A DNA stretch of 64,000 nucleotides from Parabacteroides sp. FAFU027 (lineage in GTDB: Bacteria; Bacteroidota; Bacteroidia; Bacteroidales; UBA7332), in contig NZ_JAKZKV010000004.1 in the NCBI RefSeq assembly GCF_022808675.1, forward strand, positions 310,001 through 374,000. Direction: 5' to 3'. This document shows, one piece after another, positions 1 to 64,000 of this stretch (its first letter is position 1; each line of letters starts with the position of its first letter). Made by a program: the position numbers and the translations under genes. The notes under the pieces were generated by a model. That model saw nothing but the letters and a program-made list of their open reading frames with translations, did no database searches and was not told the origin of the DNA.

Positions 1-272
1 CTATGCCACGTTGGAATTCCCATATGGATTATTCGGGTACAAATTATTTGTATGATGGTTCATACGTGCGTTTAAAAAATGCTGAGATTGCCTATACCTT
101 TAATCAGTCTTATCTGAAGAAATTCGGTATTAACACACTTCGCTTATATTTAAATGGCGATAATTTAATTATGTGGACAAAAATGCCGGATGACCGCGAA
201 GTAAATATGGGGCTATCATCAGCATATCCAACAGTGAGACGATTTAACTTAGGCCTTAATGTAACTTTTTAA
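1..272 (+). CDS. SusC-like TonB-dependent receptor, C-terminal end (partial)
   Basis: Only the last ~90 codons are in the window; the gene enters from upstream, so the ATG at 3 is internal. The visible part is the end of an outer-membrane beta-barrel. It has the conserved SusC ending: a segment close to LRLYLNGDNL, a stretch around MPDDREVN, then a final amphipathic strand ending in a C-terminal phenylalanine (LGLNVTF). SusC proteins import oligosaccharides into the periplasm with TonB energy and pair with a SusD lipoprotein. The SusD starts 9 bases after this stop, so the two form a pair. It is probably the XusA-like member of a tandem SusC-SusD-SusC-SusD xylan uptake core; that role is inferred from gene order. 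Confidence 0.9.
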   Translation, partial: MPRWNSHMDYSGTNYLYDGSYVRLKNAEIAYTFNQSYLKKFGINTLRLYLNGDNLIMWTKMPDDREVNMGLSSAYPTVRRFNLGLNVTF

Positions 273-281
273 TATAGATCG

Positions 282-2108
282 ATGAAAAAGTATATCAATA
301 TAATTGCCGGAATCTTCGTTTTTCTGGCAATAACCGGACTTACCTCTTGTACGGATTATCTGGATAAGTCACCTGATGCAACTGTCTCCTCAACGGATGC
401 TTTTATCAACTTTACGAATTTTCAGGGTTTTACTGAAGAGTTATATTGTTGTGTTCCGGACTTCATTGGAAAAACTTGGGCAACTGACTGGAATTTGGCT
501 GATGAAGTTCTTCATAAAGATGGTGGTATTTGGTTGAACGATGAATTTGATAAAGGTAATTATTGGGGATGGACTACAGTACAATGGATATCCTATCTTG
601 ATGCCGGATCCCCTAATACTAGTAATAACTCGACTTTCGATAAAGGTCTATGGCCTAATGCCTGGTATGGTATTCGTAAAGCCAATTTAGGATTAGCCAA
701 TTTGGATAAACTACAAGATGCGACCCAGGAAGAGAAGGATTTAATCAAAGGTCAGTTGTTGTTTTTCCGCGCCTGGTTTCATTTTGAATTAATGACCTAT
801 TGGGGAGGGCTTCCCTATATCGATAGAGTTTTAACTTCTACTGAAAAACTTGAACTCCCTCGTTTAACTTACCAACAAACAGCTGAGCGGGTAGCAGAAG
901 ACTTACGTGCTGCTGCGGATCTATTGCCTGTCGATTGGGATAAGACGACTGCAGGGGCCTTAACCTCAGGTAAGAATCAGCAACGTATTACCAAAATGGT
1001 AGCATTGGCGTATCTCGGAAAAAATTATTTGTATGCAGGTAGTCCTTTGATGAATAAAGCTTCTACCGGTAATGCAGGTTTTAATCCTGAATATTGTAAA
1101 AAAGCGGCGAAAGCGTTTGGTGAGATGTTGAGTATCGTGGATAGCGGCGACAGTTGGCTTAAATTGGTTGATTTTAAGGATTACTCAACTTTATTCTATA
1201 CAAATGGTAGTAGTAAGATACCAGGATATCCTGAGGCCGTTTTCCAATCTCCTGTTTATAGTTCCTGGTTTAAAGGATGTCCATGGGGTCCATCTTCAAT
1301 ATTTCAAGCCAAGTGTATCGGGGCTGGTTATTCTTCGCCTAATGCTCGGTTTGTAGAAAATTACGGTATGGCTAATGGATTGCCTATTAGTGATCCGGAA
1401 TCAGGATATAATCCGGCAGATCCGTGGTCAAATCGTGACCCTCGTTTTTATAACGATATTGTAATTGATGGAGATAAAATTATCAAAGGTTCAGCTCCTG
1501 CTGATAAAGAGAAGTATCGTTATGCTGCTTTATATACCGGAGGTGCTGCCAGAGATAATGCAGGAGCAAGCCGTACCGGATATTTATTGAGGAAGTTAAC
1601 TCCGATGACAACCAATGACATTGATGGATATCCGAACAATTATATGCATTTGTCTTATATGCGTTTGGCGGATGTGTATCTGATGTATGCCGAAGCTGTA
1701 CTGCAAGGTTATGGAGATGCAACAAAAACAGATCCTGATTATACAAAACTAACAGCTGAACAAGCGTTTAACAAGGTTCGTACGCGTTGTGGAGCTTCTC
1801 CTGTTGCGAGTAAATATGTTGCTGATAAGGATAAATTTATGAGCGAAATTGTTCGTGAGAGAGCTGTTGAATTAGGTTTTGAAGGAGACTTCCGCTTTAA
1901 TGACTTACGTCGTTGGTTGATGTGGAACGATAAAAAATATCTGGAAAAAACAGCTGTTGATTTTGACCGTGGAGCAAATGGAAAACCGATTAATATAAAG
2001 GAGCGGGTAGTTACAACTCGTATTTTCAGTGAAAAGAATTATTGGTTGCCTCTTAAGATAAATGATGTGACGTTATATCCGTCATTTGGCCAAAATCCAG
2101 GTTATTAA
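282..2108 (+). CDS. SusD-like outer-membrane glycan-binding lipoprotein
   Basis: 608-residue SusD/RagB family lipoprotein. The signal peptide ends in a lipobox (LTSC, Cys23), so the mature protein is lipid-anchored at the cell surface. Family features include the N-terminal helical region, the FRAWFHFELMTYWGGLPYI segment near residue 160 (TPR-like core) and the C-terminal SusD region with MRLADVYLMYAEA and RERAVELGFEGDFRFNDLRRW. SusD proteins cap the SusC barrel and hand over oligosaccharides. It follows the partial SusC by 9 bases and precedes a second SusC by 29 bases, so it is the XusB-like position. The specific ligand cannot be read from the sequence; the surrounding enzymes suggest xylan. 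Confidence 0.95.
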   Translation: MKKYINIIAGIFVFLAITGLTSCTDYLDKSPDATVSSTDAFINFTNFQGFTEELYCCVPDFIGKTWATDWNLADEVLHKDGGIWLNDEFDKGNYWGWTTVQWISYLDAGSPNTSNNSTFDKGLWPNAWYGIRKANLGLANLDKLQDATQEEKDLIKGQLLFFRAWFHFELMTYWGGLPYIDRVLTSTEKLELPRLTYQQTAERVAEDLRAAADLLPVDWDKTTAGALTSGKNQQRITKMVALAYLGKNYLYAGSPLMNKASTGNAGFNPEYCKKAAKAFGEMLSIVDSGDSWLKLVDFKDYSTLFYTNGSSKIPGYPEAVFQSPVYSSWFKGCPWGPSSIFQAKCIGAGYSSPNARFVENYGMANGLPISDPESGYNPADPWSNRDPRFYNDIVIDGDKIIKGSAPADKEKYRYAALYTGGAARDNAGASRTGYLLRKLTPMTTNDIDGYPNNYMHLSYMRLADVYLMYAEAVLQGYGDATKTDPDYTKLTAEQAFNKVRTRCGASPVASKYVADKDKFMSEIVRERAVELGFEGDFRFNDLRRWLMWNDKKYLEKTAVDFDRGANGKPINIKERVVTTRIFSEKNYWLPLKINDVTLYPSFGQNPGY

Positions 2109-2137
2109 AAGAGAGTATTCTAAACTTAAAAAGAACA

Positions 2138-4951
2138 ATGATGAAACTTATAAGAATAGGAACAATATTATGCGGATTAGGATTTGCCTCATTAGCCAAT
2201 GTGGTGGGGCAGACCGCTGATATGAAAAGAGCAAAGATTTCAAACAGCGATTCTTTGGTACACGTTGCTTATGGAACCGTTAATAAGAATGATTTGTCCG
2301 GTACTGTATCCGTATTGAATCCAACAGAATATCTGGATAAGCATTTTGGAAATTATCCGTTAGAGGGTGTTGATGCTTTTATTGGTGGAAGTAATCTATG
2401 GAATATTGGATCTTCATTAGTATTGGTAGATGGGGTGCCTCGTGCCATAACGGATGTAACTGCTTCTGAAATTGATCAGATCTCTTACATTAAAGGCGCA
2501 AATGCCGTTGTTTTGTACGGTAGTCGTGCTGCAAATGGCGTAATCCTGATTACGACAAAACGTGGTAAAGAAGGTCAGCTAATAAAAAATGTTCGCGTGA
2601 ATGGCGGGGTTAATATGCCGAAATCATATCCCAAATATCTGGGATCGGCAGAATACATGACCTATTACAATCAGGCATGTAAGAACGATGGATTGGCAGC
2701 TCTTTATGATGATGCAACAATAAGTAATTATGCATCGCATGCGAATTTGTACCGATATCCGGATTTAGATTACTATTCGTCTGACTTTTTGCGTAGTATG
2801 TCTAATACATATTCAGCCAATACAGAGTTTTCCGGAGGTACTGAACGAGCACGTTTTTATACTTTAGTTGGCATTCAGAATCAAAATTCTTTATTGAATT
2901 TTGGCGAAGGTAAAAATGAAAATAACATGCGGTTCAATGTGCGTGGTAATGTCGATTTGAAATTGAATGATTTTATCAGCACTTATCTTAATGTTTCAAC
3001 TGTATTTTATGATAGTCGAACAGCTTTAGGTAATTATTGGAGTCAGGCGGCAACATTGCAACCTAACCGTTTTTCTCCGTTTATTCCTATAAGTCTGATA
3101 ATTCCGGGAGCAACACAATCACTGTACTATGTAAAAACGAGTCATAATATAATTGACGGACAATATTTGCTTGGAGGTACTCAGCAATATTTGACGAATC
3201 CTATCGCAGATGTGTACGCTGCTGGGCATCAGAATTACACCAGTCGTCAATTTCAGTTTACAGATGGAGTAGATGTGGATCTGAAGAATACATTAAAGGG
3301 TCTTTCGGCTCATGCCCAGATGAGTGTGGATTTTTCCAATATCTATAATACTGTTGTTAACAAGACATATGCGGCTTATGTGCCGGAATGGGTTAATGGA
3401 ACACCGTCTGACTCTATTAAAAGCTTGAATAATTACACTACGAAAGATACTAATCCAGGTGTACAGAATATTACTAATACATGGAACGATCAAATTATTG
3501 ATTTTAATGCACATATAGATTATGTCAATACCTTTGATCAAAAACATAATGTATCTGCGATGTTGGTTGGAGCTGGGACAATTCGCCGCCAAACCGGTGA
3601 TTTCCAAAACCGAACTAATAGTAATTTAGGTTTGCAATTAGGCTATAATTACGATCATAAGTATTATGCCGATTTCAGTGGAGCTTTAATTAACTCAACA
3701 AAGTTGTCGTCAGCAAATCGTGTAGCCTTTTCGCCAACATTAGGTTTAGGTTGGGTGATAAGCGAAGAGGATTTCCTAAAAGGTTCGGATATGCTAAATC
3801 GTTTAAAATTATCAGCCTCTGCCGGTGTGATAAATACAGACCTGGATTTTGGAGTTAATGATTATTTCTTGTACAATTCAAAATATTCATCTACTGATTA
3901 TTTTTCCTGGAGTGATGGTACTTATGTGAATCGAGCAACAGCTTCAGCACGTTGGGGGAATAAAAATCTTACTTTTGCTAAGAGAAAAGAGTTGAATTTT
4001 AGTTTGGAAGGAAGTTTGTTTAACCGTGCATTAGATTTGCGCTCTACGGCATTCTTCATTAAAAAAGATGGTATTCCGGTACAACCAATTACTCAATATC
4101 CGGTTTATTTTACCCAAGGATACCCATCCTCTTCATTTGTTCCATACATTAACTATGGAGCCAACAGTTACAAGGGTTTTGACTTTCAATTTAATTACAG
4201 TAAAAAAGTAGGAAGTGTCAATCTGTCTGTTGGAGGAGCCGGGACTTATGTTGCAACAGAAGTGCTAAAGAGAGATGAGTTTTATGTTGATAAATATCGT
4301 AACCGTGTAGGAAAGCCTGTTGATGCCCTGTTTGGGTTACAGAGTGAAGGTCTTTTTGCTGATCAAAGTGATATTGATAACCATCCTGTACAAAAATTCG
4401 GAGTAGTTAAGCCCGGGGATATCAAGTATAAAGATCAGAATGGTGATGGTGTAATTGATGAAAAAGACGAAGTGATGATTGGTCGTTGGGGTAGTCCGTT
4501 TACCTGTGGTTTGAATTTGACTACTGAATGGAAAAACTTTACTTTGTTTGTGCTTGGAACTGGATCGTTTGGTGGTACAGCTGTTAAGAATAATGATTAT
4601 TACTGGATTTCTGGTAATAAGAAATACTCTGAAGTGGTGCGTGATAGTTGGACTGAGGAGACAAAAGCTACTGCCAAATATCCTCGTTTAACAACATTAA
4701 GTGGTGATAACAATTTCCGTTACTCTGATTTCTGGACTTACAGTACCGATAGAGTTAATCTCTCAAAAGTCCAATTGACTTATACCTTACCAAAACGAGT
4801 GTTAGGTAATTCGGTTCTGAAGAAAGTAAATATCTATGTTAGTGGAAATGACTTGCTCACAATCGCTAAAAATAGAGACGTTTTAGAGCTTAATGTAGGT
4901 AGTGCACCACAAACCCGTTTCTATAATTTGGGTGTTAAGGCTGAATTTTAA
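2138..4951 (+). CDS. SusC-like TonB-dependent receptor, short form lacking the N-terminal CarboxypepD-like domain
   Basis: 937-residue outer-membrane receptor. After a signal peptide and a short degenerate TonB-box-like stretch (VAYGTVNKNDLSGTVSVL, about residues 43-60) the plug begins, with the typical VLVDGVPRAI segment at about residue 97 and an LYGSRAANGVILITTKRG ending near 144. The rest is beta-barrel, ending in phenylalanine. A calcium-loop-like DQNGDGVIDEKDE lies near residue 765, common in SusC. Most SusC are about 1,000 residues or longer and carry a carboxypeptidase-regulatory-like domain before the plug; that domain is absent here. Two adjacent ATG codons (2138, 2141) could start it. 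It should pair with the SusD at 5068 and occupies the XusC-like position. Confidence 0.92.
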   Translation: MMKLIRIGTILCGLGFASLANVVGQTADMKRAKISNSDSLVHVAYGTVNKNDLSGTVSVLNPTEYLDKHFGNYPLEGVDAFIGGSNLWNIGSSLVLVDGVPRAITDVTASEIDQISYIKGANAVVLYGSRAANGVILITTKRGKEGQLIKNVRVNGGVNMPKSYPKYLGSAEYMTYYNQACKNDGLAALYDDATISNYASHANLYRYPDLDYYSSDFLRSMSNTYSANTEFSGGTERARFYTLVGIQNQNSLLNFGEGKNENNMRFNVRGNVDLKLNDFISTYLNVSTVFYDSRTALGNYWSQAATLQPNRFSPFIPISLIIPGATQSLYYVKTSHNIIDGQYLLGGTQQYLTNPIADVYAAGHQNYTSRQFQFTDGVDVDLKNTLKGLSAHAQMSVDFSNIYNTVVNKTYAAYVPEWVNGTPSDSIKSLNNYTTKDTNPGVQNITNTWNDQIIDFNAHIDYVNTFDQKHNVSAMLVGAGTIRRQTGDFQNRTNSNLGLQLGYNYDHKYYADFSGALINSTKLSSANRVAFSPTLGLGWVISEEDFLKGSDMLNRLKLSASAGVINTDLDFGVNDYFLYNSKYSSTDYFSWSDGTYVNRATASARWGNKNLTFAKRKELNFSLEGSLFNRALDLRSTAFFIKKDGIPVQPITQYPVYFTQGYPSSSFVPYINYGANSYKGFDFQFNYSKKVGSVNLSVGGAGTYVATEVLKRDEFYVDKYRNRVGKPVDALFGLQSEGLFADQSDIDNHPVQKFGVVKPGDIKYKDQNGDGVIDEKDEVMIGRWGSPFTCGLNLTTEWKNFTLFVLGTGSFGGTAVKNNDYYWISGNKKYSEVVRDSWTEETKATAKYPRLTTLSGDNNFRYSDFWTYSTDRVNLSKVQLTYTLPKRVLGNSVLKKVNIYVSGNDLLTIAKNRDVLELNVGSAPQTRFYNLGVKAEF

Positions 4952-5029
4952 GACTTAGATTTTATACTATACGAATCCTGGATAATGTGCTCTGTATATG
5001 AAATTCGATATTAAGGTGCATTTGAATGG

Positions 5030-5037
5030 TAGTTTTG
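5030..5037 (+). promoter_or_regulatory. Possible -7 element before the second SusD
   Basis: TAGTTTTG, matching TAnnTTTG, 30 bases before the SusD start in the 116-base gap after the second SusC. The same octamer occurs at 10296. No -33 TTTG at the proper distance. An internal promoter would raise SusD over SusC; chance occurrence is quite possible. Confidence 0.25.
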
Positions 5038-5067
5038 TATTATATGTAATAAGTAAATTATAATTTC

Positions 5068-6825
5068 ATGAAAAATAAATTATTGACATTGGTCGCTTCA
5101 GTCATGTTGTTTTCAAGCTGTTCGGGCTTGTTATCCCCTGCTGATCAAAACGACCGCGAACTCGATGGGATTTACACTGATGCTCCATTTGCAGAAGGAC
5201 TTCTGCTAGATGCCTATGTTCGCATACCATCGAATGGATATTCTTTCAATGATGTTGCGACAGATGATGCTGTGTCCAATAATAAAGACAATAGTTATCT
5301 TCTGATGGCAACCGGAAAGTGGTCATCTTTAAATAATCCAACGGATCAATGGACAAACGCTAATGCTGCAATTCAATATTTGAATACATTGTTAGCGGAG
5401 TCTGATAAGGTAACATGGGCTACATCCGGGAAATATACAAACGAAATGTTTAATGACCGGATTAAAGGAGAAGCATACGGGTTAAGAGCTCTTTTTATGT
5501 ATAATCTTTTGCAAGCTCATGGAGGTTGGACAGCAGACGGGAAACTTTTGGGTTTTCCAATTCTTACGAAACCCCAAAACCCGAATTCAGACTTCAAGTT
5601 ACCGCGTAATACATATAAAGAGTGTCTGGATCGGATCTATATGGACTTAGATTCAGCGGAATATTTTCTTCCATTAGATTTTGAAGATGTCGCTTCTGCA
5701 AGTAAGATTCCGGCAAAATATGCAGATAAAACGATTGTGTCAGATTATAATCGGGTGTTTGGTGCATACAACAGACAACGTCTATCAGCTCGTATTGTTA
5801 AAGGAATACGTTCAAGAGTTTCCTTGTTGGCGGCAAGTCCGGCGTTTAGTAGTGGCACATCTGTGCCATGGGATAAAGCTGCGGATGATGCTGCAGCAGT
5901 ACTTGATCTGATTAACGGTATATCAGGTATGGCTAGTAATGGTGGTTATTGGTATGCTAAAAAGAACTCGTCTGAGATTAGTGGTTTATCCAATGGGGTA
6001 AACCCGAAAGAGGTGCTTTGGAGAACGAATGTATCCGATGAAAATGGTCTTGAAAAGGATAATTATCCTCCAACTCTATTTGGAAGTGGTCGTATCAATC
6101 CTACTCAGAATCTCGTTGATGCTTTTCCAATGCTTAATGGTTATCCGATTACAGATTCGAAAAGTACTTTCGATGCTAATAATCCTTACAAGAACCGTGA
6201 TCCTCGTTTGGCTCAGTATATTGTAGTTAATAATAGCACTATGGGACCAAGCAGTTCACCGATCTTTACATCTGTAGGAAAAACGGATGATGGTTTGAAT
6301 GCTATAGCCAAGTCAACCCGAACTGGATATTACATGCGTAAATTGCTCCGTGAAGATGTAAACCTTAATCCTTCAAGTACTAATACCCAGAAGCATTATG
6401 TGGCTCGTATTCGTTATACAGAAATCTTTTTGTCATACGCGGAAGCCGCAAACGAAGCATGGGGTCCTGATGGAAAAGGAACTCATAATTATTCTGCGCG
6501 TGACGTAATTGCAGCAATCCGTAAACGGGCAGGAATAAAACAGCCGGATAGTTATCTGCAATCGATTAGTACTAAAGAAGATATGAGGACTCTTATTCAT
6601 AATGAAAGACGATTGGAATTGTGTTTTGAAGGTTCTCGTTTCTGGGATTTGCGTAGGTGGAAAGAAAATATCAAAACCACAGCAAAAGGGGTGACTATTG
6701 ATGCCAGTGGAACCATTAGTTACAATGATGTCGAACCAAGAGTCTATGGAGACCATATGCTTTATGGACCACTGCCTTATACTGAAGTGCTAAAGTGGGG
6801 ACTTGAGCAAAATGCAGGTTGGTAA
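5068..6825 (+). CDS. SusD-like outer-membrane glycan-binding lipoprotein (second)
   Basis: 585-residue SusD/RagB lipoprotein. The lipobox is short (LFSSC, Cys18). Family features are the AYGLRALFMYNLLQAHGGW segment (residues about 132-150), IRYTEIFLSYAEAANEAWG, and near the C-terminus RRLELCFEGSRFWDLRRWKE, ending with a tryptophan. It lies 116 bases after its SusC partner, and that gap contains a possible promoter -7 element at 5030. It is clearly diverged from the first SusD at 282, so the two SusCD pairs probably bind different oligosaccharides. This is the XusD-like position of the tandem uptake core. Confidence 0.95.
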   Translation: MKNKLLTLVASVMLFSSCSGLLSPADQNDRELDGIYTDAPFAEGLLLDAYVRIPSNGYSFNDVATDDAVSNNKDNSYLLMATGKWSSLNNPTDQWTNANAAIQYLNTLLAESDKVTWATSGKYTNEMFNDRIKGEAYGLRALFMYNLLQAHGGWTADGKLLGFPILTKPQNPNSDFKLPRNTYKECLDRIYMDLDSAEYFLPLDFEDVASASKIPAKYADKTIVSDYNRVFGAYNRQRLSARIVKGIRSRVSLLAASPAFSSGTSVPWDKAADDAAAVLDLINGISGMASNGGYWYAKKNSSEISGLSNGVNPKEVLWRTNVSDENGLEKDNYPPTLFGSGRINPTQNLVDAFPMLNGYPITDSKSTFDANNPYKNRDPRLAQYIVVNNSTMGPSSSPIFTSVGKTDDGLNAIAKSTRTGYYMRKLLREDVNLNPSSTNTQKHYVARIRYTEIFLSYAEAANEAWGPDGKGTHNYSARDVIAAIRKRAGIKQPDSYLQSISTKEDMRTLIHNERRLELCFEGSRFWDLRRWKENIKTTAKGVTIDASGTISYNDVEPRVYGDHMLYGPLPYTEVLKWGLEQNAGW

Positions 6826-6853
6826 TTATTGTTGATAAATAATTTTGATACTT

Positions 6854-7873
6854 ATGAATAAAATATTTTTTGCGCTCCTGTTAGGGGTAGCTTTATTGAC
6901 TGCTTGTCAGAATCAGGATGTTGAATTTTCTGATTATAAATATAATGCAGTGTATTTTGCATATCAGTCACCCGTTAGGCAGATTATTCTTGGAACTGAT
7001 TATGTGTATGATAATTCCCTGGATACAGCGCATCAATGTATGATATATGCGACTATGGGCGGGGTTTATGCAAATAAAGTGAATCGTATATTAGATGTGG
7101 CGGTAGATAATTCGCTGTGTAATAATCTGACGTTTGAATCTGCAACGGGGAATAAGGTGCTTCCAATGCCATCAAATTATTATACCCTTCCATCTCCAAT
7201 GCAGATTGTAATTCCTTCCGGATCTATGATGGGAGGAATAAAGGTGCAACTGACCGATGCATTCTTTGCTGATACACTATCACTAAAGAACACGTACGTA
7301 ATACCTGTGAAAATCACAAAGGTTCAAAATGCGGATTCAATTTTGGAAGGTAAAGCAAGAGTGTCAAATCCTAATCGTTTTGTTTCTACTGACTGGGAGA
7401 TCATGCCAAAAGATTATGTCCTATTCGCTGTAAAATACAAAAATGCATGGGATGCGACCTATTTGCGTAGGGGAATCGAGGTTGCTCCGGATACAACTGT
7501 TGTATATCATCAAAAATATACGGAATATGATCAGGTTGTATCAAGCGTAACAACTAAATCTTTGAGTGAGCTTTTAATTTCATTGAATGCAAAATCTAAG
7601 GGTAATAAAAATCTTCCATTCCAGCTTCTTCTGAAATTTGACAAGTTGGGGAATTGTTCGATTACAAATCCTGCTAATGTGTCATCTTATGCAATTAATG
7701 GTAGCGGAAGATATGTGAAAAAAGTGGATTCCTGGGGTAACGAAAAACGGGATGTTTTGTACTTAAAGTACAATGTATCGTTTGGAACTTCAGTTCATCA
7801 ACTGACCGATACCCTGGTGATGCGCGATCGATCGGAAAAGGTTGAACTTTTTAATCCTTTCTATAACAAATAG
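6854..7873 (+). CDS. DUF1735-type surface glycan-binding lipoprotein (XusE-like position)
   Basis: 339-residue lipoprotein with lipobox LTAC (Cys18). I place the start at the ATG at 6854; a TTG three codons earlier (6845) only extends the frame. The N-terminal half fits the DUF1735/BT_3987-like fold found in surface glycan-binding proteins: a beta-rich domain with an IVIPSGSMMGGIKVQL strand and a following NTYVIPVKIT strand. The C-terminal half is an unrecognised beta-rich domain, possibly DUF4361-like. It directly follows the second SusD (28 bases) and is followed by a strong hairpin at 7889. In known xylan uptake loci a lipoprotein in this place (XusE) helps capture xylan; the role here is by position only. 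Confidence 0.8.
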   Translation: MNKIFFALLLGVALLTACQNQDVEFSDYKYNAVYFAYQSPVRQIILGTDYVYDNSLDTAHQCMIYATMGGVYANKVNRILDVAVDNSLCNNLTFESATGNKVLPMPSNYYTLPSPMQIVIPSGSMMGGIKVQLTDAFFADTLSLKNTYVIPVKITKVQNADSILEGKARVSNPNRFVSTDWEIMPKDYVLFAVKYKNAWDATYLRRGIEVAPDTTVVYHQKYTEYDQVVSSVTTKSLSELLISLNAKSKGNKNLPFQLLLKFDKLGNCSITNPANVSSYAINGSGRYVKKVDSWGNEKRDVLYLKYNVSFGTSVHQLTDTLVMRDRSEKVELFNPFYNK

Positions 7874-7888
7874 TAGATCGAAATATTT

Positions 7889-7931
7889 TGTCGAATCAGT
7901 GGGTTGTTAATCCACTGATTCGACATTATTA
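7889..7931 (+). terminator. Rho-independent-like terminator after the uptake core
   Basis: Perfect 14-bp inverted repeat, 7889-7902 pairing with 7912-7925, with a 9-base loop, followed by an AT-rich TTATTA tail. It sits 16 bases after the stop of the DUF1735 lipoprotein. It should end or attenuate the SusCD transcript so that uptake genes are expressed at a different level from the enzymes downstream. The T-run is weak, so it may act as a partial terminator or as a 3'-end stabiliser. Confidence 0.7.
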
Positions 7932-8082
7932 TTTATATCATGTAATTAATACGAGTAACGGTTTGTTAGGTTCTGGAGGAACATTCAAGGGATGCGTTAC
8001 TGGTAATAGACCGATAATGGAAGCTTCAGGGGATAGGTATTCACTTGAAGTTGATTTGTTTGCAATCTTAAATACTTATATC

Positions 8083-10119
8083 ATGAAGACTAGTTTGATT
8101 AAATTGTGTTTTGTATTACTCGCATTCATTTCTTCACTGAATGTTTTCGGATGGCAAGGAATGCCTATGCCTCAACTACATGTTGAAGGAAGATACCTTA
8201 AGGATTCGGATGGGAAAATTGTAAACCTGAAGGGGTTTGCTCAAACATACAGTCCTTTTTTTAATAATAATGCATGGAATAATTATGATGTGGCGGGGTG
8301 TCTTAATTATAATAAATGGCTGATCGATGAGATGTTGGCTGCTGAATGGAAAATGAGTTTTATGCGTTTGCATATGGATCCATACTGGAGTAATACCCCG
8401 GGTTGCACAGGACGATATGAGGGAGAAGAGTGTTTTGATGAATTCCGATTCAGAAATTACCTTGACAAAGTCTTTGTACCGATGGCTGAATATTGTATTT
8501 CTAAGGGTATATATGTTGTTATGCGGCCTCCGGGAGTTTTCCCTAATCAGATAAGTGTTGGAGATGGGTATAATCAATATTTGAAGAAAGTCTGGGGGAT
8601 AGTGAGTAATCACCCAAAGTTGAAAAACAATCCGAATGTCATGTTTGAATTAGGCAATGAGCCGATTGATATATTAGGAACAGATGGAACCTATGGGTCA
8701 AGTGGAGATGCTAAATTTGAGAATCTTCAAAAATACATGCAATCGATTGTTGATGTAATACGTGGTGCCGGTGCAAATAATATATTATGGGTGCCGGGAT
8801 TAGGTTATCAATCGTCGTATGCCGGGTTTCCTAAATATCCAATAAAAGGTGATAATATCGGATATGCTATCCATGTCTATCCGGGCTGGTTTGGAAGTGC
8901 AAATGGTTATCTGACATTTCAGAGAGAATGGGATAAATCCGTGAAGCCGATTGCGGATATAGCCCCTATAATGGTAACGGAAATGGACTGGGCTCCGGCA
9001 AAATATAAATCATCATGGGGTAAAAGCAATACAGGTATAGTTGGTGGAGACGGCTTTGGGGCCAACTTTAAATATATTACAGATAATTCAGGAAATGTGA
9101 GCTGGCTGTTATTTACTGATGCTGATAAATTGGCTCAATTTGTCGAAGCTCCTCCAGCAACTGGTGATACCTGTGTTTTCCTAAATGATCCCGAAGCTTG
9201 CCCATGGCAAGCATTTCATTGGTTTAAGGAATATGCAAATCCAACAAGTTTGCCAGTAACTAAACTGGAAGTGTTGAATTCCAACTTAGCGCCGATTGCT
9301 GATAATGAACCTCTTCAATTAATAACAGGCGGGGATACATATATATTTGTAAAAGCGACTTATGATGATGGGCATATTGAATACGTAAGCTCAAAAGCAA
9401 CTTACCAGAGTAATAATGCAACTGTCGCAACCGGTGCCCCAGGTCGATTAATCGCTAAAAAAGATGGTACGGCAAATATTACGATTAACTATGGTGGACT
9501 TGATAAACAAATAAGTGTAGTTGCTTCAACATTCCCATTGAAAGCGGAATGTATGGATCTGAATATGTGGGGAGCCAATACTTTTGATAATAGTACGCAT
9601 GCTCTTCATATTACTCAGTGGGGGCAGGCCGGTTGGACCTTTGCTAACGGAGTTGATATCTCAGGCTACAAATATTTGGTGTTTAAATTTGGGACATATA
9701 ACTACCCCTGGGGGACAAATATACATTTAAAGGATGGAAGTACAGAGTCTCAGGATTATACCTGGCAAGGAAAAAAACAACTGGTAATTGACTTGCAGAA
9801 TGTTAAGACCAGTGCCGGTGTATCTATCGTACCTAATCATATTACGGCGGTAAGGATTTGGTCAGCAGGTGGTGATATTGTAATTGATAATGTGTATTTA
9901 ACCAATAAATCAGATGCGAGTGAAGAGACTTCGGCCATTGAGAATGTCACTATTGATAAAGTTTCAGCTGATGATATTGTGGATGTTCATACAGTTACAG
10001 GTGTTTTGGTTAAATCTCATGTGAAACGATCAGAAGCTAAATACGGTCTTTCAGATGGTGTGTATATAATAGGTCGTCAGAAAGTGATTGTGATGAATAG
10101 AAGCAGATTTTTTAATTGA
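8083..10119 (+). CDS. GH5 family glycosidase with Ig-like domain, shared C-terminal beta-module and sorting-like tail
   Basis: 678 residues from the ATG at 8083. The frame is open from a TTG at 7888, but that start would overlap the terminator hairpin, while 8083 opens a normal signal peptide ending near NVFGWQG. The catalytic GH5 domain spans about 20-390: acid/base Glu193 in FELGNEP, HVYPGW in the middle, nucleophile Glu300 in VTEMDWAP. An Ig-like domain follows (about 391-482), then a 126-residue beta-module (about 484-609) also present in the esterase at 10392, then a ~55-residue sorting-like tail. GH5 enzymes are retaining endo-glycanases; the subfamily and substrate are unclear. In known xus loci this slot holds the GH10 Xyn10C, so this enzyme may be the surface endo-enzyme. 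It could also attack a mannan or glucan. Confidence 0.85.
   Translation: MKTSLIKLCFVLLAFISSLNVFGWQGMPMPQLHVEGRYLKDSDGKIVNLKGFAQTYSPFFNNNAWNNYDVAGCLNYNKWLIDEMLAAEWKMSFMRLHMDPYWSNTPGCTGRYEGEECFDEFRFRNYLDKVFVPMAEYCISKGIYVVMRPPGVFPNQISVGDGYNQYLKKVWGIVSNHPKLKNNPNVMFELGNEPIDILGTDGTYGSSGDAKFENLQKYMQSIVDVIRGAGANNILWVPGLGYQSSYAGFPKYPIKGDNIGYAIHVYPGWFGSANGYLTFQREWDKSVKPIADIAPIMVTEMDWAPAKYKSSWGKSNTGIVGGDGFGANFKYITDNSGNVSWLLFTDADKLAQFVEAPPATGDTCVFLNDPEACPWQAFHWFKEYANPTSLPVTKLEVLNSNLAPIADNEPLQLITGGDTYIFVKATYDDGHIEYVSSKATYQSNNATVATGAPGRLIAKKDGTANITINYGGLDKQISVVASTFPLKAECMDLNMWGANTFDNSTHALHITQWGQAGWTFANGVDISGYKYLVFKFGTYNYPWGTNIHLKDGSTESQDYTWQGKKQLVIDLQNVKTSAGVSIVPNHITAVRIWSAGGDIVIDNVYLTNKSDASEETSAIENVTIDKVSADDIVDVHTVTGVLVKSHVKRSEAKYGLSDGVYIIGRQKVIVMNRSRFFN
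9532..10095 (+). repeat. Duplicated module, copy 1 (C-terminus of GH5)
   Basis: 564 bases coding for a beta-module plus tail. They align without any gap to 11538-12101 in the next gene, with high identity at both DNA and protein level. Shared landmarks are MDL.M.G.NTFDN, QWGQAGW, YKYLVFKFGT, YPWGTNIHLKDG, DYTWQG and VKRSEAK.GLSDGVY. The gapless match shows a recent duplication or conversion between neighbours. Confidence 0.85.
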
Positions 10120-10168
10120 GTTCATTTTCTCTAATTTAAAGATTGGAGATAAGCGCAATTTTCTAAGT

Positions 10169-10202
10169 GGGTGTCCTGCTTGGGTAGGACACCCTTATTT
10201 TA
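10169..10202 (+). terminator. Terminator hairpin after the GH5 gene
   Basis: 9-bp GC-rich perfect stem, 10169-10177 with 10186-10194, 8-base loop, followed by TTATTTTA. It lies about 50 bases after the GH5 stop and before a 190-base leader to the next gene. It resembles a classical intrinsic terminator. Confidence 0.8.
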
Positions 10203-10295
10203 AGTCGTAATTTTTAAGTAACCCAATCTTCCGGATATTTTGTAAACAATAAATATGTAAATGGAGGATTCTATTATAAAGGCTTGATTATTATG

Positions 10296-10303
10296 TAGTT
10301 TTG
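10296..10303 (+). promoter_or_regulatory. Possible Bacteroidota -7 promoter element upstream of the CE6 esterase
   Basis: TAGTTTTG matches the Bacteroidota -7 consensus TAnnTTTG. It lies between the terminator at 10169 and the start codon at 10392, giving a leader of about 90 bases. No convincing -33 TTTG is present at the expected distance, so this is only a candidate for a new transcript start. Confidence 0.35.
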
Positions 10304-10391
10304 CTTTGGTGAGCTGCTGTATCGAATGAGTTTAATAGGAAGTGTGATGTTGAGCTAAATGTTTATTGATTAGTTGGAAAAAAGTTATCGT

Positions 10392-12116
10392 ATGAATCGA
10401 ATATTTGTCGTTTTTGTAATTGTTTTATTGGGTTTTGTATTCTTGAGCGATCAATCTTGTAATGCTACTGTTCCAGATCCAAACTTTCATATATATCTGT
10501 GTTTTGGACAATCAAATATGGAGGGGAATGCTGCAATTGGAGACCTCGACAGGATAGGTGTTGATAGTCGTTTTAAAGTAATGACGGTTTCTCCTGATGA
10601 CAATCTTCATTTGGGCCGGATTGTTGGTTACTGGTATACGGCAGTACCACCCTTGTGTCGTTGGGATACAGGTCTTACTCCAGCCGATTACTTTGGACGG
10701 GTTTTGGTTGATAGCCTTCCTTCGAATATAAAAATTGGTGTTATAGTTGTAGCTATGGGAGGGAGTGGAATTGATGCATTTGACAAAGATAATTATACAC
10801 AATACTATCAGAATGCAGATGCATTTCAGAAAGGGCTAATGGATATATATGGAGGCAATCCTTATGCCAAGATTATTGAAATGGCAAAGCTTGCTCAACA
10901 ATCTGGTGTTATCAAAGGCATTTTGTTGCATCAGGGTGAATCCAATAATGGTCAGCCTGATTGGCCAGGAAAAGTGCAGAAAATATATAATGATATTCTC
11001 GGGGATCTTAATCTGGAACCAAATTCGGTTCCATTGTTGGCTGGTGAAATGTTGCAAAAAGATCAGGGCGGACTTTGTTGGGGAATGAACAGCATTATTG
11101 CGACTTTACCATATTACATAACCAATTCGTATGTTATTTCATCGATTGGATGCGAAGGAAATGGTAAAGATTTATTCCATTTTTCTACTGCCGGGGCTCG
11201 CGAATTAGGCAGTCGATATGGAAAACAGATGTATTCACTGTTAAAGACTTATAATACTGTAGATGGTCAGACAGTAGATCATTTATCGGTCGATAATCAG
11301 AGTGTTTCGATGTTGACCGGTTCTGTAAAAAGAATTTTGCTCAGAGCAGTCTACAAAGATGGACATACACAAGACATAACTACTAAAGCAGTCTATGCTA
11401 TTAGTAATCCATTGCTTTTACGGATTACAAATGGATATCTTGAACCTTTAAAGGATGGGGCTACAACTGTCACTGCAAGTTTCAAAGGTGAGCTTGGTGA
11501 TGTTAAGCAGATTACTTTAAATGTTTCTGCCGTAACCTTCCCTTTGAAGTCTGAGTATATGGATTTATCTATGTTTGGCACAAATACGTTTGATAACAAT
11601 ACTCGAACTCTTCATATTTCCCAATGGGGACAGGCCGGATGGTCTTTCGTAAACGGAGTGGATTTGTCGGGTTATAAATATTTGGTATTTAAGTTTGGTA
11701 CATTGAATTATCCCTGGGGAACTAATATTCATCTGAAAGACGGCAATACTGAGTCGAAAGACTATACGTGGCAAGGTCAGAAACAGTTGATGATTGATCT
11801 GCAAAATGTGAAAACCAATGAAGGAGTAATGATAACCCCTAATCACATAACAGCAGTGAGATTCTGGTCCTCGGGTGGAGATCTGGTTGTTGATAAGGTG
11901 TATTTAACCAATAAACCTGATGGTAGTGAGGAAACTACCGGGGTGGATAGAGTTACTTGTGAGAAACCATCAGGTGATGATATTGTTGATGTTTATACAA
12001 TTACAGGAATGAAAATAAAATCACAAGTGAAACGATCAGAGGCAAAACTGGGCCTTTCGGATGGTGTATATGTAATTGATCGTCAAAAGGTAGTTGTAAT
12101 GTCTCGAGGTTATTGA
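10392..12116 (+). CDS. CE6-type acetylxylan esterase (SASA/SGNH fold) with Ig-like domain, shared beta-module and tail
   Basis: 574 residues from the ATG at 10392; the TTG at 10374 only extends the frame. A signal peptide is followed by a SASA/CE6 esterase domain (about 28-290). The nucleophile is Ser41 in GQSNMEG and the catalytic Asp260/His263 are in KDLFHF. LLHQGESN is also typical of the family. An Ig-like domain follows (about 295-382), then the same beta-module (about 383-508) and sorting-like tail (about 512-574) as in the preceding GH5. CE6 enzymes remove O-acetyl groups from xylan. Its N-terminal half is paralogous to the single-domain esterase at 12285. The extra modules suggest that this copy stays with insoluble substrate or the cell surface. 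Confidence 0.88.
   Translation: MNRIFVVFVIVLLGFVFLSDQSCNATVPDPNFHIYLCFGQSNMEGNAAIGDLDRIGVDSRFKVMTVSPDDNLHLGRIVGYWYTAVPPLCRWDTGLTPADYFGRVLVDSLPSNIKIGVIVVAMGGSGIDAFDKDNYTQYYQNADAFQKGLMDIYGGNPYAKIIEMAKLAQQSGVIKGILLHQGESNNGQPDWPGKVQKIYNDILGDLNLEPNSVPLLAGEMLQKDQGGLCWGMNSIIATLPYYITNSYVISSIGCEGNGKDLFHFSTAGARELGSRYGKQMYSLLKTYNTVDGQTVDHLSVDNQSVSMLTGSVKRILLRAVYKDGHTQDITTKAVYAISNPLLLRITNGYLEPLKDGATTVTASFKGELGDVKQITLNVSAVTFPLKSEYMDLSMFGTNTFDNNTRTLHISQWGQAGWSFVNGVDLSGYKYLVFKFGTLNYPWGTNIHLKDGNTESKDYTWQGQKQLMIDLQNVKTNEGVMITPNHITAVRFWSSGGDLVVDKVYLTNKPDGSEETTGVDRVTCEKPSGDDIVDVYTITGMKIKSQVKRSEAKLGLSDGVYVIDRQKVVVMSRGY
11538..12101 (+). repeat. Duplicated module, copy 2 (C-terminus of CE6 esterase)
   Basis: Gapless counterpart of 9532-10095: first 378 bases of beta-module (to 11915), then about 186 bases of tail. 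The upstream Ig-like domains of the two genes are similar in type but less alike, so the strongest duplication starts at the module boundary. Confidence 0.85.
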
Positions 12117-12284
12117 TTTAGTGTTATGGGAATCTCAGAGACATAATTGGAATCGTTGGAGACCCATTAAATATAAGTTTATCAGATATGGTTTTTGCAA
12201 TGCTTAGTTGTGTGCCATATTATAAATTCATGAATTGATTATTGATTCAGAGTTGTAATTTGTTTGAATATAATATATGTAAAA

Positions 12285-13136
12285 ATGAAAAGAAAAGCTT
12301 CTTTATTAATCCTTCTGAGTTTGCTTCTTGCAACAGCTAACACATTCTCGCAAGATCGTAATTTCTATATTTTTCTATGCCTTGGGCAGTCCAATATGGA
12401 AGGAAATGCCAAAATAGAAGATCAGGATAAAATCATGAATGACCAGCGCTTTCAGGTTTTGTCTACACTCAACTGTCCTGACCTGGGACGGGTAAAAGGA
12501 AACTGGTATCCGGCAGTACCGCCTTTATGTCGGTGCAATACTGGATTGACTCCGGCGGATTACTTCGGTAGAACGATGATTGCCAATCTTCCAAAGAAAG
12601 TAAAAGTAGGAATAATCAATGTGGCTATCGGTGGTTGTAAAATAGAACTTTTTGATAAGGACAATTACCAATCTTATGTGGCAACAGCTCCATCGTGGAT
12701 GATTAATATGATAAACCAATATGACGGAAATCCTTATGCTCGTCTTGTGGAGATGGCAAAGCTAGCCCAGAAGAAAGGCGTTATTAAAGGCATATTGCTT
12801 CATCAGGGAGAGTCAAATACAGGTGATATAAACTGGCCTTCAAAAGTAAAAGGCGTTTACGGTAATCTGATGAAGGATCTGAAATTGGATCCCAAGAAAG
12901 TACCTCTTATTGCCGGAGAAATGGTGCATAAAGACCAGGGAGGCAAATGTGCGAGTATGAATCAGATCATTTCTACACTTCCACAAACTATTCCCAACTC
13001 ATTTATTATCCCGTCACAAGGTTGTACTGCTGCAAAGGACAGTCTTCACTTTAATGCACAAGGGTATCGTACTCTGGGGAAAAGATATGCAGAACGAATG
13101 CTCTTTTTCTTAGGATATAAGAATGTTAAATTGTAG
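12285..13136 (+). CDS. CE6-type acetylxylan esterase (single domain)
   Basis: 283 residues from the ATG at 12285; a TTG 21 bases upstream is in frame but precedes the signal peptide. The signal peptide ends near NTFSQ. The SASA/CE6 domain fills the rest: nucleophile Ser36 in GQSNMEG, catalytic Asp252 and His255 in KDSLHF, plus LLHQGESN. It has no accessory domain or sorting tail, so it is probably periplasmic, where it would deacetylate imported oligosaccharides. It is the close paralogue and neighbour of the modular esterase at 10392, consistent with tandem duplication and separate compartments. Confidence 0.88.
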   Translation: MKRKASLLILLSLLLATANTFSQDRNFYIFLCLGQSNMEGNAKIEDQDKIMNDQRFQVLSTLNCPDLGRVKGNWYPAVPPLCRCNTGLTPADYFGRTMIANLPKKVKVGIINVAIGGCKIELFDKDNYQSYVATAPSWMINMINQYDGNPYARLVEMAKLAQKKGVIKGILLHQGESNTGDINWPSKVKGVYGNLMKDLKLDPKKVPLIAGEMVHKDQGGKCASMNQIISTLPQTIPNSFIIPSQGCTAAKDSLHFNAQGYRTLGKRYAERMLFFLGYKNVKL

Positions 13137-13266
13137 TGGGACTGTGTTTGTTCTTTATCTAATCGTTCCGAATCGAATTTAATAATCTTGATTCCGGATT
13201 AGATTGCCTGATATGATAGTTTAAAGGCGCTAAGATATATTGATGTTAAATCTATGATAATTAGAA

Positions 13267-15723
13267 ATGAAACTAAAACATAAGAGCATCTTGATAGCCT
13301 TTCTTAGTGGGTTATTTATTGTGCATATTTCGGCTCAGTCCTATGTGAAAACAGCTCTTGGTGTAAAAGCGAAAATTCGCAATATGGATGTTGAGGTTCA
13401 ATTTTATTCCTCTCAAATAGTCAGGATATTAAAATCTCCCCTTGGATCTAAATTCAAAAAAGAAAGTTTATCAGTAATAAAAACACCGGAGAAGGTTGCA
13501 TTTAGCATCAATCAGAATGGAGATCTCTTATTTATAAGAAGTGCAAATGTAAAGGTGGATTTAAATCTGAAAAATGGTCAGGTTTCTTTTAACACACCTA
13601 ATAATCAGTTATTTCTGAATGAGACTCTATTGGGGTCAGCGTTTACAGAATGTAATGATGCCGGTTTGAAATCCTACATCGTATCCCAATCATTTACACT
13701 AAATAAAGACGAAAATATTTATGGATTAGGCCAACAGCAGCGAGGCAAATTATCGCTTCGCAATGTAAAGCTCAATATGGTTCAGGGAAACACCGACGAT
13801 TATGTTCCACTTCTTGTATCTACCAAAGGATATGGTTTGTTTTGGGACAATTATTCTCCTACCGTTTTTGAAGACAAGTCAGATTCAACATTTTTTAGAT
13901 CAGATATAGGCGATTGTATCGATTACTATGTCATGTACGGTGACAACGCCGATGGTGTAATTGCTCAAATGCGCGACCTGACAGGTCAGGCTCCTATGTT
14001 TCCTTTGTGGACATATGGTTTCTGGCAAAGCAAAGAACGCTACAAAAGTCAGAACGAGCTGGTGGGTGTTGTGAAAAAGTACAGGGAACTCGGAGTTCCG
14101 CTTGACGGTATTATTCAGGACTGGCAATACTGGGGCAATAATTACCTGTGGAATGCCATGGAATTTCTGAACACGGAATTTCCGGAACCAAAGAAAATGA
14201 TAGACGACATTCATAATATGAATGCACACCTGATTATTTCTATCTGGTCGTCGTTCGGACCACAAACAAAGCAGTTCCGCGAAATGGAACCGAAGGGAAT
14301 GTTGTTGAATTTCGGTACATGGCCACAGTCGGGTTTGGAGACATGGCCGCCCAATCGTGAATATCCGTCTGGCGTACAACCCTATGATCCATTCAATCCC
14401 GAGGCTCGCGACATTTACTGGAAATACCTCAATAAAGGACTGTTCTCTCTTGGCATAGACGGTTGGTGGATGGACTCTACCGAACCCGACCATTTGGACT
14501 TCAAACCATCCGATTTCGATTTGAAAACCTATCTCGGATCTTTCCGCAAAGTGCGCAATGCCTTTCCGCTGATGGCTGTTGGCGGTGTATCCGATCACCA
14601 GCGAGGCGTAAGTTCCGACAAGCGTGTATTTATTCTTACCCGTTCGGCTTTCGCAGGGCAACAGCGCTTTGGTGCGAATACCTGGTCGGGAGACGTGAAT
14701 TCTTCATGGCAGTCGTTGAGGAATCAGATTCCAGCTGGCCTTAATTTCTCATTGAGTGGTATTCCTTACTGGAATACTGATATTGGCGGATTCTTTGCCG
14801 GTAGCTATAACCGGGGATGGAACGATGGAACCGGAGCAAAGAACCCCTTGTATCAGGAGTTGTATGTCAGATGGCTTCAGTTTGGAACATTCACTCCGAT
14901 GATGCGTTCGCACGGAACGGATGTGCCAAGAGAAATATACAATTTTGGGAAGAAAGGCGAGCCTATTTTCGATGCGATAGAAAAATCAATCAACCTGCGT
15001 TATTCGTTGCTGCCTTACATTTATTCTACCGCATGGAGTGTGACCAAAGGGCAATCAACTATCATGCGTGCATTGATGATGGATTTTGACGATAAAAATG
15101 TAGCCGATCTGAATAATGAGTACATGTTTGGTAAATCGTTCCTTGTTGCACCTATCGTTACTGCTCAATATACACCTGAGACAGTGATTAAGACCGATGA
15201 AAATTCGGGTTGGAACAAAAATGAAAAGAAAGACAACAAAACGGTTGCTGTTGACTTTACTCAGCCAAAGTCGGCAAAGACATACTTGCCAGCCGGAACA
15301 ACCTGGTTTGATTTCTGGACGAATACTAAATACAACGGTGGACAGGAAATCACGCTGGCTACCTCTATCGATAAAATGCCATTGTTCGTCAAAGCCGGAA
15401 GCATCATTCCTTTTGGACCTGCCGTACAGTTTGCTACAGAGAAAAAGTGGGATAAGCTTGAAATCCGCGTTTATGAAGGAGCAAACGGCGAGTTCTCTTT
15501 GTACGAAGATGAAAACGATAACTACAATTACGAAAAAGGAATTTACTCTACCATTACATTCAAATGGGATGACAAGTCGAAAACTCTGACTATTGCCGAT
15601 CGTAAAGGAACATTCCCCGGTATGCTTGCCGAACGGAAATTTCACGTAGTCAAAATTGCAGCCAATGGCAATAAGACAGAAAAAGATGTTGTTTACAAAG
15701 GGAAAAAAGTTTCAGTTAAATAA
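13267..15723 (+). CDS. GH31 alpha-glycosidase, probably alpha-xylosidase
   Basis: 818 residues with a signal peptide ending near HISAQ. N-terminal beta-sandwich (about 25-240), then the GH31 barrel: DGIIQDWQYWGNN, nucleophile Asp403 in WWMDSTEPD, acid/base Asp476 in WSGDVNSSW, then a C-terminal beta-domain with PLFVKAGSIIPFGP. The WWMD(S/A)TEPD form occurs in alpha-xylosidases such as Cellvibrio Xyl31A, so removal of terminal alpha-xylose from xyloglucan or complex xylan is likely; alpha-glucosidase cannot be excluded. Unlike the GH31 at 49476 it lacks the PA14-like insertion. The first ~600 bases are visibly more AT-rich than the rest of the gene. Confidence 0.88.
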   Translation: MKLKHKSILIAFLSGLFIVHISAQSYVKTALGVKAKIRNMDVEVQFYSSQIVRILKSPLGSKFKKESLSVIKTPEKVAFSINQNGDLLFIRSANVKVDLNLKNGQVSFNTPNNQLFLNETLLGSAFTECNDAGLKSYIVSQSFTLNKDENIYGLGQQQRGKLSLRNVKLNMVQGNTDDYVPLLVSTKGYGLFWDNYSPTVFEDKSDSTFFRSDIGDCIDYYVMYGDNADGVIAQMRDLTGQAPMFPLWTYGFWQSKERYKSQNELVGVVKKYRELGVPLDGIIQDWQYWGNNYLWNAMEFLNTEFPEPKKMIDDIHNMNAHLIISIWSSFGPQTKQFREMEPKGMLLNFGTWPQSGLETWPPNREYPSGVQPYDPFNPEARDIYWKYLNKGLFSLGIDGWWMDSTEPDHLDFKPSDFDLKTYLGSFRKVRNAFPLMAVGGVSDHQRGVSSDKRVFILTRSAFAGQQRFGANTWSGDVNSSWQSLRNQIPAGLNFSLSGIPYWNTDIGGFFAGSYNRGWNDGTGAKNPLYQELYVRWLQFGTFTPMMRSHGTDVPREIYNFGKKGEPIFDAIEKSINLRYSLLPYIYSTAWSVTKGQSTIMRALMMDFDDKNVADLNNEYMFGKSFLVAPIVTAQYTPETVIKTDENSGWNKNEKKDNKTVAVDFTQPKSAKTYLPAGTTWFDFWTNTKYNGGQEITLATSIDKMPLFVKAGSIIPFGPAVQFATEKKWDKLEIRVYEGANGEFSLYEDENDNYNYEKGIYSTITFKWDDKSKTLTIADRKGTFPGMLAERKFHVVKIAANGNKTEKDVVYKGKKVSVK

Positions 15724-15754
15724 TATCTTGTTTTCAAATAATCCAAAATCCTAA

Positions 15755-15792
15755 TAATCTCGGTGTCAGTTCTAATACTGATACCGAGATTA
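15755..15792 (+). terminator. Terminator-like hairpin after GH31
   Basis: 15-bp stem (15755-15769 with 15778-15792, one G-T pair) with an 8-base loop, about 30 bases after the GH31 stop. The following sequence is AT-rich (AATTAATAAATATT) but has no continuous T-run. It may be a terminator or an mRNA 3' stabiliser. Confidence 0.6.
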
Positions 15793-15823
15793 AATTAATA
15801 AATATTCTTAGTCCCATAATTAC

Positions 15824-17221
15824 ATGAATAAGGAATTGAAAGCTTCAGTAGTCTTGCTGGTATTGGCTTCATGCTTCTCTATCAGTGCCCGCAATCCTAT
15901 CATACAAACCAAACATACGGCCGATCCTGCGCCGTTGGCGTACAACGACACGGTTTTTCTTTACACTGGTCACGACGAAGATAATGCTGAGCGGTTTGTG
16001 ATGCAAAACTGGATGTTATACACTTCTACCGATATGGTGAACTGGACTGACAGAGGAATCATCGCAGGTGTTTCAGAACCATATAAAACGTTTAAGTGGG
16101 CAGATGGTCATAGCGCATGGGCACCTCAATGCGTAGCGCGGAACGGTAAATTTTATTTATACTGCCCTACCATTTATCAGGGAAAAATGGCAATTGGTGT
16201 AGCAGTATCCAACAATCCTTATGGCCCCTTTGTGGACGAGCTAGGGAAACCTCTCATCTACCGTTCTAACCCTGGTGATTACGATCCGACAGTGTTTGTG
16301 GATGATGACGGCCAGGCTTATATTTACTGGGGAGGAAACGGACCTTGCTACTTTGCGAAATTGAACGAAGATATGATCTCACTTGCAGGTGATATTCAGG
16401 TTGCTTCAATTGATTTTACCGGAACTCCGCCTGAAGCTTCATATACCGAAGGTCCGTGGTTGTGGAAGAAAAACAAGCATTATTATCTGGCATGGGCATC
16501 GCGTTGTTGTCCCGAAGGAATTGGATACGCTATGAGTGATAGTCCGACAGGTCCCTGGAAATGCAAGGGAACGATTATGGATCCGGATCAAAGATCATCA
16601 GGTAATCACCCCGGGATAGTTGATTTCAAAGGCAATTCGTATGTGTTCGGGTTCAATTATGCCATTATGAAACAAACCATGGCCAAACATTATGAGCGTC
16701 GTTCGATATGTGTCGAGAAAATGACTTATAATGCCGACGGGACGATTCAGAAACTACCGTGGTGGTCAACTACGGGTGTTAAGCAAATAGGCGCATTAGA
16801 TCCTTACAAGCAAAACGAAGCCGAAACTATGGCTTACAGCGAAGGCGTAAAAACAGATAAATTACCGGTATGGGAACGTGACGATGTATGGAACAGGGGG
16901 AAGAAACTTGGCGATATAATGTTTGTGACATCCATTCATAATGGCGATTACATAGAGGTGCAGGGTGCGAATTTTTCAAAAGGTTGCTCTTCTGTCGATT
17001 TAAGAGTTGCATCTCTTTATGGCGGCAAGATTGAGATCCGTATAGATAAAAAAGATGGCCCGGAAGTTGGCATTGCTGACGTTGCAACTTCGGGAGAAGG
17101 TGACGTTTGGAAAACGATTACCGCTAAAGTAAAAAGCATTAAAGGGGTTCACGATCTTTATTTCGTTTTCAAAGGAGAAAAAGATCTATTCAATTTCGAC
17201 TGGTGGCAGTTTAAAGAATAA
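15824..17221 (+). CDS. GH43 glycosidase with C-terminal CBM6-like domain (putative lipoprotein)
   Basis: 465 residues. The N-terminus contains LASC (Cys17), a possible lipobox, so this one may be membrane-anchored. GH43 five-bladed propeller at about 23-320: base Asp34 in TADPAP, pKa-modulating Asp154 in YDPTVFVDDDG, acid Glu209 in YTEGPW. The C-terminal ~140 residues are CBM6-like, starting at NEAETMAYSEG and ending in the FNFDWWQF motif. GH43 enzymes are inverting alpha-L-arabinofuranosidases or beta-xylosidases; the exact activity is not readable. It is followed after 23 bases by a second, different GH43. The CBM6 end shares an 18-base DNA match with GH43 genes at 45015 and 47814. Confidence 0.88.
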   Translation: MNKELKASVVLLVLASCFSISARNPIIQTKHTADPAPLAYNDTVFLYTGHDEDNAERFVMQNWMLYTSTDMVNWTDRGIIAGVSEPYKTFKWADGHSAWAPQCVARNGKFYLYCPTIYQGKMAIGVAVSNNPYGPFVDELGKPLIYRSNPGDYDPTVFVDDDGQAYIYWGGNGPCYFAKLNEDMISLAGDIQVASIDFTGTPPEASYTEGPWLWKKNKHYYLAWASRCCPEGIGYAMSDSPTGPWKCKGTIMDPDQRSSGNHPGIVDFKGNSYVFGFNYAIMKQTMAKHYERRSICVEKMTYNADGTIQKLPWWSTTGVKQIGALDPYKQNEAETMAYSEGVKTDKLPVWERDDVWNRGKKLGDIMFVTSIHNGDYIEVQGANFSKGCSSVDLRVASLYGGKIEIRIDKKDGPEVGIADVATSGEGDVWKTITAKVKSIKGVHDLYFVFKGEKDLFNFDWWQFKE

Positions 17222-17244
17222 ACATAAGTGAGTCATATTATAAG

Positions 17245-19017
17245 ATGGTAAACATAAAAAGAATAATATCTGTCATAACGATTGTTGGCTCAATAGTTGG
17301 TTCTTCTCTTGCATACAGTGCAACAAACAAAAATGAAGTTCTTGCTCATTGGCGTTTTGATACGGTAAAGCACTTACAAGGAGATTCAACGTCACTTTCC
17401 GTGGTCGGAAAACCGCTTACCGCTTCGGAACGTGGTGCGGCTGAACCACAACCTTACGTATTCGACGAGTCGGGCAAAGGGAATTTCCTTCAGGTACGCG
17501 GATCAAGACCGTCACCCAATGTTTTTTCAGACGATGTGCCCACTTCTCAGGTAAATGGACAGCCGAACGTTCGCTCACTTGCCTTAAAGAATGGTGAGTG
17601 TGTGGTGACATTTGATCGCCCGTTGGCTTACTACGACTTGCGCAAAAGCTGGACAATAGAGGGCAGTTTGAAGTGTAACTTACTTGGCACCGAACAGGTT
17701 TATCTTTGCAAAGAAGGCGCAAAAGGACAGTTGTTTGGCGATTTGTCCATCGGGTTCGACAACATGTATAAAAAATACTTTGTTGAGGTGATGTGTGCTG
17801 ACGGTGTGCCTCGTCGTATTGTTGCCGGAGATGAGGTTGAAGCTGGTATGTGGTATGATGTTCGAGCCCAAGCTAGCTATGATTCAAAGATCGGTCAGAC
17901 TCAACTTCGTTTTGAGGTAAAACGTTCGGGTCAGGCTAACTTTGGACAGTCATCTTCCATTTCTTTCAAAGGGATGGCGTTGAATCGCAATGCCGGTATG
18001 TGGGTAATTGGACGTGGGTTTCCGGGAGGTTTTCCTAATAGTCTTCAGGTGCTTGATGGTGCAATAGATGAGGTGAAGATCTCTGGCGAAGCAATGCCCC
18101 GTGTCGCAGGTCAGAACCCGCTTTTTACCGACTGTTTTACCGCTGATCCTGCAATGACCGTAATTGGCAATACAGTGTATGCTTATGTGGGTCAGGATGC
18201 TGCATCGGTTGGTGGATGGTTCGACATGCCCAATTGGCTGTGCTACTCAACTACCGATATGAAGAACTGGAAAGCACATGGTCCTGTTTTGGCGGCAAAA
18301 GATTTTGTAAATGCATATAGCAATGCTTCCTGGGCTGCGCAAGTGGTTGAAAAAGATGGGAAATATTATGATTATGTCACGCTCGATGGGAAAAATGGAC
18401 ACTTTATTACTGTGGCTGTCAGCGATAGCCCTACCGGTCCATTCCAGGAGGCGTTGCCCGGTAAACCCCTCATTACGGATGATATGACCAAAGATTCACA
18501 CAGGGCTAACTCAGATATTGATCCCACTATCCTTATTGATACTGATGGCACTCCATGGATGGCCTGGGGGAATGGCGATTGTTATATGGTAAAATTGAAA
18601 CACAATATGGTCGAAATTGATGGGCCAGTTACCAAAGTTCCATTCAGAAACTATTCGGAGGGGCCTTGGCTATTCAAGCGTAATGGCCTTTATTACATGG
18701 TATATGCTGCTGATGCACCTGGTGTCCAAGCCGAACAAATTGCCTACTCTTTTGCTAAAAATATAACCGGCCCGTGGACGTATGGAGGACTACTCACTAC
18801 TTCGGCAAAATATGGCTTCACCATTCATCCGTCTATCATAGAATTCAAGAATCAATGGTATTTCTTCTATCACGATGGTTCTTACACGTTGAATGGAACT
18901 CCGGGGGGCGATTGCAGACGTCAGGTATGTGCTGAATATCTTTACTTTAATCCGGATGGGAGCATTAAACCAATTGAGCTTACAACAGAAGGAATAAGCA
19001 TTCCGGCCAAAAAATAG
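17245..19017 (+). CDS. GH43 glycosidase with N-terminal LamG-like domain
   Basis: 590 residues. After a signal peptide there is a concanavalin/LamG-like domain (about 28-285, beginning VLAHWRFD), then a GH43 domain (about 290-585): base Asp301 in TADPAM, Asp426 in DIDPTILIDTDG, acid Glu472 in YSEGPWLF. Most family members in this window have the extra domain at the C-terminus, so this reversed order is distinctive. Likely an exo-acting arabinofuranosidase or xylosidase on xylan side chains. It sits between GH43 (15824) and GH115 (19070), with spacings of 23 and 52 bases that suggest one transcript. Confidence 0.86.
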   Translation: MVNIKRIISVITIVGSIVGSSLAYSATNKNEVLAHWRFDTVKHLQGDSTSLSVVGKPLTASERGAAEPQPYVFDESGKGNFLQVRGSRPSPNVFSDDVPTSQVNGQPNVRSLALKNGECVVTFDRPLAYYDLRKSWTIEGSLKCNLLGTEQVYLCKEGAKGQLFGDLSIGFDNMYKKYFVEVMCADGVPRRIVAGDEVEAGMWYDVRAQASYDSKIGQTQLRFEVKRSGQANFGQSSSISFKGMALNRNAGMWVIGRGFPGGFPNSLQVLDGAIDEVKISGEAMPRVAGQNPLFTDCFTADPAMTVIGNTVYAYVGQDAASVGGWFDMPNWLCYSTTDMKNWKAHGPVLAAKDFVNAYSNASWAAQVVEKDGKYYDYVTLDGKNGHFITVAVSDSPTGPFQEALPGKPLITDDMTKDSHRANSDIDPTILIDTDGTPWMAWGNGDCYMVKLKHNMVEIDGPVTKVPFRNYSEGPWLFKRNGLYYMVYAADAPGVQAEQIAYSFAKNITGPWTYGGLLTTSAKYGFTIHPSIIEFKNQWYFFYHDGSYTLNGTPGGDCRRQVCAEYLYFNPDGSIKPIELTTEGISIPAKK

Positions 19018-19069
19018 ATTGTTTTTAAGAATAAGAATCTGGAAAACACCAGTGTATTTGTAACTTTAA

Positions 19070-22060
19070 ATGAACAGTATAATGAGCGTTAAAAGCAACC
19101 TGAAACATCTTTTCCTTATCGCAGGGATTATCTTGATTAAATCAGTTTCTGTCAATGCATCAGATAAGGTCAATTTCAGAACGCCATCTCAATTCATTCA
19201 ACATATTGCCTCTTCAAAATCTTTTAAAATTGTGGCTAATGGAGCTGCAGCACAGATTGTTGTCGATCCTGCTGACTGGAAAGGCGTTATACGCGCAGCA
19301 AACGACTTGGGAGATGATGTTCGCAAAGTTTCTGGTGTTGCAGCCAGCGTGAAGCAAGCCGTAACTCCCGACCCAGGTTCCATTATTATCGGTACGATTG
19401 GTAAAAGCCGCGTGATTGACAAACTTATAGCTGATAAGAAAATAGATGTCTCAGATATTAAGGGGCAATGGGAATCATTTCTTATTCAGACAGTGGATGG
19501 AAACCTGGTAGTTGCCGGAAGCGACAAACGCGGGACTATTTATGGAGTCTACGACATTTCCGAAAAAATAGGGGTATCTCCATGGTATTTCTGGGCTGAT
19601 GTTCCTGCCAAGAGAAGCAGTGCGTTATACGTTAAGGCCGGTCGTTACGTTCAGGATTCTCCCAAAGTAAAATATCGGGGTATTTTTATCAACGATGAAT
19701 CTCCATCTTTCACCGGTTGGTGCAACGCTAAATTTGGCGGTGTCAACTCCAAGATGTATGTAAATATGTTTGAATTGCTTTTACGGTTAAAAGCCAATTA
19801 TTTGTGGCCAGCCATGTGGGGCAATGCATTTAATGAAGATGATCCAATGAGTCCGGTTTTAGCCGACGAATACGGTATTGTGATGGGAACTTCGCACCAC
19901 GAACCTATGATGCGGGCTCAAAAGGAATATACCAAACGCAAGGAAGAAATCGGCACTTGGGACTTTGTAACGAATAGTGCGAATCTTGAAAAATTTTGGT
20001 TTGATGGTCTCAACAGGAACAAAAATTACGAGAACCTGATTACTATGAGTATGCGTGGTGATGGTGATGTGGCTATGGGAAAAGGGAACGACCTCGAAAA
20101 TATCAAAACATTGCAGAATGTAATAAAAAGTCAGCGGGATATTATCCAAAAGGTTTATAATGACGATCCCGCCAATCATCCTCAGTTGTGGGCTATTTTT
20201 ACCGAAGTTCAGCGCTACTACGATGCAGGCTTCAATGTGCCCGAGGATATTACGCTGCTGTTTTGCGACAACAACTGGGGGTATATACGACGTATTTTGC
20301 CTCCAAAAGAAAAGAACAGGAAAGGTGGCGCCGGATTGTATTATCACATCGATATGAACGGAGGGCCAAATAACGACCGCTGGGTTAATACGACCACTAT
20401 TCCGAAACTTCGTGAGCAGTTCAATCTGGCATACCAAAGCGGACTTGACCGTATATGGATCGTTAACGTAGGCGATTTGAAACCGAAGGAACTTCCTATC
20501 GACTTCATTATGCATTTTGCCTGGAATCCGGATGCTTATCCGGCAGACAAAGCATCGGATTATACGATTAACTGGGCTAAAGGTATTTTTGGCGAAGAAC
20601 ATGCCGAAGAAATTGCTGATATTGTTTCTAAGTATTCAAAATACAATCTTTTAAGAAAGGCCGAGGTTCAATCTCCCCAAATATTCAGCTATGTCAACTA
20701 CAACGAAGCCGACCGAATGCTTAAACTTTGGCGCGATGTGGTGGCAAAAGCCGAAGCGTTGGAAGCGAAAATTGCTCCTGAAGCAAAAGATGCTTACTAC
20801 CAGTTGGTACTTTATCCAACAAAGGCTTCAGCCGGAGTTGCCGAAATGTATATTTCGGTTGGCAAAAACTTGTTGTATGCTAAACAAGGACGAGTGAACG
20901 CCAACGATTATGCCCAGCGTACAAGGGATCTCTTCGATCTTGATAAAAAATTAAGCGATTACTACAACGTTGCGATGTCCAATGGCAAGTGGAAAAACAT
21001 GATGTCTGATATACATATCGGATATACAAGTTGGCAGATGCCTCGTGAAAATAAACTACCGGAGATGAAAGTGGTAACTCCACTTGCCGAACCAACTTTG
21101 GGTGTTGCTGTCGAAGGGTCAGAGGCTGCCTGGCCAGGCGGTGCCGGAAAGCCTCAGCTTCCTGTATTTGACAGGCTTAAAAATCAATCATATTATATAG
21201 ATGTCTTCAATAGAGGCGTTGGCTCTTTTCAGTTTGAAGCAAAAGCCAATAAGTCCTGGATTAAATTAAATAAGACCAAGGGTAAGGTTGAAAAGGATGT
21301 GCGACTAATAGTAGATGTTGACTGGAAAACATTGCCCGAAGGCAAATCGGATGGCATTGTTGAAATAAGGAAAGGCAACGAGCTTGTTTCTGTAACGGTT
21401 AGTGCAATAAAAGCAGCCTTGCCCAAAGTGACAGAGCCTTATTTTGGAAACTTTACGGGCGAATTCACCATTCCTGCTGAGAAGTTTAATGTTAGCACTC
21501 CGGGTAAAAATGCAAAATGGATTCTTCTGCCTGATCTTGGCAAAGGTAAAGCTTGTATGGGGATTTATCCCGTAACCAGCCCAAGTACGACCGCAGCTGA
21601 TGGCCCGAAACTTGAGTATAAAGTATTCCTCCCAACTACCGGAAAAACTACTGTTTGCCTGGGCATTCTACCAACTCAGGATGTCTATCCACAACGTGGG
21701 TTGAGAATCGCTGTTGCATTAGACGGTCAGGAGCCGCTGGTATTGGATGCACGAAAAGGATTTTATGATGAGTTTAAAGAATATACTCCCGAAATTCTGG
21801 CCAGATCAACGGTGTTGAAGCCTTATCCACCACTCAACAAAAATATTGCGTTAATTGGCGCCGGCCAATTTCGAAGAAACGAGATTTTTGACAATATGCG
21901 CTGGCTTGACTTTGACGTGAATGTAAAAGAACCGGGTATCCATACCCTGAAAATCATTATGATTGATCCTGAAGTGGTGGTTGAAAAGATCGTAGTAAAT
22001 CCGGATAATAATCATCCAAGTTATTTCGGAGCTCCCTCTATTCAGCATAATGCAAGATAA
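19070..22060 (+). CDS. GH115 xylan alpha-1,2-glucuronidase
   Basis: 996 residues, near the usual length of the family. Signal peptide, N-terminal domain with DKRGTIYGVYDISEKIGVSP (about 145-170), then the GH115 catalytic core with YRGIFINDESP, LKANYLWPAMWGNAF, MGTSHHEPMMRA and a C-terminal beta-domain. GH115 enzymes remove (4-O-methyl)glucuronic acid from internal xylose residues of long xylan. ATG codons at 19070 and 19082 could both start it. It directly precedes a GH67, which acts on terminally placed uronic acid in short oligosaccharides, so the two cover successive steps. Confidence 0.93.
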   Translation: MNSIMSVKSNLKHLFLIAGIILIKSVSVNASDKVNFRTPSQFIQHIASSKSFKIVANGAAAQIVVDPADWKGVIRAANDLGDDVRKVSGVAASVKQAVTPDPGSIIIGTIGKSRVIDKLIADKKIDVSDIKGQWESFLIQTVDGNLVVAGSDKRGTIYGVYDISEKIGVSPWYFWADVPAKRSSALYVKAGRYVQDSPKVKYRGIFINDESPSFTGWCNAKFGGVNSKMYVNMFELLLRLKANYLWPAMWGNAFNEDDPMSPVLADEYGIVMGTSHHEPMMRAQKEYTKRKEEIGTWDFVTNSANLEKFWFDGLNRNKNYENLITMSMRGDGDVAMGKGNDLENIKTLQNVIKSQRDIIQKVYNDDPANHPQLWAIFTEVQRYYDAGFNVPEDITLLFCDNNWGYIRRILPPKEKNRKGGAGLYYHIDMNGGPNNDRWVNTTTIPKLREQFNLAYQSGLDRIWIVNVGDLKPKELPIDFIMHFAWNPDAYPADKASDYTINWAKGIFGEEHAEEIADIVSKYSKYNLLRKAEVQSPQIFSYVNYNEADRMLKLWRDVVAKAEALEAKIAPEAKDAYYQLVLYPTKASAGVAEMYISVGKNLLYAKQGRVNANDYAQRTRDLFDLDKKLSDYYNVAMSNGKWKNMMSDIHIGYTSWQMPRENKLPEMKVVTPLAEPTLGVAVEGSEAAWPGGAGKPQLPVFDRLKNQSYYIDVFNRGVGSFQFEAKANKSWIKLNKTKGKVEKDVRLIVDVDWKTLPEGKSDGIVEIRKGNELVSVTVSAIKAALPKVTEPYFGNFTGEFTIPAEKFNVSTPGKNAKWILLPDLGKGKACMGIYPVTSPSTTAADGPKLEYKVFLPTTGKTTVCLGILPTQDVYPQRGLRIAVALDGQEPLVLDARKGFYDEFKEYTPEILARSTVLKPYPPLNKNIALIGAGQFRRNEIFDNMRWLDFDVNVKEPGIHTLKIIMIDPEVVVEKIVVNPDNNHPSYFGAPSIQHNAR

Positions 22061-22096
22061 ACTACGTGTTAACATTTTAATTAATAGAATATTTAT

Positions 22097-24166
22097 ATGA
22101 GAAATAAATTGTTGTGTTTGATTCTATTGGCGTTTACCTTAAATCTTCAGGCGGAGAATGGTCACAGTCTTTGGCTTCGGGCTAATAGCTCGCGAGCAGT
22201 AAATATTGTTTGCGCCAAGAGTTCTCCAACTTTGGCTATTGCAAAACAGGAACTGAAGCAAGGTTGGCTTGGGCAAAACGGGGCAAAAATTGTTTTAACT
22301 GTAAAAAATGACAAAGCCATCAAAGGTGATGGCTTTAAACTTTCTGGAAATGAAATTCAAGCCAATACTGATTTAGGAATCTTGTATGGTGTGTACGAAC
22401 TTTTGCGCCGTCAGCAAACAGAACAACCCATTGTTCAGAATGAAATATGTAATCCGTCATACCAGCGAAGGGTGTTAAACCATTGGGATAATCTGGACGG
22501 TTCGATTGAGCGTGGATATGCCGGGCGTTCGATATTCTGGCATGATGTAGAAAAAGGTTATGCCGTAACTGACAAAGACAGGAATTTGTGGAAAGAATAT
22601 GCACGAGCAAATGCCTCTATAGGGATTAACGGTACGGTATTGAACAACGTTAACTCTTCAAAGCTAATGTTGACAACTGAATGCCTTGCGAAAGTGAAGG
22701 CAATTGCCGAAGTACTACGTCCTTATGGTATTAAAACCTATCTTTCAGTAAAATTCTCTTCCCCTCCATTAATCGGAGGTTTAAAAACATCCGATCCATT
22801 AAATCCCGAAGTAATAAAATGGTGGAAAGATAAAGCAAATGAAATTTACAAAACCATTCCCGATTTTGGTGGTTTTCTGATAAAAGCCAATAGCGAAGGA
22901 GAACCCGGTCCACAGGATTTTGGACGTACTCATGCCGATGGAGCCAACATGTTGGCCGATGCAGTTAAGCCATTTGGTGGTATTATTATGTGGCGCGCTT
23001 TTGTTTATGAAGCCAACAGCAAAGACCGTGCTTGCCAGGCCTATAAAGAGTTTATGCCGCTTGATGGACAGTTTCGCGATAATGTAATTATTCAGGTAAA
23101 AAATGGTCCGGTAGATTTTCAACCACGCGAACCGTTTACTCCTCTATTCGGGGCATTGAAAAAGACTTCTGTTATGCCAGAGTTGCAGATAACTCAAGAA
23201 TATCTTGGGCATTCAATCCAATTAGTTTATCTGGCTACCATGTGGGAAGAGTTTCTAAAAAGTGATACTTATCAAGAAGGTAACGGAAGTACCGTCGCAC
23301 GCACCACTGATGGTAGTATTTTCCCTCAAAAATACACAGCAATAGCGGGTGTGGCCAATATAGGGTTGGATAACAACTGGTGTGGTCATCATTTTGCCCA
23401 GGCAAATTGGTATGCTTTTGGTCGAATGGCTTGGAATAACCAGATAACCAGCGAGAAAATTGCTGACGAATGGCTAAGGCTTACCTTTTTGCCCAAAGAT
23501 GAAAAGCTAACTCCAAATGTTGCCGATTGGCAAAAGACCTTTTTAGCACCCGTAAAACAAATGATGCTGGAAAGTCGAGAAGCTACTGTGAATTATTCGA
23601 TGCCGCTGGGTCTTCATCATATTTTTGCAGGACTCAATAATACTCATTATGGCCCTGGTCCATGGTTTGGTCCTAAGGGTATTCGTAAGGATTGGACGGC
23701 GGCATATTACCACAAAGCCGATTCATTGGGCATTGGATTCGATCGTACTACGAAAGGAACAGATGCGGTAAGTCAATACCATGAACCTTTGAGGAGCCAG
23801 TTTGAAAGTGTGGCAACTTGTCCCGAAATATATCTGTTGTGGTTTCATCATTTGCCTTGGGACTATAAAATGAAAAACGGACGTATTCTTTGGGACGAAT
23901 TGTGTTACGCGTATGATAAAGGGGTAAACGAAGTGCGACAGTTTCAAAAAACGTGGGACAAAGTACAGCCCTATGTTGATGCTCAGCGTTTCTCAGAAGT
24001 TCAAAGTAAACTACGCCAGCAATGCCGTGATGCACAGGTTTGGAAAGATGGCTGCTTGCTGTATTTTCAGCAATTCAGCAAAAGACCAATTCCTTTTGAG
24101 ATCGAACGCCCTGTATATGATTTGAACTATTTGCTTAAAACAGATCTGACAGAGCTACTAAAATAA
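22097..24166 (+). CDS. GH67 alpha-glucuronidase
   Basis: 689 residues, full length for the family. Signal peptide ending near NLQAE, N-terminal beta-domain (about 20-125), (beta/alpha)8 barrel with HWDNLDGSIERGYAG at about 134, acid Glu267 in KANSEGEPGP, general base pair Asp340 (NGPVDF) and Glu368 (TQEYLGH), then an alpha-helical C-terminal domain. The 28-residue spacing of the last two matches the pair described in the Cellvibrio enzyme. It releases MeGlcA from the non-reducing-end xylose of xylo-oligosaccharides, normally in the periplasm. It lies 36 bases after GH115, probably co-transcribed. Confidence 0.94.
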   Translation: MRNKLLCLILLAFTLNLQAENGHSLWLRANSSRAVNIVCAKSSPTLAIAKQELKQGWLGQNGAKIVLTVKNDKAIKGDGFKLSGNEIQANTDLGILYGVYELLRRQQTEQPIVQNEICNPSYQRRVLNHWDNLDGSIERGYAGRSIFWHDVEKGYAVTDKDRNLWKEYARANASIGINGTVLNNVNSSKLMLTTECLAKVKAIAEVLRPYGIKTYLSVKFSSPPLIGGLKTSDPLNPEVIKWWKDKANEIYKTIPDFGGFLIKANSEGEPGPQDFGRTHADGANMLADAVKPFGGIIMWRAFVYEANSKDRACQAYKEFMPLDGQFRDNVIIQVKNGPVDFQPREPFTPLFGALKKTSVMPELQITQEYLGHSIQLVYLATMWEEFLKSDTYQEGNGSTVARTTDGSIFPQKYTAIAGVANIGLDNNWCGHHFAQANWYAFGRMAWNNQITSEKIADEWLRLTFLPKDEKLTPNVADWQKTFLAPVKQMMLESREATVNYSMPLGLHHIFAGLNNTHYGPGPWFGPKGIRKDWTAAYYHKADSLGIGFDRTTKGTDAVSQYHEPLRSQFESVATCPEIYLLWFHHLPWDYKMKNGRILWDELCYAYDKGVNEVRQFQKTWDKVQPYVDAQRFSEVQSKLRQQCRDAQVWKDGCLLYFQQFSKRPIPFEIERPVYDLNYLLKTDLTELLK

Positions 24167-24244
24167 ATCATAATGGAAGTACGATGCATCCTTATAGTTG
24201 ATAAAAGCATTATAACAAACTGATATTTAATACATATTCAATAG

Positions 24245-26038
24245 ATGGACTCAAAGAAACACCTGACTTTATTACTTGTATGCTGCTTGATTTGTGCTTC
24301 CGCTGTTTTTGCGCAAACAAAAAGGAATTACCACGCGTACGCAAAAACGCCTCCGCTCGGCTGGAACAGCTGGGATATTTACGGCACAACAGTAACCGAA
24401 CAGCAGGTGAAAGAACAAGCCGACGCTATGGCCAAATACCTTTTGCCCAGTGGATATAAATACCTAACAGTAGATATTCAATGGTATGAACCAGAGTCAA
24501 AAGGGCATGCGTACAAACCAGGGGCGATTCTTACTATGGACGAATATGGTCGTCTCACTCCGGGATTGAAAAAATTTCCTTCTGCTGCAAATGGAAAAGG
24601 ATTTAAGTCATTAGCTGATTATGTGCATTCCAAAGGATTGAAATTCGGAATTCATATTATGCGTGGAATTCCTCGTCAGGCGGTTGAGCAAAACACTCCG
24701 GTTCTTGGAACTAATCTCAAGGCACAGGACATTGCAGTCAAAAGCTCTACCTGTCCGTGGAATCCCGATATGTACGGTGTGGATGCTACCAAGCCTGAAG
24801 GACAGGCTTATTATAATTCAATTGTTCAGATGTATGCCGACTGGGGAGTTGATTTGATAAAGTGTGATGACATTTCGCGTCCTTACGACAATGTGCAAAA
24901 AGCCGAAGTGGAAGCTCTTCGCAATGCTATTGATAAAACCGGTCGTCCCATCGTATTAAGTTTGTCACCAGGTGCAACGCCGGTCAAGATGGGTGAACAC
25001 GTTATGAATCACGCTAATATGTGGCGTATTACTGACGATTTCTGGGATCGCTGGGGTGCTTTGCTGGCTATGTTTGAACGGATGGATGCCTGGACTCCGT
25101 ATCGTGGACCGGGCCATTTTCCCGATGCAGATATGCTTCCTATCGGATTGGTTGAATTTAACCGACCAACAAGATTTACTAAAGATGAACAATACACCCT
25201 TATGAGCTTGTGGGCTATCGGCCGTTCGCCGTTGATTTTCGGAGGAGATATGACTAAGCTTGATGGTTTTACCAAAGAAATGTTGACAAACCCAGAGATG
25301 CTGAAAGTGAATCAGCATAGCGTGAATAACCGTCAGGTATCTCGTGATAAAAATCTGATTGTATGGACTGCTGATAAACCTGATAGTAAAGACAAATATG
25401 TCGCTCTCTTCAATGCGCAAAGCAAAGGGGATAATGTTGATTTTAACAATGCTGATTATGCAAGCCCTGTCATAGCTGGTAAGGGTAGCTCTCAAAAGGT
25501 TGAGGTTTCGGTTAAAGATGGAAAAAGGCTTGTTTTGTTTGTAAAGGATGGAGGTAACGGATTTGATTGGGACCATATAGTTTGGGCTGATCCTGTATTG
25601 CATGGACCAAAAGGTGATTTGAAACTGACTGATCTTAAGTGGTTAAGTGCCACTTCGGGATGGGGTGAAGCCCACGTGAACCGCACATGTGATAACAGGC
25701 CAATCGTCATTAATGATAAGACTGTCGAAGGAATTGGTGCGCATGCTGAGTCGGTGATAGTTTACCAATTACCTGAAGGTTACGATACTTTTTCTGCTAC
25801 TGGGTATGTGACACAGGAGACAGGCTCGGTTGTGTTTGGTGTGCTTGTTGATAAAGGCGCTATGAATTTGCCCGAAACAGCTGAGGTAAAAGTGAAATTT
25901 CAATCCATTGGCATAAAAGGTAAAGCCAAAGTATATGACGTGTGGGCGCATAAGGATCTGGGTGTATTTAACGGATCGTTTGGTCGGGAGTTAAAACAAC
26001 ATGGTGCTGGGCTTTACAGAATCAGTCCGCTACGATAA
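24245..26038 (+). CDS. GH27 glycosidase (alpha-galactosidase type) with C-terminal NPCBM-like domain
   Basis: 597 residues with a signal peptide ending AVFAQ. GH27 domain about 30-400: TPPLGWNSWDIYG, nucleophile Asp208 in DLIKCDD, acid/base Asp265 in WRITDDFWD. The C-terminal ~170 residues resemble an NPCBM/NEW2 domain (GVGAH-type IGAHAESVI, then VWAHKDLGVFNGSF). GH27 enzymes remove terminal alpha-D-galactose; some members are beta-L-arabinopyranosidases. Either would suit galactose or arabinopyranose caps on complex xylan. The paralogue at 29972 has the NPCBM at the N-terminus instead, so the pair are not simple duplicates. Confidence 0.88.
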   Translation: MDSKKHLTLLLVCCLICASAVFAQTKRNYHAYAKTPPLGWNSWDIYGTTVTEQQVKEQADAMAKYLLPSGYKYLTVDIQWYEPESKGHAYKPGAILTMDEYGRLTPGLKKFPSAANGKGFKSLADYVHSKGLKFGIHIMRGIPRQAVEQNTPVLGTNLKAQDIAVKSSTCPWNPDMYGVDATKPEGQAYYNSIVQMYADWGVDLIKCDDISRPYDNVQKAEVEALRNAIDKTGRPIVLSLSPGATPVKMGEHVMNHANMWRITDDFWDRWGALLAMFERMDAWTPYRGPGHFPDADMLPIGLVEFNRPTRFTKDEQYTLMSLWAIGRSPLIFGGDMTKLDGFTKEMLTNPEMLKVNQHSVNNRQVSRDKNLIVWTADKPDSKDKYVALFNAQSKGDNVDFNNADYASPVIAGKGSSQKVEVSVKDGKRLVLFVKDGGNGFDWDHIVWADPVLHGPKGDLKLTDLKWLSATSGWGEAHVNRTCDNRPIVINDKTVEGIGAHAESVIVYQLPEGYDTFSATGYVTQETGSVVFGVLVDKGAMNLPETAEVKVKFQSIGIKGKAKVYDVWAHKDLGVFNGSFGRELKQHGAGLYRISPLR

Positions 26039-26091
26039 ATAATTACTTGCGAATTTGTATTATTTAGTTAAATAAACAGAAAGATACACTC

Positions 26092-28431
26092 ATGAAGAGG
26101 GTACTAATATCATTTTTAATAGTTTTTGTATCAGGTTTCTTGTCTCAGATTACAGGCCAGGTGAGAAGTTATGAGGCTGAAGCTACAAAATCGATAGAAA
26201 AAATATTAAAATTATCAGACTCTAAGGCTTCAGGAGGATATGCTGTTAGTTTGACCAAACCGGGCCAAAGTCTGAAATTTTCTAATATGCCACTTGCTAA
26301 TAAATTAGCGGTTCGATATGCTTCTTTAGGAGTTGGTACAATCAGCATTGTAGTTAATAACCAGCAGGTAAGAAAAGTAAATGTTCACTCATCAGGTGCT
26401 CTTACAGGATCTTTTCTCTTTTCAATTATTGATATTGAAATTCCAAGGAATGCATCAATAACCATAAAATTAGAAGAGAATGATACTCCTGTAAATATCG
26501 ACAAAATAATTGTTGGAAAAGGCGATTTAGGATTACCGTCCGATATCTGGAATTTGTCTCCTTTGATGGTGAGTGAAGGTCCATATCCTGCCGATTGGAA
26601 AGGGTTAAGTCGGATTTACTCTGTACCAGACTGGTGGCGAGAAGCTAAATTCGGGGCGTGGTCGCATTGGGATCCGCAATCGATGCCTGAGCAAGGCGAT
26701 TGGTATGCTCGGGGTATGTATATGGAAAATAGCCAACAATATAATTATCAGGTGCAACATTTTGGTCATCCATCAGACTCTGGTTATAAGGATATTTGTC
26801 AAAACTGGGTGATTGATAAATGGAATCCCGAAGAGCTAATAAATTTGTATGTGGAGATGGGTGCAAAATACTTTATGGCCATGGGAGTACACCATGATAA
26901 TTTCGATTGTTGGGACTCCAAATACCAGCCATGGAATTCTGTAAATGTGGGTCCAAAACAAGATATTGTCGGTACATGGGAAAAAATTGCCCGTCAACAC
27001 GGGTTGCGATTTGGAATTGGGTTTCATAATACTCCGGGACGGACTTGGGGACAGTTTATGACAGTACGTTACACAAGCGATAAAACGGGGCCAAAGGCAG
27101 GTGTTCCTTACGACGCGCTTCAAACTATCCTTGATGGTAAAGGAACATGGTGGGAAGGCATGGATCCTGTCGATCTTTACGGTTCGAAACATGATAAAAA
27201 AGATCCGCTGCTTTCACCGTATGCTAATCAGTTTATGTGGCGGGTTGATGATGCCATCACAAAGTATCATCCCGATATGATTTACTTTGATGAACATGCA
27301 GGAGACTCGCAAACTGATTTAGGTGTAAAAATGGGATTGGGTTTTCTTGCCCCTCAACTAATTGCAAATTACTACAACAAATCATTACAGTGGAATAGTG
27401 GTAATATGGATGTGGTGATTAACCTCAAAGCTGTAGGGGGGCCATATAATAGTTTTCAAAATAGCCCACAGTTGCTTCCTTTTGTTGATCGCTCTCTTGT
27501 AAAGAGTACTGAGGCTATCATCGAATCGGAGATTACGGCTTATTCTTTCCAAACTGAAACCAGTATCGCTGAATGGCATTACTTAACCGGTCAGAAATAT
27601 AAGAATGCCAAGGAAATAATTGAACTATTGATGCAGAATGTATCGCGTAATGGCACGATGTTGCTCAATATTACCCAACATGGACGTGGTGATCTCGACC
27701 CTGAAGTGATTCGCATTTGCAAAGATATTGGTGCATGGCTGAAAATCAATGGAGAAGCAGTGTATGGCTCGCGTCCGTATGAAATTTTTGGTGATAGTAC
27801 CGTTCTATACACTCGCAGTCAGGGAAAACTTTATGCTACACTTTTAAACTGGAATGGTAATCCCATAACACTTTCGGCACTTCACATAAACGGCGCAACA
27901 TTAGGCAAAGTTTCCAAAGTCGAATTACTCGGATCGGATACCCCAATAAAATTTATTCAGGATGACAAAGGATTGACGATTACGCCTGAAAAATCGCCGC
28001 AAGCACTGCCCGGAATTACCGACCAATCGTTGGCAGCAAAATGTCGGGTTCTGCGTATCACACACGATAAAGGCTGGATCAATGATGATGATCCCGGAGC
28101 AAAAGCTCCCGGATGGCTTCGCAAATGCAATTTGGGTACCGGTGATTTTAATAATGACCTGACTACCAGTGAAACACCGGGTGATATGTGGAGTTGTTCA
28201 TTTATGGGGACAAGCGTTAAAATAATTGCGCCAAAAGAAGTCGGGGCTGGGAAAATTGAGGTTATGATTGATGGTAAGACACATGCAACAGCTGATTTGT
28301 CGAATAATGGAGTGCGACAACCTCAGCAGATAGTTTGCGAAATATCGGGTTTGACCTCTGGAAAGCATCACATTAGTATTGTTAATATAGGTTCAGGGCC
28401 TGTAGCTATTGATGCTCTGGTTGTTAAATAG
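26092..28431 (+). CDS. GH29 alpha-L-fucosidase with flanking binding-type beta-domains
   Basis: 779 residues. Signal peptide ending TGQ; N-terminal CBM35/CBM6-like domain (about 25-145, starts YEAEATKS); GH29 catalytic domain (about 170-510) with KFGAWSHWDPQSMPE, MGVHHDNFDCWDSKYQPWN and nucleophile Asp400 in IYFDEHAG; then beta-domains, the last (about 665-779) a carbohydrate-binding-like module. GH29 removes alpha-linked fucose; some members accept related sugars such as L-galactose. Fucose is not common in xylan but occurs in xyloglucan, so this enzyme is one of the clues that the target is an unusual side-chain-rich hemicellulose. Confidence 0.87.
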   Translation: MKRVLISFLIVFVSGFLSQITGQVRSYEAEATKSIEKILKLSDSKASGGYAVSLTKPGQSLKFSNMPLANKLAVRYASLGVGTISIVVNNQQVRKVNVHSSGALTGSFLFSIIDIEIPRNASITIKLEENDTPVNIDKIIVGKGDLGLPSDIWNLSPLMVSEGPYPADWKGLSRIYSVPDWWREAKFGAWSHWDPQSMPEQGDWYARGMYMENSQQYNYQVQHFGHPSDSGYKDICQNWVIDKWNPEELINLYVEMGAKYFMAMGVHHDNFDCWDSKYQPWNSVNVGPKQDIVGTWEKIARQHGLRFGIGFHNTPGRTWGQFMTVRYTSDKTGPKAGVPYDALQTILDGKGTWWEGMDPVDLYGSKHDKKDPLLSPYANQFMWRVDDAITKYHPDMIYFDEHAGDSQTDLGVKMGLGFLAPQLIANYYNKSLQWNSGNMDVVINLKAVGGPYNSFQNSPQLLPFVDRSLVKSTEAIIESEITAYSFQTETSIAEWHYLTGQKYKNAKEIIELLMQNVSRNGTMLLNITQHGRGDLDPEVIRICKDIGAWLKINGEAVYGSRPYEIFGDSTVLYTRSQGKLYATLLNWNGNPITLSALHINGATLGKVSKVELLGSDTPIKFIQDDKGLTITPEKSPQALPGITDQSLAAKCRVLRITHDKGWINDDDPGAKAPGWLRKCNLGTGDFNNDLTTSETPGDMWSCSFMGTSVKIIAPKEVGAGKIEVMIDGKTHATADLSNNGVRQPQQIVCEISGLTSGKHHISIVNIGSGPVAIDALVVK

Positions 28432-28457
28432 CTAATTGGTATAAATATTATATGAAA

Positions 28458-28514
28458 CATATCCGCCGTCTTAAACCTTTTTGGATATTGACAATCCATA
28501 TTATGGCGTATATG
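28458..28514 (+). other. Nested inverted repeats between GH29 and GH10
   Basis: An outer 10-bp arm pair (28458-28467 with 28505-28514, one mismatch) encloses an inner 5-bp hairpin (28482-28486 with 28494-28498). The position, 26 bases after the GH29 stop and 57 before the xylanase start, suggests a structured mRNA end or processing site. There is no T-run, so a terminator is unlikely. Confidence 0.4.
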
Positions 28515-28571
28515 CTATAATGAGGAATTATTGAATAGATAAATAATAACCAAATATAAATCTGATAAACT

Positions 28572-29768
28572 ATGATGAGAAAAATTTTTATGGCAGGTTT
28601 TATCCTGATCGAGACTTTGGCTGTCTCTGTATATAGCCAGGACAATACATTGTCACAGAAGACTCTAAAACAAGCATTTGCTGGAAAATTTCTTATCGGC
28701 TGCGCTGATGATCTGACCTCGAATAACGATGCCTATCAGGCAAGTATTAAAGCGCAGTACGACATTGTTACGCCGGAAAACTGTATGAAACCGCAGCCAA
28801 TTCATCCTTCTGAAAATACTTATAATTTCAAAACCACCGATGCAATGGTTGATTGGTGTGAGAAAAACGGATTAAAAGTTTGGGGACATACCTTGGGCTG
28901 GCACTCACAAACTCCAACATGGTTTTTTCAAGCAGTAAACCCGAAGACTGAAGAAACTCAACCGGCAAGACGACCAGGAATGGGTTTTGACCCAAAAGCA
29001 CCGCATCTCTCAATGGATGAAATGTGGGCCCGCAGCATTAAAGGCGAAATGGCAAGTAAGAAAGTCGCACTGAAACGTTTGGAGAAACATATTAAAACCG
29101 TGGTAGGACGATATAAAGGTCGTATCATTGGTTGGGATGTGTTTAATGAATCCATTGCTGATGGTGGTGACGGAACGACAGAAAATCTTAGAACCTTCAG
29201 TTGGTATAAGGTTGTCGGGCCGGAAGTAGTGACCAAAGCATTTAAATGGGCGCATCAAGCCGACCCTAAAGCGAAGTTGTACTACAACGACTACAACATT
29301 GAACAGGGTGCGGTTGAAAACAAAGGAAAACATGCCAGCTCATTGTTGCTGCTTAAACGTCTCATAAAAGAGGGCGCACCTATCACTGGTGTAGGAATTC
29401 AGGGACACTGGCATTTGGATACTAATCTTGCCGATGTTGAAAAAGCCATCGAGAACTACGCATCGCTGGGACTAAAGGTTTCTATCACAGAGCTTGATGT
29501 AACTGCAACGGGTGATAACAGTGGTGCTTTTGGTGTGAATCAGGGCGATAAAAAAATTCCGGCTGAGAACTATCTAAAGCAGGCTGAAGTATATAAAAAG
29601 CTATTCCAGATTTTCATGCGTCATGCTGACGTAATCGAACGAGTAACTTTATGGGGCCTCAGCGACACCCGTTCCTGGCGACGTGGACAGGATGCTCTTT
29701 TGTTCGATGGGCAATTGAATCCAAAACCAGCCTATCAAGCTGTTATTGAGACAAGTCAGACTAAATAA
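28572..29768 (+). CDS. GH10 endo-1,4-beta-xylanase
   Basis: 398 residues, a single catalytic domain after a signal peptide ending VYSQD. Family motifs: PENCMKPQPIHP, WGHTLGWHSQTP, acid/base Glu193 in WDVFNES, GIQGHWHLD, nucleophile Glu307 in ITELDV, and LWGLSDTRSWR. It cuts the beta-1,4-xylan backbone with retention. It has no lipobox and no binding domain, so it is more likely periplasmic than surface-displayed, processing imported xylo-oligosaccharides. It is the only clear endo-xylanase in the window, against some thirty debranching enzymes. Two ATG codons (28572, 28575) are possible starts. Confidence 0.95.
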   Translation: MMRKIFMAGFILIETLAVSVYSQDNTLSQKTLKQAFAGKFLIGCADDLTSNNDAYQASIKAQYDIVTPENCMKPQPIHPSENTYNFKTTDAMVDWCEKNGLKVWGHTLGWHSQTPTWFFQAVNPKTEETQPARRPGMGFDPKAPHLSMDEMWARSIKGEMASKKVALKRLEKHIKTVVGRYKGRIIGWDVFNESIADGGDGTTENLRTFSWYKVVGPEVVTKAFKWAHQADPKAKLYYNDYNIEQGAVENKGKHASSLLLLKRLIKEGAPITGVGIQGHWHLDTNLADVEKAIENYASLGLKVSITELDVTATGDNSGAFGVNQGDKKIPAENYLKQAEVYKKLFQIFMRHADVIERVTLWGLSDTRSWRRGQDALLFDGQLNPKPAYQAVIETSQTK

Positions 29769-29956
29769 TCTTTCTCGATTTGTCTCCTGACTGGAGTTGG
29801 AGTATTGAAGGAGAAATTGATTCAACAGAAAGTGCAGGGGACTATTTTAAGACGTATGTAGATTGGTATCGTAAATCGTTTAAAACTCTTGCTGATTGGA
29901 ATTCTCAACTAACTATAAAATCAGACAGAAGCGACATAAATACCAAAACTTATTAA
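29765..29956 (+). pseudogene. Orphan coding-like fragment (C-terminal gene remnant)
   Basis: The gap between GH10 and GH27 contains an open frame of 63 codons without a start codon, ending in TAA at 29954-29956. It is not in the GH10 frame. The predicted peptide is protein-like, rich in aromatic residues (SPDWSWSIEGEID, then DYFKTYVDWYRKSFKTLADW, about 29795-29902). There is no ATG, and the frame begins right after a stop overlapping the GH10 end. I read it as the 3' remnant of a deleted gene, perhaps a carbohydrate-active enzyme tail. I do not recognise the family. A chance open frame is possible. Confidence 0.5.
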
Positions 29957-29971
29957 TAATCAAACAAAACA

Positions 29972-31987
29972 ATGATGAAGAAATTTTTATACGCCATGGC
30001 GTTTTTCTTATTTACATTGAGTGTCAGCGCTCAAACTGTATGGCTGGATCAGCTTGATCTTAGTGCAGCCACACAAGGATACGGAGTGCCTTCCAAGAAC
30101 AAATCACTCGATGGTAAACCAATGACTATCGCTGGTCAGGTTTTCGAAAGAGGATTCGGAACGCATGCAGTGAGTTCGTTGACCGTATTGTTAGATGGTA
30201 AAGCAAAATCGTTTTCTGCTCAGGTTGGTATCGATGATGAAGTAAAAGGACACGATCCGGCTGCTGATTTTGAATTGTATGCCGATGGCAAGAAGATCTG
30301 GTCAAGCGGAACTATGCGTCTTGGGGATGCTGCAAAATCATGTAATGTAACTCTTGATGGTGTGAAAAAACTTGAGTTGGTCGTTGCTGATGGCGGCAAC
30401 GGTAATTATTACGACCATGCCGATTGGGCGAATGCCAAATTTGAAATCAATGGAGCAAATACCTTGAAAACATTTAGTCCGGTTTCAAATGTACCCTATA
30501 TTCTTACTCCTAAAGCATTAGCTACACCCAAACTGACAGGCCCAAAGGTTTATGGTGTGCGTCCGGGTTCCCCATTCCAGTTCCTTGTGACAGCGACCGG
30601 GGATCGTCCAATGACGTTTTCGGCTAAAGGGCTTCCTAAAGGGTTGACTATAAATCCGAAAACGGGTATCATAACAGGTAAGGTATCTCAAACTGGTACT
30701 TATACTGTTTCCCTTGCCGCTAAGAATGCAAAAGGAACAGCGCAAAGAAGCCTTTGTATCGTTTGCGGCGATCGTATTGCACTTACACCTCCAATGGGCT
30801 GGAATAGCTGGAACTGCTTTGCGAATGAAGTTTCTGCCGATAAAGTAAAACGGGCAGCCAATGCGCTTGTAAAAAGCGGATTGGTTAATCATGGCTGGAG
30901 TTATATTAACGTAGATGACTTTTGGGAAAATAACCGTGACTCGAAAGACCCTTCGCTGCGTGGCAAGTTTCGTGACGAAGCCGGATATATTATTCCCAAC
31001 ACACGCTTTGGCGACATGAAGGCTCTTGCTGATTATGTACATGGTCTTGGCCTGAAAATCGGCTTGTATTCCAGCCCCGGTCCATGGACCTGCGGAGGTT
31101 GTGCCGGAAGTTTCGGTTACGAAAGACAGGATGCCGAAAGCTATGCAAAATGGGGTTTCGACTACCTGAAATACGACTGGTGTAGCTATGGTAATGTGAT
31201 CAATGGACTGCCTGAAAATGACCCGAACAAGGTTTCTTCATTATCATATAATGGAGGAAATGAACTGAATACTGCTATTAAGCCATATAAAGTAATGGGC
31301 GATTACCTTCGTAAGCAGCCTCGCGATATTGTTTACAGCCTTTGCCAGTATGGTATGTCGGATGTCTGGAAATGGGGCGATTCAGTGAGTGGCAACTGTT
31401 GGCGTACCACCAATGATATTACCGATACCTGGGTAAGTGTAAAAAACATAGCACTTGATCAGGATAAGTCGGCAGCTTGGGCAAAACCGGGCAACTGGAA
31501 TGATCCGGATATGTTGGTCGTGGGTACTGTAGGTTGGGGAAATCCTCACAAAAGTAAGCTTAAACCAGATGAACAATACCTTCACATCAGCCTCTGGAGT
31601 TTGTTTTCAGCACCGCTGCTTATCGGTTGCGATATGGAACAATTGGATGATTTTACCTATAATCTATTGACCAATGACGAGGTGATCGAGGTAAATCAGG
31701 ATTCATTGGGAAAACAGGCTACCTGTTTGCAAACTATCGGTGAGTTACGCATTTATGTAAAAGAACTAGAGGATGGTACCAAAGCAGTCGGTTTCTGTAA
31801 TTTCGGCCTTGATTCAGTTGACTTGTCATACAAAGATTTTGCAAAACTCGGAATATCCGGCAAGCAGATTGTCCGTGATTTGTGGAGACAAAAAAATGTA
31901 TGCAAAGTTTCAACATGGAATGACGCTCTTTCAGTAAAGATACCGGCTCATGGGGTGCTACTCTATAAATTTACTTCTGTTAAATAG
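29972..31987 (+). CDS. GH27 glycosidase with N-terminal NPCBM and Ig-like domains
   Basis: 671 residues. Signal peptide ending VSAQ; NPCBM domain (about 20-165) with FERGFGTHAVSSL and FSAQVGIDDEV; putative Ig domain (about 185-268, GLPKGLTINPKTGIITG); GH27 barrel (about 270-600) starting TPPMGWNSWNCF, nucleophile Asp402 in YLKYDWCSY, acid/base Asp482 in WRTTNDITDTW; short C-terminal beta-domain. Likely an alpha-galactosidase or beta-L-arabinopyranosidase acting on side-chain ends. It follows the orphan fragment by 15 bases, so the deletion that left the fragment may have joined this gene to the GH10 transcript. Confidence 0.88.
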   Translation: MMKKFLYAMAFFLFTLSVSAQTVWLDQLDLSAATQGYGVPSKNKSLDGKPMTIAGQVFERGFGTHAVSSLTVLLDGKAKSFSAQVGIDDEVKGHDPAADFELYADGKKIWSSGTMRLGDAAKSCNVTLDGVKKLELVVADGGNGNYYDHADWANAKFEINGANTLKTFSPVSNVPYILTPKALATPKLTGPKVYGVRPGSPFQFLVTATGDRPMTFSAKGLPKGLTINPKTGIITGKVSQTGTYTVSLAAKNAKGTAQRSLCIVCGDRIALTPPMGWNSWNCFANEVSADKVKRAANALVKSGLVNHGWSYINVDDFWENNRDSKDPSLRGKFRDEAGYIIPNTRFGDMKALADYVHGLGLKIGLYSSPGPWTCGGCAGSFGYERQDAESYAKWGFDYLKYDWCSYGNVINGLPENDPNKVSSLSYNGGNELNTAIKPYKVMGDYLRKQPRDIVYSLCQYGMSDVWKWGDSVSGNCWRTTNDITDTWVSVKNIALDQDKSAAWAKPGNWNDPDMLVVGTVGWGNPHKSKLKPDEQYLHISLWSLFSAPLLIGCDMEQLDDFTYNLLTNDEVIEVNQDSLGKQATCLQTIGELRIYVKELEDGTKAVGFCNFGLDSVDLSYKDFAKLGISGKQIVRDLWRQKNVCKVSTWNDALSVKIPAHGVLLYKFTSVK

Positions 31988-32019
31988 ATGTGTGTCATTT
32001 AATAGATAAGCCTTGAAAA

Positions 32020-32052
32020 GGATGGACTATAAAAAGCTCCATCCCCAACTTA
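32020..32052 (+). terminator. Weak terminator-like hairpin after GH27
   Basis: 7-bp stem, 32020-32026 with 32038-32044, 11-base loop, then CCAACTTATTTT. It lies in the 181-base gap before the esterase at 32169. The remainder of the gap is AT-rich leader without a recognisable element. Confidence 0.4.
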
Positions 32053-32168
32053 TTTTGATGTCTGAAAATGAATCTTCCATGTAATATAGATAAGATGCAG
32101 ATTTCATAGAGGTGGTCTGACATCACATAATAACAAATCTAATACATATAACTGATATTTATTTTAGA

Positions 32169-34550
32169 ATGAAAAAACACATTAGAATTTCGATCGTTTT
32201 TGGTCTTCTCTTTTTATTCGTTTCACTCAATCTGAAAGCACAGATAGAAGACTTGAAAGTAGGAACAACGACCCGGAAAATGTTGGTTTATGCACCTTCA
32301 AGTATTGTAAAGAACAGGCCCTTGCTTATCTCAATGCACGGGCTAAATCAGGATATTACATACCAGCAAAATCAGACACAATGGGAAACAGTTGCTGATG
32401 CAAATAATTTTGTCGTGGTTTATCCTGCCGGAGTAAATAATTCATGGGATCTTGGGGGAAACTCTGATACAGATTTCATTCTGGCTATTATAAATGAAAT
32501 GGCTAATCGGTATGCTATTGATAGAGATCGCGTTTATCTTTCCGGATTTTCTATGGGAGGAATGATGACCTATCATGCAGCAAACGTGATAGCTGATAAA
32601 ATTGCTGCTTTTGCTCCGGTAAGTGGTTATTTAATGTCCGGCCCAAATACCAATAGCTTGAGACCAATTCCGATCATCCATACCCACGGAACGTCAGATG
32701 ATGTGGTTCCATTTAGTGGCGTGCAGGCTTGCATGGATGCTTGGGTTAAAAGGAATGGCTGTCCTACTACTGCTCAGGTTACGCAACCATACCCAAGCTC
32801 TAAACCAACGTCAAACGCAACAAAATATTATTGGGGACCAGGAACTGACAATGTAAGTGTAGTTCTTCTACGTATTGAGGGGGTAGGTCACTGGCATTCA
32901 TCAAATCCTGCGGGGGTGAATACAAGTGAGGAGATCTGGAATTTTTGTAAAAACTACTCGTTAGGTTACGGTGTTCCCCGATTTGTATCAGCCTGTGTTA
33001 CTGAAAACAATCCGAATCAAATTAATGTAAGACTTAGTAAATCACTAATCAATTCACAACCATTTACCGGATTCTCAGTGATGGTTGACAACCAATCAGC
33101 TCAAATCAGCAGCATTGCACTGGAAGATACATCTAAGTTGGTGATTAATCTGGTTAATAGTATTCAAAAGACCAATGATATAAAACTGTCTTATAGTGGT
33201 GGTAATGTAAAATCAATATATCAAAAAGCATTGTCGGCTTTTAGTAATGTTTCAGTCGATAACAATCTTATAGGAGCAGCACCTAAATTGGTTGAAGTCA
33301 AGACCAATGTTGGAGGTGATTCTCTTTTTGTAAAATTCAATATGGCAATGAAATTGCCGGATGATTTGTCTTCGCTTGCTTTGAATGCTACTTATAATGG
33401 AAAACTTCAAGTTCCGTTTAATAAATGTATTCTATCTCAAAATGACCCGACGCAGCTTATTTTCATTTTAAGCCAGAAAGTTTATGCTGATTATTCTCTT
33501 TCATTATCCTATTCAGGGAATAATATTTCAACTACAGATAATGGGCTGTTAAAGTCATTTGTGGATCTTCCAGTCAACAATTTCTCTAAAGGATTACCTG
33601 TAACTATACAATCTGGTAAACTTGAAACTGATGGGGTTTCGATAACTCTATCTTTTTCAAAACCTATGGTTGTATCGAGTGACCAGTATAAATATTTTTC
33701 GGTCAAGGTCAATGGCACAACATTTCCGTTGAAAAGTTGCTCTGCTTACATGAAAACAATCAACTTGACTATTTCAAATAACAGTATTCACTATGGGGAT
33801 AATGTAATAGTTGGTTACACTCCGGGTAATGTTGTTTCTGCTGATAAAGGACCATTGACGGCTTTTAATAATGTTTCTGTGCAAAATGGAATGAATCCCC
33901 CGGCCTGGGTTCAATTACCTGCTAAAATAGAAGCAGAGGCATATACCGTACAATCCGGAACTCAAACAGAGCAAACAAGTGATACCGGAGGTGGACAGGA
34001 TGTCGGTTGGATTGATACTGGCGACCGGATGGAATATGCTATTAATAATACTCTGACAAATTCACTTTTTGATTTTTCGTTTAGAGTAGCGTCTCCGTAT
34101 AACGGCTGTAAATTTGATTATTATGTTGATGGTGTTAAGACAGGAACTATTACAATTCCTAACACTGCTAACTGGCAGAGTTTCCAGTCTGTTAATGCGA
34201 CTGTAAATATTCCGAATGGGAAACATTATTTAAAACTAATCGCGACTTCCGGTGGATTCAATTTGAATTTTATAAATGTAAATGTCAAGTCAACAGGGGT
34301 AAATGAATTAAACGTTAAGTCTGTTACAGTGTCTCCTAATCCGGTAAACGATAAGATTGTGATACAGGCTGGTGATTTTGTATATACAAAGGTGGAGATA
34401 ATTGATTTGACTGGTAAACAATTGTATCTGACAAACAATAATGCCCCTGAGATTAAATTGCCTGTAAACATCGTTGATGGAGTGTATTTGGTGAGAATCA
34501 GCAACGATGTTCAATCTTGTCTGTCAAAAATTATCGTTCGGAGAAAATAA
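32169..34550 (+). CDS. Secreted PHB-depolymerase/CE1-like esterase with three Ig-like repeats, CBM6 and T9SS sorting tail
   Basis: 793 residues. Signal peptide ending NLKAQ; alpha/beta-hydrolase domain (about 25-270) with nucleophile Ser128 in SGFSMGGM, an Asp in THGTSDDVVPF and a His in GVGHWHS; three tandem SwmB-like beta-repeats (about 275-580), each closing with a similar FxN(V/L)xV strand; CBM6 (about 585-705, KIEAEAYTVQSG...GDRMEY); then a type A T9SS sorting domain (about 716-793) with SPNPVNDKIVI and VDGVYLVRI. It probably acts as a feruloyl or acetyl esterase on solid plant wall outside the cell. The gene is much more AT-rich than the GH97 after it. Confidence 0.85.
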   Translation: MKKHIRISIVFGLLFLFVSLNLKAQIEDLKVGTTTRKMLVYAPSSIVKNRPLLISMHGLNQDITYQQNQTQWETVADANNFVVVYPAGVNNSWDLGGNSDTDFILAIINEMANRYAIDRDRVYLSGFSMGGMMTYHAANVIADKIAAFAPVSGYLMSGPNTNSLRPIPIIHTHGTSDDVVPFSGVQACMDAWVKRNGCPTTAQVTQPYPSSKPTSNATKYYWGPGTDNVSVVLLRIEGVGHWHSSNPAGVNTSEEIWNFCKNYSLGYGVPRFVSACVTENNPNQINVRLSKSLINSQPFTGFSVMVDNQSAQISSIALEDTSKLVINLVNSIQKTNDIKLSYSGGNVKSIYQKALSAFSNVSVDNNLIGAAPKLVEVKTNVGGDSLFVKFNMAMKLPDDLSSLALNATYNGKLQVPFNKCILSQNDPTQLIFILSQKVYADYSLSLSYSGNNISTTDNGLLKSFVDLPVNNFSKGLPVTIQSGKLETDGVSITLSFSKPMVVSSDQYKYFSVKVNGTTFPLKSCSAYMKTINLTISNNSIHYGDNVIVGYTPGNVVSADKGPLTAFNNVSVQNGMNPPAWVQLPAKIEAEAYTVQSGTQTEQTSDTGGGQDVGWIDTGDRMEYAINNTLTNSLFDFSFRVASPYNGCKFDYYVDGVKTGTITIPNTANWQSFQSVNATVNIPNGKHYLKLIATSGGFNLNFINVNVKSTGVNELNVKSVTVSPNPVNDKIVIQAGDFVYTKVEIIDLTGKQLYLTNNNAPEIKLPVNIVDGVYLVRISNDVQSCLSKIIVRRK

Positions 34551-34584
34551 TTGATCTTGGCTTTTAATAGATACTACGTTATAA

Positions 34585-36516
34585 ATGAAGAATTATATTA
34601 TAGTTTTTTGGGGGGTATTCAGTTGTTTGTCGGCTTTGTCTCAGCGGGTAGCTGTAACTTCTCCCAATAAGAAGGTTAGCGTAACACTTTGTGTTCAGTC
34701 GAACACCGCAAATACCGGAGGTTGGTATTTGACGGTGGATTATAATGCTGAAGGAAAATCAACAACTGTCATTCCACAAATTCAACTTGGCCTTTTGCGC
34801 AGCGACCAGGATTTTTCCAAAGCGCTGAAATTAGTCAAGACGGGTAAACCGACCCTGATTCATGAAGAATATACGGTTTTGCATGGCAAACGTGCGCATT
34901 GTACCAATGCAGCCAACGAAGTGACAGTTGCATTTGAAACTCCTTCAAAGGCGAAGTTGAACCTTATTCTGAGAGCTTACAACGATGGTGTTGCTTTCCG
35001 CTACGAATTTCCAGAAAAATCCGGTTCGTTTGTGGTGAAAGACGAACTTACGGCTTATTCCATACCTGATAGTACCAAAAGATGGCTGGAAAAATACAAC
35101 CCGGCTAACGAAGCGCTTTATTCTCCTATGGCAGATGGAAAAGTGCAGCAGGACTGGGGCTATCCGGCGCTGTTCAATACTCCTGACAAATCGTGCTGGT
35201 ACCTGATTCACGAAGCCGGTCTCGACCGTAACTACTGCGGGTCAAAACTTTCCAATGCCGGAAAAAGCACTGATTATAAAATTACTTTTCCAGACCAATG
35301 GAATGGACGCGGAAAAGGAGAATCCCAACCGACCGTTACTTTGCCCTGGAAATCGCCTTGGCGTGTTATCATCGTCGGAGCGTTGTCCGATATTGTGGAA
35401 TCAACGTTGGTTGATGATGTTTGTCCATCTTCTGTTGTAGCTAAAACCGATTGGATCAAACCCGGAATAGCTTCATGGAACTACTGGTCGGATAATCACG
35501 GTACAAAGGACTACAAAACCGTGTGCGAGTTTGCCGATTTGGCCGCAGCGATGGGTTGGCCTTACACCTTGCTTGATTGGGAATGGGATGCCATGGGCAA
35601 TGGCGGAAAACTGGAAGATGCGATTAAATACATCAAATCCAAAGGTCTTAAACCACTGATGTGGTACAATTCAGGTGGAGATCACACCTGGGTGTCGGCT
35701 ACGCCAAAAGACCGGATGCTGACCCATGAAAACCGCGTGGAAGAGTTTGCCAAACTGAAGAATCTGGGAGTAGCAGGGGTGAAGATCGACTTTTTTGAAA
35801 GCGAAAAGCAGGACATGATTAAGTATTATCTGGATATTCTGGACGATGCTGCAAAATTTCAGATGATGGTCTATTTCCACGGTTGTTTGGTGCCACGAGG
35901 TTGGGCGCGGACCTATCCGTACCTGATGACATACGAAGGTGTTCGCGGAGCTGAATGGTATAATAACGGACCCGAATTCACCACGACGGCACCCGAACAT
36001 AACACCGTGTTGCCGTTTACCCGTAACGTGGTCGGCGCGATGGATTATACGCCGGTAACGTTTACCAATTCCCAGTTCTCGCACACTACTTCATACGGAC
36101 ACGAGCTGGCTCTGAGCGTTGTATTTGAGTCTGGAATCCAGCATTTTGCCGACAGACCCGAAGGATATTCTACGCTGCCTGATGCAGTCCGCACATTTCT
36201 GAAAGAGGTGCCGAATGTATGGGACAATACCAAACTGCTTGACGGTTATCCCGGTAAATACATCATTATTGCCCGTCAGAAAGGCAATGAATGGTACATT
36301 GGAGGCATTAGTGCTGACAACATGCGTGAGAAGAGAACAAAACTGGATTTCGGCTTTCTGTCTGAAGGTGTGAAATATAAGCTGACGTTGATTGCCGATG
36401 GCAAACACGATAAAGAGTTCGCTGCGCAATATCTGGTGGTAGATAAATCATCATCAGTAGATGTTAATATGCTCCGGAGAGGAGGATTTGTTGCCAGCCT
36501 GAGACCCTTGTTTTGA
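34585..36516 (+). CDS. GH97 glycosidase, probably retaining alpha-galactosidase
   Basis: 643 residues with a signal peptide ending ALSQ. N-terminal beta-supersandwich (about 20-270), (beta/alpha)8 barrel with SWNYWSDNHG, DWEWDAMG, Asp402 in VKIDFFES and Glu457 in GVRGAEW, then a C-terminal beta-domain. GH97 has inverting (Glu base) and retaining (Asp nucleophile) branches. Asp402 in the strand-4 position and its 55-residue spacing to Glu457 fit the retaining alpha-galactosidase branch (BT1871 type). It should release alpha-galactose from side chains, complementing the two GH27. Spacing to the next gene is 31 bases. Its GC content is clearly higher than that of the gene before it. Confidence 0.88.
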   Translation: MKNYIIVFWGVFSCLSALSQRVAVTSPNKKVSVTLCVQSNTANTGGWYLTVDYNAEGKSTTVIPQIQLGLLRSDQDFSKALKLVKTGKPTLIHEEYTVLHGKRAHCTNAANEVTVAFETPSKAKLNLILRAYNDGVAFRYEFPEKSGSFVVKDELTAYSIPDSTKRWLEKYNPANEALYSPMADGKVQQDWGYPALFNTPDKSCWYLIHEAGLDRNYCGSKLSNAGKSTDYKITFPDQWNGRGKGESQPTVTLPWKSPWRVIIVGALSDIVESTLVDDVCPSSVVAKTDWIKPGIASWNYWSDNHGTKDYKTVCEFADLAAAMGWPYTLLDWEWDAMGNGGKLEDAIKYIKSKGLKPLMWYNSGGDHTWVSATPKDRMLTHENRVEEFAKLKNLGVAGVKIDFFESEKQDMIKYYLDILDDAAKFQMMVYFHGCLVPRGWARTYPYLMTYEGVRGAEWYNNGPEFTTTAPEHNTVLPFTRNVVGAMDYTPVTFTNSQFSHTTSYGHELALSVVFESGIQHFADRPEGYSTLPDAVRTFLKEVPNVWDNTKLLDGYPGKYIIIARQKGNEWYIGGISADNMREKRTKLDFGFLSEGVKYKLTLIADGKHDKEFAAQYLVVDKSSSVDVNMLRRGGFVASLRPLF

Positions 36517-36547
36517 GACTAACAAATAGATTATTAATTAAATATAC

Positions 36548-39166
36548 ATGGAAACAACAATGTTTAAGAATTTTGTAAAAGGCATTTGTGTGTCTGCTTT
36601 TTTGTTGTTGGCTACAACATCCCGGGGGCAGCAGTTGCCCTATCAAAACCCGAACCTGAGTTCCGAAACGCGAGCCAAAGACCTTATTTCGCGATTGACG
36701 CTTACAGAAAAAGCGACACTGATGTGCGATCAGTCAGACGCAATTCCTCGTTTGGGAATTAAGAAATTTAACTGGTGGAGTGAAGCTCTTCACGGCTTAG
36801 CTAACAATGATAACGTGACTGTATTCCCCGAGCCAATCGGGATGGCCGCCTCTTTTAACGATGCACTACTATATCGTATTTACAGTGCAGTTTCCGACGA
36901 AACACGTGCCAAATACAACGAGTCAATGATTAGAGGGGAGGAAAATAAACGTTTCCTGAGCCTTTCTATTTGGACTCCCAATGTAAATATTTTTCGAGAT
37001 CCTCGTTGGGGACGTGGACAAGAAACTTATGGAGAAGATCCTTACCTGACTTCACGCATGGGAGTTCAGGTCGTAAAAGGTCTGCAAGGACCGGAAGATG
37101 CCAAATACAGAAAGTTGCTGGCTTGCGCCAAACATTTTGCTGTTCATTCAGGGCCAGAATGGAGCCGACATACATTAAATGTAAATAATGTAGATCCCCG
37201 GGAGTTATGGGAAACCTATTTACCTGCTTTTCAGTCATTGGTTCAAAAAGCGGATGTCCGTGAAGTTATGTGCGCCTATCAGCGCCTGGATGATGAACCT
37301 TGTTGCGGTAGTAACCGTTTGTTGCAGCAGATTCTTCGTGACAATTGGGGATTTAAATACCTTGTTGTGTCAGATTGTGGAGCGATTGCCGATTTTTATA
37401 CAACTCATAAAGTCTCTTCAGATGCGGTTCATGCTTCTTCCAAGGCTGTATTGGCAGGTACCGATGTGGAATGTTTCTGGGACAAATACCCTTTTAAAAC
37501 ACTTCCTGAAGCTGTTTCAAAAGGACTGATTTCGGAGGAGGAAATAAATAAGCATTTGTTGCGTGTGTTGGTCGGACGTTTTGACTTAGGAGAAATGGAT
37601 GATGCTGCAATTGTACCATGGTCTAAAATCCCGGTTTCAGTCGTGAATAATCAGGAACACCGTCAATTGGCTTTAGATATGGCACGTCAGACAATGACAT
37701 TATTGCAAAACCGTAATAATATACTTCCACTGGAAAAATCTTCGAAAAAGATTGCTGTTATTGGGCCTAATGCGACAGATGCTACGATGTTGTGGGGTAA
37801 CTACAATGGAAAACCTGTACGGACTATAACTATTCTTGATGGTATCAAAACAAAACTATCTGCTGATAGGATAATCTATGATAAAGGTTGTGACCTGGTA
37901 GAAGATAAAGTAACCGAAACATATTTTCCCAAATGCTCTATCGATGGAAAAAAAGGATTTAAGGCGACTTACTGGAATAACAAGGATTTGAAGGGTGATA
38001 TAGTTGCAACTCAGCAAATAGAAACTCCGATAAAAATGACTACCGCCGGGCAGCATGAATTTGCAAGTGGAGTTCGGTTGGAAGGTTTTTCGGGGCTTTA
38101 CGAGACCGAATTTATTCCTGTAAGTAGCGAAGAAATTGTTTTTAAATGTGGCGCTACCGGTTCTTTTGAATTGCTGGTAAACGGTGATACGTTGGTTAAG
38201 TACACTACCTGGAAAACCACTCCATCAAGAATCCCATTCAAAGTGGAGGCCGGTAAAAAATATAAGATCGCGATTCGATATGCTCAGCTTGATAATTGGC
38301 AGGCTAATCTCGAGTTTAACTTTGGAAAAGATGTTGATGTTGATTACACAGATCTGTTGAATAAGCTAAAAGGAGTTGATCAGGTGATTTTTGTGGGCGG
38401 CCTATCTTCTCAATTAGAAGGAGAAGAAATGCCGGTATCGTATCCCGGGTTCAAAGGGGGAGACCGTACCGATATTGAGCTCCCGGCAGTTCAGCGTAAT
38501 TGCCTGAAAGTATTGAAGCAAGCCGGTAAAAAAGTAATTTTCATCAATTGTTCTGGCTCAGCCATCGCCCTAACGCCTGAAACGAAAACCTGCGATGCTA
38601 TTCTTCAAGCTTGGTATGGTGGCGAATCGGGAGGTCAGGCTGTTGCCGATGTGCTTTTCGGCGATTATAATCCTTCGGGAAAACTCCCTGTTACATTTTA
38701 TAAAAGTTCCGATCAGTTGAAAGACTTTGAGGATTATTCAATGAAAGGGCGTACCTATCGCTACATGACCGACGCGCTATTTCCTTTCGGTTACGGCTTG
38801 AGCTATACCAAATTCGTTATCGGCAATGCTACCCTCGATAAAAATACGCTGAGTGCGAATGAGGCTGTAAAAGTGACGATTCCGGTATCCAATACAGGCA
38901 AGCGTCAGGGAACAGAAATCGTGCAGGTGTACGTTCATAAGGTAAATGATGTGGAAGGTCCGCTCAAAACATTGAAAGGATTCCAGCGTGTAAGTCTCAA
39001 TGCCGGACAAAAAACAAACGTTACTATCGATTTGCCCGCCTCTTCCTTTGAATTCTACGACTGGAGCCAACGCAAAATGATGGTTACTCCGGGCGAATAT
39101 GAAATATATTATGGCAATAGCTCAGATGCTAAAGACCTGAAAAAAACTACCGTTGTCATTCGATAA
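36548..39166 (+). CDS. GH3 beta-glycosidase with PA14 insertion, probably beta-xylosidase
   Basis: 872 residues. Signal peptide, GH3 N-terminal barrel (about 35-340) with WWSEALHG, SIWTPNVNIFRDPRWGRGQE, KHFAVHSGPE and nucleophile Asp276 in VVSDCGAI; GH3 C-domain interrupted by a PA14 domain (about 469-595, starts KGFKATYWNN); then an Fn3-like C-terminus. The EALHG and RDPRWGRGQETYGEDP motifs are typical of the xylosidase/arabinosidase branch. It would release xylose from the non-reducing ends of oligosaccharides in the periplasm, the last backbone step. An alternative ATG at 36560 gives the same signal peptide core. Confidence 0.9.
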   Translation: METTMFKNFVKGICVSAFLLLATTSRGQQLPYQNPNLSSETRAKDLISRLTLTEKATLMCDQSDAIPRLGIKKFNWWSEALHGLANNDNVTVFPEPIGMAASFNDALLYRIYSAVSDETRAKYNESMIRGEENKRFLSLSIWTPNVNIFRDPRWGRGQETYGEDPYLTSRMGVQVVKGLQGPEDAKYRKLLACAKHFAVHSGPEWSRHTLNVNNVDPRELWETYLPAFQSLVQKADVREVMCAYQRLDDEPCCGSNRLLQQILRDNWGFKYLVVSDCGAIADFYTTHKVSSDAVHASSKAVLAGTDVECFWDKYPFKTLPEAVSKGLISEEEINKHLLRVLVGRFDLGEMDDAAIVPWSKIPVSVVNNQEHRQLALDMARQTMTLLQNRNNILPLEKSSKKIAVIGPNATDATMLWGNYNGKPVRTITILDGIKTKLSADRIIYDKGCDLVEDKVTETYFPKCSIDGKKGFKATYWNNKDLKGDIVATQQIETPIKMTTAGQHEFASGVRLEGFSGLYETEFIPVSSEEIVFKCGATGSFELLVNGDTLVKYTTWKTTPSRIPFKVEAGKKYKIAIRYAQLDNWQANLEFNFGKDVDVDYTDLLNKLKGVDQVIFVGGLSSQLEGEEMPVSYPGFKGGDRTDIELPAVQRNCLKVLKQAGKKVIFINCSGSAIALTPETKTCDAILQAWYGGESGGQAVADVLFGDYNPSGKLPVTFYKSSDQLKDFEDYSMKGRTYRYMTDALFPFGYGLSYTKFVIGNATLDKNTLSANEAVKVTIPVSNTGKRQGTEIVQVYVHKVNDVEGPLKTLKGFQRVSLNAGQKTNVTIDLPASSFEFYDWSQRKMMVTPGEYEIYYGNSSDAKDLKKTTVVIR

Positions 39167-39190
39167 ATGAAATAACTATTCAAAATACCA

Positions 39191-42100
39191 ATGTCACACT
39201 TGAAATTAATCTTTGTATTGTTATTCCTCTGTTTTTCGGGGGTATTTACGACTGCATTCGGACAAGATCCTTTGCAGTTGCGGTCGGGAATTGACTATCC
39301 GGCTGAAATCGAAAACCCTGAATGCCTGGGTATCAATAAAGAACCATACCATGCCACATTAATGCCTTATGGAAATCTGCAAGAGGCTTTGGCAGGCAAA
39401 CGTCTTGCGTCATCGCAATGCCGTAGCCTGAATGGAAACTGGAAATTCAACTGGGTGCCAAGCCCCGAAAAACGTCCGGTAGATTTCTATAAACCCGGAT
39501 ATGATGTTTCGGCATGGAAAGAAATTCCGGTTCCTTCCAACTGGGAAGTACAGGGATACGGTACGCCTTTTTACCGCAATTTTGGATATACCATTAAGAA
39601 GGATTACCCCCGAATCATGAGTGAACCTGAAAAATGGTACACGTCATACAAAGAACGCAATCCCGTAGGAAGCTATCGCCGGGATTTTGAAGTGCCAACT
39701 CAATGGGATGGCCGCCGGATTTTTATCACTTTCAACGGAGTAGATTGTGCCTTCTTTATTTGGGTAAATGGCGAGAAAGTTGGATACAGCGTCAATAGCC
39801 GTAATGCTGCCGATTTTGACCTGACAAAATATGTAAAACCTGGAAAAAATACGCTGGCTGTGGAGGTGTATCAGTATAGCTCGGGTACCTGGTTGGAAGA
39901 TCAGGACATGTGGCGCCTGCACGGCATTTTCCGCGATGTGACCCTATGGAGCGCTCCTCAGGTACATATGCGCGATTTCTTTGTAAAACAGGATCTTGAT
40001 AAGGATTATAAAAATGCTACTGTCGAGGTTCTGGCAAAACTGAAGAACTACGGCGATAAGGCCGGAAAGCCGCAGACATTTACAGCTACATTGTATGATA
40101 AAGCGGGAAATGCAGTTGCCAAAGGAAGTGTTGTGGGAAAAGCCCTTGCTTCAAAACAGGAGGAACAGCTGACAGTGAAATTCACAGTGGATAATCCGGC
40201 CAAATGGACTGCTGAAACTCCAAATCTTTATACTGTGGTGCTGACCAGTTCGGAAGGAGAGATTCTTTCATCAAAAGTAGGTTTCCGCAAACTGGAAATC
40301 AAAGGCCGTGTATTTATGGTGAATGGTGTCCCCATCAAACTGAAAGGGGTAAACCGTCATGAACACTGGTCTGAAGTAGGACATGCTGTTACAGAAGAAC
40401 AGATGATCCGCGACCTCGAAGTGATAAAACAGGGCAATTGTAACCATGTGCGTACGAGCCATTATTCCGACGATCCCCGTTGGTACGAGTTGTGCGACGA
40501 GTGGGGTATCTGGTTGGTGGCCGAAGCTAATTGCGAATGTCACGGATATGACGGTCGGTTTGATGAAGAGCCTACGATTAAAAATGCCATTATTGACCGA
40601 AATGTGGCAAATGTCGAAAATTTCAAGAATCATGCTTCGGTGATTATCTGGTCACTCGGAAATGAGTGTGGTGGTGTTGGTTCCAATTTCGTTGCTGCAA
40701 TGAATAAGGTTAAGAGCATCGATCCTACACGCTTCGTTCATTACGAACGATTTGGCATAGGCTCCAAAAATCCGTCAGATTTTGAAGGTCGTATGTACGG
40801 AACTGCCGGAGATTATGTTGACATGGTTAAAAACTGGGGAATGACCAAACCTTTTTATATCTGTGAGTTTGTGCATGCCATGTTTAACTCTATGGGCTCT
40901 CTGGATGAATATTCAAAAGCATTTGATGAGAACCCCGAGATATTAGGAGGTGCGATCTGGGAATTCCAGGATCAGGCATTGTGGAACAAGCGCGATCCTC
41001 AACATCCTATATTAGCCTATGGCGGCGGCTTCGGCGAAGCTCCTAACGATCATTATTTTATTCACAAAGGAGTGGTTTCGTATGATCGTTCAACTGAAGG
41101 CAACAACGTGAAGCCTCATTATCCCGAAATGAAAAAAGCGTTCCAGTGGATCGATACCGAACTCACTGATGCTGTTAACGGCGGCATTCAGATTAAAAAC
41201 AAATACCAGTTTATTTCCTTAGATGGTTTTGATGCAACCTGGAGCCTGAGCGAAAACGGACAAGAAATTGATAAAGGTACATTTAGAATGCGACCTACAT
41301 GGGGAAAAGGGCTTTTCCAGGCAAATATTCCTTATAAAATAGAACAACCGAAAGCAGGTGCGGAATACTTCCTTCGTATTTCATACAAACAAAAAGAAAA
41401 AACGCTTTGGGCTGATAAAGGTTTTGAAGTGGCTTCAGACCAGTTTAAACTACCTGTCAATACATTGCCCGTTGTGGACACAAAAGTTACACAAGCTATA
41501 AAACTGGTTCAAAACAAGGAAACAGCAACGGTTTCAGGATCTGATTTTTCTGTAAACTTTGATAAGAAAACAGGCTTTATGAGCCAGTTGGTGAAAAATG
41601 GAATCAATCTGTTGGCTGCCGATGGTGCACCAAAATTACACTTGTGGCGTGCGGCTCACCGTACCGATGATGACTGGGCGTTCAGACAATGGGAGAAATT
41701 TGGTGTAAATGCGCTGCAATATACGCTGGTTGATTTCAAAGTTGAACTAGTTGACAAATCGACAGTTAAAGTGACTTCAACTACAAAAGCTGATGGAAAA
41801 GAAGGCTTTGGCGTTTGCCACACAGCGGTATATCTGGTGAAAGGCGACGGCTCAATAAAAGTTGATAACCAGATTCAATTTGTCGGTTTCCGTATAAACC
41901 TGGCTAAAATCGGCGTACGCATGTTGCTTGATAAAAAGCTCGATCGCATGACTTTCTTTGGCCGTGGCCCATTCGAAAACTACTCTGACCGCAAAAGTGC
42001 AGCAGAAGTAGGTATCTATAATTTGGGCGTAAACGAACAATACGAATACGAAAAACCGATGGAACGTGGCAACCATGAAGAGGTTCGTTGGGCGAAACTT

Positions 42101-42361
42101 AGCGGCAATGACTTCCCTTCTCTATTGATCCTGTCAGACGAAAAACTAATGCAGGTGGCTGCTCTTCCTCATACCGACGAACAGATGTCTCCGGTTGAAT
42201 ACAAAATTGATTTGCCAGCCAGCAAGGCAACTGTATTGAGCGTTTCTACCAAAACGCTGGGAGTTGGCTCAAACAGCTGTGGCCCACAACCGTTAGCAAA
42301 ATACACCGTATGGTCTGATAATACTCAATTCTCTTATACATTGAAATTGAATAATCAATAG
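39191..42361 (+). CDS. GH2 beta-galactosidase (LacZ-like)
   Basis: 1056 residues, the size and domain order of LacZ-type enzymes: sugar-binding jelly roll (about 60-240), Ig-like (about 245-360), TIM barrel (about 360-650) with KGVNRHEHW, acid/base Glu492 in WSLGNECGG and nucleophile Glu559 in YICEFVHAM, an Ig-like domain, then a large C-terminal beta-sandwich with MTFFGRGPFENYSDRK. A signal peptide places it in the periplasm. It should remove beta-galactose from side chains. Some GH2 members instead cut beta-linked arabinopyranose or uronic acid, so the substrate is not certain. It is 24 bases after GH3 and 11 before the GH43 run. Confidence 0.9.
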   Translation: MSHLKLIFVLLFLCFSGVFTTAFGQDPLQLRSGIDYPAEIENPECLGINKEPYHATLMPYGNLQEALAGKRLASSQCRSLNGNWKFNWVPSPEKRPVDFYKPGYDVSAWKEIPVPSNWEVQGYGTPFYRNFGYTIKKDYPRIMSEPEKWYTSYKERNPVGSYRRDFEVPTQWDGRRIFITFNGVDCAFFIWVNGEKVGYSVNSRNAADFDLTKYVKPGKNTLAVEVYQYSSGTWLEDQDMWRLHGIFRDVTLWSAPQVHMRDFFVKQDLDKDYKNATVEVLAKLKNYGDKAGKPQTFTATLYDKAGNAVAKGSVVGKALASKQEEQLTVKFTVDNPAKWTAETPNLYTVVLTSSEGEILSSKVGFRKLEIKGRVFMVNGVPIKLKGVNRHEHWSEVGHAVTEEQMIRDLEVIKQGNCNHVRTSHYSDDPRWYELCDEWGIWLVAEANCECHGYDGRFDEEPTIKNAIIDRNVANVENFKNHASVIIWSLGNECGGVGSNFVAAMNKVKSIDPTRFVHYERFGIGSKNPSDFEGRMYGTAGDYVDMVKNWGMTKPFYICEFVHAMFNSMGSLDEYSKAFDENPEILGGAIWEFQDQALWNKRDPQHPILAYGGGFGEAPNDHYFIHKGVVSYDRSTEGNNVKPHYPEMKKAFQWIDTELTDAVNGGIQIKNKYQFISLDGFDATWSLSENGQEIDKGTFRMRPTWGKGLFQANIPYKIEQPKAGAEYFLRISYKQKEKTLWADKGFEVASDQFKLPVNTLPVVDTKVTQAIKLVQNKETATVSGSDFSVNFDKKTGFMSQLVKNGINLLAADGAPKLHLWRAAHRTDDDWAFRQWEKFGVNALQYTLVDFKVELVDKSTVKVTSTTKADGKEGFGVCHTAVYLVKGDGSIKVDNQIQFVGFRINLAKIGVRMLLDKKLDRMTFFGRGPFENYSDRKSAAEVGIYNLGVNEQYEYEKPMERGNHEEVRWAKLSGNDFPSLLILSDEKLMQVAALPHTDEQMSPVEYKIDLPASKATVLSVSTKTLGVGSNSCGPQPLAKYTVWSDNTQFSYTLKLNNQ

Positions 42362-42372
42362 TAAAGTAAAAG

Positions 42373-44955
42373 ATGAATAAAAAATTATCATTATTGGCTC
42401 TGCTCTTTACCGTCATTTCGATTTCGGTGAGCAGAGCCGATAATCCTATAGTGCAAACAAACTATACTGCTGATCCCGCACCAATGGTACACAATGGTAC
42501 GGTATATCTTTACACGACTCATGATGAAGACAAGACAATAAACAACTTCTTCACCATGAACGATTGGAGGTGTTATTCATCTACTGATATGGTTAACTGG
42601 ACAGATCATGGTTCAGTTCTCTCTTATACAGATTTTGCCTGGTCAAGAGGAGATGCTTGGGCTGGGCAATGTATTTACAGAAACGGAAAATTTTATTTCT
42701 ATGTTCCTGTAAATATGAAAAATGGTGGTACCGCAATTGGAGTTGCTGTGTCTGATAGTCCAACCGGCCCGTTCAAAGATGCGCTTGGAAAACCATTGCT
42801 TATTGGCTCTGGATATATTGATCCAACTGTTTTTATTGATGATGATAGTCAGGCATACCTTTATTGGGGAAATCCTGATTTATGGTATGTAAAGCTAAAC
42901 GAAGATATGATTTCGTATAATTCTACAGTTGGAGTTGTTAAAACACCGCTTACGGTTAGCGGTTTTGGTTCGCGTACCAACTCTTCAGATAGAATTACTT
43001 CGTATGAGGAAGGCCCCTGGTTTTTTAAACGTAATAATAAGTATTATCTATTGTATCCTGCTGGTGGAGTCCCCGAGGTTTTAGCCTATTCTACAAGCCC
43101 CGGCCCAACCGGACCCTGGACTTATGGTAATATTATTATGAACCAAATTGCGGATAAAGGAGCTTTCACAAATCATCCGGGCTATATTGACTATAAAGGC
43201 AAGTCATATTTATTTTATCATAATGCCGCATTACCCGGTGGTGGCGGATATAAGCGATCTGTATGTGTTGATGAGTTCCAGTTTAATAATGACGGATCAA
43301 TTTCACTTATAGCTCCAACATCAGGCGTACAAACCGCCGTAGAAAATGTAAATCCTTATATGGAAAATCAGGCGGAGACTATGGTATGGGAAGAAGGAAT
43401 AGAAACTGCAAAATCCGATAAAGCCGGCATCTACGTTACAGATATTGATAACGGTGATTACATAAAAGTCCATAGTGTTGACTTTGGTCAAGCCGGAGCA
43501 GCAGCTTTTTCTGCTTCTGTGACATGCGAAACCGGTGCAGGAATTACGGGTGGAGGCATAATCGAAGTTCGACTGGATAGCCAAAGTGGATTGTTAGTTG
43601 GTTCACTTCCGGTAACTTATACAGGTGGGGCAAATGAATGGTTGAATGAAACAACAAACATCTCTGGTACTACGGGGGTACACGATGTTTATTTTGTGTT
43701 TAAATCAGCAACCGACGATGTGTTTAATTTTGACAAATGGATTTTTACTCCAAAATCGACAACCAAGGAATTGATTGCTGTCAATGCAACAACTGAAAAA
43801 TATAAGATTGATACTATTTCTGCTAAAAATAGTTCCAATATCAAAGTCCTTGCCATTTATTCAGATGGGTCATCTAGTGATGTAACGTCGCAAGCAGCCT
43901 TTAGTTTTCAGCAAGGTGGACTGGTTACAATAACTAACGGTGTAATCAAAGGAACTGGATATGGATCGGAAAATGTGAAAGTTTCCTATGGCGGAATGAC
44001 GGATGAACTGAAACTGATTGTCAAGAATCTCGATAGCGAATTAACCGTAAACCGCCTTCTAACCGATCCCGGAAATCTCGAAATGTTGTGTGGAACTACA
44101 TCTCCAGTTGTGATTACTGCTGAATATCTTGATGGGCATACAGAAAATGTAACCAATCTGGCAACGATATTCAATCCATCACCCCAGATTGCCACAATAT
44201 CCAATGGCGTAGTTACTGCGCTAAGTAAAGGGGCGGTTACTATTTCTGCTGACTTTCGGGGGGAAATTGGTGTTTCCAAATCAGGTACCATAGCTGTAAA
44301 TGTTTATAACCGATCACCATATGTAAAGAATGAAGTTGAAGATTATAACGATCAATCAGGCATTCAATCCGAAGATTGCAACGATATTGATGGTGGTAAA
44401 AATATAGGTTATATCGAAAATGGGGACTGGGTTAGAATAAATGCACTTGATTTTGATAAAGGCATCTCTAAATTTGAGGCAAGAGTCTCTTCGGCAAGTA
44501 GTGGTGGATATATTGAAATCCGCTTGAATAGTCCTTCGGGAACTTTGATAGGTAAATGTCCTGTGACGAATACCGGAGGCTGGCAAACATGGGTGACAAA
44601 GACCTGCGCGATTGAAAACATCAAAGGAATCTATGATATTTATCTTGTCTTTACAGGTGGAGGTGGTTACCTGTTTAACATGAATTGGTGGAAGTTTTAT
44701 GCCACTTCTGCTTCTGTCATTGATTCAAAAAGTGAGTTGACGCCAGCTATCGTTTCAAAAAATGGCCAAAACTATATAGTAAATATTATTCCTGATGATG
44801 TTGTCATTTTATATAACAGTTTAGGCCAGGAAATTAAATCATTCAAAGCTACTTCAACTGAAGAGTCATTGTCAGGGAATTTTGGGGCTGTAATAATTCA
44901 AATCAGGCGAGGACTAAAATTATATAGTCTGAAAACGGTATTGAAACGGGCGTGA
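42373..44955 (+). CDS. Large modular GH43 with two CBM6 and Ig-like linker, sorting-like tail
   Basis: 860 residues. Signal peptide; GH43 propeller (about 24-315) with base Asp34 (TADPAP), Asp150 (YIDPTVFIDDD) and acid Glu213 (YEEGPWFF); CBM6 number 1 (about 330-458) starting ENQAETMVWEEG; Ig-like beta-domains (about 465-650) including an ATISNGVVTALSKG strand; CBM6 number 2 (about 655-777) starting NEVEDYNDQSG; then a ~75-residue tail with VVILYNSLGQEIKSF that looks like a degraded type A sorting domain. The first half is paralogous to the next gene (45015). This is the likely surface or secreted member of the GH43 set. Confidence 0.88.
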   Translation: MNKKLSLLALLFTVISISVSRADNPIVQTNYTADPAPMVHNGTVYLYTTHDEDKTINNFFTMNDWRCYSSTDMVNWTDHGSVLSYTDFAWSRGDAWAGQCIYRNGKFYFYVPVNMKNGGTAIGVAVSDSPTGPFKDALGKPLLIGSGYIDPTVFIDDDSQAYLYWGNPDLWYVKLNEDMISYNSTVGVVKTPLTVSGFGSRTNSSDRITSYEEGPWFFKRNNKYYLLYPAGGVPEVLAYSTSPGPTGPWTYGNIIMNQIADKGAFTNHPGYIDYKGKSYLFYHNAALPGGGGYKRSVCVDEFQFNNDGSISLIAPTSGVQTAVENVNPYMENQAETMVWEEGIETAKSDKAGIYVTDIDNGDYIKVHSVDFGQAGAAAFSASVTCETGAGITGGGIIEVRLDSQSGLLVGSLPVTYTGGANEWLNETTNISGTTGVHDVYFVFKSATDDVFNFDKWIFTPKSTTKELIAVNATTEKYKIDTISAKNSSNIKVLAIYSDGSSSDVTSQAAFSFQQGGLVTITNGVIKGTGYGSENVKVSYGGMTDELKLIVKNLDSELTVNRLLTDPGNLEMLCGTTSPVVITAEYLDGHTENVTNLATIFNPSPQIATISNGVVTALSKGAVTISADFRGEIGVSKSGTIAVNVYNRSPYVKNEVEDYNDQSGIQSEDCNDIDGGKNIGYIENGDWVRINALDFDKGISKFEARVSSASSGGYIEIRLNSPSGTLIGKCPVTNTGGWQTWVTKTCAIENIKGIYDIYLVFTGGGGYLFNMNWWKFYATSASVIDSKSELTPAIVSKNGQNYIVNIIPDDVVILYNSLGQEIKSFKATSTEESLSGNFGAVIIQIRRGLKLYSLKTVLKRA

Positions 44956-45014
44956 AATTGGCGAATGAACACTTGTTGATAAGATGTATTAATGATAAAT
45001 TATTAGTTTAAAAT

Positions 45015-46394
45015 ATGAGAACGAGCAACTTAAAAACGAAATTTTCTTTATTGTTGGGTGCAGTATTGTGCTTTGCATTAGCGTATTCGGAAAATCCGAT
45101 TATTCAAACCAGTTATACCGCTGACCCAGCACCAATGGAGCACAATGGGACCGTTTATCTCTATACAAGCCATGATGAAGACGTAACGGTCAATAATTTC
45201 TTTAGTATGAATGACTGGAAATGTTATTCTTCAACCGATATGGTAAACTGGACTGATCGTGGCTCTGTATTATCTTACAAAACGTTTGAATGGTCGCGTG
45301 GCGATGCCTGGGCTGGTCAGTGTATATTCCGAAATGGAAAGTTCTATTATTATTTACCTGTAAATATGAAAAATGGAGGCAACGCGATTGGAGTTGCTGT
45401 TTCCGACAGTCCTACCGGCCCTTTTAAAGATGCGTTGGGGAAACCTTTGTTTACCGGTTATGGCTATATCGACCCAACGGTTTACATCGATACTGACGGG
45501 CAAGCCTACCTTTACTGGGGAAACCCTAATCTTTGGCACGTAAAGTTGAATGAAGACATGATCTCCTATGATCAAACTTTGGGTATTGTAAAAGAAGATT
45601 TGAAAGATGAGAATTTTGGGTATCGTGCAAAAAAGATTGATAACCGTACGGCGTCCTATGAAGAAGGTCCATGGTTTTTCAAACGCAATGCAAAATATTA
45701 CATGCTTTATCCGGCAGGTGGTGTTCCCGAACATTTGGCTTATTCCACCAGTAACGGTCCTACTGACCCGTGGGTGTATGGCGATACTATTATGCACGTG
45801 ATTAAAAACCACGGAGCATTTACCAACCATCCCGGCTATGTTGAATTTAAGGGGAAATCATACCTCTTTTATCATGATGCCGGTTTGCCGGGCGGAGGCG
45901 GATTCAAGCGTTCGGTATGTATCGAACCGTTCAATTTCAATGCCGACGGATCTATTCCTTTGATTACTCCCACAAGCAAGGGTGTTGTCGAGAGTGCAGC
46001 CAATGTTGATCCTTACAAAAGAACGGAAGCCGAAACTATTGCCTTTTCAGAAGGACTGAAAACAGCACAAGATGAGCAAACAGGAGTGTACGTTACTGAA
46101 ATTAGTAACGGAGACTATATCAAAGTGCGCAGCGTTGATTTTGGAAAAGGTGCGAAAAACTTTCAGGCAAGTGTTGGATCAGCTACGTCTAAAGGATCGA
46201 TTGAAATCCGTGTTGATGATAAATATGGCAAGTTGCTCGGCATTTTACCCGTGAAAGCTACTGGTGGCGATAAGGTCTGGAAAACACAGTCCTGTAAAAT
46301 CAATTCCGTTAAAGGCATTCATGATATATACCTTGTATTCAAAGGCGGAGACGGAAATCTATTCAATTTCGACTGGTGGAAATTAACCAAATAA
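45015..46394 (+). CDS. GH43 glycosidase with CBM6
   Basis: 459 residues with a signal peptide. GH43 propeller with base Asp37 (TADPAP), YIDPTVYIDTDG, and acid Glu217 (YEEGPWFF), then a single CBM6 ending in FNFDWWKL. It is the closest relative of the catalytic half of the 860-residue enzyme just upstream, with long stretches nearly identical (for example SRGDAWAGQCI and PVNMKNGG), so the two arose by duplication. It lacks the Ig linker, second CBM6 and tail, and so is probably periplasmic. Arabinofuranosidase or xylosidase activity is expected. Confidence 0.88.
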   Translation: MRTSNLKTKFSLLLGAVLCFALAYSENPIIQTSYTADPAPMEHNGTVYLYTSHDEDVTVNNFFSMNDWKCYSSTDMVNWTDRGSVLSYKTFEWSRGDAWAGQCIFRNGKFYYYLPVNMKNGGNAIGVAVSDSPTGPFKDALGKPLFTGYGYIDPTVYIDTDGQAYLYWGNPNLWHVKLNEDMISYDQTLGIVKEDLKDENFGYRAKKIDNRTASYEEGPWFFKRNAKYYMLYPAGGVPEHLAYSTSNGPTDPWVYGDTIMHVIKNHGAFTNHPGYVEFKGKSYLFYHDAGLPGGGGFKRSVCIEPFNFNADGSIPLITPTSKGVVESAANVDPYKRTEAETIAFSEGLKTAQDEQTGVYVTEISNGDYIKVRSVDFGKGAKNFQASVGSATSKGSIEIRVDDKYGKLLGILPVKATGGDKVWKTQSCKINSVKGIHDIYLVFKGGDGNLFNFDWWKLTK

Positions 46395-46408
46395 TTAAAA
46401 TAAGAACC

Positions 46409-47779
46409 ATGTGCAATTATTTCAGAACTCGATTTTTTCTTATTGTTCTTCTCTCTTTTATAGGGATTAGCCAATGTGTTTGGGCTGATTATCCCATAGC
46501 GTCTCATCGTTATCTGGCCGATCCGGGAGCGTTGGTTTATAATGGCAGAGTCTATCTGTATTGTTCCAACGATGATGATAACCCTACTGGCGAAAAAAGC
46601 AGTTATCAGATGAACTCCATAGTCTGTATTTCAAGTAGCGACCTGAAGAACTGGACAGATCATGGTGTCGTATTTCAGGTGCCGCGCGATGCAGCGTGGG
46701 CTCCTAAAAGCTGGGCTCCATCACCTGCAACCCGCGACGGGAAAATATTCCTCTATTTTGGTAATGGTGGTAATGGTATTGGTGTGGCAAAATCGGATAA
46801 TCCATTAGGCCCTTTCAAGGATCCTATTGGTAAAGCGTTGGTTAGTTCTGAGACTCCGGGTGTGATGCCGGCCAGAAATATGTGGCTTTTCGACCCTATG
46901 ACCTTTATCGACGATGACGGTCAGGCTTATATGTATTTCGGTGGAAATGGCGACAATAATGTTCGTGTGATCAAACTTAACAAAGATATGATTAGCGTTG
47001 ATGGCCCGGCTATTCCGCTGACAGCTCAGGATTTCTTTGAAGCTTCGTGGATGCACAAGGAAAATGGTATTTACTATTTTTCATACTCTTCGAATCCAAG
47101 AGCTCAAATGAGAATTGATTATATGAAAAGTATCAGCCCGATTTCTGGATTTACATATGGCGGCGTAATTTCAAAGCAGCCACCGCTCAATGACAACAAC
47201 AATCACCAGGCTATTTTCAAGTTTAATGGTGTGTGGTATGAGGCATATCACAACCGTATCGTTGCGAAGCAGGCCAACATTCCTCCGACTTATAAACGGA
47301 ATATTTGCTTGGACTCATTTAGCCACAATCCTGATGGAACCATTAATGTGATGGAAAATACCGCGGATGGAGTGAAACAACAAGCTTCTCTCAATCCATT
47401 TGACCGTACAGAAGCCGAGACCTTTAATGCTCAAAGCGGTATTAAAACAGAAGTTTGCAAAGCGGGCGGAATGAATGTATGTCAGATTGATAACGGCGAC
47501 TTTATCAAAGTACGTGGAGTTGATTTTGGGAAAGGTGCGGCATCTTTTCAGGCAAGCGTTGCAGCAACTTCCGGTGGTAGCATAGAGATCCGATTGGATG
47601 GTAAAGATGGTCAATTGATGGGCACTTTGCCTGTAGCCAATACCGGTGGTGATCAAAGTTGGAAAACATTGACATGCAAGATTAAATCTGTTAAAGGCAT
47701 TCATGACCTGTTCTTTGTATTTAAAGGAAAGAAAGAGAATGCATTTAATTTCGATTGGTGGAAATTTTCTGCTAAATAA
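46409..47779 (+). CDS. GH43 glycosidase with CBM6, divergent acid motif
   Basis: 456 residues from the ATG at 46409. The open frame extends back to a GTG at 46376 inside the previous gene, but only 46409 leads straight into a signal peptide (ending QCVWAD). Base Asp38 in LADPGA, LFDPMTFIDDDGQ, and the acid is probably Glu211 in FFEASWMHKE, where EASW replaces the EGPW of the other six GH43. A CBM6 follows, starting RTEAETFNAQSG and ending FNFDWWKF. The changed acid motif and the CSNDDDN segment place it in a different GH43 subfamily from its neighbours, so the substrate linkage probably differs. Confidence 0.87.
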   Translation: MCNYFRTRFFLIVLLSFIGISQCVWADYPIASHRYLADPGALVYNGRVYLYCSNDDDNPTGEKSSYQMNSIVCISSSDLKNWTDHGVVFQVPRDAAWAPKSWAPSPATRDGKIFLYFGNGGNGIGVAKSDNPLGPFKDPIGKALVSSETPGVMPARNMWLFDPMTFIDDDGQAYMYFGGNGDNNVRVIKLNKDMISVDGPAIPLTAQDFFEASWMHKENGIYYFSYSSNPRAQMRIDYMKSISPISGFTYGGVISKQPPLNDNNNHQAIFKFNGVWYEAYHNRIVAKQANIPPTYKRNICLDSFSHNPDGTINVMENTADGVKQQASLNPFDRTEAETFNAQSGIKTEVCKAGGMNVCQIDNGDFIKVRGVDFGKGAASFQASVAATSGGSIEIRLDGKDGQLMGTLPVANTGGDQSWKTLTCKIKSVKGIHDLFFVFKGKKENAFNFDWWKFSAK

Positions 47780-47813
47780 CTTATTAACCTGATTGTTTAA
47801 ATCAATATATACG

Positions 47814-49199
47814 ATGAAAAAACTTATTGTAATTGCACTGCTTTTAGTGCTTATCGGAGGGGGGGCAAAGGCAGAAAACCCTATTATGCAGTCTCATTTC
47901 GGCCCTGATCCGGCGCCAATGGTCTATAACGGCACGGTGTATGCCTATGTGGGTGACGATATTCCGGGAACTGACTTTTACTATATGACTAAATGGCGTG
48001 TTCTTTCCAGTACAGACATGGTGAACTGGACCGACCATGGTTCTCCAATTTCACTCGAATCGTTCAAGTGGGCGCGCGATCGTGCCTGGGCTGCTCAATG
48101 TATCGAACGTAACGGTAAATTCTACTGGTATATTTGTGCACAAAGTACCAAAAACGATATGGCAATCGGTGTAGCTGTTTCCGACAGTCCTACCGGGCCT
48201 TTCAAGGATGCAATCGGTAAACCACTGATTATAAATGGCAGCTGGTCGAATATTGACCCGACTGTATTTATTGATGACGATGGACAGGCTTATCTTTATT
48301 GGGGAAATGGAAGTTTGTTCTATGTGAAGCTGAACAAAGATATGATCTCGTACTCTGGTGATATTGTAACAGTTCCGGTTACAGTAGAGTCTTTTGGTGG
48401 CGCAAGAGGAAACAAAAGCGTTGAAAATCCGAACAAAGATATGTATGTGGAAGGCCCATGGTTCTACAAACGCAACAATCTCTATTATTTAATGTATGCC
48501 GGAATGGGCAAAGGAGGTGAATGTCTTTCTTACTCTACCAGCAATGGACCTACCGGCCCCTGGAAGTATCAGGGCAAGATCATGGAAAACCAAAAGTTGA
48601 ACAGCTTTACCAATCATGGTGGTATCATCGACTACAAGGGAAATTCTTACTTGTTCTATCATAGCGGCTTGCTCCCTAACGGTGGAAGTTATGGACGTGC
48701 TGCCTGCGTGGAACAATTTACCTACAATCCTGATGGTACCATTCCTGCTGTTACTGCAACGAAAGAAGGTCCCAAACCGGTTGGCTTTATCGATCCGTAC
48801 AAACGTCAGGAAGCTGAAACAATGGCTTGGTCTGATAAATGCGCCATTACTCAAAGTCCAAAGAATGGAATGTATGTTTCGTCAACTCGCTTGAAAGGCT
48901 ACATTAAAGTTCGTGAGGTGAACTTTGGAAGTCAGTCACCAAAATCCTTTATGGCATCTTTAGCCGCCGGAGTAGATGGTGGCATTTTGGAGGCTCGTCT
49001 CGATAGCGTGGGGGGGCCAATCATTGCATCCGTGAATCTGCCACGTACAGGAGGCTGGGATAAGTTTGTCACCTTTACCTCTAACCTTAGTAAAGAGGTA
49101 ACCGGCACGCACGATGTCTATTTCTATTTCAATGGACAGAATATCACAGCCGGACGTGAATTGTTCAATTTCGACTGGTGGAAATTCAACCGGAAATAA
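47814..49199 (+). CDS. GH43 glycosidase with CBM6-like domain
   Basis: 461 residues from the ATG at 47814; an in-frame TTG 21 bases upstream is less likely. Signal peptide ends GGAKAE. Base Asp32 in GPDPAP, NIDPTVFIDDDGQ, acid Glu213 in YVEGPWFY. The C-terminal CBM6-like domain starts QEAETMAWSDK and ends FNFDWWKF. The last 23 coding bases of that motif (49164-49186) are identical to 46362-46384 at the end of the 45015 gene. It is the fourth GH43 in a row. A strong terminator follows at 49375, ending the run. Confidence 0.87.
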   Translation: MKKLIVIALLLVLIGGGAKAENPIMQSHFGPDPAPMVYNGTVYAYVGDDIPGTDFYYMTKWRVLSSTDMVNWTDHGSPISLESFKWARDRAWAAQCIERNGKFYWYICAQSTKNDMAIGVAVSDSPTGPFKDAIGKPLIINGSWSNIDPTVFIDDDGQAYLYWGNGSLFYVKLNKDMISYSGDIVTVPVTVESFGGARGNKSVENPNKDMYVEGPWFYKRNNLYYLMYAGMGKGGECLSYSTSNGPTGPWKYQGKIMENQKLNSFTNHGGIIDYKGNSYLFYHSGLLPNGGSYGRAACVEQFTYNPDGTIPAVTATKEGPKPVGFIDPYKRQEAETMAWSDKCAITQSPKNGMYVSSTRLKGYIKVREVNFGSQSPKSFMASLAAGVDGGILEARLDSVGGPIIASVNLPRTGGWDKFVTFTSNLSKEVTGTHDVYFYFNGQNITAGRELFNFDWWKFNRK

Positions 49200-49374
49200 G
49201 ACTGACTTTTTTATTATCCGGTTTGATTTCGAACCTCTTTTGGATGGGGATTCTAAAAATAAGTGATTGTATAATAATATATTATCGAAATGGTGAGCTT
49301 CTCAATCTCTCGAGGTTAGTCCAACTAAGCAATGATCGTCAATCTTACAGGATACCGAAATCTATTTAGTATAT

Positions 49375-49409
49375 TAACCCCGCACTCAGTGCGGGGTTAT
49401 TCTCATTTA
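49375..49409 (+). terminator. Strong terminator at the end of the GH43 run
   Basis: 11-bp GC-rich perfect stem, 49375-49385 with 49389-49399, 3-base loop, followed by TTCTCATTT. It lies in the 276-base gap between the last tandem GH43 and GH31. The rest of that gap shows no conserved gene. Confidence 0.85.
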
Positions 49410-49475
49410 GTCCAAATAGGACAATTTATTTGGTAGATTGTCTGATATTCATATTCAATCTTAAAAACTACATTC

Positions 49476-54090
<4,615 letters not shown>

Positions 54091-54178
54091 GAACCGTTTT
54101 GATTTTACCGAAAATCATATGGAGAAGAGCTCCAATCTTTGCTTCTTAATTAAATTATAACTTTTGATTCTATAATCC

Positions 54179-55522
54179 ATGAAAAGACACATTGTAATAA
54201 CTATTCTATTGATAATAATACCGGTTCTGGCTTTTAGCCAGAATCCGGTTATCCGTAATCAATACTCAGCCGATCCGACCGCAAGGGTGTTTAACGGAAA
54301 AGTGTATCTGTTTCCTTCTCACGATATTCTGACACCACAGGGCAAAGGTCTTCGTCCGGATTGGTTCTGTATGGCCGATTATCACGTTTTTTCCTCCGAT
54401 AACCTGACCGACTGGACAGATCACGGCGTTATCGTAAGCCAGGAGAAGGTGAAATGGGTTGATTCAACTTCTTACAGCATGTGGGCTCCCGATTGTGTGG
54501 AACGCAATGGAAAGTATTATTTCTATTTTCCTGCCAATACTAATCTGGTAGGAGCGAACGGTCGCAAAGGCTTTGGTATCGGAGTGGCGATTGCGGAAAA
54601 ACCCGAAGGTCCATATCTTCCACAGGATGAGCCCATAAAAGGAGTACCCGGAATTGACCCTAATGTCTTTATAGACAAGGATGGGCAAGCTTATTTGATT
54701 TGGGCAATGGGAAAGATTTCTATCGCCAAGTTGAAAGAGAACATGCTGGAGCTTGCTTCCGAACCACAGGAAATCAAAGATCTTCCTACAAAAGGGTTGA
54801 AGGAAGGCCCTTTTATGTTTGAGCGCAACGGGATTTATTATATGACCTATCCGCATGTCGAAAATACCATCGAACGCCTCGAATATGCCACAGCTGATAA
54901 TCCGATGGGTCCATTTAAGTTTGCCGGAGTAATCATGGATGAATCGCCTACTAATTGCTGGACCAACCACCAATCCATTGTGAATTTCAAAGATCAATGG
55001 TATCTCTTTTATCATCAAAACGACTGGTCTCCGAAATTTGACAAAAATCGTTCGGTTCGTATCGATAGCCTGAACTTTAATGCTGACGGAACTATCCGTA
55101 AAGTTAAACCGACCTTACGGGGAGTAGGCCTGACAAAAGCATCCGATGAAATTCAGCTGGATAGATATAACCTGATCAGTGATAAAGGTGCATCAATCGC
55201 ATATAACGATACGCTGGACTACTTTAAAGGCTGGAAAACTGTTTTGACCGCAAAGGATGCCTGGATTCAGTACAATAGTGTTGCCTTTGATAAAGAATCA
55301 TATAAGTGGTTGGATATAAAATATATTTCGCCCAAAGGCGGTGTTTTGACGATTTGTCAGGATAGTAAAAAAGCTGGAATGGTAAGTACAATTAAAGTTC
55401 CGGCATCTGCCGAATGGAAAACGATGAGGGTGAAAATATCAGGTATGAAAAAAGGGATCCATAGCCTTATACTTTCCAATGCCGGAAACAATCCAGTAGA
55501 GATTGACTGGATAAAATTCTAA
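54179..55522 (+). CDS. GH43 glycosidase with C-terminal beta-domain
   Basis: 447 residues with a signal peptide ending LAFSQ. Base Asp32 in SADPTA, GIDPNVFIDKDGQ, acid Glu209 in LKEGPFMF. The last ~120 residues form a CBM6-like beta-domain ending VEIDWIKF. The sequence is more distant from the six other GH43 (SHDILTPQGKGLRPDWFCMADYH replaces the NDW-type segment, split here as SHDILTPQ and RPDWFCMADY), so it probably belongs to another subfamily. It is the only glycosidase among the esterases at 52108-61483. Possible arabinofuranosidase or exo-xylosidase. The 88-base gap before it holds no clear promoter. Confidence 0.85.
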   Translation: MKRHIVITILLIIIPVLAFSQNPVIRNQYSADPTARVFNGKVYLFPSHDILTPQGKGLRPDWFCMADYHVFSSDNLTDWTDHGVIVSQEKVKWVDSTSYSMWAPDCVERNGKYYFYFPANTNLVGANGRKGFGIGVAIAEKPEGPYLPQDEPIKGVPGIDPNVFIDKDGQAYLIWAMGKISIAKLKENMLELASEPQEIKDLPTKGLKEGPFMFERNGIYYMTYPHVENTIERLEYATADNPMGPFKFAGVIMDESPTNCWTNHQSIVNFKDQWYLFYHQNDWSPKFDKNRSVRIDSLNFNADGTIRKVKPTLRGVGLTKASDEIQLDRYNLISDKGASIAYNDTLDYFKGWKTVLTAKDAWIQYNSVAFDKESYKWLDIKYISPKGGVLTICQDSKKAGMVSTIKVPASAEWKTMRVKISGMKKGIHSLILSNAGNNPVEIDWIKF

Positions 55523-55544
55523 CCTTTTAAATTATTATATATCA

Positions 55545-56459
55545 ATGAAAAAACGGAATTTGTTTTGGTTATTAGCCGCATTTACAGCGATCGGCTTCTT
55601 TCAGCCTGCACTAGCACAAACAGAGGCTTCGGCTACCAAGCCTACAGTAAGGACGATCGAAGATGGAGGCACAGGCCCATACAGCGCCATCATGTACGCC
55701 GACAAAAGTTTGCCTACGCACACTATTTTTCGCCCGAAAGATATGAGTGCGTTTGGTAAGGCAAAAAAGCTCCCGATAATTGCCTGGGGAAATGGTGCAT
55801 GTGCCAATTCGCCCTGGGAACACCTTAATTTCCTGTCTGAAGTTGCCTCGCATGGTTTCGTGGTAATAGCAATTGGCCCAATGCCGCAGGAAGGTGAAAA
55901 GGGTGGGGGTAAATCAACATCCTCACAAATGACCGATGCGATTAACTGGGCCATTGCTCAGAACAGCGATAAAAAGAGTCCCTTATACAACAAACTCGAT
56001 GTTTCAAAAATAGCCGTGAGCGGCATGTCGTGCGGCGGTTTGCAGACTCTGGAGACAGCCCCCGATCCACGTGTCACGACTGCGGTTATTTGTAACAGCG
56101 GAATCTTTGTGAATGCAGCAGGTGGATTTCCCGGAATGCCAAATCTGACCAAAGATAATCTCCTGAAACTGCATACTCCGACGTTGTATATCCTTGGTGG
56201 TGAAAAGGATATTGCCTATGGTAATGGAATGGATGATTTCAACCGGATTAATCATCTTCCGGTATTTGTTGCCAATATGGAAGTGGGCCATGGAGGAACA
56301 TACAGTCAACCACATGGCGGTGAATTTGCCAAAGTAGCGACAGCATGGTTTAAATGGCAACTGAAAGGCGATGCAGAAGCTGGTAAAATGTTTGCCGGTA
56401 ATCCTTGCGGGCTGTCTCAGAATCCGATATGGAAAGTGGATAAGAAAATGATTCCCTAA
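55545..56459 (+). CDS. Alpha/beta-hydrolase, cutinase/PET-hydrolase-like esterase
   Basis: 304 residues with a signal peptide ending ALAQ. Compact alpha/beta-hydrolase: oxyanion region around IIAWGNGACAN, nucleophile Ser162 in SGMSCGG, and a probable catalytic His249 in VGHGGTY, where the following residues differ from the CE1 group. The overall pattern resembles the dienelactone hydrolase/cutinase-like branch. Its place between GH43 (22 bases upstream) and a second esterase suggests a hemicellulose ester substrate, such as acetyl or methyl-glucuronoyl groups, but this is inference. I cannot assign a carbohydrate esterase family. Confidence 0.75.
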   Translation: MKKRNLFWLLAAFTAIGFFQPALAQTEASATKPTVRTIEDGGTGPYSAIMYADKSLPTHTIFRPKDMSAFGKAKKLPIIAWGNGACANSPWEHLNFLSEVASHGFVVIAIGPMPQEGEKGGGKSTSSQMTDAINWAIAQNSDKKSPLYNKLDVSKIAVSGMSCGGLQTLETAPDPRVTTAVICNSGIFVNAAGGFPGMPNLTKDNLLKLHTPTLYILGGEKDIAYGNGMDDFNRINHLPVFVANMEVGHGGTYSQPHGGEFAKVATAWFKWQLKGDAEAGKMFAGNPCGLSQNPIWKVDKKMIP

Positions 56460-56530
56460 TGACTTATTGAGGTGGGGGGCAATCAGCTAAGACTGAGACA
56501 TCGGGTAATTCATAAATAGGGATTTTACTC

Positions 56531-56570
56531 AAAGTGATATTCTGTAATTTGTAAACTACCACTTTTTTTG
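56531..56570 (+). terminator. Weak terminator-like element in the 286-base gap
   Basis: Short 6-bp stem (56531-56536 with 56560-56565), long loop, then a T-run ending in G. It lies in the longest gap of the window (56460-56745), which otherwise contains a G6 tract at 56474 and AT-rich sequence without a convincing gene, RNA or promoter. Confidence 0.3.
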
Positions 56571-56745
56571 AACTTACATAAATAGAGAAAAGATAAGAAG
56601 CGAGCATATTCAGCCATTCGCCAAAGCGTGTGGCTCTTATGCAAGTTTCAAGTGTAACCGCTAAAGGATATGTATTGATTATCTATTGTATAACGAGAAT
56701 ATAAATGTAAAACTGGCATTTTTAATGCTTGACCAAATATTTAAA

Positions 56746-58317
56746 ATGAACAAATTAAATCAACCCAAAGTTTTTCTGATAAAAATGGTGTTAATGTCGG
56801 TAATGTGTCTAAATATTCTGTTCACCTACGCTACAAATTCCGTTTTTGACGGTACAATGAGCATAAATGTTTCAGGAAATAATCGTACAATGGTCGTTCA
56901 TGTCCCGGCGAATATCGAGGAAAACAGTCCGCTGATGATCTCCCTTCACGGTCGTTGGGGGAATGGGGCAGCACAGCAGCAATGCGCAAGATTTGAATCC
57001 ATCGCAGATACAGCCCGTTTTATCGTAGTTTATCCGGATGGCCTGCCACAGGCAATTCTCGGAGGTGGGGGGAATACCGGATGGGATGTTAGTGGGGCAA
57101 CTGATGATGATATTACTTTTTTCAGGGCTATTATCAATACCATGTATGACAGGTATAAAATAAACAAGTCACGCGTTTATTTATCTGGGTTTTCAATAGG
57201 AGGAATGGAGACGTATCATGCAGCAAATGTTGCAGCCAAGACTTTCGCCGCATTCGCGTCGGTGAGCGGTTATCCGTTGAATGAGTACCATCGTTATTAC
57301 ATAGGCGCCCGGCCTGTCCCATTTATGCACATTCATGGCAAATATGATGGGTTTGTAAAGGTAGATTCAGTGCCTATTGTAGTTGACAATTGGGTGATAC
57401 GCAATGGATGTAATCCTGTTCCGGTAGTCACTGATAAGCTCGGGGTTTATACTAAGAGTGTCTATTCTGCCGCCAATAGTAGTTTTCAATATATTTATTA
57501 TGCACTTGACGGCAGGGGGCATGAATACACTATTACGGATACATTTAATCCGAGTAAGGAAATATGGAATTTTGTAAAGCGATATACACTTAACGATGTC
57601 TGCGACACTACATTGAAGTGGAATCCGAATTTTCAGATGCAGAAAGAAGGTATTGTACCCGTTGGCTGGACAACCTTTGTGGATAGTAGAAGTGTCAACG
57701 GTAGCAATCAAATAGTAACCAGTGGACCGCGAATAATAACGCTCGGAGATGGAAGTGATTATCAACATGGGTTTCTTCTACAGTCGGGGTCACAAACCGG
57801 ATCACTGACTTATGGGTTCGATAAACAACGCACGTTACAACTTCAGCCAGGACGTTATAAAATTAAGTTTCGCGTGATAGCATATAATTCAGAAAGTGTC
57901 GGCAAAACCCTGACAATGCAATTGAAAAACAGAAATAATAACACTGACATCTACAGCTTAGCTGTCCAACCGGTGAATTGTATTCAGAATAATGTGGCTA
58001 AAAACTTTACGCTGGCATCTTATGACGTGACAATCAGAAATTACGGTGAATATCAACTGAGCTTCACACTGCCTGCCGGTTTTGTAGAGATGATGGTGGC
58101 AGATCTTGGCGTTTACTCTTTTATTAATGATAATACCGGGGTTGAAACAACTAAAATAGACACTGTCTCTGCTGATGAACTTGTGGATGTTTATACGGTG
58201 AATGGCAATATGGTAAGTTCGAAAAAGAGTTTGTCCCTCTCTCTCCGGGAATTGAAGAACGGAGTTTATATAGTTTCGAGTTGTGAAAGAAGCTATGTAA
58301 CTAAAGTATTGAAATGA
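56746..58317 (+). CDS. PHB-depolymerase/CE1-like esterase with C-terminal beta-domain and short sorting-like tail
   Basis: 523 residues from the ATG at 56746. The open frame extends to a TTG at 56686, and an ATG at 56725 is possible, but 56746 is closest to a normal signal peptide (MNKLNQPKVFLIKMVLMSVM, then CLNILFTYA). Esterase domain (about 40-280) with MISLHGRWGNG, nucleophile Ser150 in SGFSIGGME, Asp region in HIHGKYDGFV and His in GRGHEY. A beta-domain follows (about 290-460), and a ~55-residue tail with SADELVDVYTVNG and LKNGVYIV, similar in style to the tails of the GH5 and CE6 proteins. It is related to the catalytic domain at 32169. Probable feruloyl or acetyl esterase. Confidence 0.82.
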   Translation: MNKLNQPKVFLIKMVLMSVMCLNILFTYATNSVFDGTMSINVSGNNRTMVVHVPANIEENSPLMISLHGRWGNGAAQQQCARFESIADTARFIVVYPDGLPQAILGGGGNTGWDVSGATDDDITFFRAIINTMYDRYKINKSRVYLSGFSIGGMETYHAANVAAKTFAAFASVSGYPLNEYHRYYIGARPVPFMHIHGKYDGFVKVDSVPIVVDNWVIRNGCNPVPVVTDKLGVYTKSVYSAANSSFQYIYYALDGRGHEYTITDTFNPSKEIWNFVKRYTLNDVCDTTLKWNPNFQMQKEGIVPVGWTTFVDSRSVNGSNQIVTSGPRIITLGDGSDYQHGFLLQSGSQTGSLTYGFDKQRTLQLQPGRYKIKFRVIAYNSESVGKTLTMQLKNRNNNTDIYSLAVQPVNCIQNNVAKNFTLASYDVTIRNYGEYQLSFTLPAGFVEMMVADLGVYSFINDNTGVETTKIDTVSADELVDVYTVNGNMVSSKKSLSLSLRELKNGVYIVSSCERSYVTKVLK

Positions 58318-58346
58318 GCATATCTTTTTATCTTTTATAAATGTAA

Positions 58347-59480
<1,134 letters not shown>

Positions 59481-59644
59481 TTTGGAGGTTAATAGTTGGA
59501 TAATCATTAGATTTGCACTATCCCCTAATTCGGGCAAGCGTCAAGAGATATTCATGAAAAGAAGAATGTCGGCTCTTCTTATGCTTCCCGGGTGGATAAC
59601 CGTTTTTTGTGGATTTGATTCGTTTAATACTTAAATTGTTGAAT

Positions 59645-60562
59645 ATGAGATTTGTTTCGATTCTATTTGCCTTAATTGTGTCGTTGCATAGTTTTGGCCA
59701 GTCTGATTCTAAAAGTTGGAAAGAAGTCAACTATGCCAGCGATTCCATGATATATCACCGACTGGATATTTATTTGCCTGCGATACAAAAGCCGACCTAT
59801 CCAGTTGTGATTTACGTTTACGGTAGTGCTTGGATGTCAAATTCATCCAAAGGAGCAGATATGGGTACTATAGGAAAAGCCTTGCTTGACGCCGGTTTTG
59901 CAGTCGTAACCCCCAATCACCGTTCAAGTATGGATGCTAAATTTCCAGCTCCAATGAATGATGTCAAAGCAGCTATTCGCTTTGTACGGGCTAATGCGAC
60001 CAAGTATCATTTTAATACCTCTTTCGTGGGGATTAGTGGCAGCTCTTCGGGTGGAAATATGGCTGCGATGGCCGGAACATCCCGAAATACTAAAACGCAG
60101 AAACTCGGATCTACGACAGTTGATATTGAAGGGACTGTTGGCCCTTTTACCAAATACAGCAGCTCAGTCGATGCGGTAGTCGATTGGTTTGGACCTACAA
60201 ACATGCTGGTCATGGACTCTTGCGGTGGTACTAATTTTATTCATAACGATGCAAAGTCACCGGCTTCTCTTTACATTGGTGGAGCTATTCAGGAAAATAA
60301 AGAGAAGTGCTTGCTGGCCAGTCCGATTACTTATGTAGATCCGACAGACCCTCCATTCCTGATTTTCCATGGAGACAAAGACAATGTCGTGCCTCATTGT
60401 CAGAGTGAATTGCTTTTTGATGCTTTGCAAAAGGCCAAAGTGCCCAGCAGTTTCTATCTGGTTCCCGGAGGAAACCACGGGCCAGGTGTACATGATGAAA
60501 AGAACATTCAAATGATGGTTGACTTTTTTACCACTTGTGCAAAGAAAAAGAAAGCTCTGTAA
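59645..60562 (+). CDS. HSL-type alpha/beta-hydrolase (BD-FAE-like carbohydrate esterase)
   Basis: 305 residues from the ATG at 59645; the frame opens at a GTG at 59609 but the signal peptide (ending SFGQ) starts at 59645. Alpha/beta-hydrolase-3 features: the YVYGSAW segment in place of HGG(G/A)W, NHRSS, nucleophile Ser134 in GSSSGGN, Asp region in FHGDKDNVVPH, His in GGNHGPG. The branch includes bifunctional acetyl/feruloyl esterases of xylan loci. The 164-base gap upstream carries only a 7-bp hairpin (59559-59580) and no convincing gene. The next hydrolase starts 12 bases after its stop. Confidence 0.82.
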   Translation: MRFVSILFALIVSLHSFGQSDSKSWKEVNYASDSMIYHRLDIYLPAIQKPTYPVVIYVYGSAWMSNSSKGADMGTIGKALLDAGFAVVTPNHRSSMDAKFPAPMNDVKAAIRFVRANATKYHFNTSFVGISGSSSGGNMAAMAGTSRNTKTQKLGSTTVDIEGTVGPFTKYSSSVDAVVDWFGPTNMLVMDSCGGTNFIHNDAKSPASLYIGGAIQENKEKCLLASPITYVDPTDPPFLIFHGDKDNVVPHCQSELLFDALQKAKVPSSFYLVPGGNHGPGVHDEKNIQMMVDFFTTCAKKKKAL

Positions 60563-60574
60563 AGTTTGGCGCAC

Positions 60575-61483
60575 ATGATAAAAAAACTAAAGTTTGCGTT
60601 TTCAATAATACTCCTGAGCCCTTTGTTGGTAGGTGCTCAGGAGATTATTTCATTGTACAGCGGTGATATTCCAAACGCGAAAAAAACAGTCGGAACGATA
60701 ACCTCTGAAAGTTTCGAATCGGGTATGTGCCGTAATGTCTCAAATCCTACCCTGGAAGTCTTTCTTCCGGAAAAGGAAAAAGCAACCGGAACAGCTGTTG
60801 TTATTTGCCCGGGAGGCGGATATAGCGTCATTGTATATCAGGGGGAAGGTGTTTCTACGGCTAAAGAGTTTGCAAAAAATGGTGTTGCGGCCTTTGTGCT
60901 CAAATATCGTTTGCCGGATGACTCAAGGATGAATGATAAATCAATAGCCCCGTTACAGGATGCGCAACAAGCGATTAAACTGGTTCGTGAAAATGTGGCT
61001 AAATGGGGCCTTGATGCTCATAGAATCGGGATTATGGGTTTTTCCGCCGGGGGGCATTTGGCATCAACCGAGGCTACTCATTACCAGAAATCCCTGATCG
61101 AGAACCTCAATAATACGAGCCTTCGTCCCGATTTTCAGATTTTGGTGTATCCGGTTATCAGCATGCAGGATAAACTCACTCATAGCGGCTCCAGGAGCCA
61201 GTTGTTGGGTGATAATCCTTCAAAGGGAATTGTGGACTTGTTTTCCAACGAACTTCAGGTGAATGAAGATACCCCACCGGCTTACATAACTCATACTGCT
61301 GATGATAACGTGGTCGATGTGGATAACAGTATCGGATATTTCGAGGCATTGCGCCATCATAAGGTTCCGGTAGAGATGCACATTTACCCCAAAGGCGGAC
61401 ATGGCTTTGTTTTTGGTCGTAGAGGTTGGATGGATCCTTTGTTTCAATGGCTTGTGGATGCTAAGTTGATTGCAGACAGATAA
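60575..61483 (+). CDS. Alpha/beta-hydrolase, acetylxylan-esterase-like
   Basis: 302 residues from the ATG at 60575; a TTG three codons upstream is in frame. Signal peptide ends LVGAQ. HSL/acetylesterase features: VVICPGGGYSVI (oxyanion loop), nucleophile Ser157 in GFSAGGHLA, Asp in HTADDNVV, His in KGGHGFVFG. Such proteins are often found beside GH10 and GH43 genes in Bacteroidota and are annotated as acetylxylan or xylan esterases. It is tightly coupled to the preceding hydrolase (12-base gap) and followed by a clear terminator at 61488, so it ends the esterase transcript. Confidence 0.84.
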   Translation: MIKKLKFAFSIILLSPLLVGAQEIISLYSGDIPNAKKTVGTITSESFESGMCRNVSNPTLEVFLPEKEKATGTAVVICPGGGYSVIVYQGEGVSTAKEFAKNGVAAFVLKYRLPDDSRMNDKSIAPLQDAQQAIKLVRENVAKWGLDAHRIGIMGFSAGGHLASTEATHYQKSLIENLNNTSLRPDFQILVYPVISMQDKLTHSGSRSQLLGDNPSKGIVDLFSNELQVNEDTPPAYITHTADDNVVDVDNSIGYFEALRHHKVPVEMHIYPKGGHGFVFGRRGWMDPLFQWLVDAKLIADR

Positions 61484-61487
61484 TTAG

Positions 61488-61527
61488 ACTGCCGGGTGAT
61501 TTTGAGATGGTCCCGGCAGTTTCTATT
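61488..61527 (+). terminator. Terminator at the end of the esterase cluster
   Basis: 9-bp perfect GC-rich stem, 61488-61496 with 61512-61520, extendable by two weaker pairs, 15-base loop, then TTCTATTT. It starts 5 bases after the stop of the last esterase. Confidence 0.8.
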
Positions 61528-61618
61528 TATAACGTGACCTATTGGTAAAACCCTTCTACAATATCCTTCCGTTTTTCTCTTAAATCAAATAAATACCCAA
61601 TTCTGGAAATTAAGAATC

Positions 61619-61659
61619 TATATTTGAAAGTTTCATGCTGTTAAAGGTGACTAATTTTG
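61619..61659 (+). promoter_or_regulatory. Candidate promoter region for the GH95 gene
   Basis: Two matches to the Bacteroidota -7 consensus TAnnTTTG are present: TATATTTG at 61619-61626 and TAATTTTG at 61652-61659. They lie between the terminator at 61488 and the GH95 start at 61686. Neither has a good -33 element at the normal spacing. A new transcript start here is likely but the exact site is uncertain. Confidence 0.4.
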
Positions 61660-61685
61660 AAGTCTTATATCCTTGAAATTAGTAT

Positions 61686-64000
61686 ATGAAAAAATCAAAT
61701 TCAATCCTTCTAACAGCCCTCTGTTTTTGCTTTTGCATTTCTTATGGTAAAGCACAACAGTGTGGTAAGCTCAAAATGTGGTATGATAAACCTGCGAAGG
61801 TGTGGAACGAAGCCTTACCTATTGGGAATGGCCGCTTGGCTGCAATGGTTTTCGGAGATCCCTCCAATGAAAAACTCCAATTAAACGAAAGCACTTTTTG
61901 GTCTGGTGGACCATCCCGGAATGATAATCCGGACGGATTATCAGTTCTTGATTCCGTACGTTATTACATTTTCAAAGAAGATTATCAACGTGCTGATATG
62001 CTTGCAAATCGTGGTCTTACAGCAAAACAGTTGCATGGCTCCATGTTTCAGACTGTTGGCGATTTGAATATCTCGTTTAATGGGAATAAAAACTATACCG
62101 GATATTACAGGGAGCTCGATCTTGAAAAAGCTGTTTTTACAACCACCTTCAAAGTGGACGGAGTTACTTTCAAAAGAGAGGTTTTTGCTTCCCAACCGGA
62201 TCAGGTGATCGTCATTAGACTCACCGCTGACAAGCCGGGAAAACTGACATTCACCACAAGTTTCGACGGCCCATTGCAAAAAACTTCAAAAGCACTGGAT
62301 GCCCAAACACTCGAAATGACCGGACTTTCTTCAACTCATGAAGGCGTAACGGGGCAGGTGAAATTTGATGCGCGGGCCAGAATTATCAATACTGGCGGAA
62401 CAACGGCTATAGAGGGAAATAAGATCAACGTGATCAATGCCAATGAGGTCATTATCCAGGTATCTATTGCTACGAATTTCACAGATTACAAAACGCTGTC
62501 AACCAATGAAACAGAGAAATGTGCCAATTATCTTTCTGCTGTAGAGAAAAAACCTTACTCTTCAATATTAAAAAGTCATGTTGCGGCTTTTCAGAAGTAT
62601 TTCAATCGTGTAGGCTTTGATTTGGGTATATCTCCTGCGGCAAAATTGCCTACCGATGTCCGCATTCAGAATTTTTCCAAAAAGTATGATCCGGCGTTAG
62701 TTTCGATGTATTACCAGTTTGGGCGTTATCTGCTGATTTCCTCTTCTCAGCCCGGTGGCCAGCCTGCCAACTTACAGGGAATATGGAACGGAAGCGTTTA
62801 TCCGGCATGGGATAGTAAATACACCATCAATATCAATACAGAGATGAACTACTGGCCGGCTGAGAAATGTAATATGTCGGAAATGCATGAGCCATTGATC
62901 CAAATGATTAAAGAACTTTCCGAGACCGGAAAACAGACAGCTAAAACCATGTATGGTTGTGACGGCTGGGTAGCTCATCACAATACCGACCTTTGGCGCA
63001 TCTGTGGCGTAGTCGATTTTGCCAATGCCGGATTGTGGCCTATGGGTGGTGCTTGGTTGTCGCAGCATTTGTGGGAAAAATATCTCTATAATGGCGACCT
63101 GAAATACCTCGAATCGGTTTATCCGGTGTTGAAGTCTGCTTGCGAATTTTATCAGGATTTCCTGATCGAAGAGCCAACGCACAAATGGTTAGTGGTAAGC
63201 CCTTCGATCTCTCCGGAGAACTTTCCTGACAGACATAGCAGCGCTTTATCTGCCGGGACGACCATGGATAACCAGATTTTGTTTGACCTTTTTACCAAAA
63301 CCATCAAAGCGGCAAAATTGCTGAAGAAGGACTCTGACCTTATGGCTGAGTTCCAGAAAATACTCGACCGTCTGCCTCCGATGCATATTGGTGTATATGG
63401 CCAGTTGCAAGAGTGGATGGGGGACTGGGATAATCCGGAAAATAAGCACCGGCACGTTTCCCACCTGTATGGATTATTCCCCGGTAATCAGATTACGCCG
63501 GAAGCAACCCCGGAACTATTTGATGCAGCACGCACTGTTTTAGTTCATAGAGGTGATGTCTCTACCGGATGGTCGATGGGGTGGAAGATCAACCTTTGGG
63601 CGCGATTGTTGGATGGTAATCATGCACTGAACCTGATTACAGATCAATTAACTTTGGTCGATCCGGTAAACTCCGGTAATAACGGAGGTACTTATCCCAA
63701 CCTATTCGATGCGCATCCTCCCTTCCAGATTGATGGAAACTTCGGTTGCACATCTGGTATTACCGAAATGCTGTTGCAAAGCCACGATGGCGCTATTGAT
63801 ATTCTTCCCGCATTGCCCGATGACTGGAAAAAGGGAAGTATCTCCGGTTTGAAATCATATGGTGGTTTTGAGGTAAGTGTGTCCTGGGTAAATAATCAGG
63901 TACAGAAAATTGTCATTAAATCCAATCTGGGAGGAAATTGCCGTTTGCGGGTACCCAATGAAGTTAAATTGGCCGGTGGAAAGTCAATGGTTACAGCTTC
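61686..64000 (+). CDS. GH95 alpha-L-fucosidase or alpha-L-galactosidase (3' end outside window)
   Basis: 771 codons from the ATG at 61686 without a stop; the gene continues past the window end. Signal peptide ends GKAQQ. N-terminal GH95 beta-domain: WNEALPIGNGRLAAMVFG, LNESTFWSGGP. Helical (alpha/alpha)6 barrel: GIWNGSVYPAWDSKYTININ, then EMNYWPAE, HHNTDLWR, probable acid Glu511 in SPSISPEN, probable base Asp580 in LQEWMGDWD, then RHVSHLYGLFPG. C-terminal beta-domain begins near DILPALPDDW. GH95 removes alpha-1,2-linked fucose; in the B. ovatus complex-xylan locus a GH95 is reported to act on L-galactose. That activity would fit this locus well, but the specificity cannot be read here. It begins a new transcript after the terminator at 61488. 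Confidence 0.93.
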   Translation, partial: MKKSNSILLTALCFCFCISYGKAQQCGKLKMWYDKPAKVWNEALPIGNGRLAAMVFGDPSNEKLQLNESTFWSGGPSRNDNPDGLSVLDSVRYYIFKEDYQRADMLANRGLTAKQLHGSMFQTVGDLNISFNGNKNYTGYYRELDLEKAVFTTTFKVDGVTFKREVFASQPDQVIVIRLTADKPGKLTFTTSFDGPLQKTSKALDAQTLEMTGLSSTHEGVTGQVKFDARARIINTGGTTAIEGNKINVINANEVIIQVSIATNFTDYKTLSTNETEKCANYLSAVEKKPYSSILKSHVAAFQKYFNRVGFDLGISPAAKLPTDVRIQNFSKKYDPALVSMYYQFGRYLLISSSQPGGQPANLQGIWNGSVYPAWDSKYTININTEMNYWPAEKCNMSEMHEPLIQMIKELSETGKQTAKTMYGCDGWVAHHNTDLWRICGVVDFANAGLWPMGGAWLSQHLWEKYLYNGDLKYLESVYPVLKSACEFYQDFLIEEPTHKWLVVSPSISPENFPDRHSSALSAGTTMDNQILFDLFTKTIKAAKLLKKDSDLMAEFQKILDRLPPMHIGVYGQLQEWMGDWDNPENKHRHVSHLYGLFPGNQITPEATPELFDAARTVLVHRGDVSTGWSMGWKINLWARLLDGNHALNLITDQLTLVDPVNSGNNGGTYPNLFDAHPPFQIDGNFGCTSGITEMLLQSHDGAIDILPALPDDWKKGSISGLKSYGGFEVSVSWVNNQVQKIVIKSNLGGNCRLRVPNEVKLAGGKSMVTA

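Follow-up and report, generated by a model that had tools for sequence, protein, structure and literature searches.

The window analyzed here is a stretch of 64,000 nucleotides of Parabacteroides sp. FAFU027 and is a glucuronoarabinoxylan locus, with genes for GH10, GH115 and GH67 enzymes, seven GH43 enzymes, two CE6-type enzymes and several other esterases. On its + strand, the ORF at 8083..10119 (ATG at 8083) encodes a GH5 enzyme of 678 residues, which matches the Pfam Cellulase model at 3.3e-17 and 63.3 bits against a cut-off of 23.5. The protein is made up of a signal peptide (assigned by eye), the GH5 barrel, an Ig-like beta domain, the module considered below and a C-terminal tail, and the full chain was modeled by AlphaFold with a pLDDT of 87.1 and a pTM of 0.76. 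Glu193 and Glu300, which we take to be the GH5 catalytic pair, are invariant across 41 aligned homologues. The best 50 structural neighbors are mostly glucanases, and the closest comprise GH5_26 glucanases, endoglucanases, one mannanase and some CtGH5-type arabinoxylanases; this preponderance of glucanases was counted against the xylan reading, in that the GH5 enzyme may have another specificity. A phmmer search with the GH5 protein returned 5a8m and 5a8o alone, both weakly. One report calls a mycobacterial GH5_13 enzyme a galactofuranosidase (PMC10115798), which is of no help for the assignment here.

Between the barrel and the module, AlphaFold strands place the Ig-like domain at residues about 392-482 (9256..9528, +). 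Module copy 1 follows at residues 484-609 (9532..9909, +), supported by its predicted beta-sandwich and fold neighbors, and then the tail (9910..10116, +), which by family resemblance would be a type IX secretion system (T9SS) type A sorting signal. Downstream on the same strand lies a CE6-type esterase (10392..12116), assigned at the level of SASA (PF03629; 1.8e-27, 96.8 bits against a cut-off of 24.8). It also carries an Ig-like stretch, detected against Teneurin-like chains and 31.8% identical over 66 residues to that of the GH5 protein, followed by module copy 2 (11538..11915, +), gapless with copy 1, and a tail (11916..12113, +) recognized by its DNA likeness to the GH5 tail. The two catalytic domains are therefore unrelated, as the preliminary description had it, the first protein matching Pfam Cellulase/GH5 and the second SASA.

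The same description reported a gapless block of 564 bases common to both enzymes, and this was borne out. Positions 9532-10095 and 11538-12101 (188 codons each) can be aligned over their whole length with no gap, at 73.0% DNA and 75% protein identity; 200 shuffles averaged 26.7% and did not exceed 31.0%. Self-BLAST without constraint paired 9512-10095 with 11518-12101, with zero gaps and 72.6% identity. The block consists of two things joined, a module of 126 residues and a C-terminal tail, and the tail is separate from the module. Taken alone, the module copies are gapless at 73.5% DNA (126 codons) and 78.6% protein (131 residues) identity, and the tails are 72.0% identical in DNA (186 bases). 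Note that the interval given in the preliminary description covers both copies; the modules proper are 9532-9909 and 11538-11915.

Recent exchange between the two window genes, which had been proposed from the DNA similarity, was rejected because the synonymous sites are saturated (pS 0.70, dS about 2.0 and dN 0.16 over the whole block; pS 0.79 for the module alone, past correction). A congener (G002) has the same gene pair, and its GH5 and CE6 modules match their window counterparts at 95% and 98% identity. The sharing is therefore older than the divergence of the two genomes, and the exchange in the window is old. With dN at 0.16 for a pS of 0.70, the window block would be under purifying selection. 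In another lineage (G138) a recent copy is seen, most of the block being 90-98% identical in DNA. In the window, GH5/CE6 identity in steps of 48 columns is 40-60% upstream and 65-81% once the module begins, and such a jump at the module start is found in four GH5/CE6 pairs. Judged from these alignments, in three lineages module and tail appear to have passed as a copy from one to the other of two adjacent genes, GH5 and CE6, and the copied segment begins sharply where the module does. Forcing five CE6-borne modules, a grouping chosen in view of the first tree, into one clade cost 257.7 log-likelihood units (p-AU 5.5e-62). Two further tandem pairs, L094 and L111, show no local copying, their CE6 and GH5 modules sharing only 45-48%, and these were counted against the copying account.

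For the family at large, 80 of 125 confirmed stretches were kept as related loci, and 127 module ORFs were reduced to 107 distinct copies after duplicates with an identical module, and three matches weaker than 1e-10, had been discarded. The copies come chiefly from Bacteroidales, among related gut and environmental bacteria. Alignment A2 has 76 rows, nine near-identical loci being left out, and folding alignment A3 has 73, with L003, L004 and L007 also left out. The module behaves as a discrete non-catalytic domain, 103 of the 107 copies lying in ORFs with GH5, GH43 or CE6 similarity: the hosts are GH5 (50), GH5-GH43 (28), CE6 (7) and CE6-GH5 (6), and in 12 more GH43 alone is visible, the locus or contig being cut. 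No catalytic domain is visible for the other four. For the neighbors, 138 were selected without nine near-duplicate loci and 124 were scanned, 14 long ones being left out; at module loci, GH10 (24/124) and GH43 (19/124) were the commonest among the matches listed.

AlphaFold predicted module copy 1 as a confident CBM-type beta-sandwich with nine strands of at least three residues (pLDDT 94.4, pTM 0.89), in agreement with the earlier assignment as a beta-module. The first four Foldseek rows are CBM86 (6sgf; best E 4.1e-4, prob 1.00, TM 0.58-0.60) and rows 5-6 are CBM11. The VIA comparison gave, among the matches listed, Z 11.2 for CBM11, 10.1 for CBM29, 9.5 for CBM86 and 8.5 for CBM15. CBM86 of Roseburia intestinalis, which binds xylan, resembles the module in its beta-sandwich, its size (129-132 residues) and its xylan context, and superposes over 113 residues at 3.3 A, a fit that other families score equally high. 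It differs in sequence, being 15-16% identical and giving no sequence match even with the 76-row profile. CBM11 of Clostridium thermocellum Lic26A-Cel5E (1v0a, 6r31) superposes over 124 residues at 2.9 A but is 11% identical, and its ligand is mixed-linkage glucan according to the entry titles. The top VIA row is 7zkq, a complex I assembly chain (Z 11.6), and agarase and xanthanase domains are within the first ten rows; that the fold is shared with proteins for which no polysaccharide binding is known was counted against a xylan-binding reading, as were weak CIA30 matches of two members.

The family has near-invariant polar and aromatic residues at Gln29, Arg65, Asp68 and a Tyr-Trp pair, the last present in 101 of the 107 distinct copies and in 72 of the 72 A2 rows outside the window branch. 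The window pair forms a divergent branch without the Tyr-Trp pair, and differs from the consensus in 20 of the 45 conserved columns, in some of them by conservative changes, with Arg65 also lost. Because of these changes, the ligand of the window branch may have changed or been lost. Of the three conserved aromatic motifs first proposed, only QWGQAGW has a family-wide counterpart, Q-[YW]-G-F-G-G-W; the remaining two lie in stretches where the window branch differs from the other members and is without the Tyr-Trp pair. A structural spacer or stabilizer, that is, a beta-sandwich that binds no glycan and holds the catalytic domain off the surface, would suit a module that is preceded by an Ig-like stretch in each window protein and whose fold recurs in the complex I chain. 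It would also suit a branch that lacks several near-invariant residues and yet seems to be under purifying selection. However, a spacer should have no need to keep Gln29, Arg65, Asp68 and the Tyr-Trp pair, and the module is the main part of one enzyme-less secreted protein of 233 residues near GH10 and GH43 genes, encoded in the genome of the window (locus L119, 7104-7805). We regard the spacer as unlikely.

That the module is not recognizable as a named CBM family, as first claimed, was supported as far as Pfam, NCBIfam and the PDB go, with no Pfam or NCBIfam match of the module above any cut-off in either the window proteins or the modules, none in Pfam for 76 family members, and no PDB sequence match beyond chance. 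At a lax threshold, copy 1 matched only AMIN in Pfam (E 0.12, under its cut-off), and copy 2 matched nothing at E≤10. The 76 members matched nine Pfam families at E≤0.1, each in one to three members: CIA30 (two members, the best at 0.0061, which is the best value overall), CBM_25, XRCC4 and six others. AMIN and the nine stray families were all unconvincing, and membership of the module in a Pfam family was rejected. Pfam has a CBM11 model, and CBM11 is not among the nine. Against the PDB, phmmer with copy 1 gave no match at E≤10, and hmmsearch with the 76-row profile gave a chance match alone, to a dynein-related chain (E 0.27).

A CAZy family need not have a Pfam model, and the module could thus belong to an already named family whose model is absent from Pfam, NCBIfam and the PDB; CBM112 (PMC13357471) and CBM113 (PMC13235733) were described in 2026. 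CBM112 is an insert in a Bacteroides cellulosilyticus GH26 mannanase. It is like the module in its Bacteroides source and its length of about 115 residues, needs two tryptophans for binding, and is unlike the module in its internal position and mannan specificity (PMC13357471). Its presumed host, judged by length and by a split match to GH26, is a GH26-type protein of 562 residues from B. cellulosilyticus DSM 14838; hhalign of A2 against it gave a probability of 0.2 over 13 columns, a comparison with a single sequence that is weak for remote kinship, and on this lack of a profile relation CBM112 was set aside. CBM113 was set apart by its description as close to CBM96 and CBM80 (PMC13235733), and CBM89 by its description as a beta-helix (PMC8810776). 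Among the matches listed, a literature search with few subscription papers within its scope found no description of the module. Membership in a named CAZy family is on this evidence rather improbable.

Judged from the family, the tail looks like a sorting signal of the T9SS: 39 of 74 family tails match TIGR04183 (T9SS type A) at E≤0.1, the best at 1.9e-5. The window GH5 tail is not one of the 39. Both window proteins gave no match to the type A model at E≤1, and so none at its curated cut-off, and a related GH5 protein scored 17.8 bits against a cut-off of 23. In a chosen sample of 18 tail and 14 tail-less genomes, SprA was found in all 18 of the former, including that of the window, and in 7 of the latter (Fisher p 0.001), the other 7 giving no SprA match; note that the tail genomes include B. 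cellulosilyticus, which has a tail-less copy as well. With 22 five-prime-cut ORFs left out, 27 of 85 five-prime-complete copies are tail-less, and inspection by eye showed an N-terminal lipobox-like Cys in 26 of the 27. Another reading, with module plus tail as one extended T9SS cargo signal, could be suggested by their copying as a single block in tandem pairs and by SprA in every tail genome tested. It is very improbable and largely refuted by these tail-less copies, with their lipobox-like Cys and the seven genomes without an SprA match.

The module is most likely a candidate xylan-binding module of a family without a Pfam model. Of the candidate new CBM initially put forward, the lack of a Pfam model, the CBM-type fold and the recurrence on xylan enzymes stand, and recent exchange does not. 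We think it probable that the block is a CBM-type beta-sandwich with a T9SS-like tail, and that export, a grip on xylan and gene-to-gene copying jointly explain it. Both enzymes would be exported by the type IX system, and the module would then grip decorated xylan at the cell surface, such that chain cutting by GH5 and deacetylation by CE6 could take place on the same patch of polymer. Module and tail would have been copied between neighboring GH5 and CE6 genes in several lineages, we propose because both partners need the same grip, and then kept by purifying selection. More doubtfully, the module may be the founding member of a new Bacteroidales xylan-binding CBM family in which repeated copying within a locus keeps the GH5 and CE6 copies alike, so that they share and co-change one specificity; the window branch would then be a natural specificity switch.

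Xylan binding is directly testable, since the module recurs on xylan-digesting enzymes. If true, it would give a function and a family to a recurring module of Bacteroidales xylan enzymes, of which the gut species B. cellulosilyticus carries two copies. Copying between neighboring genes would then be direct evidence for partner enzymes being held on the same target by a shared module, a question made testable by the natural GH5/CE6 pairs. The alternation between lipoprotein and tail offers a clean comparison of two routes by which one enzyme is placed at the cell surface.

The 564-base blocks at 9532-10095 and 11538-12101, each comprising the 126-residue module (9532-9909 and 11538-11915) and a C-terminal tail, lie on the same strand and align without gaps at 73.0% DNA and 75% protein identity, compared with a mean of 26.7% and a maximum of 31.0% for 200 shuffles of one block copy. 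This confirms the same-length segment common to the GH5 and CE6 proteins. The self-BLAST alignment, also gapless, covers 9512-10095 and 11518-12101. Upstream of the block the catalytic parts differ (GH5 in one protein and SASA/CE6 in the other), and the Ig-like stretches of the two proteins are 31.8% identical. When the pair was followed in 48-column steps, DNA identity was 40-60% ahead of the module start and 65-81% past it; the block therefore begins at the module boundary, and it finishes near the stop codons. A model of the full GH5 protein (41-row alignment; pLDDT 87.1, pTM 0.76) is ordered as GH5 barrel, Ig-like domain, module, low-confidence linker and small C-terminal beta piece. Note that the adjoining CE6-type genes are tandem relatives (10475-11137 and 12353-13009; 62% DNA identity), of which only the first carries the module.

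The preliminary description had read the DNA similarity as recent exchange. Within the window this reading fails, since pS between the two blocks is 0.70 (dS about 2.0) and dN is 0.16, values indicating an old sharing with purifying selection at work. Comparing the window genome with its congener gives dS values of 0.35 (GH5 block) and 0.10 (CE6 block), with 0.09 and 0.14 for the respective catalytic domains. The high value for the GH5 block (9532-10095 versus locus L006) may reflect a separate history, possibly recombination in the block.

The pattern of module sharing is not one of simple descent. CE6 catalytic domains of the window and of genome G380 are 76.3% identical, whereas their modules are 40.9% identical. 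Inside one locus, CE6 and GH5 modules share 66.2% (G380), 78.6% (window), 86.7% (genome G025) and 95.6% (genome G138) identity, whereas the Ig-like stretches of these four pairs share 30-37%. DNA identity jumps at the module start in all four, rising in G138 from about 0.5-0.6 to 0.90-0.98 across most of the block, which is a recent copy. In a 34-row tree, each of the CE6 modules from G025 and G138 joins the GH5-GH43 module that its own genome carries (support 98/90 and 99/95), and G380 gives a pairing of the same kind at lower support (94/80). One fully supported group, with weak inner order, unites the window pair, the congener's pair and locus L039. A single clade of CE6 modules was rejected (p-AU 5.5e-62) in a test whose group was chosen after the first tree was seen. 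In two further tandem pairs (L094 and L111) no local copying was seen: identity between the GH5 and CE6 modules is 45-48%, and those from CE6 proteins cluster together. Copying from neighbour to neighbour thus occurred in some lineages and is absent in others. What is most unusual about the system is this copying, within a locus, from one partner enzyme to another; in the literature searched, the one paper listed on gene conversion or concerted evolution together with carbohydrate-binding modules was a plant study on DUF26 proteins.

No Pfam match to the module region of the window proteins, and no NCBIfam match to these proteins, was obtained at E≤1. Under a laxer threshold, copy 1 alone gave AMIN at 0.12, under the cut-off of that family. 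When 76 module members were searched, every Pfam family was matched by at most three of them (best E 0.0061, for CIA30, two members). Against PDB sequences, copy 1 had no match at E≤10, and the 76-row profile had a single match at 0.27, attributable to chance. Judged by sequence, the module falls outside the CBM families tested, as had first been proposed. The expected beta-module was also recovered: structure prediction for the module alone (73-row alignment) gave a beta-sandwich with pLDDT 94.4 and pTM 0.89. With this model, the first four Foldseek rows were CBM86, a xylan-binding module (best E 4.1e-4), and rows five and six were CBM11. The VIA search was topped by a complex I assembly chain (7zkq; Z 11.6) and CBM11 (11.2), the latter intermixed with agarase and xanthanase domains, followed by CBM29 (10.1), CBM86 (9.5) and CBM15 (8.5); rows differing by less than 1 in Z should be considered ties. 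These results identify the fold as the common CBM-type sandwich, and the predicted fold suggests, rather than proves, glycan binding.

Conserved columns were defined as those in which a single residue, or aromatic residues together, make up at least 85% of the 72 alignment rows outside the window branch, a divergent subgroup that includes the window pair. At 20 of the 45 such columns all four window-branch rows differ from the commonest residue, some departures being conservative (Tyr30 to Trp, Tyr37 to Phe). Of the three aromatic motifs previously proposed, QWGQAGW is the equivalent of Q-[YW]-G-F-G-G-W in the family; the remaining two, DYTWQG among them, have no such family-wide counterpart and are located around the family's S-F-R-L-F-D and then Tyr-Trp. 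Of the 107 distinct copies, 101 have the Tyr-Trp pair; it is missing from all five window-branch copies and from the divergent L033. Common to the window branch and the rest are Gln29, Gly31, Gly34, Trp35, Ser44, Trp110 and Gly113.

The window's own genome has four clear copies, two of them in the window, and a fifth, weak match (E 0.42). One further copy (C4:377204) is in a 1456-residue GH5-GH43 protein whose T9SS tail is recognised. The other (C9:138182; L119:7104-7805) is in a secreted protein of 233 residues consisting almost only of module and tail, with no enzyme; it lies near a GH10 and a GH43 gene, both transcribed divergently, and has an orthologue in the congener. Nearby is an 878-residue protein, GH30-like by eye, with no Pfam match at 1e-5. 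The module was found in 19 of 393 genomes sampled from the order and in 2 of 395 sampled from the phylum, both from the same order. From 125 confirmed stretches in a species collection 80 were kept, 79 with Bacteroidota names, chiefly Bacteroidales and relatives. The remaining one (L046) is from a MAG labelled Fermentithermobacillaceae (Bacillota), which may be misbinned, or the module may have been transferred; its host is a lipoprotein GH5, and its module is close to Dysgonomonadaceae copies. Hosts of the 107 copies are GH5 (50), GH5-GH43 (28), CE6 (7) and CE6-GH5 (6) proteins; in 12 a cut in the locus or contig leaves GH43 alone in view, and 4 show no catalytic domain (two are the solo protein of the congeneric genomes, one lies at a contig edge, and one is a further copy).

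With E≤0.1 as the threshold, 39 of 74 tails, the best at 1.9e-5, matched the T9SS type A model; that of the window's GH5 protein was not among them, and neither whole window protein matched at E≤1. A tail is present in 58 of 85 five-prime-complete copies and absent from 27. By eye, 26 of these 27 have a Cys right behind a hydrophobic stretch, as in lipoproteins, and the 27th frame starts within the enzyme; a strict lipobox pattern, fixed beforehand, matched 14 of the 27 and 2 of the 58. Module-bearing enzymes thus alternate between a T9SS-like tail at the C-terminus and a lipobox at the N-terminus. The occurrence of SprA follows that of the tail: it was found in 18 of 18 tail genomes versus 7 of 14 tail-less genomes (Fisher p 0.001, genomes taken as independent; several of the seven SprA-negative genomes are small MAGs, and B. 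cellulosilyticus, scored among the tail genomes, has a tail-less copy too). An esterase-like protein at 56686-58317 has a similar short tail at 58138-58314 (SADELVDVYTVNG...NGVYIV; translation compared by eye) and no module, which means that the tail moves on its own.

The window is a glucuronoarabinoxylan locus, with genes for GH10, GH115, GH67, GH31, GH97, GH3, GH2 and seven GH43 enzymes, two CE6-type esterases and several others, two of these BD-FAE. Bacteroides xylan loci with GH5 and CE6 genes are described in PMC4855328 and PMC3747994. The 124 neighbour proteins scanned at related loci had Pfam matches to GH10 (24), GH43 (19), GH127, GH8 and CBM6 (7 each) and GH97 (5), with housekeeping-type families once each; these are uncontrolled raw counts from loci that are partly kin to one another. 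The role of the module is most likely targeting, in the manner of a CBM: we infer that the enzymes would be exported by the T9SS and kept side by side by the module on decorated xylan. Following a SusD gene, a 937-residue protein (2138-4951) has no Pfam match at 1e-5 and by eye resembles an outer-membrane transporter of the SusC type whose N-terminus is short.
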